Assembly (NCBI RefSeq): GCF_021021415.1
Contig: NZ_JAINWJ010000025.1
Span: forward strand, 1 to 43,929
Direction of reading: 5' to 3'
DNA from: Martelella mediterranea
GTDB lineage: Bacteria; Pseudomonadota; Alphaproteobacteria; Rhizobiales; Rhizobiaceae
Length of the DNA: 43,929 nucleotides
A model generated the notes under the pieces. It did no database searches. It was given only the letters and a program-made list of their open reading frames with translations, and was not told the origin of the DNA. The first letter of the stretch is position 1. Every line of letters begins with the position of its first letter. Of the stretch, positions 1 to 43,929 are shown piece after piece. A program made the position numbers and the translations under genes.

Positions 1-407
1 GCGGTCATTGCGACAGCCCCGGCCGGCGGATGGACGGCGCGGGCGAGGCTCATGAGCGCAATCGCAATGCCCACCGCCAAGGCGACGCGGAGCGACGGCT
101 CCGAAACGGTGAGACACACGGCAACGCCGACAATTGCGGCAAGCGTATTGCCGACGATTGCGGACCATGGCTGGGCCAACGGGCTGTTGGGCACTGCAAA
201 GATCAGAACCGAAGTCGCGCCGAAGGGCGCCACGAGATAGAGCCCGAGCCTGAGATCCACCGTCGGCGCCAGAACGAACAGTCCCACGATGACAAGACCG
301 AGCGTGGCGCCGAGCCCCGCCCGGATGGATTCCCGAAGGGAAATGGGCGCCATCGCGGGCCCGATGGCCCGGATCAGACGCCCTGTGATTGTCATTGATT
401 TCGTCAT
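1..407 (-). CDS. HPP family membrane protein, N-terminal part (cut by window edge)
   Basis: Reading leftward from the ATG at 407 gives an open frame of about 135 residues that runs off the window. The sequence shows hydrophobic stretches (around GLGATLGLVIVGLFVL, then NTLAAIVGVAVCL, then VALAVGIAIALMSLA). It ends at the family hallmark HPPAGA, followed by VAM, right at the edge. HPP proteins are small integral membrane proteins, usually with four helices; plant members have been linked to nitrite transport in plastids, and bacterial roles are mostly unproven. The remaining part, possibly with CBS domains, lies outside the window. A second in-frame ATG at 395 is an alternative start, and neither has a strong ribosome site. 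It is transcribed in the same direction as the SorC/kinase/transketolase operon but 325 bp away, so it is probably a separate unit. Family call fairly sure; function unknown. Confidence 0.8.
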   Translation of the reverse strand, partial: MTKSMTITGRLIRAIGPAMAPISLRESIRAGLGATLGLVIVGLFVLAPTVDLRLGLYLVAPFGATSVLIFAVPNSPLAQPWSAIVGNTLAAIVGVAVCLTVSEPSLRVALAVGIAIALMSLARAVHPPAGAVAMT

Positions 408-731
408 CGCAACCGAGCTTCATTCTACCGCGATCTGGACCAGATCGGTCTGGTCGTGCGATCGTTCTCCTCGTTATGTCGATGCAAACGGGTGTGCAAC
501 AGACCATGCCGAGCAAGTATCCCAACCACTGCACCTTCGGCTATGGTTCTGGCGCAAATTCCTTGTAATGACCGACATTTCAAATGAGGCCTGAACTTTT
601 ACGCTCAAAACGGGACCCGGGTCGATCGGCTGGAGATTTGAGTCAGCGGCTGAAGCGCAAAATCGAACGAAACAAGTTGAAAGCCGCGCCCTCGGTTCAT
701 CTACACCCATATCAGCGGCAGAAACGGCCGC
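408..731. other. Intergenic stretch with overlapping inverted repeats and a weak hairpin
   Basis: No convincing gene is seen here. Just upstream of the HPP gene two inverted repeats overlap. GATCTGG/CCAGATC (432-438 and 440-446, one-base centre) and CCAGA/TCTGG (440-444 and 449-453) share an arm. This is a plausible operator or promoter element for the HPP gene. At the other end, abutting the SorC stop codon, AGCGGC (714-719) pairs with GCCGCT (727-732) around a 7-nt loop. It could help end transcription of the SorC gene, but no T-run follows, so that is a weak suggestion. Confidence 0.4.
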
Positions 732-1691
732 TCAAGCTTGCGCTTCGAGCAGGCGTTCGGCGGTGAACCTGTCGGTAATCAGAAGGTCGATGACGCCGGT
801 GCGGAGCGCGCCGCGAATGGCTTCTGTCTTGGAGCGGCCGCCGGCGAGCGCGATGACGCGGTCGACCTTGGACAGTTCCTCGAGCGTCATGCCGATCACG
901 CGATCGTGCAGCGGCGTCTTGACGAAACCGCCTTCGGCATTGAAGAAGCGCAGGCTGATATCGCCGACGCCGCCGGCTTCGGCGACTTCGGCAAGCTCGC
1001 GCGAGGAGAATACGTTGCCGCTGCGCGCCAGCATGCCGGACGGCTCCATGGCGCCGATGCCGACGATCGCCAGCGTGATCCTGGAGAACAGCTCCATGGT
1101 CTGGCGCACATAGGTATCGCCGAGCAGCACCAGCTTGGCCTCCCGCGATTGCGCCACGCCCGGCGCGCTCAGAAGATGCGCCTCGGCGCCCGTCAGCCGC
1201 GCCAGCCGGGTCGTGAGCTGGTTGGCATGGATCTGGACCGTCGGATCGCCCATGCCGCCGAGCGTCTGCACCACGTAGCGGGCCTTGCCGGATTTCATCG
1301 GGTGAATATTGTCCACCATTCGCAGAATGGTTTCCGACCAGCTCGAAACCCCGATGATTTCGCCGGCCTGCAGCGTCGCTTCAAGAAAATGCGCCGCCGC
1401 TTCGCCGATCCGCGCCATGATCGCGCCATCGCGATCCTCCGAACACTCGACCACGATCGCCTCGGACAGGCCGAACCGGTTCCTGAGGCCGGATTCGAGT
1501 TCGGCATAGGTTCCGGAGGGGGCGACCACCGTGGTGCGGACGATCTCTTCTTCCTGCGCGCGCTTCAGCATGCGCGACACCGTCGCCTGCGAAATCCTGA
1601 GATGCTTGGCGATTTCCGACTGACGCTGTCCCTCGATATGATACATCTGCGCCACGCGGGCGATCATCCGTAATTCGTTGAGGCGGGACAT
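732..1691 (-). CDS. SorC/DeoR-type sugar-binding transcriptional regulator
   Basis: 319 residues, the normal length for SorC-family regulators. The N-terminus carries a helix-turn-helix (about residues 20-50, with QSEIAKHLRISQATVSRMLK). The rest is the SorC sugar-binding domain, a NagB-like fold that binds a phosphorylated sugar and forms tetramers; GGMGD, GIGAM and the IALAGGRSKTEAIRGAL stretch are typical. EryD of erythritol catabolism is a known relative. It is the last gene of the leftward kinase/transketolase set, 42 bp after the kinase stop. Palindrome GAATATTTATTC at 1721-1732 sits in that gap and recurs near both divergent promoters at 5 kb, so the protein probably controls the whole locus and itself. 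The likely inducer is the phosphorylated ketose made by the adjacent kinase. Family call strong; ligand inferred. Confidence 0.92.
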   Translation of the reverse strand: MSRLNELRMIARVAQMYHIEGQRQSEIAKHLRISQATVSRMLKRAQEEEIVRTTVVAPSGTYAELESGLRNRFGLSEAIVVECSEDRDGAIMARIGEAAAHFLEATLQAGEIIGVSSWSETILRMVDNIHPMKSGKARYVVQTLGGMGDPTVQIHANQLTTRLARLTGAEAHLLSAPGVAQSREAKLVLLGDTYVRQTMELFSRITLAIVGIGAMEPSGMLARSGNVFSSRELAEVAEAGGVGDISLRFFNAEGGFVKTPLHDRVIGMTLEELSKVDRVIALAGGRSKTEAIRGALRTGVIDLLITDRFTAERLLEAQA

Positions 1692-1720
1692 GGTCTCTGC
1701 TAGCTCGTCGTGGCTTGTGT

Positions 1721-1732
1721 GAATATTTATTC
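1721..1732. promoter_or_regulatory. Candidate SorC operator, copy 1 (upstream of regulator gene)
   Basis: GAATATTTATTC is an inverted repeat (GAATA, two bases, TATTC) between the kinase stop codon (1734-1736) and the regulator ATG at 1691. It matches the GAATAnnTAT(T/G)C pattern also seen at 4988-4999 and 5181-5192. Placement suggests autoregulation through an internal promoter. Binding is inferred, not shown. Confidence 0.55.
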
Positions 1733-1733
1733 T

Positions 1734-3197
1734 CTACACGGCGAATGTGGTCCGGGCAATCGCTTTTGTCCATTCTCCAATAGAACGATCGCGCCTGTCG
1801 GCCGGCACGGCAGGCGCAATTTCAGGCTCGGGTCGGGCAAGCGCCGAAAGCGCCTCCAGATCGGGCCAAAAACCGACAGCAAGCCCGGCCAGATGGGCCG
1901 CGCCGATCGCCGACGCCTCGGCATTGCGGCACGGCGTGACCGGGCGATCGAGATAATCCGCGACGAGTTGCATCAGGAAGCGGTTGCGGCTCGGCCCGCC
2001 ATCGACGGAGATCCGCCCGACATGACCGGCCGCTCCCGCCATGATCGCGTAGACGTCGTGCACCTGGAAGGCAAGGCTTTCGGCCGCGGCTCGGGCGATA
2101 TGCGCCGGCTTGGTGGAAAATGACAGGCCGCAGACGAGACCGCGCGCATCGGCATCCCAGTGCGGCGAGCCGAGCCCGACATGGGCGGGCACCAGCGCGA
2201 CGCCGCCGGTATCCTCGACGGTTTCGGCAAGCACAAGCAACGCCTCGACGCTTTCGAGACCGAGCAACTCCGCCGTCCATGGAAAGATCGAGGCGCTGAC
2301 CAGAATATTGCCCTCGAAGGCGAAGGTCGGGCGACCGGCGATAGACCAGGCGATGGTGGTGGTGATCCCGTCCGGCGGCACGATGTAGTCGGCAAGCGTC
2401 GTCATCACCGATGAGCCAGTCCCGAATGTCATCTTGCCGTCGCCGGTGGCAAAGGCGGCATGGCTGAACAGCGCCGCATGGCTGTCGCCGATGGCCGACG
2501 CTATTGGAAGGCCGTCTGGAAGGACGCCGGCGTCTTTTGTGGCGGCAAAGATATGGGCGCTGTCGAACACGGAAGGCAGCATGACGGGATCGACGCCGAA
2601 GAGCCTGCAGAGATCATCGTCCCAGCAACCTTCGGCGAGGTTGAAAAGCTGGGTGCGTGCGGCATTCGATCGGTCGGTGGCATGGACACTGCCGCCGGAG
2701 AGCCTCCAGATCAGCCAGCTATCGACGGTGCCGATGCAGATGTCGCTTGCCGCGCGTCCGTGATTGTCGAGCAGCCAGGCGACCTTGGTTGCGGGAAACA
2801 TCGGATCGAGCGGCAGGCCGGTGCGGGCGATGACATCGGCTTCGTAGCCGGCCTCGCGCAACGCCCTGCACGCGTCGGCCGTGCGGCGGCACTGCCAGCT
2901 GATGACCGGACCAAGAGGGCGGCCGGTATTGCGGTCCCAGATCAGGATCGATTCCCGCTGATTGGAAATGCCGAGCGCGACGATTTCGGTCTCCGGCGCC
3001 TTCTTGAGGCATTCGGCAATCGCGATGGCGGTTGCCTGCCAGATAGCCTCGGCATCCTGCTCGACCCAGCCGGATTTCGGATGGCTGATGGGCACGGTGG
3101 CCGAGGCGCTGGCGATGATGTCGCCGGCATGGGAGACCAGCACCGCCTTAGAATTGGTGGTGCCCTCGTCAATCGCCAGGATCGCCTTGCCCGTCAT
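1734..3197 (-). CDS. FGGY-family carbohydrate kinase
   Basis: 487 residues, typical for FGGY sugar and polyol kinases. The N-terminal domain opens with the phosphate-binding loop IDEGTTNSKAV (about residues 8-18), close to glycerol-kinase-like DxGTT motifs. The C-terminal domain has GKMTFGTGSSVM (about residue 245) and VDGGPSRNRFLMQLVADYL, the C-terminal FGGY signature region. It should transfer phosphate from ATP to a ketose or polyol in the cytoplasm. The start at 3197 follows the upstream transketolase stop by one base, indicating tight co-transcription. Next to a split transketolase and two dehydrogenases, the natural substrate is probably the ketose made by one of the dehydrogenases (a pentulose, tetrulose or branched ketose such as apulose). 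Glycerol kinase is possible from sequence style alone, but the context argues against it. Confidence 0.88.
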   Translation of the reverse strand: MTGKAILAIDEGTTNSKAVLVSHAGDIIASASATVPISHPKSGWVEQDAEAIWQATAIAIAECLKKAPETEIVALGISNQRESILIWDRNTGRPLGPVISWQCRRTADACRALREAGYEADVIARTGLPLDPMFPATKVAWLLDNHGRAASDICIGTVDSWLIWRLSGGSVHATDRSNAARTQLFNLAEGCWDDDLCRLFGVDPVMLPSVFDSAHIFAATKDAGVLPDGLPIASAIGDSHAALFSHAAFATGDGKMTFGTGSSVMTTLADYIVPPDGITTTIAWSIAGRPTFAFEGNILVSASIFPWTAELLGLESVEALLVLAETVEDTGGVALVPAHVGLGSPHWDADARGLVCGLSFSTKPAHIARAAAESLAFQVHDVYAIMAGAAGHVGRISVDGGPSRNRFLMQLVADYLDRPVTPCRNAEASAIGAAHLAGLAVGFWPDLEALSALARPEPEIAPAVPADRRDRSIGEWTKAIARTTFAV

Positions 3198-3198
3198 G

Positions 3199-4158
3199 TC
3201 ATCCCTTCCGCGCGATCAGCGCTTCGGCGCTTTCGGCGATCGCTTCAGGCGCCATGCCGAAATCGTCCAGCAGCGTGTTGGCCGAACCGGTATGGGCGAA
3301 AACGCCCGGCACGCCAAGCCGTTTCATCGGCACGGGCGCGGCGTCTACCACGACTTCGGCGACGGCGCTGCCCAGCCCGCCGAAGATCGTGTGCTCCTCG
3401 CAGGTCAGGATCGCGCCGGTCTCACGGGCCGCGGCGATGATCGCATCCTCGTCGATCGGCCTGACACTTGCCATGTTGAGCACGCGGGCGGCAATGCCGC
3501 GCTGTTCAAGAATGGCGGCGGCCAGCACCGCCCGGTGGGTCAGAACCCCATTGGCGATAATGGTGAGGGCGTCGCCGTCACGCAGCATGTCGGCCTTGCC
3601 GAGTCTGAACTGATGGCCTTCCGGAAGCAGGTCCGGCACGCCGACGCGGCTGAGCCGCAGGAAGCAGCCGCCCTGGTGTTCAGCAGCCCAGCGAATGGCG
3701 GCGGCAGTCTCGATGCGGTCGGCGGGCGCAATCACCGGCACGTTGGGCAATGCGCGGATCCAGGCGAAATCCTCGATCGAATGGTGGGTCGGGCCGAGTT
3801 CGCCATAGGCCATGCCGGAGGAGATGCCGACAAGCTTCACATTGGTTTCGGAATAGGCGACATCGGCCTTGATCTGCTCCAGCGCGCGCCCGGTCAGGAA
3901 CGGGGCTGCGGCGCAGACGAACGGGATCTTGCCGCCATTGGCGAGACCCGCGCCGACGCCGACCATGTTCTGCTCGGCAATGCCGACATTGATCAGCCGC
4001 TCGGGAAATTTCTCGCCGAAGCCGCCGAGCTTGGAGGAGCCGACGGAATCATTGCAGACGGCGACGATGTTGCTGTCCTGTGCCGCCAGTTGCTCCAGCG
4101 TCTCGGTGAAGGCGTTGCGGCAGTCGTGCAGTTTCGCGGTTTCGAACGGCATGTTCAT
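3199..4158 (-). CDS. Transketolase-like, C-terminal subunit
   Basis: 319 residues, covering only the pyrimidine-binding and C-terminal domains of transketolase. The conserved glutamate that activates the thiamine ring is in LINVGIAEQNMVG (Glu62). It is followed by GPTHHSIEDFAWIRALPNV and a C-terminal domain with TCEEHTIFGGLGSAVAEV. The partner subunit supplies the diphosphate-binding half, and the two genes overlap by 4 bp (ATGA), so the enzyme should assemble from both. Such split enzymes occur in general carbon metabolism and in dedicated routes such as apulose-4-phosphate breakdown. Here the operon suggests action on the phosphorylated ketose made by the kinase, moving a two-carbon unit to an aldose phosphate. 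The exact substrate cannot be read from the sequence. Confidence 0.9.
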   Translation of the reverse strand: MNMPFETAKLHDCRNAFTETLEQLAAQDSNIVAVCNDSVGSSKLGGFGEKFPERLINVGIAEQNMVGVGAGLANGGKIPFVCAAAPFLTGRALEQIKADVAYSETNVKLVGISSGMAYGELGPTHHSIEDFAWIRALPNVPVIAPADRIETAAAIRWAAEHQGGCFLRLSRVGVPDLLPEGHQFRLGKADMLRDGDALTIIANGVLTHRAVLAAAILEQRGIAARVLNMASVRPIDEDAIIAAARETGAILTCEEHTIFGGLGSAVAEVVVDAAPVPMKRLGVPGVFAHTGSANTLLDDFGMAPEAIAESAEALIARKG

Positions 4159-4976
4159 CGGATGGCCTCCTCGAGTTCGGCCATGGCCTGGCGGTATTGT
4201 TCTTCATTCGGCACCTTGTGGTGCCAGGCGACATTGTCCGACATGAAGGAGATGCCGTGGCCCTTGTTGGTGTGGGCGACGATGCATTTCGGTCTGCCGG
4301 GGGTGATGGCATCGGCAGAAAGCGCGCGGCAGATCGCCTCCATGTCATGGCCGTCGATTTCTTCAACAGCCCAGCCGAAGGCTTCGAGCTTCGGCGCAAA
4401 CGGCGCGATATTATTGGTGTCGGCCAGCCGCGCGCCCTGCTGCAGGCGGTTGTGGTCGATGATCAGCGTCAGGTTGTCGAGGCCGAAATGGGCACCGGCC
4501 ATGATCGCCTCCCAGTTGGATCCCTCCTGCATTTCGCCGTCGCCGGTGATGACGAAGGTGCGCCAGCCGGCCCTGTCGAGCTTTGCCGCCTTCGCCATGC
4601 CGACGGCGACCGGAAGACCATGGCCGAGCGGCCCGGTATTGGTTTCGACGCCCGGAACCTTGACCCGGTTGGGATGCCCGTTGAGCCGCGAGCGGTGCTT
4701 GAGGAAGGTCGAAATCTCGTCCTTCGCGATGAAGCCCTTTTCAGAGAGCACAATGTAGAGCGCGAGCGCCGTATGGCCCTTCGAAAGAACCAGCCGGTCG
4801 CGCGCGGGATCGAGCGGGGCCGCGGGATCAACCTTCATTGTGTGAAAGTAGAGCGCGGTCAGGAGATCGGTGACGGACATTTCGCCGCCGACATGGCCGG
4901 CACCGGCTTCGTAGACAGCCGTAACATCGCGGCGTCGGATGCGATTGGCGATAACGCGCAGTTCCTGGGGGTCCAT
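4155..4976 (-). CDS. Transketolase-like, N-terminal (thiamine diphosphate-binding) subunit
   Basis: 273 residues, the usual size of the stand-alone N-terminal half of transketolase. It shows SKGH (65-68), GPLGHG (115-120) and the metal/diphosphate motif from GDGEMQEGSNWEA (GDG 145-147) to DHN (Asn176). The motif GHVGGEMS near residue 28 replaces the usual SGHPG. It is the first gene of the leftward operon. The start at 4976 has AGGTG four bases upstream, and a sigma70-type promoter lies at 5007-5035. With the downstream subunit it should form the active cytoplasmic enzyme. The family is clear; which sugar phosphate it uses is inferred only from neighbours. Confidence 0.9.
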   Translation of the reverse strand: MDPQELRVIANRIRRRDVTAVYEAGAGHVGGEMSVTDLLTALYFHTMKVDPAAPLDPARDRLVLSKGHTALALYIVLSEKGFIAKDEISTFLKHRSRLNGHPNRVKVPGVETNTGPLGHGLPVAVGMAKAAKLDRAGWRTFVITGDGEMQEGSNWEAIMAGAHFGLDNLTLIIDHNRLQQGARLADTNNIAPFAPKLEAFGWAVEEIDGHDMEAICRALSADAITPGRPKCIVAHTNKGHGISFMSDNVAWHHKVPNEEQYRQAMAELEEAIR

Positions 4977-4987
4977 ATGTCACCTAT

Positions 4988-4999
4988 GCATAATTATTC
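4988..4999. promoter_or_regulatory. Candidate SorC operator, copy 2 (leftward promoter)
   Basis: Read leftward this is GAATAATTATGC, matching GAATAnnTAT(T/G)C. It starts about 8 bases downstream of the leftward -10 box (5007-5012), so it would cover the transcription start of the transketolase operon, a classic repressor position. Copies 1 and 3 support it. Confidence 0.6.
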
Positions 5000-5006
5000 T
5001 TATACC

Positions 5007-5035
5007 ATTAAACATGCGCAATCGATCTTTGTCAA
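5007..5035 (-). promoter_or_regulatory. Sigma70-type promoter for transketolase/kinase operon
   Basis: On the minus strand a perfect -35 TTGACA (5035-5030) is followed after 17 bases by -10 TTTAAT (5012-5007, five of six consensus bases). Transcription would start near 5000, about 25 bases before the first gene at 4976, inside the candidate operator. Confidence 0.7.
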
Positions 5036-5136
5036 GGCGGACTGGGCGCCGCAAAGCCAAGATAGTCATTCCATTCTCACGAAGAAAATAGAGAGAAGAA
5101 AGCTTTCGCGAAGGAAATTTGTAATTCAGCCACGGC

Positions 5137-5165
5137 TTGACACGCCTAAATGCATCCGTTATGGA
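5137..5165 (+). promoter_or_regulatory. Sigma70-type promoter for ABC importer/dehydrogenase operon
   Basis: A perfect -35 TTGACA (5137-5142) is followed by a 17-base spacer and a weak -10 TATGGA (5160-5165). A start near 5172 would give a short leader that holds the candidate operator (5181-5192) and a strong ribosome site (GGAGGAGG, 5197-5204). It lies back-to-back with the leftward promoter, about 100 bp apart. Confidence 0.55.
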
Positions 5166-5180
5166 TTTTCCATCAAGTGT

Positions 5181-5192
5181 GAATACATATGC
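5181..5192. promoter_or_regulatory. Candidate SorC operator, copy 3 (rightward promoter)
   Basis: GAATACATATGC matches GAATAnnTAT(T/G)C and differs from copy 2 only in the two spacer bases. It lies in the leader between the rightward promoter and the ribosome site, so bound repressor would block early elongation or initiation. Confidence 0.6.
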
Positions 5193-5209
5193 GCATGGAG
5201 GAGGAAAAC

Positions 5210-6190
5210 ATGGCGATGACACAGGAGTCTCCTGCGCAGAAGCCGCGCCTTTCGGAGGTGGTATCGCTGTCGGGCGCGACCGGGCCGCTGATCGGTCTGG
5301 TGCTGCTGTGCATCTTCCTGACCTTCGCGACCGACTCGTTTCTGTCCTTCCGCAATTTCCTGAACATTCTCGACCAGATCACCGTGCTCGGCATCATGGC
5401 CGTCGGCATGACCTTCGTCATTTTGATCGGCGGCATCGATCTCTCCGTCGGCTCCGTGCTGGCGCTGGCGATGATGGTGCTCGGCTATCTCAATGTCGAA
5501 GCCGGCATGCCGATGATCGTCGCCATCGCGGGCGCGCTCGCCGCCGCCGCGGTCTGCGGCATCGTGTCGGGGCTGATGATCACCGAATTCAAGGTGCCCG
5601 CCTTCATTGCCACGCTGGCGATGATGTCGGTCGCGCGCGGGCTTGCCAACATGATCACAAACGGCTCGCAGATCATCGGTTTCGCGCCCTGGTTCAACAT
5701 GAGCGCGATCATCCGCTATGGCGGGTTCCTGACCATGACGGTCGCCGTCATGCTGGCGGTGTTCGTCGTCGCGATCCTGTTCCTGCGCTATCGCCAGGGC
5801 GGCCGCGTGCTCTACGCGATCGGGGGCAATGCTGAAGTCGCGCGCCTTGCCGGCATCAATGTCCGCAGAACCACGATCCTGGTCTATACGAGCTGCGCGG
5901 CTCTGGCGGGCCTTGCCGGCGTACTTCTGGCCGCAAGGCTCGATTCCGTGCAGCCAAGCTCCGGCGTTTCCTACGAGCTCGATGCGATCGCGGCCGTGGT
6001 CATCGGCGGCACCAGCCTTTCGGGCGGATCGGGCGGCGTCGTCGGCACGATCATCGGGGTGCTGATCATCGGCGTGTTGCGCAACGGCCTCAACCTTCTG
6101 TCGGTCTCGCCGTTTCTGCAGGCCGTCATCATCGGCGCGGTCATCGTGCTCGCGGTCGCTGCCGAAACCTTCAAGCACAGGAGCAGGTAG
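5210..6190 (+). CDS. Ribose-type ABC transporter permease
   Basis: 326 residues from the chosen ATG. A start at 5189 is possible, but the strong ribosome site GGAGGAGG (5197-5204) lies five bases before the ATG at 5210 and would be inside the gene otherwise. The protein is highly hydrophobic, with about eight to ten membrane segments. It matches the BPD_transp_2 (RbsC/XylH) family: VLGIMAVGMTFVILIGGIDLSVGS near residue 60 is the family hallmark, and YAIGGNAEVARLAGINV is the cytoplasmic coupling loop. It forms the channel for a monosaccharide or polyol. It is the first gene of the rightward operon, which is unusual because the binding protein more often comes first. Confidence 0.92.
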   Translation: MAMTQESPAQKPRLSEVVSLSGATGPLIGLVLLCIFLTFATDSFLSFRNFLNILDQITVLGIMAVGMTFVILIGGIDLSVGSVLALAMMVLGYLNVEAGMPMIVAIAGALAAAAVCGIVSGLMITEFKVPAFIATLAMMSVARGLANMITNGSQIIGFAPWFNMSAIIRYGGFLTMTVAVMLAVFVVAILFLRYRQGGRVLYAIGGNAEVARLAGINVRRTTILVYTSCAALAGLAGVLLAARLDSVQPSSGVSYELDAIAAVVIGGTSLSGGSGGVVGTIIGVLIIGVLRNGLNLLSVSPFLQAVIIGAVIVLAVAAETFKHRSR

Positions 6191-6195
6191 ATTTC

Positions 6196-6256
6196 GGCCG
6201 GCTCAGGCCGGCCAGACAATGGGCCCGGAACCGGGCTTCAACAGGGTTGAAAACCC
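6196..6256 (+). other. Three consecutive stem-loops between permease and binding-protein genes
   Basis: In the 87-bp gap, three hairpins follow one another. GGCCGGC (6196-6202) pairs with GCCGGCC (6207-6213). GCCCG (6223-6227) pairs with CGGGC (6232-6236) around GAAC. GGGTT (6244-6248) pairs with AACCC (6252-6256). Such arrays often protect mRNA ends or reduce read-through. Here they may help the binding protein be made in excess over the permease. They end just before its ribosome site (AGGAGGAG). Confidence 0.5.
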
Positions 6257-6277
6257 AAACACCAGGAGGAGAATATC

Positions 6278-7213
6278 GTGAAAACCTACAAGAAAATCAT
6301 CGCGGCTGCGCTCGCATCCGCAGCACTGGCCGGACCGGCGCTCGCCGAAGACGTCAACAAGATCGGCCTGGCCGTGCCGAACCTGCAGGCCGACTTCTTC
6401 AACCAGATCAAGCTTGGCGTTGAAAACTACGGCAAGGAAAAAGGTATCGAGGTCATCGTGGTCGATGCCAAGAACGATACCGCGACCCAGGTCAGCCAGG
6501 TTCAGGACCTGATGACCCAGGGCATCGACGCCTTCATCTACATCCCCGCGGGCGCGGCAGCGGCCGCCGTCCCGACCCGCCTCGCCCGCGCTGAAGGCAT
6601 TCCGGTGATCAATGTCGACCGCACGCCCGAAGGCGCGCCGGGCGATACCTTCATTGCCGGCGAGAGCGTCGAATCCGCCTATCAGGTCTGCAAGCACATC
6701 ATCGATCTCGCCGGCGGCGAGGGCAAGATGGCGATGATCCACGGCCAGAAGGGCACGACGCCGGAAGTCGACCGCACCAAGGGCTGCATGCGCGCGATCG
6801 AGGAAAATCCGAACGTTGAGCTGGTCACCGAACAGTGGAGCCAGATGTGGTCGCCCGACGAAGGCTTCTCCATCGCCCAGAACATGCTGCAGGCGCATCC
6901 GGACCTGAAGCTGATCTTCGGTCAGGCTGACGGTCTCGCCATGGGCGCCGCCAAGGCTGTGGACGTTGCAGGCCTCTCCGACCAGGTCATCATCGGCGGC
7001 TATGACGGCGACGTCGCGGCGCTCGAATACCTTGCCAAGTGCGAAGGTCCGTTCGTGGCGACCGCTACCCAGAGCACCCAGATGATGGGCCGTCTTGCCG
7101 TCGATTCCGCGATTAAGGTTGCCGCCGGCGAGAGCGTGCCGGAGCGCCAGACACCGAATGCGGTTCTGACCACCTGCGAGAATGCGCCGCAGTTCGTCGA
7201 GAACCATCCGTAA
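6278..7213 (+). CDS. Periplasmic sugar-binding protein (ribose type)
   Basis: 311 residues starting with GTG at 6278, chosen because AGGAGGAG lies close upstream and the signal peptide begins there. The signal peptide is clear: KTYKK, a hydrophobic core rich in Ala, and a cleavage site after GPALA (about residue 24). The mature part is a Peripla_BP_4 (RbsB-like) protein with KIGLAVPNLQADFFNQIKLG at the start, VVDAKNDTATQVSQVQDL, and INVDRTP, IFGQADGLAMGA and GGYDGD further on. It should capture the sugar or polyol in the periplasm and deliver it to the membrane complex. Residues Phe/Asn in DFFNQ and Asp/Arg in NVDRT match typical sugar contacts. The ligand cannot be named from sequence. Confidence 0.93.
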   Translation: MKTYKKIIAAALASAALAGPALAEDVNKIGLAVPNLQADFFNQIKLGVENYGKEKGIEVIVVDAKNDTATQVSQVQDLMTQGIDAFIYIPAGAAAAAVPTRLARAEGIPVINVDRTPEGAPGDTFIAGESVESAYQVCKHIIDLAGGEGKMAMIHGQKGTTPEVDRTKGCMRAIEENPNVELVTEQWSQMWSPDEGFSIAQNMLQAHPDLKLIFGQADGLAMGAAKAVDVAGLSDQVIIGGYDGDVAALEYLAKCEGPFVATATQSTQMMGRLAVDSAIKVAAGESVPERQTPNAVLTTCENAPQFVENHP

Positions 7214-7250
7214 TCCTGCGGACGACGCGACATAGATAAAGGGCGGCGCC

Positions 7251-8744
7251 ATGACGGAAAACGGCAAATCTCCAATCCTGTCCCTGAGGGGCATTCGCAA
7301 GTCCTATGGACCTGTCGAGGTGCTGCACGGGATCGATCTGGATATCCATGCCGGCGAAGTCGTGGCGCTGCTCGGCGAAAACGGCGCCGGTAAATCCACC
7401 GTTTCAAACGTCATCTCCGGAACGGTCCTCCCCTCGTCCGGCGCGATGACCTGGCAGGGCGCGGCCTACGCGCCCGCCAACCCGCGCGAGGCGATCGACG
7501 CCGGCGTCGGCATGATCCATCAGGAACTGCTGCTGCTGCCGCATCTGACGATCGCGGAAAACATCTTCGTCGGCCGCTATCCGATGAGGAACGGACGTGT
7601 CGACCGCGCCGAGATGAACCGGCGCGCCGAGCACGGTCTGGAACGGCTCGGCCTCAATATTTCGCCGCGCCGCAAGGTCGAGAACCTGTCGACGGCGAGC
7701 CAGCAGCTGATCGAGATCGCCAAGGCGCTGACGCTCAACGCGAAGCTCCTCATCCTCGACGAGCCGACAGCCGCGCTCGGCGGCGAGGAAACCCGGCTCC
7801 TGTTCAAGCAGATCGAGCGGCTGAAGGCCGAGGGCGTCGGGATCATCTACATTTCCCACCGGCTGGAAGAGATCAGGCAGATCGCCGACCGCATCGTGGT
7901 CATGCGCGATGGCGACAAGGTTCAGGAGTTCGATACCGCCGACCTGCCGGTGCGCACCATTGTCGAAGCGATGGTGGGCCGCAGCATGGAACAGATGTTT
8001 CCGCCGCTGCACCAGCCGAGCGAGGAGACCGTGCTGGAGGTCAAGGGCCTTTCGGGGCCGAGCGGGCGGTTCAACGATGTGAGCTTCTCGGTCCGGCGCG
8101 GCGAAATCTTCGGCATAGCCGGGCTCGTGGGCGCGGGGCGCACCGAACTGGTGCGCGCCATTGCCGGCGCCGACCCGATCGCCGCCGGCACGATCACGCT
8201 GAACGGCGAGGACATCACCCCCGCCTCGCCGGCAGAGGCGATCGCCAACGGCATCGTGCTTGTGCCGGAGGACCGCAAGCTGCAGGGCGTGATCCTCGAT
8301 CACACGATCGCCGAGAATATCGCTTATTCGAATTTCGAGACGGTCGGCCGCGGCGGCTGGCTGAGCAGGAACCGTATCCGCGCCTTCGCCGACGACAATA
8401 TCGCGAAATTCGGCGTCAAGGGCAAAGGCCACCAGAAGGCGGGCGAGATGTCCGGCGGCAACCAGCAGAAGGTGGTGATCGCCAAATGGCTCGCCCGCAA
8501 TCCGCGCGTCGTGCTGCTCGACGAGCCGACCCGCGGCATCGATGTCGGCGCGCGATCCTCGATCTATGAAATCATTCACGATCTTGCCGAGAACGGCGTC
8601 GCCGTGATCGTCGTCAGTTCTGACCTCGAGGAGGTGCTCGGCGTCTCCAACCGCATCCTCGTGATGGCGGCCGGACGGCAGACGGGTATTCTGGACCACA
8701 GCGAGGCCAATGACATCTCGGTGATGGAACTGGCTACGGCCTGA
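7251..8744 (+). CDS. Sugar ABC transporter ATP-binding protein, two ATPase domains (RbsA type)
   Basis: 497 residues with two nucleotide-binding domains, the usual RbsA/XylG layout. Domain 1 has Walker A GENGAGKST (about residue 43), signature LSTASQQLIEIAKAL and Walker B LLILDEPTAAL. Domain 2 has the degenerate loop GLVGAGRTELVRAI, expected for this family, then EDRKLQG, signature MSGGNQQKVVIAKWL and Walker B VVLLDEPTRGID. It powers uptake through the permease encoded at 5210. The gene follows the binding-protein gene by 37 bp and precedes a dehydrogenase by 19 bp, so uptake and first oxidation are co-expressed. Confidence 0.94.
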   Translation: MTENGKSPILSLRGIRKSYGPVEVLHGIDLDIHAGEVVALLGENGAGKSTVSNVISGTVLPSSGAMTWQGAAYAPANPREAIDAGVGMIHQELLLLPHLTIAENIFVGRYPMRNGRVDRAEMNRRAEHGLERLGLNISPRRKVENLSTASQQLIEIAKALTLNAKLLILDEPTAALGGEETRLLFKQIERLKAEGVGIIYISHRLEEIRQIADRIVVMRDGDKVQEFDTADLPVRTIVEAMVGRSMEQMFPPLHQPSEETVLEVKGLSGPSGRFNDVSFSVRRGEIFGIAGLVGAGRTELVRAIAGADPIAAGTITLNGEDITPASPAEAIANGIVLVPEDRKLQGVILDHTIAENIAYSNFETVGRGGWLSRNRIRAFADDNIAKFGVKGKGHQKAGEMSGGNQQKVVIAKWLARNPRVVLLDEPTRGIDVGARSSIYEIIHDLAENGVAVIVVSSDLEEVLGVSNRILVMAAGRQTGILDHSEANDISVMELATA

Positions 8745-8763
8745 CACATACAGGGAGTTCACC

Positions 8764-9549
8764 ATGAACCGCTTCAAGGGCAAAACCATTGTCGTTACCG
8801 GCGGCAACAAGGGCATCGGGCTTGCGATCGCCACCCGGTTTGCGCAGGAGGGCGCCAATCTCGTGATCGCCTCCGTCGAGGCCGAGGTCGAACAGGCGGC
8901 GCAGTCGCTTTCGGAGGCGACCGGCGCGAAGACGGCCGGCGTGATCTGCGACGTGACCGACCCGGAAGCCGTCAAGGCGCTTTACGACCGCGCTGAAGCT
9001 GAGTTCGGCGGCGTCGATATCTCCGTGCAGAACGCCGGCATCATCACCATCGCCAAGGTCGAGGACCTGACGGTTGCCGAGTGGGATGCCACGATGGCGG
9101 TCAACACCAAGGGCGCGTTCCTGTGCTGCCAGCAGGCGATCCGCCACATGCGCGCTTCGGGCAAGGGCGGGCGACTGATCAACATCGCCTCCGGCCAGGC
9201 GCGCGACGGGTTCATCTACACCCCGCATTATGCCGCCTCGAAATTCGGCGTCATGGGCATGACCCAGAGCCTTGCCAAGGAAGTGGCGCTCGACAACATC
9301 ACCGTCAACGCCATCTGCCCCGGCATCATCAAGACCGATATGTGGGATTATAACGACCGCGTCTGGGGCAAGATGCTCGGCGATTTCGGCCCCGGCGAAC
9401 TGATGGCGAGCTGGGTGGAGAACATTCCGATGAAGCGCGCAGGCGAAGGCAAGGATGTTGCCGGCCTGATCGCCTTCCTCGCCAGCGATGACGCCGAATA
9501 CATCACCGGCCAGACCATCAATGTCGATGGCGGCCTGATCATGTCATAA
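8764..9549 (+). CDS. Short-chain dehydrogenase/reductase (probable polyol or sugar dehydrogenase)
   Basis: 261 residues, classical SDR. The cofactor loop is TGGNKGIG (12-19), an acidic stretch follows the second strand, NAG is present near residue 90, and the catalytic set is Ser143, Tyr156 and Lys160 (YAASK). The C-terminus has TGQTINVDGG. It should oxidise a hydroxyl group with NAD(P)+ or run the reverse reaction. A GGGAG ribosome site precedes the ATG. Located right after the importer ATPase and opposite a kinase and transketolase, it probably turns the imported polyol or sugar into a ketose. It is clearly diverged from the second SDR downstream, so the two may act on successive or alternative substrates rather than being a recent duplication. 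Confidence 0.9.
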   Translation: MNRFKGKTIVVTGGNKGIGLAIATRFAQEGANLVIASVEAEVEQAAQSLSEATGAKTAGVICDVTDPEAVKALYDRAEAEFGGVDISVQNAGIITIAKVEDLTVAEWDATMAVNTKGAFLCCQQAIRHMRASGKGGRLINIASGQARDGFIYTPHYAASKFGVMGMTQSLAKEVALDNITVNAICPGIIKTDMWDYNDRVWGKMLGDFGPGELMASWVENIPMKRAGEGKDVAGLIAFLASDDAEYITGQTINVDGGLIMS

Positions 9550-9642
9550 CGCGTCCGGAAGAAGCTTCCCGACGCCAGATCAAGAGAGCCGGCTTTAAAC
9601 GGGCGCGACCCGTTGCCGCCGGACGAGAAGAAGGTCACCATC

Positions 9643-10440
9643 ATGAATGACGCCGCAATCAGTTTGAACGCTCCGGCCCTGTTCGATCTTTCGGGCCGGG
9701 TGGCTCTGGTGACGGGCGCCGGCAGCGGCATCGGCCAGCGCATCGCCATGGGACTTGCCCAGTGCGGCGCCGACGTCGCGCTCGTCGACCGGCGCACGGA
9801 TGACGGGCTTGCGAACACCGCCGCCTTCATCGCGAAGACCGGACGCCGGTCCTTGCAGATCGCCGCCGATGTGACCTCGGAGGCGGCCCTTGAGGACGCC
9901 GTTGCGAAAACCGAAGCCGAACTCGGGCCGCTGCGTCTGGCGCTGAATGCCGCGGGCATCGCCAATGCCAACCCTTGCGAGGAAATGCCCGAGGATCAGT
10001 ATCAGACGCTGATGGACATCAACATGAAGGGCGTATGGCTGTCGTGCCGGGCAGAAGCGCGTGCCATGCTTTCCCACGGCAAGGGCGGCTCGATCGTCAA
10101 CATCGCCTCGATGTCCGGCGTGATCGTCAATCGCGGCCTCAACCAGGTGCACTACAACGCGTCCAAGGCCGGCGTGATCCACATGTCGAAATCGATGGCG
10201 ATGGAATGGGTCGATCGCGGCATTCGCGTCAACTCGATCAGCCCCGGCTATACCGCCACGCCGATGAACACCCGGCCTGAAATGGTGCACCAGACCAAGG
10301 AATTCGAAAGCCAGACGCCGATGCAGCGCATGGCAAGCGTCGACGAAATGGTCGGCCCCGCCATATTCCTGCTCTCCGACGCATCCTCCTACTGCACCGG
10401 CGTCGACCTGCTGGTCGATGGCGGCTTCTGCTGCTGGTAA
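9643..10440 (+). CDS. Second short-chain dehydrogenase/reductase (polyol/ketose type)
   Basis: 265 residues from the ATG at 9643, where AGAAGG lies just upstream; an in-frame TTG at 9613 falls in a hairpin and is less likely. Cofactor motif TGAGSGIG is near residue 30. Asp in ALVDRR after the second strand suggests NAD(H) preference. NAAGIAN is present. Tyr171 and Lys175 (YNASK) are catalytic, with Ser158, thirteen residues before Tyr, as the likely third member (Ser156 is also close). The style (VNIASMSG, SPGYTATPMNTRPEM) resembles arabitol, threitol and xylulose/sorbitol dehydrogenases. It closes the rightward sugar operon and is followed by a strong hairpin. Substrate unproven. Confidence 0.9.
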   Translation: MNDAAISLNAPALFDLSGRVALVTGAGSGIGQRIAMGLAQCGADVALVDRRTDDGLANTAAFIAKTGRRSLQIAADVTSEAALEDAVAKTEAELGPLRLALNAAGIANANPCEEMPEDQYQTLMDINMKGVWLSCRAEARAMLSHGKGGSIVNIASMSGVIVNRGLNQVHYNASKAGVIHMSKSMAMEWVDRGIRVNSISPGYTATPMNTRPEMVHQTKEFESQTPMQRMASVDEMVGPAIFLLSDASSYCTGVDLLVDGGFCCW

Positions 10441-10442
10441 AC

Positions 10443-10475
10443 CTTGAGCCTGAGACCGGTGGCCGGCGGCTCAAG
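10443..10475 (+). terminator. Hairpin terminator after the sugar operon
   Basis: Two bases after the dehydrogenase stop, CTTGAGCC (10443-10450) pairs perfectly with GGCTCAAG (10468-10475), and the loop holds a second CCGG/CCGG pair. There is no clear T-run after it, so it may be a weak or factor-assisted terminator, or an mRNA-stabilising end. Confidence 0.5.
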
Positions 10476-10748
10476 ATGTCGCTGTAATTCGGCATAGTCG
10501 TTCGACGACACCGAACTTGCTCTATACGTCTTTGAACGATCAAAAGCACGTGAGGCCCCGGCACCGTCCCGAATGACAGGCTGATTCTTCTGCAGAAAAG
10601 CAACCTTGATTGACACAGGCGAACACAATCGTCGACAAACGCTATATTGCGGCGACAAACTCGCAATGCATTGAAGGTCATTGCAACGGCATGGCCCCGA
10701 TTGTGAGCGCCGCCCGGCGCTGGCTTCGCAATTGAAAGCAAGGTGGAT
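10476..10748 (+). promoter_or_regulatory. Leader of the LuxR-type regulator gene with a 20-bp-spaced direct repeat
   Basis: No gene is seen here. CGACAAAC occurs at 10633-10640 and again at 10653-10660, exactly 20 bp apart, which puts both copies on the same face of the helix. A -10-like TATATT lies between them (10643-10648) without a good -35, as expected for an activated promoter. A TTGACA at 10610-10615 is too far from it to pair. The repeat could be the binding site of the downstream regulator or of another activator. Confidence 0.4.
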
Positions 10749-13106
10749 ATGGACGGCGAGATGGCGAATGTGGCTCACATCGACATGCTCGCAGAGCGGG
10801 TGAGCGCCAGCGCCCGCAAGTTCATCGTCATCACCGCCGTCGCCGGCATGGGCAAGAGCCTGCTTCTGAGGAAACTCTCAAAGGCCCTTGATGTCACCGT
10901 GTGTACGACCCCGGAAGCGGATGGGACGGCGACCGGGCGGACGTTCCTGTGGGATATTCCATCCCGGGCTGAAACCATCGCCTTCGACGAAGCATTCTTC
11001 GAACACTTCGAGCGGGTGGTCATCGCCCGCCGACCCGAAACGGATGTGCCGGGGATCGAGCGCTTGATCGTCCATGGCGATGCCCTTTTTCTCGACGATC
11101 ATGACCTGCTGCTGCCGGAAGGCGATCCCGCGCATCGCTATCAATGCGGCTGGCCGGTTCTTCATGGCGTCGATCTTGAAGACCCCGCAAGACGGCATCA
11201 GTTCAAAGCCTATATCGGTTTTGAAATCCTGCGCCCGCTGACAGCCATGCAACTCGCCACCCTCTGGCGGATGTTCAACGGCCACGCGATTGCTGGGAGC
11301 GCCGCCGAGCTGCCATTCCTGCCTTTCGTCGAGAGGACGGCCGACGGCATCCTCTCGGCCTGCGCCAGCGGCGAACTGCGCGGGATCGTGCGCGATGCGG
11401 CCAATGAGGAGATCGGGCGGCGCATGGAGCGCTTCGAGGCGGCGACGCCGCTTGCCCGCGCGCTGCATCGGTCCGGCCACACTGAAAAGGCAATATCCGC
11501 GCTTCAGTCCGCCGGGATGGAGGAACCGGCCGTCCGTCTTTTTGCCGAGGCGGGTGGGGTTTTCTATATCCATATCGATGGCCCTGAGGCGTATGCCCGT
11601 GTGCTTTCGGGCTTCAGCCCCGCGATTTCGGCCGATAACGAGACCGTGGTGATCGCCAATGCCATGCGAGCGCTCAAGGCCGGCGAGACGGGGCGGGCGA
11701 AGAAGCTGATCGCCGATCGTTTCGGCCGCCAGAGCCTCGACCCGATGGCCGTCTTTGCGGGTGGCGCGCCCTACTCCCTGTCGTTCAAGGGCTTCCGGCT
11801 GGTGATGATGATCTATGAGGATATCGTCATCACCGACGCCATGTTCGAGCGGCTTTACGACTATCTCGACGAGTTGCCTCTGGAAGCGGCGCTGCTGCGC
11901 GGGTCATTCTATAATGCCGTGCTTGAATTCTATATCCGTCAGCGCCGCTTCAACGAGGCCGAAATGGCTGCGGCGCATGCGCTCTCCAGCTATCGTGCGG
12001 CCGGCGTTCCGCTGCTTGTCTTCTACATCTGCGTCCATCAGGCCGTGATCCGGTTGCTTTCGGGCGACGCCATCGGCGCCGGCAGCCGCATCGCCGAAGC
12101 CCGGCGGCACATGGCGGCGGTCGGCTTCGAAAGCCCTGCCGACGCGCGGATCCTGCGGCTGATCGAAGCCTGCCACGCCTATGAGGATGGCCGCCCGCAG
12201 GTGCTGATTGCCTTCATCAACCATGAATTCGATACGTTTTCACAGGCCGAAACCTGGCCAAGCCTCGTCGAATTCGCGCTCCACTACGGCAGCCAGGCGC
12301 TCAGCGAACATTTTTCAACGATATCCGCGCTCGGCTTTCTGGATCGCTGGCGCCTCCACCAGACGCATGACCGCCAGCTGCGGTTCATGATCGAAATCCG
12401 CGCCGCGCTGGTGATGCAGAACGGCAACCGCTGGAACGATGCCGCCGCGACCCTTTCCGCCATGCAGATGCGGATCAACCGCACACGGGTCGAGGCTGCG
12501 CTGGACGAACTCGCCCGGCTTTCGATGCACGATGAAATCGAGGTGGCCTTCGCATGGCTCCGACAGATCGTCCATGAGCGACCAGACCGCGCCTATCTGG
12601 ACCGCCAGATCAATGCGATGATTGCCAACGAAAGGGTGACGGGCCGCCAGCGGCGTGCGCTGCAGATATGGCTGGCCTTCGTGTTGAAACGGACCGGCCG
12701 GGCGACGGAAGCCCGCGCGGTTCTGCAGCGCATGTTCGATGATGCCGCCCGCACCGGCACGATCGCGCCACTTCAGGAGGAACGCCGGTTTCTCGGCGAG
12801 CTGATGGGCGACAGCCGCATCGAAGGTTTTGTCTCGGCGGCAGGCCCGGCCCGCCGGATCATGAAACGGTTGTCCGAAACCGGCATCAAAGGGCGCACGA
12901 TCGAGCAGGAATCCGGGTTGTCGCGTCGCGAGGTTCGCATTCTGCTGATGATCTGCGAGGGCGCCTCTAACAAGTTCATTGCCGGCCGGCTCGGTATCTC
13001 GGAATCGACGGTCAAATTCCACGTGACCAATCTTTACCGCAAGCTCGGCTGTACAAGACGCCGCGAGGCCATTGCGGTGGCGCGGGCGCGCAACTGGTTG
13101 CACTGA
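10749..13106 (+). CDS. LuxR-family transcriptional regulator, large ATP-binding (MalT/LAL) type
   Basis: 785 residues from the ATG at 10749, which has AAGG five bases upstream; a GTG at 10743 would add two residues. The N-terminus has a P-loop AVAGMGKS (30-37), followed by a STAND-type ATPase region with FLDDHDLLL as a probable Walker B. The middle is a long helical, tetratricopeptide-like section. The end is a LuxR helix-turn-helix: LSRREVRILLMICEGASNKF, then GRLGISESTVKFHV and LYRKLGCTRRREA. MalT-like proteins bind ATP and an inducer, oligomerise and activate transcription. The next operon, in the same direction 194 bp on, is the natural target. The N-terminus is short for this class (MalT is about 900 residues), so the sensor part may be reduced. 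Confidence 0.9.
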   Translation: MDGEMANVAHIDMLAERVSASARKFIVITAVAGMGKSLLLRKLSKALDVTVCTTPEADGTATGRTFLWDIPSRAETIAFDEAFFEHFERVVIARRPETDVPGIERLIVHGDALFLDDHDLLLPEGDPAHRYQCGWPVLHGVDLEDPARRHQFKAYIGFEILRPLTAMQLATLWRMFNGHAIAGSAAELPFLPFVERTADGILSACASGELRGIVRDAANEEIGRRMERFEAATPLARALHRSGHTEKAISALQSAGMEEPAVRLFAEAGGVFYIHIDGPEAYARVLSGFSPAISADNETVVIANAMRALKAGETGRAKKLIADRFGRQSLDPMAVFAGGAPYSLSFKGFRLVMMIYEDIVITDAMFERLYDYLDELPLEAALLRGSFYNAVLEFYIRQRRFNEAEMAAAHALSSYRAAGVPLLVFYICVHQAVIRLLSGDAIGAGSRIAEARRHMAAVGFESPADARILRLIEACHAYEDGRPQVLIAFINHEFDTFSQAETWPSLVEFALHYGSQALSEHFSTISALGFLDRWRLHQTHDRQLRFMIEIRAALVMQNGNRWNDAAATLSAMQMRINRTRVEAALDELARLSMHDEIEVAFAWLRQIVHERPDRAYLDRQINAMIANERVTGRQRRALQIWLAFVLKRTGRATEARAVLQRMFDDAARTGTIAPLQEERRFLGELMGDSRIEGFVSAAGPARRIMKRLSETGIKGRTIEQESGLSRREVRILLMICEGASNKFIAGRLGISESTVKFHVTNLYRKLGCTRRREAIAVARARNWLH

Positions 13107-13129
13107 CCCGCCGCCAGGTCGGTCGCGCA

Positions 13130-13158
13130 TTGCAAAACCTGTCCCTTATTCTTAAAAA
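13130..13158 (+). promoter_or_regulatory. Possible promoter of the hydantoinase/DUF917 operon
   Basis: TTGCAA (13130-13135), a 17-base spacer and TAAAAA (13153-13158) form a moderate sigma70-like promoter in the 194-bp gap between the regulator and the permease gene. The gap is noticeably T-rich from 13140 to 13200 and holds no gene. Confidence 0.35.
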
Positions 13159-13300
13159 CCTAGACCTTTTCTATCTTGTCGCATCTTTTTCAGCCCTTCA
13201 GACTGAACCCATAAGATCACCGCCGGCACACCCACGATTGTCGGCGGCATAAAGGGAACAGTGGCCCCGACAGGGCCGAGGCTATGGAGCGGCGCATTCG

Positions 13301-14332
13301 ATGCACCTGCGCTATCTGGAGATTTTTGTCAGGCGGCTTGCCGGCTTCGTGCTGGTTCTTTTCGTATTGTCGCTGATGATCTTCGTGCTCGCCCGCGTGG
13401 TGCCCGGCGATCCGGCCCGCATGACGCTCGGCCCGAGCGCGACACAGGGCCAGGTCGACCAGCTTCGAGAACGCATGGGGCTCGACCAGCCCATCCTGGT
13501 GCAATATGGCCGCTATATCGGCAAGGCGCTTCAGGGCGATCTCGGGGACTCGATCGTCTCCGGCAACCCGGTGAGCCGGGACATCGGGGAATTCCTGCCG
13601 GCAACGCTTGAGTTGATCATCGCCACGGTGATTATCGAGCTTATCTTCGCCATCCCCCTCGGCGTCATCACCGCCCGCTATCGCAACAGCTGGATCGACA
13701 ATGCCGGGCGGCTGTTTTCGCTTGTCGGCGTCACCATCCCGGCCTTTCTGTTCGCGATCACGCTGCAGCTCGTCGCCGCCCGCTTCTTTCCGTCATGGCC
13801 CATTCTCGGCCGCGTCGACTACGGTCTCGGCGCGCCGTCCGGGCCTACCGGCTTTCTGCTGGTCGACGCCGTGCTCGCCGGCCGCGGCGATGTGTTTTTG
13901 AGCGCGCTCGCCCACCTCGCGCTGCCCGCCACCGCGCTGGCCATGGCCGGTATCGGCCAGATCACCCGCATCACCCGTTCCGCCATGATCGACAATCTTC
14001 GGCGCGACCATGTTCTCACCCTGAAATCCTTTGGCGTGCCCGAGCCGGTGATCGTGTTCCGCTATCTGCTGAAGCTGTCGTCGATCGCACCGCTGACGAT
14101 CATGGGGCTCGAATTCGCCTCGCTGATCGGCAACGCTTTCGTGGTCGAGATGGTGTTTTCCTGGGGTGGCTTCGCCTCCTACGGCCTGACCGCCATCCTG
14201 CAGAAGGATCTGAATGCGCTGATGGCCGTGGTCCTGGTCTCCGGCGTCTTCTTCATCGTCGCCAATCTCGTCATCGACATCGTCGTCAGCATCATCGACC
14301 CGCGCCTGCGCCTCGGGGAGGCTGGACAATGA
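13301..14332 (+). CDS. Dipeptide/oligopeptide-type ABC permease (DppB-like)
   Basis: 343 residues with about six membrane helices. The N-terminal helix begins at FVRRLAGFVLVLFVLSLMIF, and the typical LARVVPGDPARMTLGPSAT and LREKMGL-like stretch (LRERMGLDQPILVQYGRYI) follow. These are hallmarks of the DppB/OppB group of permeases for peptides, nickel, glutathione and opine-like ligands. The coupling loop lies around ITRSAMIDNLRRDHVLTLKSFGV. It is the first gene of a seven-gene operon and overlaps the next gene by 4 bp (ATGA). It forms half of the channel. Its ligand is probably a hydantoin-like or cyclic amino-acid derivative, judged from the enzymes downstream. Confidence 0.92.
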   Translation: MHLRYLEIFVRRLAGFVLVLFVLSLMIFVLARVVPGDPARMTLGPSATQGQVDQLRERMGLDQPILVQYGRYIGKALQGDLGDSIVSGNPVSRDIGEFLPATLELIIATVIIELIFAIPLGVITARYRNSWIDNAGRLFSLVGVTIPAFLFAITLQLVAARFFPSWPILGRVDYGLGAPSGPTGFLLVDAVLAGRGDVFLSALAHLALPATALAMAGIGQITRITRSAMIDNLRRDHVLTLKSFGVPEPVIVFRYLLKLSSIAPLTIMGLEFASLIGNAFVVEMVFSWGGFASYGLTAILQKDLNALMAVVLVSGVFFIVANLVIDIVVSIIDPRLRLGEAGQ

Positions 14333-15189
14333 GCGAGCAGACAGGCCTGACAGCAGGCTACATGACCTGGTATCGCTTCAGCCGCAATCCGGCCGCCGTC
14401 ATCGGCGGGCTGATCGTGCTGTCGGTCCTGCTGATGGCGGCCGCGGCCCCCTGGATCACGCCGTTTCCCGACCATGTCGGCGCCGTCGTCGATTTCCGCA
14501 ACCGCCATGTGGCGCCGAATGCCATCAACTGGTTCGGCACGGACAAGGCCGGGCGCGACATCTTCTCGCGCACGATCTTCGGTTTCCGCGTTTCGCTTCT
14601 GCTGGTGGTCGGCGTCCTCGGCATCTCCGTGCCGGTCGGCGCGGTGCTCGGCATGGTCTCCGGCTATTTCGGCGGCTGGTGGGAGCGCATCATCACCGGG
14701 CTCACCAATGTCATGCTTGCCATGCCGCCGCTGGTCATGGCGCTTGCCATCGGCAACATCCTCCAGCCGAACCTGATCAACGCGATGATTGCGATCACCC
14801 TGCTCTGGTGGACCTGGCACGCCCGGCTCGTCTATCGCGTCACCCGCTCGATCGCGACCGAGGACTTTATCGAAGCTTCACGACTTGCCGGCGCCGGCCC
14901 GCTGCATATCCTGTTTCGCGAAATCCTGCCCAACTGCGTCTCGGTCATCTCGGTCAAGACGACGCTCGATGCCGCCTTCGTCATCCTGTTCGGCGCGACG
15001 CTTTCCTTCCTCGGCTTCGGGGTGAAGCCGCCGACGCCCGATCTCGGCTCGATGGTGGCCGACGGTCGCCAGTTCCTGCCGGAGAAATGGTGGGAAGTAC
15101 TCGCCCCCGGCTTCGCCATCTTCTACGCCACGCTCGGCTTCAACCTTCTCGGTGACGGCCTGCGCGACATGTTCGACGTGGAGGCGTAA
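14329..15189 (+). CDS. Dipeptide/oligopeptide-type ABC permease (DppC-like)
   Basis: 286 residues from the ATG at 14329, which overlaps the previous stop codon (ATGA). A longer open frame exists upstream, but it lies over the preceding permease and is not real. The protein shows the DppC N-terminal domain followed by NWFGTDKAGRDIFSRTIFGFRVSL, the family hallmark (HxxGTDxxGRD). The coupling loop is EDFIEASRLAGAGPLHILFREILPN, and the C-terminus has ATLSFLGFGVKPPTPDLGSM. It is the second half of the channel. It sits 3 bp before the ATPase gene. Confidence 0.92.
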   Translation: MSEQTGLTAGYMTWYRFSRNPAAVIGGLIVLSVLLMAAAAPWITPFPDHVGAVVDFRNRHVAPNAINWFGTDKAGRDIFSRTIFGFRVSLLLVVGVLGISVPVGAVLGMVSGYFGGWWERIITGLTNVMLAMPPLVMALAIGNILQPNLINAMIAITLLWWTWHARLVYRVTRSIATEDFIEASRLAGAGPLHILFREILPNCVSVISVKTTLDAAFVILFGATLSFLGFGVKPPTPDLGSMVADGRQFLPEKWWEVLAPGFAIFYATLGFNLLGDGLRDMFDVEA

Positions 15190-15192
15190 AAC

Positions 15193-16875
15193 ATGGCTGT
15201 ACTGCTGCTCAAGGTCGAGAACCTCAATATCGCCTTCACCGGCTATGGCCGCCGCAGCCATGTGCTGAAGGATGTCGGCTTCGAGATCGCCGCCGGCGAG
15301 CGCGTGGCGCTGATCGGCGAGACCGGCTCCGGAAAGTCCGTGACCTCGAAGGCGATCCTCGGCACGCTGCCCGACAATGCCGTGATCGAAAACGGCGATA
15401 TTGCTTATCGCGGCACAAGCGTGTTTGCGATGCCGTCCCGGGAGCGGGAGGGACTGAAGGGCACCGCCTTCTCGATCATCATGCAGGACCCGCTGTCCTC
15501 GTTCAATCCGGTCTTCAAGGTCGGCCGCCTGCTGGATGACGTGCTTTATTATGCCGACCGGCGCAACGCCGTCGTCAGCAATGCGGGAGATCGCAGAAAG
15601 CGGGTCTTCGATGTGCTTCGCCGCGTCCAGCTTGCCGATCCGGAGCGGATTTTCGCGGCCTGGCCGAACGAGCTATCCGGCGGTATGCGCCAGCGCGTGC
15701 TGATCGCGCTTTCGCTGCTGCACCAGCCGGAACTGCTGATCGCCGACGAGCCGGGAACCGCGCTCGACGTCACCACCCAGGACGAAATCCTCAAGCTTAT
15801 CAATCGCCTTGTCGGCGACGAGGGGTTGTCGCTGCTGATGATCACCCACAATCTCGGCGTCGTCCGCCAGACCGCCGACCGGGTGCTGGTGATGCGCCAC
15901 GGCGAGATCGTCGAACAGGGCACGCTGTCGGAGGTCTTCACCGCCCCGCGGCAGGCCTACACCCGCGACCTGATGGATGCCGTCCCGCCGCTTTACGGGC
16001 CACGCGTCGTCAATCAGCCGGCGAGCGCAAAGGCACCGATCGTCACGCTCGAAAATGTAGACAAGGTCTACCAGGCGAAGGGCCTGCTGTTTTCCCGCGG
16101 CCCGGGGCACCATGCCGCAAAATCGGTCAATCTCGCGGTCGCCGAGGGCGAGGTCTTCGGGCTCGCGGGCGAAAGCGGCTCGGGCAAGACCACGGTCGCG
16201 CGCATGGTCATGCGTCTCGTCAAGCCGACCTCGGGCACCATCCGTGTCGGTTCGGCGGCGGAAGGGGCCGATCCCCGCCGCCTGACCCAGATCGTCTACC
16301 AGAACCCCGGGACCTCGCTCAATCCGAAGCGCACAGTGTCGCAGACCCTCTCAGTTCCGCTTGCCTATGGCGGCTACGACCGGACGACGGCGGAGGCGCG
16401 CAAGAAGGAGCTGATGGCGCTGGTGCGGCTGCCGGAGAACTTTCTCTCCAAATATCCGCACGAGCTTTCCGGCGGGCAGAAACAGCGTGTCGCCATCGCC
16501 CGCGCGCTTGCCGCCGATCCGCGCATCATCATTCTGGACGAGCCGACATCGGCGCTCGACGTTTCGGTGCAGAAGACGGTGATCGACCTCCTTCTAACCC
16601 TGAGGCAAGAACTCGGCCTCACCTATGTGATCATCAGCCATGACCTTTCGCTGATGCGCAATTTCTGTTCGCGCATCGCCATCATGCTGAAGGGCGAAAT
16701 CATCGAGCAGGGCCTGACGGCAGACGTCTTCGCCCGCCCCGAACACCCCTATACCCGCGCGCTGATCGCCGCCATTCCGGTCCTGAGTGACGCGGAAGAG
16801 GCCGAGAAACCGAAGGTCAGCGCTGAGGAACGCGCCCGCTTCCTGGTGCAGAGCACCGGCGAGCAGGAGAGATGA
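15193..16875 (+). CDS. Fused double ATPase of dipeptide-type ABC importer (DppD-DppF fusion)
   Basis: 560 residues with two complete ATPase domains, as in GsiA and YejF. Domain 1 (1-265) has Walker A GETGSGKS, signature SGGMRQR and Walker B LLIADEPGTALD, where the usual second-last Thr of DEPTTALD is Gly. Domain 2 (280-560) has Walker A GESGSGKT, signature LSGGQKQR and Walker B IIILDEPTSALD. The Cys-rich tails seen in separate DppD and DppF proteins are absent, as is usual in fusions. It drives uptake through the two permeases just upstream. The second dipeptide-type system in this window (27.9-29.9 kb) uses two separate ATPases instead. Confidence 0.93.
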   Translation: MAVLLLKVENLNIAFTGYGRRSHVLKDVGFEIAAGERVALIGETGSGKSVTSKAILGTLPDNAVIENGDIAYRGTSVFAMPSREREGLKGTAFSIIMQDPLSSFNPVFKVGRLLDDVLYYADRRNAVVSNAGDRRKRVFDVLRRVQLADPERIFAAWPNELSGGMRQRVLIALSLLHQPELLIADEPGTALDVTTQDEILKLINRLVGDEGLSLLMITHNLGVVRQTADRVLVMRHGEIVEQGTLSEVFTAPRQAYTRDLMDAVPPLYGPRVVNQPASAKAPIVTLENVDKVYQAKGLLFSRGPGHHAAKSVNLAVAEGEVFGLAGESGSGKTTVARMVMRLVKPTSGTIRVGSAAEGADPRRLTQIVYQNPGTSLNPKRTVSQTLSVPLAYGGYDRTTAEARKKELMALVRLPENFLSKYPHELSGGQKQRVAIARALAADPRIIILDEPTSALDVSVQKTVIDLLLTLRQELGLTYVIISHDLSLMRNFCSRIAIMLKGEIIEQGLTADVFARPEHPYTRALIAAIPVLSDAEEAEKPKVSAEERARFLVQSTGEQER

Positions 16876-16928
16876 GACAAGTGCAGGACCGCGCGCCCGA
16901 GGCGCCGGCAAGACAAGGAGACGACCCC

Positions 16929-18488
16929 GTGTATCGACTGGGAATTGACGTCGGCGGCACGAATACCGACGCCGTGGTAATGGAAGGCAACAAGGTGCTC
17001 TCGGGCGTCAAGGCGGCGACCACGGAGGATGTGACGAGCGGCGTCATCGAGGCTCTGGAAGGCGCGATCAGGAAGGCGGGCATTGACCGCGCGAAGATCG
17101 GCAACGTCATGATCGGCACCACCCATTTCACCAATGCCGTGATCGAACGGCGGCACCTCAACAAGGTGGCCGCCATCCGCCTCGGCCTGCCGGCAACCGC
17201 CTGCCTGCCGCCGATGATCGACTGGCCGGAAGACCTGAAGGGCGTCGTCGGCAATCTCGGCTATCTGGTCAAGGGCGGCTACGAGTTCGACGGCCGCGAG
17301 ATATCGCCGCTCGACGAGGCCGAGATCGCCCGCATCGCCGGCGAAATCCGCGACAACGACATCAAGGCCGCCGCCATCACCTGCGTCTTCGCGCCAATCA
17401 ACGACACGATGGAAAAGCAGGCGAAGGCGCTGATCGAAAAGCACTGCCCCGGCCTGCCGGTGGTGCTTTCCACCGATATCGGGCGCATCGGTCTTCTTGA
17501 GCGCGAAAGTGCCGCGATCATGAATGCCAGCCTGTTGTCGCTCGCCGACCGCACCGTCAGCGCTTTTGCCAGGGCGCTTGCCGATGCCGGGCTCACCTGC
17601 CCGTTCTTCATCACCCAGAACGACGGCACGCTGATGGCCGCCGACACCGTGCGCAATTTCCCCGTTCTCACCTTCGCCTCGGGGCCGACCAATTCGATGC
17701 GGGGTGCTGCCTTCCTCACCGGCGTGCGCGAGGCGATCGTGGTCGACATCGGTGGCACGACGAGCGATGTCGGATCGCTGCATCTCGGCTTTCCGCGCCA
17801 GGCGGCGACGGTTGTCGATGTCGGTGGGGTCCGCACCAATTTCCGCATGCCCGATGTGTTCTCGATCGGTCTCGGCGGCGGCTCCCTTGTGAGGAACGAT
17901 CACACCGGCAAGGTCACGGTCGGGCCGCAATCGACCGGCTACCGCATCACTAAGGAGGCGAAGGTGTTCGGCGGCGAGACGCTGACGGCCACCGATATCG
18001 CCGTCGCGCTCGGCAAGGCCAGCGTCGGCGATGCCGCGAAGGTCAAGGACATCGACTCGACCTTCGCGAAGGCCGCCGAGGCCGAGATCATCGCCCTGCT
18101 TGAAAACGCCGTCGAGCGCAGCCGCATGTCCCCGGAACCGATCCCGGTGATCGCGGTGGGTGGCGGCTCGATCCTGATGCCCGACCGGCTCGGCGACCTC
18201 GAGGTGATCCGGCCGGAAAACTTCGCCGTGGCCAATGCCGTCGGCGCGGCCATCGCCCAGATCTCCGGCGAGGTCGACCGCGTCTATGCGCTCGAAAACG
18301 GCCTGACCCGCGAACTCTGCCTCGCCGAGGCCGAGAAGGAGGCGACCGAAAAGGCCATTGCCGCAGGTGCTGTCGCCGACACCATCGAGGTGATCGAACG
18401 CGAGGACGTGCCGCTCGCCTATTTGCCGGGCAATGCCACGCGCATTCACGTCAAGGTCGTCGGAGAGATGGGAGGCATGAATGCCTGA
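16929..18488 (+). CDS. Hydantoinase/oxoprolinase family protein (HyuA-like)
   Basis: 519 residues from GTG at 16929. This start is chosen because AAGGAG lies eight bases upstream and the family normally begins with the strand YRLGIDVGGTNTDAVV. An ATG at 16872, overlapping the previous stop, would add 19 non-conserved residues and has a badly spaced ribosome site. The protein contains the Hydant_A_N and Hydantoinase_A domains, with IGTTHFTNAVIER, a DIGGTTSD phosphate loop at 273-280, and GLGGGS. Members use ATP to open hydantoin or 5-oxoproline rings, usually with a HyuB partner. No HyuB gene is present; two DUF917 genes follow instead. It is about 519 rather than about 690 residues, matching the shorter HyuA relatives found beside DUF917. 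Substrate unproven. Confidence 0.88.
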   Translation: MYRLGIDVGGTNTDAVVMEGNKVLSGVKAATTEDVTSGVIEALEGAIRKAGIDRAKIGNVMIGTTHFTNAVIERRHLNKVAAIRLGLPATACLPPMIDWPEDLKGVVGNLGYLVKGGYEFDGREISPLDEAEIARIAGEIRDNDIKAAAITCVFAPINDTMEKQAKALIEKHCPGLPVVLSTDIGRIGLLERESAAIMNASLLSLADRTVSAFARALADAGLTCPFFITQNDGTLMAADTVRNFPVLTFASGPTNSMRGAAFLTGVREAIVVDIGGTTSDVGSLHLGFPRQAATVVDVGGVRTNFRMPDVFSIGLGGGSLVRNDHTGKVTVGPQSTGYRITKEAKVFGGETLTATDIAVALGKASVGDAAKVKDIDSTFAKAAEAEIIALLENAVERSRMSPEPIPVIAVGGGSILMPDRLGDLEVIRPENFAVANAVGAAIAQISGEVDRVYALENGLTRELCLAEAEKEATEKAIAAGAVADTIEVIEREDVPLAYLPGNATRIHVKVVGEMGGMNA

Positions 18489-19608
18489 GACCATCACACG
18501 CTCGAAATTCGAATACGATCCCGCCGACATCTGGATCCTGGACCGCGAGGATATCGACGCGCTAGAAATCGGCTCGGCCATTCTCGGCACGGGCGGCGGC
18601 GGCAATCCCTATGTCGGCAAACTCAGGGCGCGCCAGGCCATCGATGACGGGTTCACGCTCTCCGTGCTGCCGCTCGACAAGGTGCCGGACGAGGCCTGCT
18701 GTGTTTCGCTCGGCGGCATCGGCGCGCCGGTGGTCGGCTATGAACGCATCCGCGAGGGCCGCGAAGGCCTGCGTTGCGTGCGCGCCATCGAGGAGATGCA
18801 GGGCTTTCCGGTCGACCTGATCGTGTGCGAGGAAATCGGCGGCTCCAATGCCATGGAACCGCTGATCGTCGGCGGTATGACCGGCCTTCCGGTGGTCGAT
18901 TGCGATGGCATGGGCCGCGCCTTCCCGGAAATGCAGATGACCACCTATTCGATCTACGGCCACACTTCGACCCCGAGCGTGATGTGCGACGTGCACGGCA
19001 ATATCGTCATCTTCCAGCATGCCGTGACGGAACTGTTCCACGAACGCATGGCGCGGGCCTGCGTGGTGGCCCAGGGCGGCGGCTCGGACCTTGCCTCCGC
19101 GCCAATGACCGGCACGTTTCTGAAGAAATTCGCCATTCCGAATTCCTACACGCAGGCGGTCTCGCTCGGCCGCGCGGTCATCGACGCCAAGCGCCGGCAC
19201 AGCGACCCGATCGCCGCCATCTGCGAACGGGAAAACGGCCGGCATGTGTTCTCGGGCAAGATCACCGACCTGAAGCGCCATCTGCGCGGCGGTTTCGTGG
19301 TCGGCGAAGCCATGCTGTCCGGCATCGACAACCATCATGGCGAGGATGCCTCCGTCCTGATCCAGAACGAGAACCTCGTCTTTACCCGTGAGGGCGAGGT
19401 GGCGGTTTCGGTTCCCGACCTGATCGTTGTGCTCGATATCGACAGCGGCCACGCCATCACCACCGAAATGCTGCGCTACGGCCAGCGCGTGGCGATCCTC
19501 GCTTTGCCGTGCCATCCGCTGCTGCAGTCTCCGGCAGCGCTCGAGGTCGTCGGCCCGAAGGCCTTCGGCTTTCCCGATATCGTCTATCGACCGGTCGCGG
19601 GAGGCTGA
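18481..19608 (+). CDS. DUF917 / S-methyl-thiohydantoin desulfurase family protein, copy 1
   Basis: 375 residues; overlaps the hydantoinase gene by 8 bp. Family markers are ILGTGGGGNPYVGK (about 34-47), the CEEIGGSNAM stretch, DCDGMGRAFPEMQM (about 140) and a C-terminal PDLIVVLDIDSGHAITTEMLRYG. As I recall, Pfam links this family (formerly DUF917) to S-methyl-thiohydantoin desulfurases of ergothioneine-type breakdown, and members often sit next to hydantoinase-like genes. It probably acts on a five-membered N-heterocycle derived from an amino acid. Compared with copy 2 it has a longer N-terminus (about 20 residues before the conserved region). The tandem pair may form a heteromer, or the two may act on successive intermediates. 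Confidence 0.85.
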   Translation: MPETITRSKFEYDPADIWILDREDIDALEIGSAILGTGGGGNPYVGKLRARQAIDDGFTLSVLPLDKVPDEACCVSLGGIGAPVVGYERIREGREGLRCVRAIEEMQGFPVDLIVCEEIGGSNAMEPLIVGGMTGLPVVDCDGMGRAFPEMQMTTYSIYGHTSTPSVMCDVHGNIVIFQHAVTELFHERMARACVVAQGGGSDLASAPMTGTFLKKFAIPNSYTQAVSLGRAVIDAKRRHSDPIAAICERENGRHVFSGKITDLKRHLRGGFVVGEAMLSGIDNHHGEDASVLIQNENLVFTREGEVAVSVPDLIVVLDIDSGHAITTEMLRYGQRVAILALPCHPLLQSPAALEVVGPKAFGFPDIVYRPVAGG

Positions 19609-19612
19609 AGAC

Positions 19613-20722
19613 ATGGCGAAAACACTGATCACAGCCGACGACCTCGACGCCATCGCGCTCGGCGGCGCCTTTCTCGGAACGGGCGGCGGCGGCGATCCCT
19701 ATATCGGCAAGCTGATGGCCCGCGCGGCGCTCGCCGCAAACGATCCGGTGACGCTGATCGACCCGACCGATGTCGGCGACGACGATCTGTGCGTACCGGT
19801 GTTCATGATGGGCGCGCCAACCGTGATGCTGGAAAAGCTCCCGAGCGGCGCGGAGATCATGGCCGCGCTTGACCAGCTCGAGACCTATCTCGGCAAAAAG
19901 GCGACCGCGCTGATGTGCGTGGAAGCGGGCGGGCTCAACTCGACCATTCCCTTCGCCGTGGCGGCCGCGACCGGCCTGCCGCTGATCGACGGCGACGGCA
20001 TGGGCCGCGCCTTTCCTGAACTGCAGATGGTCTCCTTCACCATGTCCGGCATCAGCGCGACGCCGCTGGTGCTGGCCGACGACAAGGGCAATTCCGTCCT
20101 GATCAACGCCGTCGACAACCTCTGGACCGAGCGGCTGGCCCGTGCCGATGCCGTGCAAATGGGCGGCGCGGCGCTGGTCGCCGCCTATTCCATGACCGGC
20201 GCGCAAATGCGTGACAGCATCCTGCCCGGCACGATGACGATGATCCGCGAGATCGGCGAAACGCTGATGGCCGAGCGCAAGGCGCACCGCCATCCGGGCG
20301 CGGCGCTGCGCACCCGGTTCTCAGGCCATCATCTGTTCACCGGCCGTTTGAGCGATATCGAGCGCAAGACGGTCGGCGGCTTTGCCCGCGGCCGCGCCAT
20401 CATCAAGGGCACGGACGCCTTTGCGGGGCGTGAGTTCAGCATCGATTTCCAGAACGAGTTTCTCGTCGCCCGCGATGACGCCGGCACCGTCCTGGCAACG
20501 ACGCCGGACCTGATCTGCGCGCTCGATGCCGATGCCGGCATGCCGGTCACCACCGAACAGATGCGCTACGGCCTGCTCATTGAAATAACCGGCCTTCCGG
20601 CCGATCCGAAATGGCGCAGCGATGCGGGGCTGAACCTCGTTGGCCCGGCCTATTTCGGTTACGACCACGCTTATGCGCCAGTGGAAAATATCAACAATAA
20701 CAAAAGCGTAAACCCGGACTGA
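19613..20722 (+). CDS. DUF917 / S-methyl-thiohydantoin desulfurase family protein, copy 2
   Basis: 369 residues from ATG at 19613, preceded by a GGGAGG site eight bases upstream; 4 bp separate it from copy 1. It shows the same markers: AFLGTGGGGDPYIGK (about 17-31), VEAGGLNSTIPF, DGDGMGRAFPELQM and TPDLICALDADAGMPVTTEQMRYG. The order of motifs matches copy 1, but identity outside them is modest, so the duplication is old or the two entered separately. The C-terminus is AT-richer and ends in an Asn-rich tail (ENINNNKSVNPD). Function is as for copy 1, likely hydantoin-like ring chemistry together with the upstream HyuA-like ATPase. Confidence 0.85.
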   Translation: MAKTLITADDLDAIALGGAFLGTGGGGDPYIGKLMARAALAANDPVTLIDPTDVGDDDLCVPVFMMGAPTVMLEKLPSGAEIMAALDQLETYLGKKATALMCVEAGGLNSTIPFAVAAATGLPLIDGDGMGRAFPELQMVSFTMSGISATPLVLADDKGNSVLINAVDNLWTERLARADAVQMGGAALVAAYSMTGAQMRDSILPGTMTMIREIGETLMAERKAHRHPGAALRTRFSGHHLFTGRLSDIERKTVGGFARGRAIIKGTDAFAGREFSIDFQNEFLVARDDAGTVLATTPDLICALDADAGMPVTTEQMRYGLLIEITGLPADPKWRSDAGLNLVGPAYFGYDHAYAPVENINNNKSVNPD

Positions 20723-20751
20723 ACAAAGCTCATAAAAGAGAGGAACTTGCA

Positions 20752-22332
20752 ATGACACGGAAAATGCTTGCAATCGCAGGGCTGGCTTTGGCGGCCTCGG
20801 CAACGACGGCCCTGACGACCGCCCGCGCCCAAGACGACAAGGTCTCGATCGTGGTGAACGCCACCCAGGTGTTCGGCACCATCGATCCCGCCCGCATCAA
20901 CGACTACACCGAATACATGGCGGCCGTGAACCTCTATGACGGGCTGACGACCGTCGCCGGCGACGGCTCGATCATTCCCCAGCTCGCCGAAAGCTGGACC
21001 GTTTCCGACGACAACCTCACCTACACGTTCAAGCTGAAGGACGGCGCCACCTTCCAGGACGGCTCGCCGGTCGAGGCTTCAGACGTCGTTTACACGTTGA
21101 AGCGCCTGCTGGCCATCAACGAAGGCCCGTCCTACCTGTTCTCCAAGCTCATCGATCCGGAAAAGCTGAAGGCAATCGACAGCCATACCGTCGAAATCGG
21201 GCTGACAAAGATCTACGCCCCGTTTCTGACCACGACCCCGCTCATTCTTGTCGTCAACGAGGCGGCGGCGAAGGCCAACAGCGACGATGAATGGGCAAGC
21301 GACTACATCGCCAACCACAGCATCGGCGCCGGACCCTACATGCTGGCCTCGTGGAACCGCGGCTCGCAAATGGTGATCGACCGCTATGGCGACTATCATG
21401 CCGGCTGGGAGCGCGGCCGCCCGATCGACGAAATCCGCTTCGTCATCACCAATGACGAAGCCACGGTGAAGGCGCTTGCAACCAAGGGCGAACTTGGCAT
21501 GTCGGCCGACTCTCAGGCAACGGAGACATACGACGCAATCGCCGCGATGGACGGCTACAAGATCATCGAAACGCCGACGGCAACCGCGCTCTACATCAAG
21601 ATGAACACCAAGCTGCCGCCGACCGACGATATCCATGTCCGCCGTGCAATCGCCTATGCCACGGATTACGACACGATCCGCGAAGCCATCTATCCCGGTT
21701 CGCCGCTTTCCGGCCCGATGGCGCCGGCCTTTGCCGAGGCCTATCCCGATGACCTTCCGACACCGGAATACAATCTCGAAAAGGCCAAGGAAGAACTGGC
21801 CAAATCGAAATATGCCGGGCAGGACATCACGCTGACCCATTCCTATGTGGCCGGCCTCTCCTTCGAGGAAGACATTGCGCTGCTGATGCAGGCCAATCTC
21901 GAGCAGATCGGCATCACGCTCGATGTTCGCCCGGAACCGTGGAACCGGATCACCGAGCTTGCCAGCCAGCCGGAAACGACGCCGAACACGACCCAGGTCT
22001 TCAACGGCCCGAGCTACCCATCGCCGGACAGCGTGTTCTACGTCCAGTATGATTCCGCGGCCGCCGGTACATGGGCGTCGATGGAGTGGTTGCAGAACCC
22101 GGAGATCGACACGCTCATCGACGATGCCCGGACCACGACCGATGTCGACAAGCAGAACGATATCTACAAGGAGCTTCAGCGCAAGATCGTCGATCTGCAA
22201 CCCGATGTCTTCCTGCTAGTCGAAAACCGCCGCTATGCCGCAAGCGACTGCCTCCAGGGCTATGAATTCGTTCCGATGATGAGCTGGGATACCGACTTCT
22301 CGCGCTTCACCTGGGACTGCAGCGCCGAATAG
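20752..22332 (+). CDS. Periplasmic solute-binding protein, dipeptide type (family 5)
   Basis: 526 residues. A signal peptide is clear: TRKMLAIAGLALAASATTAL, cut after about TARAQ. The mature protein is SBP_bac_5 with TIDPARINDYTEYMAAVNLYDGL, then QLAESWTVSDDNLTYTFKLK and DGATFQDGSPVEASDVVYTL, all typical of DppA/OppA-like proteins. GAGPYMLASW is the hinge region, and one Cys pair near the C-terminus (CLQGYEFV, TWDCSAE) could form a disulfide. GAGAGGAA ahead of the ATG is a good ribosome site. It is the last gene of the hydantoinase/DUF917 operon and is followed by a strong terminator. It captures the substrate for the two permeases and the fused ATPase upstream. Confidence 0.93.
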   Translation: MTRKMLAIAGLALAASATTALTTARAQDDKVSIVVNATQVFGTIDPARINDYTEYMAAVNLYDGLTTVAGDGSIIPQLAESWTVSDDNLTYTFKLKDGATFQDGSPVEASDVVYTLKRLLAINEGPSYLFSKLIDPEKLKAIDSHTVEIGLTKIYAPFLTTTPLILVVNEAAAKANSDDEWASDYIANHSIGAGPYMLASWNRGSQMVIDRYGDYHAGWERGRPIDEIRFVITNDEATVKALATKGELGMSADSQATETYDAIAAMDGYKIIETPTATALYIKMNTKLPPTDDIHVRRAIAYATDYDTIREAIYPGSPLSGPMAPAFAEAYPDDLPTPEYNLEKAKEELAKSKYAGQDITLTHSYVAGLSFEEDIALLMQANLEQIGITLDVRPEPWNRITELASQPETTPNTTQVFNGPSYPSPDSVFYVQYDSAAAGTWASMEWLQNPEIDTLIDDARTTTDVDKQNDIYKELQRKIVDLQPDVFLLVENRRYAASDCLQGYEFVPMMSWDTDFSRFTWDCSAE

Positions 22333-22382
22333 CCTGATTGCATGGAGGACGTTACCTCCGCAGTCCGAACCGACCGTATCGA

Positions 22383-22420
22383 GCGGGGCTGGCCAGATGG
22401 CTGGCCCCGCGTGGTCTTTT
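22383..22420 (+). terminator. Rho-independent terminator after the hydantoinase/DUF917 operon
   Basis: GCGGGGC (22383-22389) pairs with GCCCCGC (22404-22410). An inner GCC/GGC pair closes an AGAT loop, and the hairpin is followed by GTGGTCTTTT. It lies 50 bp after the binding-protein stop and is the clearest intrinsic terminator in the window. Confidence 0.8.
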
Positions 22421-23253
22421 CAAATGCCTTTCGCTCTTCAGCGAAGTGGTTCGCGCTCAAAATGGCTACCGGGAGGCGACACCCGGAAATCGTAAAGCAC
22501 CCCCGCTTCGAACGGCCGGTTTGTTCGGCCGATGTCCCTTCTTCCGCAGCCCACCGGCAGTATTCCGCCTCTTGAGGGGTGAGGTAATAGTAGGCCATGC
22601 CGGACGCGCCAGCCCTCCTCGCATAACCCTCGCCGAACCGGTCACCGCCAAATCGGGGGGCAATCCTGAGCCTGCCGGCGCTTCGAAGATGATCAGCTTT
22701 CGTGAGAAGGAATTCTCGTGCGTCTATCAGGCTCCCCGGAAGACGGGCAGAATGTCAAACGGTCTCTTGAGAACCGGACCCAGGCAACCTGTTCGACGCT
22801 GACGCCTGCGGAAATCCAAAGTGCAGTGTCGCTCAGTGTTCGCATGACCAAAGGTCTTGATGGGATGTGGACAAACGACCCCGGCATCGACTTCTTTTGT
22901 TTCCGCATCATAGACCGTCGTCTCAAGACTTAAGCCGCGCAGCAGCGGCGCAAGTGTGCTGGTCAAGTCACTACCTTTGCGAATTGCAATAAGATGATTT
23001 TCGTCCCCCGTAGCAATGATGCGGCGGACACCTGCTTCTGTCAGTACAAAATTTCCCTGCGCATCGGAAAAACGCGCAGCCGCTTGCCTGTCGAGGTAGA
23101 TCGGCACGGCTTCTCCAACCGGAATCTCGACCATTTTCGAGATCGCATGATCGTGAATCTCGATGTTTTGGCGGACCTAATCGGCTCAAAGCATAATGCG
23201 ATGAGAAGCGGCGGGGCGAGGATTGGCCAGTCGAGGGCCCGGAAACAAATCCG
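22421..23253. other. Poorly coding stretch between two ABC operons
   Basis: About 830 bp with lower and more uneven GC than its surroundings, and no gene that I recognise. Several short open frames overlap on both strands, none with a family motif. The only one with protein-like composition is on the minus strand at 22727-23134 (listed separately). The stretch could be the worn remains of a deleted gene at the joint between two independently acquired operons. Confidence 0.45.
22727..23134 (-). CDS. Unrecognised small open frame, possibly a gene remnant
   Basis: 135 codons from ATG at 23134. The first 85 residues look protein-like, beginning MVEIPVGEAVPIYLDRQAAA, continuing through LTEAGVRRIIATGDENHL, and ending around LSLETTVYDAETKEVDAG. 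The last 50 are rich in Arg, Cys and His and look like out-of-frame translation. The frame is open for about 14 codons upstream of the ATG, with no start codon. This pattern fits a truncated or frameshifted gene more than an intact one. It points opposite to its neighbours, and no ribosome site is evident. I do not recognise a family and propose no function. Confidence 0.3.
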   Translation of the reverse strand: MVEIPVGEAVPIYLDRQAAARFSDAQGNFVLTEAGVRRIIATGDENHLIAIRKGSDLTSTLAPLLRGLSLETTVYDAETKEVDAGVVCPHPIKTFGHANTERHCTLDFRRRQRRTGCLGPVLKRPFDILPVFRGA

Positions 23254-23282
23254 TTGACAGCATATCGAGCAATTTATATTCT
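23254..23282 (+). promoter_or_regulatory. Sigma70-type promoter of the amidohydrolase/ABC operon
   Basis: A perfect -35 TTGACA (23254-23259), a 17-base spacer and -10 TATTCT (23277-23282) lie in AT-rich DNA 40 bp before the binding-protein gene. Transcription from about 23289 would run through the candidate IclR operator at 23298-23315. Confidence 0.65.
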
Positions 23283-23297
23283 CTTAAATGGGACTAT

Positions 23298-23315
23298 ATT
23301 ACATAATAATGGAGC
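23298..23315. promoter_or_regulatory. Candidate IclR operator, copy 1 (binding-protein gene)
   Basis: ATTACATAATAATGGAGC matches the IclR/SelA-like intergenic sequence at 31203-31220 in 15 of 18 positions. The near-palindromic core is CATAATAATG. It lies just downstream of the promoter at 23254-23282 and overlaps the ribosome site (GGAG) of the binding-protein gene. Part of the match is the ribosome site itself, so the informative part is the CATAAT core and its flanks. Confidence 0.5.
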
Positions 23316-23322
23316 AGCAGTC

Positions 23323-24834
23323 ATGAAACGTCTTATCTCTCAATTGTCATGCGCTTCGGCGCTAGCGCTCGCGATGGCCGTGTCCGGCCACGCCCAGGCG
23401 CAAACCGAAATCGACGTCGCCATGATCGGCGAACCCGATACGTTCGACCCCATGGTCTCCACCAAGGACGTGGTCAGCATCGTGACCCAGCACTTCGTCG
23501 AGACCCTGTTCACCTTCGACGACAATTGGGCGACGGTTCCGCTGCTTGCAGCGGCCATGCCCGATGTCAGCGATGACGGGCTGACCTATGTCATTCCGAT
23601 CCGCGAAGGCGTCACCTTCCACGATGGCTCCACCATGGATTCGGCAGACGTTGTCGGCTCGCTGGAGCGCTGGCTCGAAGTGGCCTCCCGCGGCAAAAGC
23701 GTTGCCGCTTATGTCGACAGCGTCGAGGCGACCGGCGACTATGAGGTGACCATCAAGCTCAACCAGCCTTACGCGCCGCTTCTTTCCCTGCTCGCATTCT
23801 CAAACTCGGCGGCGGTGGTCTATCCCGAGGAGATCCTCGCCGACCATATCGACAATGTGGTCGGAACCGGTCCTTACGAGATAGCCGACTATGTGCCGGA
23901 CCAGTACATCCAGCTCGTCCGCTTCGACGGCTATACCCAGCCGACGGGCGCGGCCGAACGCAAACAGATTCCCGATGAAATCCGCTTCGTGCCCGTTGCC
24001 GATCCGAATACGCGGGTTGAGGGCTTGCTTTCCGGCCAGTTCGATTTTGCCGACAGTCTGTCGTCGGAATCTTATGACAGGCTGGAGTCGAGCGACGTCG
24101 CCGAGCCATTGCTGCTGGAGCCCTTCGGTTGGCCGCTGTTCGCAATGAACCACAAGAAGGGCATGATGACCGATATCGAGGTCCGCAAAGCCGTCCAGGC
24201 CGCCCTGCCCTTCGACGACATGCTGTATGCCGCCTTTGGCGACGAGAAATTCTATCAGGTCGAAGGCGCGATGTACCCGGAAGGCTGGGTCTGGAACAAT
24301 GACGGCGGCGTCGAACTCTATAATCAGAACGATATAAAAGCCGCCGCCGAGCACCTGGAGAAGGCGGGTTATGACGACACGCCGCTACGCATCCTGACCT
24401 CGCGCCAGTACGAGTTCCACTACCAGATGGCCCTGGTCGCAAAAGCCGCACTTGAAGCCGCCGGCTTCAACGTACAGATGGATGTCGTGGACTGGGCCAC
24501 GCTCGCCGAGCGACGCAACAACCCCGATCTGTGGGATATCTACATCACCCACTCCCCGTTCCTGCCCGAGCCGGCGCTGATCTCCAGCTTTTCAGCCGAA
24601 GCGCGTGAAGGCTGGAATGATCCGGTCAAGAACGAGATTTACGCCCGTTTCACCACCGAGACGGATCCGGAAACCCGCAAGGCCGTATTCAAGGAACTCC
24701 AGACCGAACTTTACGAGAATGTCGGCTTCATCAAGCTCGGCAACTTCAATGCGCTTCAGGGCAAATCGAAGACGCTCGAAGGCGTCAGCGCCTCGCCGTG
24801 GCCGCAGTTCTGGAATGCCTCGACGTCCGAGTAA
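23323..24834 (+). CDS. Periplasmic solute-binding protein, dipeptide type, second system
   Basis: 503 residues from ATG at 23323, preceded by GGAG eight bases upstream. A longer frame starting at 23254 would begin on the promoter -35 and lacks a ribosome site. A signal peptide (KRLISQLSCASALALAMAVSG) is cut after about HAQA. The mature part is SBP_bac_5: IGEPDTFDPMVSTKDVVSIV, LAAAMPDVSDDGLTYVIPIR, GVTFHDGSTMDSADVVGSL, GTGPYEIADYVPDQYIQLVR. It captures the ligand for the two permeases downstream. With a deacylase and a RidA gene in the same operon, an N-acyl or O-acyl amino- or hydroxy-acid derivative is a reasonable guess. It is followed by 151 bp with two hairpins before the permease genes. 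Confidence 0.93.
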   Translation: MKRLISQLSCASALALAMAVSGHAQAQTEIDVAMIGEPDTFDPMVSTKDVVSIVTQHFVETLFTFDDNWATVPLLAAAMPDVSDDGLTYVIPIREGVTFHDGSTMDSADVVGSLERWLEVASRGKSVAAYVDSVEATGDYEVTIKLNQPYAPLLSLLAFSNSAAVVYPEEILADHIDNVVGTGPYEIADYVPDQYIQLVRFDGYTQPTGAAERKQIPDEIRFVPVADPNTRVEGLLSGQFDFADSLSSESYDRLESSDVAEPLLLEPFGWPLFAMNHKKGMMTDIEVRKAVQAALPFDDMLYAAFGDEKFYQVEGAMYPEGWVWNNDGGVELYNQNDIKAAAEHLEKAGYDDTPLRILTSRQYEFHYQMALVAKAALEAAGFNVQMDVVDWATLAERRNNPDLWDIYITHSPFLPEPALISSFSAEAREGWNDPVKNEIYARFTTETDPETRKAVFKELQTELYENVGFIKLGNFNALQGKSKTLEGVSASPWPQFWNASTSE

Positions 24835-24843
24835 CGAGGCATG

Positions 24844-24921
24844 CCGGCGCGGCATCATGATCGCTGCGCCGGTGGCTCCGGAAACGGCCGGCCGCTGAAA
24901 AGTCCTTCATGGCCGCAGGAC
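24844..24921 (+). other. Two hairpins between binding-protein and permease genes
   Basis: CCGGCGC (24844-24850) pairs with GCGCCGG (24866-24872), and GTCCT (24902-24906) pairs with AGGAC (24917-24921). They fall within the 151-bp gap after the binding-protein stop and hold no gene. They probably lower read-through or stabilise the upstream mRNA, so that the binding protein is made in excess. Confidence 0.4.
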
Positions 24922-24985
24922 GTTGAATGCGGATATTGTCAGGAGCTCGCATATGCTTCGTCGATATGCCAGGGAATCGAACTGA

Positions 24986-25927
24986 ATGACAAATTACCTC
25001 ACCAGGCGTTTTATCGGCATGGTGGTCGTGACCTTCCTGGTCCTGACGATTGCCTTCGTGCTTGTGCGGCTCGCGCCGGGAGATCCGGCGGCCCTGATGC
25101 TGGGGCCGGACGCGACGCCTCAGGACGTCATGGATCTGCGCGCCAGCCTCGGCCTCGATCAACCGATCTTCGTGCAATACCTCACCTTCGTCGCCAATGC
25201 CGCACAGGGCGATCTCGGCCGCTCGCTGTTCTTCGACAATTCGGTGACCTCGGTGCTGGCGGCGCGGGCCGAACCGACCGTGTTCCTGTCGCTGTTCTCG
25301 CTGATCTTCGCCCTCGTCATCGCCACGCCGATCGGAATCTACGCCGCCTACCGGCGCGGCTCGGCGCTGGATCAGTCGGCGGTGACGACCGCCATGCTCG
25401 CCGCGTCGGTTCCGAGCTTCCTGACCGGCCTGATCTTTCAGCGCTATCTCGCCACCGAACTCGGCTGGTTTCCCGCCTCCGGCTATGGCGGGCCCGATGC
25501 CGGTTTCCTCGATCGGATGTGGCATCTAGTGCTGCCCTCAATCACGCTCGGCATCGTGAACTCCGCGCTGATCCTGCGTTTCACCCGCGCTTCGATGCTG
25601 GACATTCTCAGCGAAGACTATGTGCGCACCGCCCGGGCCAAAGGCATGAGCGAGCGCCGCGTGGTGCTGCGTCACGCGCTCAAGAACGCCGGCATTCCGA
25701 TCATCACCGTCGTCGGGCTCACCTTCGCGCTGCTGGTGGCCGGCGCCGTGGTCACGGAGCGGGTGTTCAATCTGCCGGGGCTTGGCAGCCTGGTGGTGAA
25801 TGCGGTGCTGCGGCGGGATTATCCAGTGATCCAGGGCACGCTCATCGTGGTGGCGATCCTCTACGTCTTCATCAATCTTCTGACCGACCTTCTCTATCTG
25901 GTCATCGACAAGCGGGTGCGGTACTGA
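24986..25927 (+). CDS. Dipeptide-type ABC permease (DppB-like), second system
   Basis: 313 residues; about six membrane helices. The N-terminal TNYLTRRFIGMVVVTFLVLT is followed by LVRLAPGDPAALMLGPDAT and LRASLGLDQPIFVQYLTFV, the DppB hallmark. A coupling loop (DILSEDYVRTARAKGMSERR) and C-terminal FNLPGLGSLVVNAVLRRDYP are typical. It forms half of the channel for the ligand bound by the 23323 protein. A 2-bp gap to the next permease shows tight coupling. The start has AGGGA ten bases upstream. It resembles the DppB-like permease at 13301, but the two are distinct paralogues. Confidence 0.92.
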   Translation: MTNYLTRRFIGMVVVTFLVLTIAFVLVRLAPGDPAALMLGPDATPQDVMDLRASLGLDQPIFVQYLTFVANAAQGDLGRSLFFDNSVTSVLAARAEPTVFLSLFSLIFALVIATPIGIYAAYRRGSALDQSAVTTAMLAASVPSFLTGLIFQRYLATELGWFPASGYGGPDAGFLDRMWHLVLPSITLGIVNSALILRFTRASMLDILSEDYVRTARAKGMSERRVVLRHALKNAGIPIITVVGLTFALLVAGAVVTERVFNLPGLGSLVVNAVLRRDYPVIQGTLIVVAILYVFINLLTDLLYLVIDKRVRY

Positions 25928-25929
25928 CC

Positions 25930-26823
25930 ATGGCCGATACGACACTTTCCTCCAGCACGCCGGACACGGCCGAACCGGAAGGCACGGGCGAACCCGGTTT
26001 CTTCCGTGTCCTGCTTGCGCGGCGCTCGGTTCAGGTCTCGCTGGTCGTGTTCCTGACGATCGCGATTCTCTGTCTGTTCGCGTCGCTGGTGGCGCCCGCC
26101 AATCCCGATGCGATGTCGGTGCGCGAGCGCCTGCAGGGACCGAGTGCTGCCCACTGGTTCGGCACGGATGCGTTCGGACGCGATGTACTGTCGCGTCTTC
26201 TCTATGCCGGGCGTTCCTCGCTCAGCATCGGACTTTCGGTGGCGATCCTATCGTCGCTGATTGGCGTGGTGATTGGCCTGACGGCAGGCTTCTTCAGCCG
26301 GCTCGACTGGCCGTTTTCGCGGTTGATCGACGCGATGATGGCGTTTCCGGACATCCTCATGGCGCTGTCGCTCGTCGCGATCTTCGGCGGCACCCTCACC
26401 AATGTCGTAGTCGCGCTCTCGATCGTTTATGCGCCGCGCGTCGCCCGCATCGTCCGCGCCTCGACGATGGTCATCCGCGAAATGCCTTATGTCGAGGCCG
26501 CCCGGGCTCTGGGAACGCGGACTTGGCGCATCATGATCACGCATGCGCTGCGCAATATCGTTTCGCCGATCCTGGTGCAGGCCACCTTCATCTTCGCCTA
26601 TGCGATGCTGGCCGAGGCCGGCCTCTCCTTCCTCGGCATCGGCGTCGATCCCGAGACGCCGACCTGGGGCATTATGGTGAATGAGGGCCGCCAGTACCTC
26701 GACTCAGCCATCTATCTCATCCTGTTTCCGGGTGTTGCCATATCGCTGTCCGTACTGACGCTCCAGATCGTCGGCGACGCGCTGCGCGACGCTCTCGACC
26801 CGCATCTTGCCAAGGAAGCCTGA
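25930..26823 (+). CDS. Dipeptide-type ABC permease (DppC-like), second system
   Basis: 297 residues from ATG at 25930. The upstream continuation of the frame lies over the previous permease and is a shadow. A polar N-terminus of about 30 residues (rich in Thr, Ser, Glu) precedes the first helix. The DppC hallmark AAHWFGTDAFGRDVLSRLLY follows, then the coupling loop EMPYVEAARALGTRTWRIMI, and the C-terminal AEAGLSFLGIGVDPETPTWG. It is the second half of the channel. The next gene, an amidohydrolase, begins one base after this stop codon, so uptake and catabolism are translated together. Confidence 0.92.
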   Translation: MADTTLSSSTPDTAEPEGTGEPGFFRVLLARRSVQVSLVVFLTIAILCLFASLVAPANPDAMSVRERLQGPSAAHWFGTDAFGRDVLSRLLYAGRSSLSIGLSVAILSSLIGVVIGLTAGFFSRLDWPFSRLIDAMMAFPDILMALSLVAIFGGTLTNVVVALSIVYAPRVARIVRASTMVIREMPYVEAARALGTRTWRIMITHALRNIVSPILVQATFIFAYAMLAEAGLSFLGIGVDPETPTWGIMVNEGRQYLDSAIYLILFPGVAISLSVLTLQIVGDALRDALDPHLAKEA

Positions 26824-27939
26824 ATGTCTCTCACCCTCGTTAATTTCCGCATTATCGGGTTCGATGACGCGCCCGATCAAATCCACATCGGCGATGACGG
26901 CCTGGTCGCGAAGAACGCCGCGCCGGACGCCCGGCTCATCGATTGCAACGGCGCCTTTCTGTCGCCCGGCTGGTGCGACCTGCATGTCCATGTCTGGCAT
27001 GGCGGCACGGACATTTCGGTGCGGGCCTCGCAGGCAGGCCGGCCGACCGGCGTCACCGCCATGGCCGATGCCGGCTCGGCCGGTGAGGCAAGCTTTCACG
27101 GTTTGCGCGAATACGTGATCGAGCGCCAGTCCGAAACCGTCCGGGCGTTTCTCAATATCGGCTCGATCGGCCTCGTCGCCTGCAACCGGGCGCCGGAACT
27201 GATCGACTGGCGCTCGATCGACATCGACAAGACGCTGGCCGTGGTCGAGGCCAATCGCGACGTCATCTGCGGCATCAAGGTGCGCGCCTCGGGCGTGATC
27301 GTCGGCTCCTGGGGGATCACGCCCGCCAAGATCGCCAAGCGCGTCGCCGAAATGACCAAGCTGCCGCTGATGGTGCATGTGGGCGAACCGCCGCCGCTGA
27401 TTGACGAGGTTTTCGAACTGCTGACGCCGGGCGATATCGTGACCCATTGCTTCAACGGCAAGGCGGCCGGCTCGATCCGCGACACCGATGCGCTGTTCAA
27501 GATGGCCCAAGACATGGCGGCACGGGGCATATTGATGGATATCGGCCACGGCTCGGCCTCGTTCAATTTCGAGACGGCGCGCGCCTCGATGGCCGATGGC
27601 CTGAAGCCGTTCTCGATCTCGACGGACCTCCATCTCCACAGCCTCGAGGATCCGGTGCGCGACCTCGCGACCACCATGTCCAAGCTCTACGGCGTCGGAT
27701 TGTCGTTCGAGGACTGCATCGAGGCGGTCTGCGCCGGACCGCGCGGCGTGCTCGGTCTCAGCGGGCGCGGCGGTCTTGCCGCGGGCACGCGCGCCGATTT
27801 CACGGTTTTCGATTTCGCCGAGGCCTCCCTGCCGGTCCTCGACAGCCAGGGCAACAGCATGACGCTGGAACGGCTGTTCGAGCCGCGCATGACGGTGATC
27901 GGCAACGACGTTCAGCCGGCCGCGCGGAGGGCCTCATGA
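26824..27939 (+). CDS. Amidohydrolase/deacetylase family metallohydrolase (cog3964 type)
   Basis: 371 residues. All expected metal ligands of the amidohydrolase superfamily are visible: HxH at His54 and His56 (DLHVHVWHG), the probable carboxylated Lys152 (CGIKVRASG), His185 (LMVHVG), His208 (IVTHCF) and Asp268 (SISTDLH). Thus a binuclear metal centre is likely. It belongs to the group long misannotated as dihydroorotase. A characterised Agrobacterium member, Atu3266, hydrolyses acetyl-(R)-mandelate and related esters as I recall, not dihydroorotate. Here it lies inside a peptide-type import operon with a RidA protein, and a SelA-like PLP enzyme is adjacent. It probably removes an acyl group from the imported compound. 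It overlaps the next ATPase gene by 4 bp (ATGA). Confidence 0.88.
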   Translation: MSLTLVNFRIIGFDDAPDQIHIGDDGLVAKNAAPDARLIDCNGAFLSPGWCDLHVHVWHGGTDISVRASQAGRPTGVTAMADAGSAGEASFHGLREYVIERQSETVRAFLNIGSIGLVACNRAPELIDWRSIDIDKTLAVVEANRDVICGIKVRASGVIVGSWGITPAKIAKRVAEMTKLPLMVHVGEPPPLIDEVFELLTPGDIVTHCFNGKAAGSIRDTDALFKMAQDMAARGILMDIGHGSASFNFETARASMADGLKPFSISTDLHLHSLEDPVRDLATTMSKLYGVGLSFEDCIEAVCAGPRGVLGLSGRGGLAAGTRADFTVFDFAEASLPVLDSQGNSMTLERLFEPRMTVIGNDVQPAARRAS

Positions 27940-28931
27940 ACGAGGACGCCATTCTGGATGTCCGGGGACTGAACGTCCGCTTTCGCGGCCAGGGGCGCGA
28001 GGTGGCGGCGCTGCGCGACGTCAGCTTCAGCATCGGCCGCGGCCGGACGCTTGCGCTGGTGGGCGAGAGTGGTTCCGGTAAATCGGTGACCTCGCTGGCG
28101 CTGATGGGCCTGCTGCCGCCGAACGGCAGGATCGCGGCGGGCACGCTCGCCTATCGCCACCGCGACGGCCGCGTGCTCGAACTGACGGAACTCGGCGAAG
28201 CAGAGCGGCGCCGGCTCCGCGGCGTCCAGATGTCGATGATTTTCCAGGAGCCGATGTCGTCGCTCAACCCGCTGTTCACGATCGGAGATCAGATCGGCGA
28301 GATGCTGCTCCTGCACGACACCATGGACGCGGCGACGCGGCGCAGGCGCACGATCGAAATGCTGGAACTGGTCGAGATCCCCGAAGCCGCGCGGCGGATG
28401 GACAGCTACCCCCACGAACTCTCGGGCGGCATGCGCCAGCGGGTGATGATTGCCATGGCGATGATCTGCAAGCCGTCGCTGCTGATTGCCGATGAGCCGA
28501 CGACGGCGCTCGACGTCACCATTCAGGCCCAGATTCTCGACCTGATGCGGCAGTTGCAGAAGGATTTCGGCATGTCGATCCTGTTCATCACCCATGACAT
28601 GGGCGTGGTGGCCGAGATGGCGGACGATGTCGCGGTCATGTATGCCGGCGGGGTGGTGGAGCAGGCCGGCGTCGACGCGCTCTTCAACGACACCCGGCAT
28701 CCTTACACCAAGGGGCTTCTCTCCTCGATACCGGGGCCGTGGCGCCGCCGCGGCGAACGGCTGGTGCCGATTCCGGGATCCGTGCCGCCGCTTGCCAGCC
28801 TGCCGCCGGGATGCGCATTCGCGCCGCGCTGCGGCTATGCCGAGCCGCGCTGTCGCGAGCCGGTGGCGCTGACGCGCAAGGCGCCCGACCATCTCGCCGC
28901 CTGCATCCTGGAAGGTAGTCTGGCGCCATGA
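27936..28931 (+). CDS. Dipeptide-type ABC ATP-binding protein (DppD-like)
   Basis: 331 residues from ATG at 27936, preceded by GGAGGG and overlapping the amidohydrolase stop; the frame continues upstream but is a shadow there. Walker A is [11 protein letters not shown], the Q-loop is [13 protein letters not shown], the signature is [12 protein letters not shown] and Walker B is [14 protein letters not shown]. The C-terminal peptide-transporter tail carries four Cys ([15 protein letters not shown]), the probable iron-sulfur or structural site seen in Dpp/Opp ATPases. It works with the DppF-like protein encoded next (4-bp overlap). Confidence 0.93.
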
Positions 28932-29890
28932 CAGAGCCGTTTATCAGCATTCGCAACATGACCAAGACGTTCGGCCCCGCGAGCGACCCGGTCTATGCCG
29001 TCAACGACGTCAGCTTCGATATCCCGAAGGGGTCGATAACGGGGCTGGTCGGAGAAAGCGGTTCGGGAAAGTCCACGCTGGGGCGCAGCCTGCTCAGGCT
29101 GATCGAGCCGACATCGGGCAGCACGGTTTTCGACGGCTGCGACCTCAACAGCCTGAAGGCCGGCGATCTGAGGGCCATGCGGCGGCGCATGCAGATGGTG
29201 TTTCAGGACCCGGTTTCCTCCCTCAACCCCAGGCTTTCGGTCGAGGCGATCATTGCCGAAGGTCTCGTCGCACATGGCATCGGCTCGCGGCGCACCCGCC
29301 GCGACAAGGTGGCTTCGCTTCTGGAAGAGGTCGGCCTCAGCGCCGACCACATGCGGCGCTATCCGCATGAATTCTCGGGCGGCCAGCGTCAGCGCATCGG
29401 CATTGCCCGCGCGCTCGCGCTGGAGCCGGAATTCATCGTCGCCGACGAGAGCGTTTCCGCCCTCGATGTGTCGATCCAGGCGCAGGTGCTCAATCTGCTG
29501 CTCGATCTGCGCGAACGGCGCAACCTGACCATGTTGTTCATCGCCCACGACCTGTCGGTGGTCGATTATCTCTGCGATCAGGTCGCTGTCATGTATCTGG
29601 GCCGGCTGATGGAAATCGGTCCCGCCGCCGATATCCACGAACGTCCGCGCCACCCCTACACGCTGGCGCTGAACTCGGCAATTCCGATGCCGCGGCCTGG
29701 CGCCGCGCGCAACCGGGAGGTTCTCAAGGGCGATATCCCCAGTCCGATGTCGCCGCCATCCGGATGCGTCTTTCGTACCCGATGCGCGCATGCGCGCGAG
29801 ATCTGCGCCTCCGGCATTCCCTCGCCCGTGGAGGTTTCCGCGGGTCATTACAGTCACTGCAAGAGAATAGAGGCAATTGGTGAAAATTGA
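28928..29890 (+). CDS. Dipeptide-type ABC ATP-binding protein (DppF-like)
   Basis: 320 residues. Walker A is [11 protein letters not shown], the Q-loop is MVFQDPVSSLNPRL, the signature is FSGGQRQRIGIARAL and Walker B is FIVADESVSALDVS, where Ser replaces the usual Pro of ADEP. The Cys tail (GCVFRTRC, IC, HC) is present. It pairs with the DppD-like ATPase upstream to energise the second dipeptide-type importer. The last 11 bases overlap the start of the RidA gene, so the two are translationally coupled and the RidA protein is part of the same operon. Confidence 0.93.
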   Translation: MTEPFISIRNMTKTFGPASDPVYAVNDVSFDIPKGSITGLVGESGSGKSTLGRSLLRLIEPTSGSTVFDGCDLNSLKAGDLRAMRRRMQMVFQDPVSSLNPRLSVEAIIAEGLVAHGIGSRRTRRDKVASLLEEVGLSADHMRRYPHEFSGGQRQRIGIARALALEPEFIVADESVSALDVSIQAQVLNLLLDLRERRNLTMLFIAHDLSVVDYLCDQVAVMYLGRLMEIGPAADIHERPRHPYTLALNSAIPMPRPGAARNREVLKGDIPSPMSPPSGCVFRTRCAHAREICASGIPSPVEVSAGHYSHCKRIEAIGEN

Positions 29891-30404
29891 TAATTTGCGG
29901 GAATCGCCCGAGGCGAGGCTCGTCCGATCCGGCCTCGCGCTCCCGGCGGATCCGCCCCGGCCGGTCGGCTCGTTCTGCAACGTACGCCGGTCCGGCAACC
30001 TGCTGTTCGTATCCGGTCAGGGGCCCGTGCTCGCCGATGGCACGCTCATGACCGGGAAGGTCGGCGACACGGTTTCGGCGGAAGAGGCGCGCGAACATGC
30101 CGAACTCGTCGCGATCAACATCCTGACCGCCCTGCGCGCGTTTTGCGACGGCTCGCTCGACCGGGTGAGAGGCGTGGTGAAGCTGCTTGGCCTCGTCAAC
30201 GCGACGCCGGAGTTTTCGCGCCACCCCTATGTCATCGACGGCGCCTCGGATCTGCTCGCCCCCATCTTCGGACAGGCCGGCATTCACTCGCGCTCCGCGT
30301 TTGGCGTGGGCTCGCTGCCGAACCAGATCACGGTCGAGATCGAGGCAATCTTCGAAATCGATGCGGACGGCATTCAAGCCGGAACAATGGCGGACGTTCT
30401 ATGA
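29880..30404 (+). CDS. RidA-family (YjgF/YER057c/UK114) protein
   Basis: 174 residues from GTG at 29880; AGAGG lies upstream and an adjacent TTG at 29877 is less likely. The family core shows LLFVSGQGPV (about 41-50), NILTALRAFCDGSLDRVRGVVKLLGLVNATP, and the key Arg138 in IHSRSAFGVGSLP followed by VEIEAIF. RidA proteins hydrolyse reactive imines and enamines, such as 2-aminoacrylate, made by PLP enzymes, and form trimers. At 174 residues it is longer than E. coli RidA (128) because of an N-terminal extension of about 30 residues. It overlaps the DppF-like gene upstream. Its 3' end overlaps the convergent IclR gene by 31 bp. A job in clearing the imine from the adjacent SelA-like enzyme is plausible. 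Confidence 0.88.
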   Translation: MKIDNLRESPEARLVRSGLALPADPPRPVGSFCNVRRSGNLLFVSGQGPVLADGTLMTGKVGDTVSAEEAREHAELVAINILTALRAFCDGSLDRVRGVVKLLGLVNATPEFSRHPYVIDGASDLLAPIFGQAGIHSRSAFGVGSLPNQITVEIEAIFEIDADGIQAGTMADVL

Positions 30405-31168
30405 CCCACGGCGCGCTCGACAAGTTTTGCGGCCTCGCGCACCTGCACGGAAATGCTGTCGAACTTCTCCTCGAGCCGGTGGCGCGGCATGACCACGGAC
30501 ATGGTGAGCTGGCAGGCGCCATCAGCGTCGCGGATGGGGGCGGCGATGCAGACCACGCCCTCCTCGGAACTGCCCGACTGCACCGAAAGCCCTTCGAGAA
30601 AGTCCTTGCGGCTGCGCTCGGAAAGAGCTGCCGGATCGGTTTCGGCAAGCCCGGTGTTGGAGGGACGGGCGCTTTCGGCGAAGGCGGCGGTGCGTTCGGC
30701 CGGATCGAGGTGGCCGAGCAGAAGCAGGCCCGAAGCGGTCCAGTTGAGCGGAACGCGGGTGCCGACATCGGAGGTCACGCGAAAGTGGCCCTCGCCCTCG
30801 GCCATGCCGATGACGACCATCATGCCGCCGTCGCGGGCGCAGACCTGAACCATCTCGCCGGTTCGCCGGCTGAGCGCGAGCATCTCCTTCTCGGCCTCCA
30901 CATACATGTTCATGCGCGAGCGGTAGGCAAGGCCGTAATGCATCAGCCGCGGTCCGAACCAGACAAGGCTCTCGGACGTCCGGCTCAACATGCCGCGTTC
31001 GACCAGTTCATCGATCAGTCGGTAGATCGTGGAAACCGGCGCGGCGGCGCTCTTGGCAAGTTCGTAGGCGGTCATGGGACGCCTGTAGTCGAGCAGGATA
31101 TCCATGATCTGCAGCGTCCTGTCGATACCGCTGGTGCGCGAGCGCGGCGCTTTGCTGGTGTCTTGCAT
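30374..31168 (-). CDS. IclR-family transcriptional regulator
   Basis: 264 residues. The N-terminal winged helix-turn-helix is clear (residues about 16-70; TAYELAKSAAAPVSTIYRLI and GMLSR). A C-terminal IclR effector domain follows, with RDGGMMVVIGMAEGEGHFR and SEEGVVCIAAPIRDADG. IclR proteins are dimers that usually repress and respond to small acids. A good AAGGAAGG site lies 11 bases before the ATG at 31168. It faces the SelA-like gene (start 31229), and the gap holds a 10-bp perfect palindrome CATAATTATG (31207-31216). A near copy of this element precedes the operon at 23323. The target set is therefore probably the SelA-like gene, the ABC/amidohydrolase operon and itself. The 3' end overlaps the convergent RidA gene by 31 bp. 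Confidence 0.9.
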   Translation of the reverse strand: MQDTSKAPRSRTSGIDRTLQIMDILLDYRRPMTAYELAKSAAAPVSTIYRLIDELVERGMLSRTSESLVWFGPRLMHYGLAYRSRMNMYVEAEKEMLALSRRTGEMVQVCARDGGMMVVIGMAEGEGHFRVTSDVGTRVPLNWTASGLLLLGHLDPAERTAAFAESARPSNTGLAETDPAALSERSRKDFLEGLSVQSGSSEEGVVCIAAPIRDADGACQLTMSVVMPRHRLEEKFDSISVQVREAAKLVERAVGHRTSAIVPA

Positions 31169-31202
31169 TCCAGTTCCGACCTTCCTTGATTGACGTCATC
31201 TT

Positions 31203-31220
31203 ATTTCATAATTATGGAGT
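31203..31220. promoter_or_regulatory. Candidate IclR operator, copy 2 (between IclR and SelA-like genes)
   Basis: ATTTCATAATTATGGAGT has the perfect palindrome CATAATTATG at its centre, with partial symmetry outside. It matches 23298-23315 in 15 of 18 positions. It lies in the 60-bp gap between divergent genes. It overlaps the GGAG ribosome site of the SelA-like gene and the -10-like CATAAT, so it could control both genes. Confidence 0.6.
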
Positions 31221-31228
31221 ATTTTTCA

Positions 31229-32461
31229 ATGGGCAATGACCAACCCTCCACAACGCCGGACTGGCGCTGGCACGACGAAAACGGCTTCCGGCGCGTCGTC
31301 AACGTCGCCGGCACGATGACGGGGCTCGGCGCTTCGGTAGCGCCCGCCCCGGAGGTTTCGCGCGAGACGGCGGCCGCCACCGAGCGTTTCGTCGACATGC
31401 ATGAATTGCAGGCGCTCGCCAGCAGGACGATTACGGAACTGACCGGCGCCGAGGCGGGCTGTCTGACGGCTTCGGCGGGAGCCGGCATATCGCTTGCGGT
31501 GGCGGCCTGCATCACCGGCCTCGACCCGGCGCGGGTGGAGGCGCTGCCTCTCAACCCCGGCCCGAAGTCGGGGGTCGCGGTGCAGATGGGGCATCTGTGC
31601 GAATACGGGTCCTCGATCACGACCGGGGTCGCGCTCGCCGGCGCGAATGTCCGCGTCGCCGGCACGGCGACGCTGTGCAAGGACTTTCAGCTTTCAGCGG
31701 TTCTCGACGAGAACACCGCGGCCGCGCTTTACGTGGTGTCGCATCACGTGGTGCATTACGGCCAGATCCCGTTCGAGCGCTTTGCGCGGCTTGCCCATGA
31801 AAAGGGCGTGCCGGTGATCGTCGACGCGGCCTCGGAATATGATTTGCGCGGCTTTATCGAGAAGGGCGCGGACCTGGTCATCTATTCCGGGCACAAGTTC
31901 CTCGGCGGCCCGACCTCCGGCATCATCGCCGGTCGGCGCGATCTTGTGCGGGCCTGCTATCTGCAGAATATCGGCATTGGCCGCGGCATGAAGATCGGCA
32001 AGGAAAGCATCATGGGCGCGATCGCCGCCATGCGGGCCTGGATGAAGCGCGACCACGCGGCGATCCGCGCGCGGGAGACAGCGGCGCTCGAACTCTGGCG
32101 CGAGGCGCTCAGCGATCTCCCCGGCATTTCCGCCTATCGCGTCCCCGACCCGACCGGCAATCCACTGGAACGGCTGCAGGTCGACGTCGATCCGGACAAG
32201 GCCGGCGCGGGCGCTCCCGTGATCGCGGCCGCCCTCAGCAGACGCGATCCGGCCATCATCGTGCGCGGCCACGAGGCCGAGCTCGGATACTTCCAGCTCG
32301 ATCCCTGCAATCTTCTGCCGGGCCACGCCGAACTCGTCGCCGCAGCGCTCAGGGACGAAATCTCGCGCGGCGCATGGGAAGAGATCGACCCGGAAGAAGC
32401 GCTCGCCTCCGCACGCAACGGCGGCACGGAAGGCTACCTGCGCTGGCTTGGCAACGGCTGA
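31229..32461 (+). CDS. SelA-like PLP-dependent enzyme (aminotransferase fold; possible ammonia-lyase)
   Basis: 410 residues from ATG at 31229, where GGAG lies nine bases upstream; an in-frame ATG at 31214 lacks a ribosome site. It belongs to the selenocysteine-synthase-like branch of fold-type I PLP enzymes, which includes the D-glucosaminate-6-phosphate ammonia-lyase DgaE. The PLP lysine is Lys223 in YSGHKFLGGPTSG, and Asp in VIVDAASEYD should contact the pyridine nitrogen. No tRNA-binding domain is present, so it is not a true SelA. It faces the IclR gene across a shared operator. As I recall, cog3964 amidohydrolases are often neighbours of this family. A likely role is elimination or deamination of the compound released by the amidohydrolase; the RidA protein would then handle its imine. 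Racemase-like activity is possible. Confidence 0.85.
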   Translation: MGNDQPSTTPDWRWHDENGFRRVVNVAGTMTGLGASVAPAPEVSRETAAATERFVDMHELQALASRTITELTGAEAGCLTASAGAGISLAVAACITGLDPARVEALPLNPGPKSGVAVQMGHLCEYGSSITTGVALAGANVRVAGTATLCKDFQLSAVLDENTAAALYVVSHHVVHYGQIPFERFARLAHEKGVPVIVDAASEYDLRGFIEKGADLVIYSGHKFLGGPTSGIIAGRRDLVRACYLQNIGIGRGMKIGKESIMGAIAAMRAWMKRDHAAIRARETAALELWREALSDLPGISAYRVPDPTGNPLERLQVDVDPDKAGAGAPVIAAALSRRDPAIIVRGHEAELGYFQLDPCNLLPGHAELVAAALRDEISRGAWEEIDPEEALASARNGGTEGYLRWLGNG

Positions 32462-32567
32462 GGCATGCCTTTATCAGCGATCGCTCCAAGGGGCGCGGTA
32501 TTCGGCAAACTATTGCTATCCACAGCGCATACATGATGTTATTCGGCGGCTCACAAAGGTGGTGCCC

Positions 32568-34370
32568 ATGACCCCGAATACCGATACCAACGCCAAATCC
32601 CCGTTTGCCGCGATCCATCCGGCCCTTGCCTCCGCCATCGCGGCGAAAGGCTACAGCGCGCTGACGCCGGTTCAAATGGCGATGACGAATGAAGATCACG
32701 GTGACGCCGATCTCCTGGTCTCGGCGCAGACGGGCTCGGGAAAGACGGTCGCCTTCGGCATCGCCATCGCGTCGACGCTGCTTGGAAACGGCGCGCGGTT
32801 CGATGCCGCCGCCGCGCCGCTCGGTCTGGTCATCGCGCCGACCCGCGAACTTGCCATTCAGGTCCAAAGGGAGCTGGAGTGGCTCTACGCGACCGCTGAG
32901 GTCAGGATCGCCACCTGCGTGGGCGGCATGGACATGCGCAATGAACGCCGCGCGCTCGACCGTGGCGCCCATATCGTCGTCGGCACGCCCGGACGCCTGC
33001 GCGATCACATCATGCGGGGCGCGCTGGACCTCGGCGCCATTCGCGCCGTGGTGCTCGACGAAGCCGACGAGATGCTGGATCTCGGTTTCCGCGACGACCT
33101 GGAATTCATCCTCGGCGCCGCACCGCAGGAGCGCCGCACACTCCTGTTTTCGGCGACCGTGCGGCGCGGCATCGCCGAACTGGCCAGGACCGTCCAGAAA
33201 AACGCGGTGCGCATCGAGACGATGGCGTCCACCGCGCAGCATGCCGACATAGAATACCAGGTGATGCTGGTGCGGCGCGACGAACGCGAACACGCCATTA
33301 TCAACACCCTGCTCGATACCGACAGCGCAAGCGCACTGGTGTTCTGCCACACGCGCGAAGCCGTCCGCCATCTGACGGCGCGGCTGGCAAATCGTGGCTT
33401 CGCGGTGGTTTCGCTTTCGGGTGAGATGGCGCAATCGGAGCGGTCGAATGCGTTGCAATCGATGCGCGACGGGCGCGCGCGTGTCTGCGTCGCGACCGAT
33501 GTCGCGGCGCGCGGCATCGACCTTCCGAATCTCGACCTCGTGGTCCACGCCGACGTGCCGAGCAATCCGGAGACGCTGCTGCATCGCTCCGGCCGGACCG
33601 GCCGCGCCGGCCGAAAGGGCATCTGCGTGCTGATCGTTCCGGAAAACAGGCGTGGCGCGGTTCGGCGCGTGCTTGCATTGGCGAAGCTGACGGCGACCAC
33701 CCGCGCGGCCCCCGGCATCGCCGATATCGAGGCGCGCTACCGCCGACGGATCATCGATGCGGCCGCCTCTGCCGCGCCCCCCAACGGAGCGGAGGTGGAA
33801 TTCGTGGCCGAATTGCTGGACCGGGTGGGGCCCGAGCGCATCGCGGCGGCATTCCTGCGCCAGCAACTGGCCGCAAACCCCGTTCCCGAGGAGCTCGTGC
33901 CGCTGCCCGTCGAAACGCTCGAGAGCAAGACGCCGGGTCGCGACCGTCGGTCCGCAGACAAACAAGCGTCGGTTCGCGAGGCGCGCGGCCCGGACCTGCA
34001 GGACGGCGTATGGTTCACCATCTCGCTCGGGCGCAAGCAGCGCGCCGATCCGAAATTCCTGCTGCCGATGATCTGCAACGCCGGCGTCGTGACCAAGCGC
34101 GATGTCGGCAAGATCAAAATCGACGACACCGAAACCCGTTTCGAAATCTCCGCCGACAAGGCCGCCGGTTATGCGAAACAGATCAGGCAGCCAGGCAGTC
34201 TCGAAAGAGGGATCATGATCGCGCCGGCTGGCGAGATGCGCGAAAAGCCGAGACAGGCGAAACAGAAATTCAAGCAGGACGGCAAGCCGCCCCGCAAACA
34301 TCCGGCCCCATCGGTCGACCGCGGCAAAACCGCGAAACACAAGGGCCGCAAACCGAAGCGCCCTGCCTGA
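32568..34370 (+). CDS. DEAD-box ATP-dependent RNA helicase with DbpA-type RNA-binding domain
   Basis: 600 residues from ATG at 32568, with AAAGGTGG five bases upstream; the frame is open for 40 more codons but without a comparable site. Motifs: Q motif (GYSALTPVQ), Walker A AQTGSGKT (53-60), TPGR, DEAD (164-167), SAT (LFSATV) and, in domain 2, the RGID/HRSGRTGRAGR block. After about residue 440 a DbpA-type RNA-binding domain follows (GVWFTISLGRKQRADPKFL, GVVTKRDVGKIKI). The last 60 residues are rich in Lys and Arg and probably disordered. It should unwind RNA in ribosome assembly or cold adaptation, like CsdA/DeaD. It stands alone, 106 bp after the SelA-like gene. Whether it is closer to CsdA or DbpA is not settled by eye. 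Confidence 0.92.
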   Translation: MTPNTDTNAKSPFAAIHPALASAIAAKGYSALTPVQMAMTNEDHGDADLLVSAQTGSGKTVAFGIAIASTLLGNGARFDAAAAPLGLVIAPTRELAIQVQRELEWLYATAEVRIATCVGGMDMRNERRALDRGAHIVVGTPGRLRDHIMRGALDLGAIRAVVLDEADEMLDLGFRDDLEFILGAAPQERRTLLFSATVRRGIAELARTVQKNAVRIETMASTAQHADIEYQVMLVRRDEREHAIINTLLDTDSASALVFCHTREAVRHLTARLANRGFAVVSLSGEMAQSERSNALQSMRDGRARVCVATDVAARGIDLPNLDLVVHADVPSNPETLLHRSGRTGRAGRKGICVLIVPENRRGAVRRVLALAKLTATTRAAPGIADIEARYRRRIIDAAASAAPPNGAEVEFVAELLDRVGPERIAAAFLRQQLAANPVPEELVPLPVETLESKTPGRDRRSADKQASVREARGPDLQDGVWFTISLGRKQRADPKFLLPMICNAGVVTKRDVGKIKIDDTETRFEISADKAAGYAKQIRQPGSLERGIMIAPAGEMREKPRQAKQKFKQDGKPPRKHPAPSVDRGKTAKHKGRKPKRPA

Positions 34371-34779
34371 TCGAAGCGTTTCGGCCCAGCCCCGCCTTGA
34401 TGGCCGCGTTCGCGAACCACGCGCGACCGACCCAACGTCCGGCTTGGAAGCGTGACGCTGCCTTAAAAAGGCCGGCTAAGCCTGAGGGACATGGTCCATG
34501 GTGAAGGGCAGCGTGAGGTCTTGATGGGATACGAACCGGCGACCCGGTTGTCATGATATCGCTCAACTTTGAACTCCTGGAAACCGAACACATACGAGAA
34601 GCGGGGGGACGTACATTCGTACCGGCCGGCACCCGACGCTAGCTGCCAGCATCCCCGTGCGGCAAGATTGGAATGCCGAGGACGGGCCCAATCTGGTTTG
34701 ATGGCTGTTTCAGCTTTGCATTCAATCCGCCGTTTCCATACCTATAGCGTCAAATCGTGAAATATGGAGATCGCAACAA
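34371..34779. other. Intergenic stretch, no gene recognised
   Basis: About 400 bp between the helicase and the hydrolase. Short open frames exist but show no family motif and no strong ribosome site. A TTGCAT (34716-34721) and TATAGC (34743-34748) are possible promoter halves for the hydrolase, but the spacing of 21 bases is too long. Otherwise I see nothing. Confidence 0.4.
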
Positions 34780-35781
34780 TTGAGACGGCGCGCGGTACTG
34801 ACAACCGTTGTGGTTATGGTGGTCGCCGCGGGATTTCTCCTCTGGCGGCTGACTGATCATGACCTCGACCGGCGCAACAGCGAGCGCTTCGATTTCGTGT
34901 CCGCGGGCGAAACCGTGTCGGGGACGCTCTGGCTTCCCGACGGGGCGCCGAAGGCGGCGGTCTTGCTCGTCCATGGTGACGGCGCTCAGGATCGCACCTC
35001 GGCGGGCGGATATGCGCCGCTGATCAACACAATGCTCGATCAGGGCATCGCCGTAGCGTCGTGGGACAAGCCTGGCGTTGGCGCGTCTCAGGGAAACTGG
35101 CTGCGCCAGACCATGGAAGACCGCGCGGACGAAACGCGCGGTGCGCTCGAACGCCTGGCCCGGCGTTTCGATGGCCTTGCGCGCGGTGCTGTCGGCTTTT
35201 CGCAGGCCGGCTGGGTGCTGCCGCAGCTTTCATCGGACGATGCGGATTTCATTGTGCTGATCGGCGCAGCCGTGTCCTGGCAGGATCAGGGGGACTACTA
35301 TACGCGTACAAGGCTTTTGCGCGAGGGGCTTGATCCACAGGCAATCGATCGGGCGATTGCGGAACAAAGCCTTAAAGACGAGCGCATCTTCGGGCCGGAA
35401 GCGGCCGGCCCGCCCGCCGGGATGAGTGCCGACCGCTGGCAGTTCATCAGGATCAACCGAGACGCCGATGCGCGCGATGCGCTGGCCCGGCTCGATCTGC
35501 CTTTGCTCGCGATCTGGGGCGCGGACGACCTGAATGTCGATCCCGCCCGCAATGCGGCGATCTTTCGCGCGCTGTTGGCCGGGCGGGACAAGGAGACCGA
35601 AATCATCATCTGGCCTAAGGCCACGCACGGCCTTCTGAAAGCCTCCGCCTACAACTGGCAACTGACCGAAGAATGGCCATGGTTTGCAACGGCCCGGTTT
35701 TTCCTCGAAGGCCGGCATGCCTTTGCGCCCGGCGCGCTCGATACGGTAACCGAATGGATCCTCGCCAGAGACCAAGACTGA
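34780..35781 (+). CDS. Alpha/beta hydrolase with N-terminal membrane anchor or signal
   Basis: 333 residues if read from TTG at 34780, with GGAG about ten bases upstream. This start gives a basic end (RRRAVL) and a hydrophobic helix to about residue 22, so the enzyme is probably exported or membrane-anchored; an ATG at residue 13 would lose the basic end. The hydrolase fold is clear: oxyanion strand LLVHGDG (62-68), nucleophile Ser141 in GFSQAG, acid Asp249 or Asp250 in IWGADD and His283 in KATHG. WDKPGVGASQG is typical of esterase/peptidase-like members. The substrate is unknown. It is monocistronic and converges on the ABC exporter gene; a long hairpin lies between them. Confidence 0.85.
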   Translation: MRRRAVLTTVVVMVVAAGFLLWRLTDHDLDRRNSERFDFVSAGETVSGTLWLPDGAPKAAVLLVHGDGAQDRTSAGGYAPLINTMLDQGIAVASWDKPGVGASQGNWLRQTMEDRADETRGALERLARRFDGLARGAVGFSQAGWVLPQLSSDDADFIVLIGAAVSWQDQGDYYTRTRLLREGLDPQAIDRAIAEQSLKDERIFGPEAAGPPAGMSADRWQFIRINRDADARDALARLDLPLLAIWGADDLNVDPARNAAIFRALLAGRDKETEIIIWPKATHGLLKASAYNWQLTEEWPWFATARFFLEGRHAFAPGALDTVTEWILARDQD

Positions 35782-35785
35782 CCAG

Positions 35786-35840
35786 CGTCCGATCGGCCAC
35801 GCCAGCCACGGATTTCGCCGGTGCGGGCCGAGGTCGGACG
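35786..35840. terminator. Long two-part hairpin between convergent genes
   Basis: CGTCCGA (35786-35792) pairs with TCGGACG (35834-35840), and TCGGCC (35793-35798) pairs with GGCCGA (35826-35831), separated by a 2-nt bulge. The loop is about 27 bases. It sits in the 77-bp gap between the hydrolase and the leftward ABC exporter gene. GTTCTTT follows on the plus side. It may serve both directions; the large loop lowers confidence. Confidence 0.45.
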
Positions 35841-35858
35841 GTTCTTTGCCCTCGCCGA

Positions 35859-37640
35859 TCATGCGCCCCGCGTCAGGCCGGCATAAACGCCGTCGAGCGC
35901 CATCAGCCGGTCATGACTGCCCTGTTCGACGATGCGGCCCGCCTGCATGACCACGATCAGATCGGCATGGCGGATGGTCGACAGCCGGTGCGCGATGGTG
36001 ATCGTCGTGCGCCCCTTCGACATCCGCTCGAGCGCCTGCGACATCGCGCGTTCGGTGCGGGTATCGAGCGCGCTGGTCGCCTCGTCCAGAAGCAACACCC
36101 GGGGGTCGCGCAGAATGGTGCGCGCCAGCGCCAGACGCTGCTTCTCGCCGCCGGAAAAACGGTAGCCATCATCGCCGACCAGCGTGTCATAACCCTCTGG
36201 CAGGGATGCGACATGGTCGTGGATCTGGGCGATCCTTGCGGCCGCGACCAGTTCGTCGTCGCTCGCCTCCGGCTTGGCAAAGCGCAGGTTCTCGGCCACC
36301 GATGCATGCAGCAGATAGGGATCCTGCGAGACGACGCCCAGCATGTCCGACAACGACTGAAAGCTGAGGTCGCGCAGATCAACGCCGTCGAACCGGATTG
36401 CGCCGCTGTCGACATCATAAAGCCGCGCCAGCAGGTATCCGAGCGTGGTCTTGCCCGAACCCGTGGGGCCGACAATCGCCACATGGCTGCCGGCCGGAAT
36501 GGTCAGGCTGATATCATGCAGGGCGGGACGCCCCTCCTCGCGATAGGCGAAGCTGACGTGATCGAGCGCGACATCGCCTCGCATCGCGGCCCGCGGGATC
36601 GTCACGGGATCGGCCCGTTCGGTGATTTCCACGGGCTTGTCCAGATATTCGAAGATCCGCGCGAACAAAGCGCGCGTCTTGCGCGTGTCGCGACCGATTT
36701 CCAGCAATTGCTCGAACGGCCACAACAGCTGTTCCTGCAGCGCGATCATCGCCACCAGCGTGCCGATGCTGGCAGGATTGCCGGTCTGCATCAGAAGGCC
36801 GCCCGCCAGCAACGTCATCGCCGGCAGGATCGCCAGCGCCAGGCCGATCAGCGACCATTGCCATTCGCCGGCGGTGCGCGACTGCACTTCCAGCTTTGCC
36901 AGATCGCCGGAAATCCGCGCGAAACGCTGCGTCAGATGGGTGCCTCTTCCCATGGTGCGCGCAAGGATAATGCCCGAGGCCGAAAGCGTCTCCTGAACGG
37001 CGACGGACATGTCGGCGGCGCGCGCCTGCTGCTGATAGGTCAGCGCCTCGCGCATCCGCGCCACGCGGCTGCTGATCAGCACCGTTCCCGGCACGATGAA
37101 AAGCACGAACAGCGCCAGACGCCAGTCAAGGATCAAAATGGCGATTGCCGCCATGATCACGGCGCTCAGTGAGCGTCCCAGCTCATTGGCGGTATCGGTG
37201 ACCAGCGATTGCAGCCCGTCGATGTCGCTGGCGATCCGTGACTGAACCTCGCCAACGCGGGTGCCAGTGAAAAAACGCAGCGACAGGCTCTGGAGATGGG
37301 CGTAGAGCCGCACCCTAAGATCATGCAGGACCGTCTGTCCGATGCGCGAAGCGAGAATAACCTGACCGGCGCCGATGACAGCCGACAACAGCGCGACAAG
37401 CACCATGCCCGCGACGAGCCAGAGCAGCAGGTCGATATCATTTTGCGGCAGGGCCTGATCGATGATCGCGCGCAACAGGAATGGACCCGCCAGACCGGTC
37501 GCGGAAGCAACCACCATCAGCAGCATGACCATGGCGATCCGCTTTCGATAAGGCGCGAACAGGACCAGCACGCGCCGCATGGACACATGCCTGGCGGCGA
37601 TGCCGTCATAGGCGTCGGGGTCGTGGAGATGATCTGACAT
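35859..37640 (-). CDS. ABC exporter, fused permease-ATPase (MsbA-like)
   Basis: 593 residues, a standard half-transporter that works as a homodimer. The first 320 residues are a six-helix transmembrane domain (ABC_membrane), with FLLRAIIDQALP and FFTGTRVGEVQSRIASDID. The ATPase part has Walker A GPTGSGKTTLG, the Q-loop VVSQDPYLLHASVAENLRFA, signature RFSGGEKQRLALARTI and Walker B VLLLDEATSALD followed by the H-loop AHRLST. Relatives export lipids, drugs or peptides from the inner membrane. It begins 20 bp after the histidine kinase gene, in the same direction, so it is probably co-transcribed with and controlled by the two-component pair. Substrate unknown. Confidence 0.93.
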   Translation of the reverse strand: MSDHLHDPDAYDGIAARHVSMRRVLVLFAPYRKRIAMVMLLMVVASATGLAGPFLLRAIIDQALPQNDIDLLLWLVAGMVLVALLSAVIGAGQVILASRIGQTVLHDLRVRLYAHLQSLSLRFFTGTRVGEVQSRIASDIDGLQSLVTDTANELGRSLSAVIMAAIAILILDWRLALFVLFIVPGTVLISSRVARMREALTYQQQARAADMSVAVQETLSASGIILARTMGRGTHLTQRFARISGDLAKLEVQSRTAGEWQWSLIGLALAILPAMTLLAGGLLMQTGNPASIGTLVAMIALQEQLLWPFEQLLEIGRDTRKTRALFARIFEYLDKPVEITERADPVTIPRAAMRGDVALDHVSFAYREEGRPALHDISLTIPAGSHVAIVGPTGSGKTTLGYLLARLYDVDSGAIRFDGVDLRDLSFQSLSDMLGVVSQDPYLLHASVAENLRFAKPEASDDELVAAARIAQIHDHVASLPEGYDTLVGDDGYRFSGGEKQRLALARTILRDPRVLLLDEATSALDTRTERAMSQALERMSKGRTTITIAHRLSTIRHADLIVVMQAGRIVEQGSHDRLMALDGVYAGLTRGA

Positions 37641-37660
37641 CGGTAATCTCGCTGAAAAGG

Positions 37661-38716
37661 CTAATCCCGGCGCGGCAGCCGGATTTCGACGGCAAGGCCG
37701 GCGTTTTGGGAAGGAAGGATCAGCGCGTCGCCGCCATGCGCCTTGGCGATCGCCTTGACGATCGGCAGGCCGAGACCCGAACCGCCCCTTGCCCGGCCGC
37801 GCGACTCGTCCGCCCGCCAGAACCGCTCGAAGGCGCGCGCCCGGTTTTCGGCGGAAAGGCCGGGGCCGGTATCGGTGCAGCGGAAGAAGACATGCTCTGC
37901 GGAAACGCCCGTCTCCACGAGCACGCTGCTTCCCGGTGCATAACGGCAGCAGTTGTCGAGAAGCGCTACGAAGGCCTGTCGCAACCTTGCGCGATCGGCG
38001 TTCGTCCCAGCGCTACCCAGATGCCGGGTCGCGGCGATCCCCGCCCTTGCAAGCGCCTCCTCGAGCGAATTCATCGCCGCCTCGGCCTCCTCCGCGAGGT
38101 CGAGGCGTGCGACCTGCAGATCGAGCTGGCCGGCATTGCCCAGCGCCAGCGTGCGCAATTCCTCCACGATGGCCGACAGGTCGTCCACATGTTCGATCAG
38201 CCGGGAATAAAGTTTCGGGCTGGGAGTGAAAGCGCCGTCCGAAAGGCCCTGCAACCGCCCGCGCAGAATGGTGAGCGGGGTCCTGAGCTCATGCGCAATC
38301 GCCGAGTTGGAATATTGGAGCTCGGTCTCGGCGCGTTGCAGCCGTTCCGCCATCTGGTTGAAATCGTCGACAAGGTCGCCGGCCTCGCCGAAATTGCCGC
38401 TGCGCAACGAGGCGCGCGCCGAAAAATCGCCCTCCGCGACCCTGCGCGCGGCTTCCGCAACCGATTTCAGTGGTTCCACGATCCGTCGCGCCAGGATCCA
38501 GCCGAGCAATGAGGCGGTGGATATGCCGATCCCCAGAAGCAGGCCCAATGTGACGATATCGCCGGTGCGCAGAAAGTCATCGTCAGTGAATTCGGGATAG
38601 AGCCATTCATAGATGAAGAAGAAATACGCAATCAGGCCGAAATAGACGACGGCGAAGGCAAGCAGGGTCAGTGCGATCATCGCACGGACGATCCGGGAAT
38701 TCAGGTTTCTAGCCAT
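37661..38716 (-). CDS. Sensor histidine kinase
   Basis: 351 residues from ATG at 38716, overlapping the end of the response-regulator gene by 8 bp. The frame is open further upstream, but that part lies over the regulator gene and looks like a shadow. Membrane helices are at about 12-34 and 55-77, separated by only about 20 periplasmic residues that are strongly acidic (EWLYPEFTDDDFLRTGD). A HAMP domain, the phosphorylated His142 (AHELRTPL), the N box DNCCRYAP, and the ATP boxes DTGPGLS and GSGLGLPIV follow, as in BaeS/CpxA-like kinases. The tiny acidic loop suggests sensing of membrane state, cationic compounds or metal ions rather than binding a large ligand. It partners with the 38709-39410 regulator. 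Confidence 0.92.
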   Translation of the reverse strand: MARNLNSRIVRAMIALTLLAFAVVYFGLIAYFFFIYEWLYPEFTDDDFLRTGDIVTLGLLLGIGISTASLLGWILARRIVEPLKSVAEAARRVAEGDFSARASLRSGNFGEAGDLVDDFNQMAERLQRAETELQYSNSAIAHELRTPLTILRGRLQGLSDGAFTPSPKLYSRLIEHVDDLSAIVEELRTLALGNAGQLDLQVARLDLAEEAEAAMNSLEEALARAGIAATRHLGSAGTNADRARLRQAFVALLDNCCRYAPGSSVLVETGVSAEHVFFRCTDTGPGLSAENRARAFERFWRADESRGRARGGSGLGLPIVKAIAKAHGGDALILPSQNAGLAVEIRLPRRD

Positions 38717-39410
38717 CGATGCTGTCCAGCCGGTAGCCGACGCCGCGCACGGCAGTGAGCAAGCCGTCCGCTCCGGCGGCGGAAAGCTTGCGGCGCAGAT
38801 TGCTGACATGGCTATCCACCGTGCGGTCGAGCGCTTCGCTCTCCGGCATGCAGGCATCGACCAGTTCCGCGCGCTCGAATGCCCGGCCGGAGCTTGCGGC
38901 CATATGGGCGAGAATGCGGAACTCGGTCCGGGTCAGGTCGAGCGCCACCGATCCGGCGGGCGTTTCGACCGCTGCGCGATAGGCCTGCGGATCGACGGTC
39001 AGCGGGCCGACGCGCAGCACCTCGGCGGCCCCGCGGCCCATGGTCCGGCGCAAAACGGCCTTGGCGCGGGCCACGATCTCGAGCGGGTTGAACGGTTTAA
39101 CGACATAGTCGTCAGCGCCGATGCGCAGCGCTTGCAGCTTGTCGAGATCCTCCGCAAGTGCTGTGACCATGATCACCGGCGTGTCGCCGCGTCGCCTGAT
39201 CGCCGCCAGCACCTCGTAGCCGTCCTGTCCGGGAAGCTTGATGTCGAGCACCACCAGATCGGGGCGCAAGCGCAGATGATGGGCAAGCCCGACGGTCCCG
39301 TCGCCCGCGGTGATGACCCGGAAGCCCTCGCGCGCCATGTACGTGCCGATGATTTCCGCAATCTCGGGTTCGTCTTCGATAATCAGGATCAGAGCATTGT
39401 TCATGGCCAT
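38709..39410 (-). CDS. OmpR-family response regulator
   Basis: 233 residues from ATG at 39410; a second in-frame ATG at 39404 has slightly better spacing from GAAG and is equally possible. The frame is open to 39485 but that part contains the hairpin. The receiver domain has IEDEPE, phospho-acceptor Asp56 (VVLDIKLPG) and Lys105 (YVVKPFNP). The DNA-binding winged helix (about 135-230) has DLTRTEFRILAHMA and DSHVSNLRRKLSAAG, ending GVGYRL. It should bind DNA after phosphorylation by the kinase encoded next. By position it is likely to control the RND pump upstream and the ABC exporter downstream, as BaeR-like proteins do. Confidence 0.93.
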   Translation of the reverse strand: MAMNNALILIIEDEPEIAEIIGTYMAREGFRVITAGDGTVGLAHHLRLRPDLVVLDIKLPGQDGYEVLAAIRRRGDTPVIMVTALAEDLDKLQALRIGADDYVVKPFNPLEIVARAKAVLRRTMGRGAAEVLRVGPLTVDPQAYRAAVETPAGSVALDLTRTEFRILAHMAASSGRAFERAELVDACMPESEALDRTVDSHVSNLRRKLSAAGADGLLTAVRGVGYRLDSIDG

Positions 39411-39438
39411 GTCTTCGATCTTTGAAACGCGGTCCGGA

Positions 39439-39475
39439 GCGTTCCCCGTCCATCCTTTCGAATGACGGGGAACGC
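39439..39475 (-). terminator. Perfect 12-bp hairpin between RND pump and response-regulator genes
   Basis: GCGTTCCCCGTC (39439-39450) pairs perfectly with GACGGGGAACGC (39464-39475), loop 13 bases. It starts seven bases after the RND stop codon and ends about 28 bases before the regulator start. No T-run follows on the minus strand, so it may act as a partial terminator or an mRNA-processing or stabilising element between two co-directional units. Confidence 0.6.
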
Positions 39476-39481
39476 CCGAAC

Positions 39482-42400
39482 TCATTGCGCCGGCGCGGCG
39501 GGTTCGGGTTTGTCGGCAACACCCGTCCTCCGCGATCCGCTGAGCGTCAGTCGGCTGACTGTAACGTAGAGCACCGGCACGAAGAATACCGCAAGCGTCG
39601 TCGCCGACAGCATGCCGCCAAACACGCCGGTTCCGATTGCGTTCTGGATTTCGGAGCCGGCGCCATGCGCGAGCATCAATGGGACGACGCCGAGGATGAA
39701 GGCCAGCGAGGTCATCACGATCGGCCGCAGCCGCAGCCGGGATGCCCGCAGCACGGCCCGATGGAGGCTCATGCCGTCATTTCTCAGATGGCGGGCGTAT
39801 TCGACCAGAAGAATGGCGTTCTTGGCCGAAAGCCCGATGATGGTGATCAGGCCCACCTTGAAGAAGACGTCATTGTCCATGCCGCGCGCCAGCACCGCCA
39901 CGACCGCGCCGAGCGCGCCGAGCGGCACGACCAGCATGACCGAGAGCGGGATCGACCAGCTTTCATAAAGTGCCGCAAGCACGAGGAACACGACCAGCAT
40001 CGAGGCGGCCAGCAGCATTGGCGTCTGCGTGGCGGATTGCCGTTCCTGCAGCGATTGCCCGGTCCATTCCACAGCGAAGCCGCGCGGCAATTGTTGCGCC
40101 AGACGCTCCATCTCGGTCATCGCCGCGCCGCTCGAAACGCCCGGCGCCGCCGCGCCCGAGATGTTCGCTGCCGGATAGCCGTTATAGCGTTGCACCTGCA
40201 GCGGCGTTGTTTCCCACACCGGCTCGACGACTTCCGACAGGGACACCATGCCGCCATCGATATTGCGCACCTTGAGACGCAGCACATCCTCGACATGCAT
40301 CCTTGCGGGCGCATCGGCCTGCACGACCACCTGCTGAAGCTGCCCGTTATTGGGGAAGTCGTTGACATAGGTCGACCCGATCGCCGTCGAGATCATATCG
40401 CTGATGGCCGAGAAGGACACCCCGAGCGCCAGCGCCTTCTGGCGATCGATCCTGAGCGCGATGCTCTGGCCATCGGGCAGCCCGTCCGCCATCACGCCGG
40501 TCACCAGCCTGCTTTCGGCGGCGAGCGCGATCAACTGGTCTTCGGCCGCCTTCAGCGCCTCCGGCCCGGCATTGGCGCGGTCCTCGAGCCTCAGCGCGAA
40601 GCCGGATGTGGTGCCGAGCGATTCGATCGCCGGCGGTTTCATGATCATGGCCATGCCTTCAGGAATGTCGGCCATGGCGGCTTCCGCCGCCGCGATCTCC
40701 CGGTCCACCGTGGTGTCGCGGTCGCCCCAGTCCTTCAGGCTGGTGAAGGCCTGGGCGGCATTGGGGCCGGAGCCGGAAAAGCCGAAGCCCAGAATCACGA
40801 GGCTCTCGACAATATCGGGCCGTGTCGCGGTATGGGCCTCATAGATCTTGACGACCGCGCGCGTGCGTTCGGCGGTGGCGCCTGCCGGAAGCTCGAACAT
40901 CGCCATGAAGTTGCCCTGATCCTCTTCCGGCACGAACGATGTCGGTATCTTCGAATAGCCGTAGCCGAGTGCCGCAAGCAGCGCGACATAGATGACCAAC
41001 ATCCGCCCGCCGCGCCGCAGGACCCAGCCGACCGCGCCGGTATAGCGCGTCGCCAGCGCATCGAATCCCCTGTTGAACCACCCGGAGAAACCGTCTTTGG
41101 CATGGGTCTGGACGGGTTTCAGGATCGTGGCGCACAGCGCCGGCGTCAACGTCAGCGCAAGGAAGGCGGAGAACAGGATCGACACCGCCATCGACAGGGT
41201 GAACTGGCGATAGATCGCGCCGACGGACCCGGCGGCCATGCCCATCGGGATGAAGACGGCGGCGAGAACCAGTGTAATTCCGAAGATCGCGCCTGAAATC
41301 TCGCGCATCGCCTGGCGGGTGGCGTCGCGCGGCGACAGCCCTTGCCGCGACATGATCCGCTCGACATTCTCGACGACGACGATGGCATCATCGACGATGA
41401 TGCCGATGGCGAGCACCATGCCGAACATGGTCAGAACGTTGATTGAATAGCCGGCGAGCTGCATCACCGCAAATGTGCCGAGCAACGCGATCGGCGCGAC
41501 GATGGTCGGGATCAGCGTATAGCGGATGTTCTGCAGGAACAGCAGGATCACCAGGAAGACCAGCACCATAGCCTCGATCAGCGTATGGACGACCTTGGTG
41601 ATCGAGACCTTCACGAAGGGCGCGGTGTTGTAGGAGATCGCGATCTCCATATCCTGCGGCATTGAGGGCCTCAGTTCCGCGAGGCGCTTTTCGATTGCGG
41701 CGGCCGTGCTGACGGCGTTGGCGCCGGGCCGCATCTGGATCGCGGCAGCAGCGGCCGGCTTGCCATTGCTGCTGACGCTGAAGGCCAGCGTCTGGGCGCC
41801 GAGCTCGACCCGCGCCACATCCGAAAGCAGAAGCCGCCCGCCATCGGCCTTGGCCCTGAGCGGTATCGCCGCGAATGCCTCCGGCGTGGTCAGCTGGCCA
41901 TGGACGGTCAGCGGCGTCGAGACCTTTGTGCCCGGAACCGTCGGTTCGTCGCCGACCCGACCGGGTGAGACCTGCGCGTTTTCGCGGGTGATCGCCTCGG
42001 TCACATCGGCCATGGTCAGGTCGTAGGCCGCGAGCTTGGCCGGATCCACCCAGACGCGCATGGCCCGTGGCGAGCCGAATTGCTGGACGCGCCCGACGCC
42101 CGGCAGGCGCTTCAGCTCCTCGCTCACATTGCGGGTCATATAGTCGCCAAGGGCGAGCTCGTCGGTCTCGCCGCTGACCGACCGGAGCGTGAGCACCATC
42201 AGGAAGCCGGATTCAGCGGCCTCGACGCTGATGCCGCCGCGACGGACCGCCTCGGGAAGCTGCGCTTCGGCATTCTTCAGCCGGTTTTGAACATCCACCT
42301 GCGCCAGTTCCGCATCGGTTCCGGGCTTGAATGTCACCATGATGTTGGCGCCGCCGGTCGAGTCGGCGGTGGATTCGTAATAGAGCACGTTCTTGACGCT

Positions 42401-42610
42401 CGAGAGTTCCTTCTCGATGGGCCGAACGACGCTGTCATTGACCGTATCGACGCTCGCGCCGGTATAGGTCGCGAAGATGCTGATGCTTGGCGGCGCAATG
42501 TCCGGAAAGCGGGCCACGGGAAGCTTCGGAATGGCGACGAGACCGGCCAGCGCGATGAAGATCGCGATAACCCAGGCAAAGACCGGACGGTCGATAAAGA
42601 ATTGTGGCAT
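39482..42610 (-). CDS. RND multidrug efflux transporter, inner-membrane pump (AcrB/HAE1 type)
   Basis: 1042 residues, the normal length of HAE1-type pumps. The N-terminus MPQFFIDRPVFAWVIAI is the family hallmark. Proton-relay residues are visible at Asp407 and Asp408 (GIIVDDAIVVVENVER) and Lys930 (GLSAKNAILLVEYARH). Two large periplasmic porter domains separate the twelve predicted helices. It should form a trimer that exports hydrophobic or amphiphilic compounds using the proton gradient. It follows the adaptor gene by 76 bp. No outer-membrane channel (TolC/OprM) is in the window, so it probably uses one encoded elsewhere. The range of substrates cannot be deduced. Confidence 0.95.
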   Translation of the reverse strand: MPQFFIDRPVFAWVIAIFIALAGLVAIPKLPVARFPDIAPPSISIFATYTGASVDTVNDSVVRPIEKELSSVKNVLYYESTADSTGGANIMVTFKPGTDAELAQVDVQNRLKNAEAQLPEAVRRGGISVEAAESGFLMVLTLRSVSGETDELALGDYMTRNVSEELKRLPGVGRVQQFGSPRAMRVWVDPAKLAAYDLTMADVTEAITRENAQVSPGRVGDEPTVPGTKVSTPLTVHGQLTTPEAFAAIPLRAKADGGRLLLSDVARVELGAQTLAFSVSSNGKPAAAAAIQMRPGANAVSTAAAIEKRLAELRPSMPQDMEIAISYNTAPFVKVSITKVVHTLIEAMVLVFLVILLFLQNIRYTLIPTIVAPIALLGTFAVMQLAGYSINVLTMFGMVLAIGIIVDDAIVVVENVERIMSRQGLSPRDATRQAMREISGAIFGITLVLAAVFIPMGMAAGSVGAIYRQFTLSMAVSILFSAFLALTLTPALCATILKPVQTHAKDGFSGWFNRGFDALATRYTGAVGWVLRRGGRMLVIYVALLAALGYGYSKIPTSFVPEEDQGNFMAMFELPAGATAERTRAVVKIYEAHTATRPDIVESLVILGFGFSGSGPNAAQAFTSLKDWGDRDTTVDREIAAAEAAMADIPEGMAMIMKPPAIESLGTTSGFALRLEDRANAGPEALKAAEDQLIALAAESRLVTGVMADGLPDGQSIALRIDRQKALALGVSFSAISDMISTAIGSTYVNDFPNNGQLQQVVVQADAPARMHVEDVLRLKVRNIDGGMVSLSEVVEPVWETTPLQVQRYNGYPAANISGAAAPGVSSGAAMTEMERLAQQLPRGFAVEWTGQSLQERQSATQTPMLLAASMLVVFLVLAALYESWSIPLSVMLVVPLGALGAVVAVLARGMDNDVFFKVGLITIIGLSAKNAILLVEYARHLRNDGMSLHRAVLRASRLRLRPIVMTSLAFILGVVPLMLAHGAGSEIQNAIGTGVFGGMLSATTLAVFFVPVLYVTVSRLTLSGSRRTGVADKPEPAAPAQ

Positions 42611-42627
42611 GATGTCTGACCTTCAAA

Positions 42628-42671
42628 GCAATTCCAGGTGAAGTGGATGCCGGTTCACCGTCCGGAATTGC
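42628..42671. other. Stem-loop between RND adaptor and pump genes
   Basis: GCAATTCC (42628-42635) pairs with GGAATTGC (42664-42671), and inside it GGTGAA (42637-42642) pairs with TTCACC (42654-42659). The element fills most of the 76-bp gap and looks like the intergenic palindromes that are common in alphaproteobacteria. It may tune the ratio of adaptor to pump. I see no other copy in this window. Confidence 0.45.
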
Positions 42672-42686
42672 GCGAAAAACAAAGAA

Positions 42687-43841
42687 TTAGAGCGTATCGA
42701 CCGCCATTGCGGCATCCTGCGGCACGCTCGCCGGGCGCACGCGCATTCCGCCCTGAACGCGATCCTGACCGCGAATGACGATCATCTCGCCCGCTTTCAG
42801 CCCCGCTGTGACGACAAGGCGTCCGCCGATAGCATCGCCGAGAACCACGCTGCGCCGCTCGGCCCGGCCATCCGCCGTCACGACGACGAGCTGCGCCTCG
42901 CCGGCGCCATTGCGCACGACCGCTTCCTCCGGCACCAGCAGCGCATCGGGAAGGACGCCGCGCGGCAGGCGAACGCGGACATACATGCCGGGCAGGAGGC
43001 TGAGACCGGGGTTTTCCACCTCGACCCGGACCGCGGCATCCCCGGTTCCCGGATCGACCGTGACATCGGAAAGCGCCAGCCGGCCCGGGCGGGGATGCGG
43101 CTTGCCGTCCGCGTCGAGGATCTCCGCCGGCCCCAATCCCGCCTCGGCGGCAGACTGCACGCCATCCAGCTTCGTTGCCGGCAGGCGCAGATCGACATAG
43201 ACACGGTCCAGTTCCTGCACCACGGCCAGCTCCGTCTGGCTGGAGGCAAGCGCGCCCTCATCGGCGACCGTGCGGCCCACATAGCCGCTGATCGGCGAGC
43301 GTATCGTGGCGAAATCGAGGTCGAGCTTGCGGCGATGCGCGACAGCCTTTGCTTCGGCAAGGTTCGCCTCTGCCGCGGTTAGATCATTTTGCGCTTCCTC
43401 GTAATTCTTGCGGCTGGTCACGTTTTCCGCGATCAACGCCTTTGCCCGCGCCAGCCCCTGGCGGGCATGCGCCAGCGCCCCTTCCGCCCGCATCACCCCT
43501 GCCTGCGCCGTTTCGAGATCGGCCTCAAGCAGGGCGGGATCGATTTCGAAGAGGACCTCGCCCGACTCGACCTCGGTCCCGCCTTCGACAAGCCGCTTCT
43601 TGATGATGCCGGTGACCTGCGGCCGGATTTCAACCCGCCGATAGGCCGCCACGCGCCCGGGAAAGGCGTCGATCAGGACCACGCGCTCCGGCTGAAGCGT
43701 CAGCGTGGTGACCTGCACGGCCCCTCCCGCATCGGCAGACGGTTCTTGCGGCTGCGAAACCGCCCCGTGGCGGAGAACCAGAAACAATGCGAGGGCGGTG
43801 ACGCCAACGATAGCGGCGACAAATGAAAGGCGATGCGACAT
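42687..43841 (-). CDS. RND efflux periplasmic adaptor (membrane fusion protein, AcrA/MexA-like)
   Basis: 384 residues. A single N-terminal hydrophobic segment (about 6-24; SFVAAIVGVTALALFLVL) with no lipobox Cys suggests a membrane anchor rather than a lipoprotein. The middle has the lipoyl motif halves, the first being VEIRPQVTGIIKKRLVEGGT. A helical hairpin of about 80 residues rich in Ala, Glu, Lys and Arg follows (VMRAEGALAHARQGLARAKA). After that come the beta-barrel and membrane-proximal domains. It joins the RND pump to an outer-membrane channel. It is the first gene of the leftward efflux cluster visible here; the 88 bp upstream of it hold no gene. A TetR-type repressor, common in this position, is not seen. 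Confidence 0.94.
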   Translation of the reverse strand: MSHRLSFVAAIVGVTALALFLVLRHGAVSQPQEPSADAGGAVQVTTLTLQPERVVLIDAFPGRVAAYRRVEIRPQVTGIIKKRLVEGGTEVESGEVLFEIDPALLEADLETAQAGVMRAEGALAHARQGLARAKALIAENVTSRKNYEEAQNDLTAAEANLAEAKAVAHRRKLDLDFATIRSPISGYVGRTVADEGALASSQTELAVVQELDRVYVDLRLPATKLDGVQSAAEAGLGPAEILDADGKPHPRPGRLALSDVTVDPGTGDAAVRVEVENPGLSLLPGMYVRVRLPRGVLPDALLVPEEAVVRNGAGEAQLVVVTADGRAERRSVVLGDAIGGRLVVTAGLKAGEMIVIRGQDRVQGGMRVRPASVPQDAAMAVDTL

Positions 43842-43929
43842 GGAAGGCGTCCGGACTGGTGTTTGTCATCCGCACCTGACATGCGCCCTTCGGTTTTCGG
43901 TCGAGAAATGATGGAGATCTGGTGGAGAT

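Follow-up and report, generated by a model that had tools for sequence, protein, structure and literature searches.

The 43,929-bp stretch of DNA analysed here (the window) contains a split-transketolase locus with short palindromes in its intergenic gaps, raising the question of which regulator these sites serve and to what effect. The minus strand encodes the N-terminal (4155–4976) and C-terminal (3199–4158) halves of a split transketolase, an FGGY kinase that is glycerol-kinase-like and below the GlpK cut-offs (1734–3197), and a SorC/DeoR-subfamily regulator (732–1691). The plus strand encodes an RbsC-like sugar ABC permease (5210–6190), an RbsB-like sugar-binding protein (6278–7213), an ABC ATPase (7251–8744) and two short-chain dehydrogenases (8764–9549 and 9613–10440), the second of which exceeds the NF004774 cut-off. 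Searches of NCBIfam, the PDB and the literature returned no specific sugar for the operon, whose substrate is treated here simply as a sugar or polyol. D-apiose, a candidate substrate for a pathway with a split apulose-phosphate transketolase, found no support in anything retrieved.

Palindromes in the intergenic gaps

A scan of the full window located exact matches to GAATANNTATKC at the three positions given by the sequence-only reading and nowhere else: a predicted operator at the transketolase promoter (GAATAATTATGC, 4988–4999, minus strand), a second at the ABC permease promoter (GAATACATATGC, 5181–5192, plus strand) and a third before sorC (GAATATTTATTC, 1721–1732, both strands). The description of all three as palindromes holds strictly only for the 1721 copy, as those at 4988 and 5181 each have one altered arm base. 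The third copy is, as had been proposed, within the 42-bp gap (1692–1733) between the kinase stop codon, 1 bp before the site, and the sorC ATG, 29 bp after it.

The earlier view that such a 12-mer should be rare is borne out by the four strand matches observed in the window, compared with a mean of 0.02 in dinucleotide shuffles, none of which (0/100) reached that number. When up to two mismatches were allowed the count was at chance level (28 versus a shuffle mean of 22.7). Shuffling the 233-bp divergent intergenic region, which is 57.5% AT, produced two sites in 0/20,000 trials and one site in 48/20,000, while the 42-bp gap yielded one site in 7/20,000. Although the relaxed count is what chance would give, the shuffles of the window and intergenic region, the conservation across loci and the contrast in site density described below refute chance occurrence, which is virtually inconceivable.

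In its own genome the pattern occurs at eight places (10 strand rows), compared with five rows for a reversed-pattern control. Of the five matches outside the operon, four are inside long stop-free frames and have a C or G centre; the fifth, GGAATATATATTCC, is between two divergent ORFs that, judged by eye from their sequences, appear RpiR-like and Gfo/Idh/MocA-like. The unconstrained two-base centre assumed at the outset accommodates the CA of the 5181 copy, but is too permissive elsewhere: in three relatives searched W-W centres are found at the operon sites, while most other matches have a G or C centre.

Conservation of the sites with the SorC regulator

Conservation upstream of orthologous operons, which had been put forward as a check on the proposal, is extensive. 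The two gaps (30 kb in total over 76 syntenic orthologous loci) contain 151 strict sites, versus one in the other 1.35 Mb; if a single mismatch is tolerated, both divergent sites are present in 70 of these loci. Strict sites were found upstream of tktN in 120/125 loci, at least two being present in 86. When 359 scrambled palindromes were tested in the same position, the top two, near-copies of the motif, scored 88, the next 34 and the median 0. Of the three, conservation is weakest for the copy that precedes sorC, which is present in 88 loci, absent in 24 others and missing from some lineages.

The motif was present in 115 of 127 distinct tktN promoters by a weight matrix trained on the sites themselves, the strict pattern concurring in 111/115, and all 115 belong to genomes whose SorC orthologue is intact. 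In 109 cases this orthologue is encoded in the same stretch, and in six it is on another stretch retrieved from that genome. The 12 motif-less promoters, which represent about three lineages rather than twelve independent cases since the loci are phylogenetically dependent, comprise 11 where SorC is absent and one where sorC is broken. For these 11, no SorC was detected at E≤1e-4 in the 10–16 kb examined, or at E≤1e-90 among the genome-wide matches listed, a search in which the five best first-look candidates were scored per genome. The palindromes are thus almost certainly SorC sites, being kept with the regulator in the relatives examined and lost where it is missing or broken.

The association extends through rearranged operons and into a dispersed regulon. 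In one genome with the genes on two contigs, sites precede the kinase, sorC, tktN and an ABC operon; the link holds in G424, where the genes are dispersed, and in L079, where the SorC orthologue is beside a different ABC operon and the site is retained. No motif was found near the second sorC copy in G234. The genome scans, the other check put forward, agree as well, with the caution that the bare 12-mer is also found in genomes lacking SorC. The version with a W-W centre matched at least once in 58/101 related genomes, mostly without SorC at E≤1e-60; the 12/101 relatives with SorC at this threshold are all among the 58. The regulon is therefore identified by position and not by the motif alone.

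These data also bear on an alternative in which the palindromes are AT-rich elements of the promoters whose conservation has some other cause. They do follow −10 boxes in AT-rich surroundings, but the gap that contains the third copy shows no clear promoter, the palindromic frame is fixed, and the motif is lost where SorC is absent though tktN remains, making this explanation highly improbable.

Operator form and the regulator's DNA-binding domain

The orthologous sites give the consensus TGAATAWWTATTCA, with the core TGAA-N6-TTCA, and refine the site to TGAATA-WW-TATTCA, in which the flanking T and A carry extra information. Half-sites contain GAA in 331/474 cases, the remainder being, by eye, mostly GCA. 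By the weight matrix the 5181 site is the weakest of the three (15.2 bits).

The C-terminal region of the regulator matches Sugar-bind PF04198 (E 2.5e-67; 227 bits versus a cut-off of 27), while its first 60 residues match 2w48, 4l5i, 4go1, 7bhy and 8r7y, helix-turn-helix domains related to SorC/LsrR/DeoR. The best solved-structure matches to the DNA-binding domain, compared at the sequence level, are SorC of Klebsiella (2w48) and LsrR of E. coli (4l5i and 4go1). An arginine in the SorC helix aligns with Arg39 in the DeoR numbering and is retained in all the distinct helices listed except that of L078. The DeoR structure puts Arg39 at the half-site G.

The Bacillus subtilis DeoR left half-operator (OL18), ATTGAACAAAATTTCAAT, includes TGAA-N6-TTCA (PMC11229326), displaying the same core and spacing as the sites described here; DeoR is also a SorC-family protein of the DeoR subfamily that, according to the same text, controls a catabolic operon, as proposed here. 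The arrangement differs, however. The DeoR operator of dra-nupC-pdp is described there as a 39-bp element from −60 to −21 with two half-operators, whereas the present locus contains single palindromes downstream of −10 boxes and 193 bp apart. No second palindrome was found adjoining each site in the two-half-operator (39–45 bp) arrangement that known relatives use. A conserved ATTTTCCATCA-like block on the plus strand (5165–5175) lies between the −10 box and the permease-side operator; over 53 dereplicated sequences, single positions in it reach 2 bits. It contains no clear half-site and may be a degenerate one; a DeoR-like second half-operator 22 bp away was rejected, as the block is not legible as TGAA-N6-TTCA.

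The palindromes might instead serve a regulator encoded elsewhere, such as one of the RpiR/IolR type. The inositol genes of Caulobacter carry a GGAA-N6-TTCC motif (PMC2597717), which shares the inner GAA-N6-TTC core, has outer G/C bases and belongs to another regulator family. That motif fits the one outlying intergenic match in the genome analysed here, GGAATATATATTCC, which adjoins the RpiR-like ORF. This match, whose 12-mer is GAATATATATTC (G000:C96:52091), was excluded as it reads GGAA-N6-TTCC and is flanked by divergent ORFs. Away from the operon, G003, G005 and G006 each have a single copy of this 12-mer; G004 and G008, in which SorC has no match, likewise have one. In the orthologous sites, by contrast, the commonest outer bases are T/A, and across the 127 promoters, with G424 and L079 included, the motif goes with SorC. 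Control by such a regulator is very unlikely.

In print, the motif string in a Pseudomonas enzyme paper is part of a mutagenesis primer (PMC4669500), other matches being assessed by title. The titles and abstract openings listed, from sources outside subscription journals and regulon databases, showed nothing on the regulon, and SorC is not mentioned in the main text of PMC5343134.

Predicted repression and operator spacing

Two copies are directly downstream of divergent sigma70-like promoters, as first reported. The promoter of tktN-tktC-kinase-sorC (5007–5035, minus strand) comprises TTGACA (5035–5030), a 17-bp spacer and TTTAAT (5012–5007); that of the ABC/dehydrogenase operon (5137–5165, plus strand) comprises TTGACA (5137–5142), a 17-bp spacer and TATGGA (5160–5165). 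The 12-mers begin 7 bp and 15 bp, respectively, past the −10 boxes. Given the usual distance of ∼7 bp from the −10 box to the start point, the 14-mer at 4988 would span about +1 to +14 and that at 5181 about +9 to +22. The TTGAC element is present upstream of the tktN-side operator in 102/104 orthologous promoters (49/50 dereplicated) and on the ABC side in 104/104 (43/43 dereplicated). Because each operator sits just past a −10 box, and both of these divergent promoters are conserved, repression is likely.

SorC itself has been reported as an activator and as a repressor, and some SorC-family proteins activate. That the regulator mainly activates from the present sites is nevertheless unlikely, as both lie past a −10 box whose promoter has a near-consensus −35 element, a geometry of repression. 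The three palindromes are very probably operators of the local regulator (732–1691), which would repress both divergent promoters through them. The sequence-only reading had assigned them to SorC, an assignment supported by the co-occurrence across the 127 promoters and by the DeoR-like core. A dimer would bind each palindrome over or just after the start point, directly 3′ of the −10 box, and so block the promoter of the transketolase halves, kinase and sorC and that of the sugar ABC transporter and dehydrogenases. The third copy probably adds autoregulation, which, with the site before sorC absent in 24 loci, would be lineage-specific. A candidate sorC promoter within the end of the kinase gene was rejected: its TTGCCC box overlaps conserved coding sequence and therefore says nothing about a promoter. 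The likely inducer is a phosphorylated sugar generated by the operon kinase, which would release the regulator. The presence of this kinase is consistent with the phosphorylated-sugar effectors expected of SorC/DeoR-subfamily regulators.

In B. subtilis DeoR and CggR a dimer of dimers grips two adjacent half-operators, whereas here it is tentatively proposed, as the less probable arrangement, that one SorC tetramer bridges both divergent operators, closing the two promoters together in a DNA loop of ∼140–193 bp. Spacings between operators form a ladder (106–107, 137–141, 148–151, 158–162 and 190–193 bp) whose lean towards a 10.5-bp period is suggestive, a hint of such bridging. Taking one value per TktN cluster at 85% identity gave R 0.60 (p 2.5e-5; 29 values <250 bp), and a smaller earlier set gave a similar picture; at 80% identity R was 0.33 (p 0.26; 12 values). 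Counting parsimony changes of 4 bp or more yielded p 0.012 (20 changes between states <250 bp), and in a larger set p 0.047 (22 changes) and p 0.08 (20 changes <60 bp). Sixteen independent pairs gave p 0.14, and in the larger set periods of 8.5 and 10.25 bp fit as well as 10.5 bp. Off-ladder spacings occur before tktN (144–146, 155 and 167) and before another promoter in L228 (184), and some loci have a single operator in the divergent region. Helical phasing was rejected as proof of looping and kept as a lead, since with the tree-controlled tests it is no more than suggestive.

As a control switch the system is solid and fairly ordinary. It provides a specific 14-bp site for a SorC-class regulator, backed across several alphaproteobacterial families, and allows the regulon to be recognised from site position in further genomes, the dispersed one included. 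Whether tetramers of the SorC family can bridge operators that stand apart could be tested cleanly at this locus, and the regulon may help to identify the substrate of the pathway that uses the split transketolase in rhizobia and in marine alphaproteobacteria.

Exact copies of the motif at the divergent promoters and before sorC

The palindrome GAATANNTATKC occurs at 1721-1732, 4988-4999 and 5181-5192, exactly where the sequence-only reading had listed its three copies, and a scan of the whole window (43,929 nt) returned no further exact match. Two copies lie between divergent units. The minus-strand unit, starting at 4976, encodes a transketolase split into two halves (tktN and tktC), then an FGGY kinase (1734-3197) and the regulator SorC (732-1691); the plus-strand unit, starting at 5210, encodes a sugar ABC transporter and two short-chain dehydrogenases. 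The third copy occupies the 42-bp gap before sorC. Downstream of the dehydrogenases, a 787-aa ORF (10743-13106) has a C-terminus that by eye resembles a LuxR-type HTH. The promoters previously proposed for the divergent region are correctly placed, at 5035-5007 on the minus strand (TTGACA-17-TTTAAT) and 5137-5165 on the plus strand (TTGACA-17-TATGGA). The observed count of palindromes in the window was reached by none of 100 dinucleotide shuffles. As the palindromes sit in AT-rich gaps, these were also shuffled separately: the 233-bp divergent region yielded two sites in 0 of 20,000 shuffles and one site in 48, and the 42-bp gap yielded one site in 7 of 20,000, upholding the view that three copies are hard to attribute to chance. 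With two mismatches allowed the count in the window was at chance level, showing that the signal resides in the exact sites.

Conservation of the sites and likeness to the DeoR operator

In the regulator, a Sugar-bind domain (PF04198) accompanies an N-terminal stretch of 60 residues that matches the DNA-binding domains of SorC, LsrR and DeoR; the SorC of the nearest named relative found, Martelella limonii, is 99% identical. A scan of an 84,980-species collection identified 211 regulator relatives, of which the best 80 loci were kept. The permease gene and tktN diverge in 76 of these 80, where the kinase and sorC lie downstream, and in 70 of the 76 both divergent sites share one intergenic region and carry no more than one mismatch; the motif is therefore conserved upstream of orthologous operons, the check that had been proposed. 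Strict sites, defined as G[AC]ATAWWTAT[GT]C, numbered 151 in the divergent region and the gap before sorC (30,019 bp, margins included), compared with 1 in the other 1,353,093 bp. At least one strict site precedes tktN in 120 of 125 loci, and at least two in 86. When 359 scrambled palindromes were sought before tktN, the top two, which are near-copies of the motif, scored 88 of 125 loci, the next 34 and the median 0. A site before sorC occurs in 88 loci, in most Rhizobium loci as GAATAAAAATTC or a near variant, and absent from 24, which include five paralogues or loci of other gene order. Aligned orthologous sites lengthen the consensus to TGAATAWWTATTCA.

The arginine in ISQATVSR of the window protein, which aligns with what we take to be Arg39 of DeoR, is kept in all distinct helices listed except that of locus L078. 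A SorC-family paper places DeoR Arg39 at the G of the left half-site and reports ATTGAACAAAATTTCAAT for the left half-operator, a sequence that includes TGAA-N6-TTCA, the core of the sites described here (PMC11229326).

Motif and regulator across genomes

The motif tracks the regulator rather than the enzymes. Loci whose SorC is 50-61% identical have a rearranged operon, in most cases one in which sorC and tktN diverge, and the new divergent region holds one or two sites. In L079 the SorC orthologue precedes a different ABC operon, with a site whose first base lies 44 bp upstream of the start called mechanically for the first ORF of that operon. In genome G424 the regulator and kinase share a contig, tktN, tktC and an ABC operon lie on a second one, and the kinase, sorC, tktN and this ABC operon are all preceded by sites. 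Two genomes of one genus, in which tktN lay outside the stretch around sorC, both display TGAATAAATATTCA ∼140 bp upstream of tktN, where a site had been informally expected. The second sorC copy of G234 (L136, L183), which lies apart from the first, has no motif nearby and gives no support. Two sorC copies are placed around the first dehydrogenase gene at L151:6001-8918.

Among distinct tktN promoters, 115 of 127 contain a site, and SorC accompanies 109 of these in the same stretch; for the other 6 it lies in a separately retrieved stretch of that genome. The 132 SorC matches checked for stops showed a single one, at the C-terminal end; four were cut short at the C-terminal side. The 12 promoters lacking a site, which represent about three lineages rather than twelve independent losses, belong to 11 SorC-less genomes and G850. 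The former contained no SorC hit within the surrounding 10-16 kb and, among the matches listed, none genome-wide at E≤1e-90. In G850, whose transketolase promoter lacks the motif, sorC (L186:2582-3344) shifts frame near residue 44 and is missing ∼64 inner residues. The surroundings of the operon were examined in three of the 11 SorC-less genomes: a DeoR-type (PF00455) regulator is located near the operon in L217, and a fucose-isomerase-like gene lies directly upstream of tktN in L226 and L227, which suggests that different initial steps supply the same split transketolase/kinase core.

The own genome contains five matches beyond the operon sites, four of which have C or G at the centre and fall within long stop-free frames. 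The fifth, GGAATATATATTCC (L008, G000:C96:52091-52102), lies between RpiR-like and Gfo/Idh/MocA-like ORFs, and its 12-mer occurs once in each of five other genomes of the genus. It fits an IolR-type site, agreeing with GGAA-N6-TTCC, a published motif of inositol genes (PMC2597717). Of 13 genomes of the genus, four contain SorC (E≤1e-60), each with two strict sites at the operon and one further matching place; the nine without SorC have none or one place with a match. As the 12-mer with A/T at both central positions was matched in 58 of 101 relatives, some with many copies, whereas only 12 possess SorC, the 12-mer alone is no regulon marker.

Promoter geometry and probable mode of control

In orthologous promoters the palindrome comes after the −10 box, and TTGAC lies upstream of the operator in 104/104 permease-side and 102/104 transketolase-side promoters. 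A protein bound at this position would obstruct RNA polymerase, making repression the likely sign of control. We infer SorC binding, the sign of control and the inducer. On the permease side, the −10 box and the operator are separated by a block, ATTTTCCATCA / ATTTTCCAGCA (5165-5175 and orthologous promoters), whose conservation across families almost equals that of the operator.

DeoR and CggR tetramers hold two adjacent half-operators, according to the SorC-family paper (PMC11229326), whereas here there is one palindrome per promoter, the two being separated by 193 bp. A SorC tetramer might bridge the two separate operators, although we consider this rather doubtful. Spacings in relatives are mainly 106-107, 137-141, 148-151, 158-162, 170-172 and 187-193 bp, near a 10.5-bp ladder, but off-ladder spacings of 144-146, 155 and 167 bp occur, as do single-site loci. 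When TktN clusters contribute one value each, the phase is tight for 85% clusters (R 0.60, p 2.5e-5, n=29) but not for 80% clusters (R 0.33, p 0.26, n=12); tree-based spacing changes gave p 0.012 in one analysis and 0.047 or 0.08 in another, and 16 independent pairs gave p 0.14.

Literature listings, which cover neither subscription journals nor regulon databases, and one regulon paper that was checked gave no description of this regulon. The sequence-only reading is right about the three sites and very probably right that SorC is the protein bound there, and the system is a local SorC/DeoR-subfamily regulon whose operator is now well defined.
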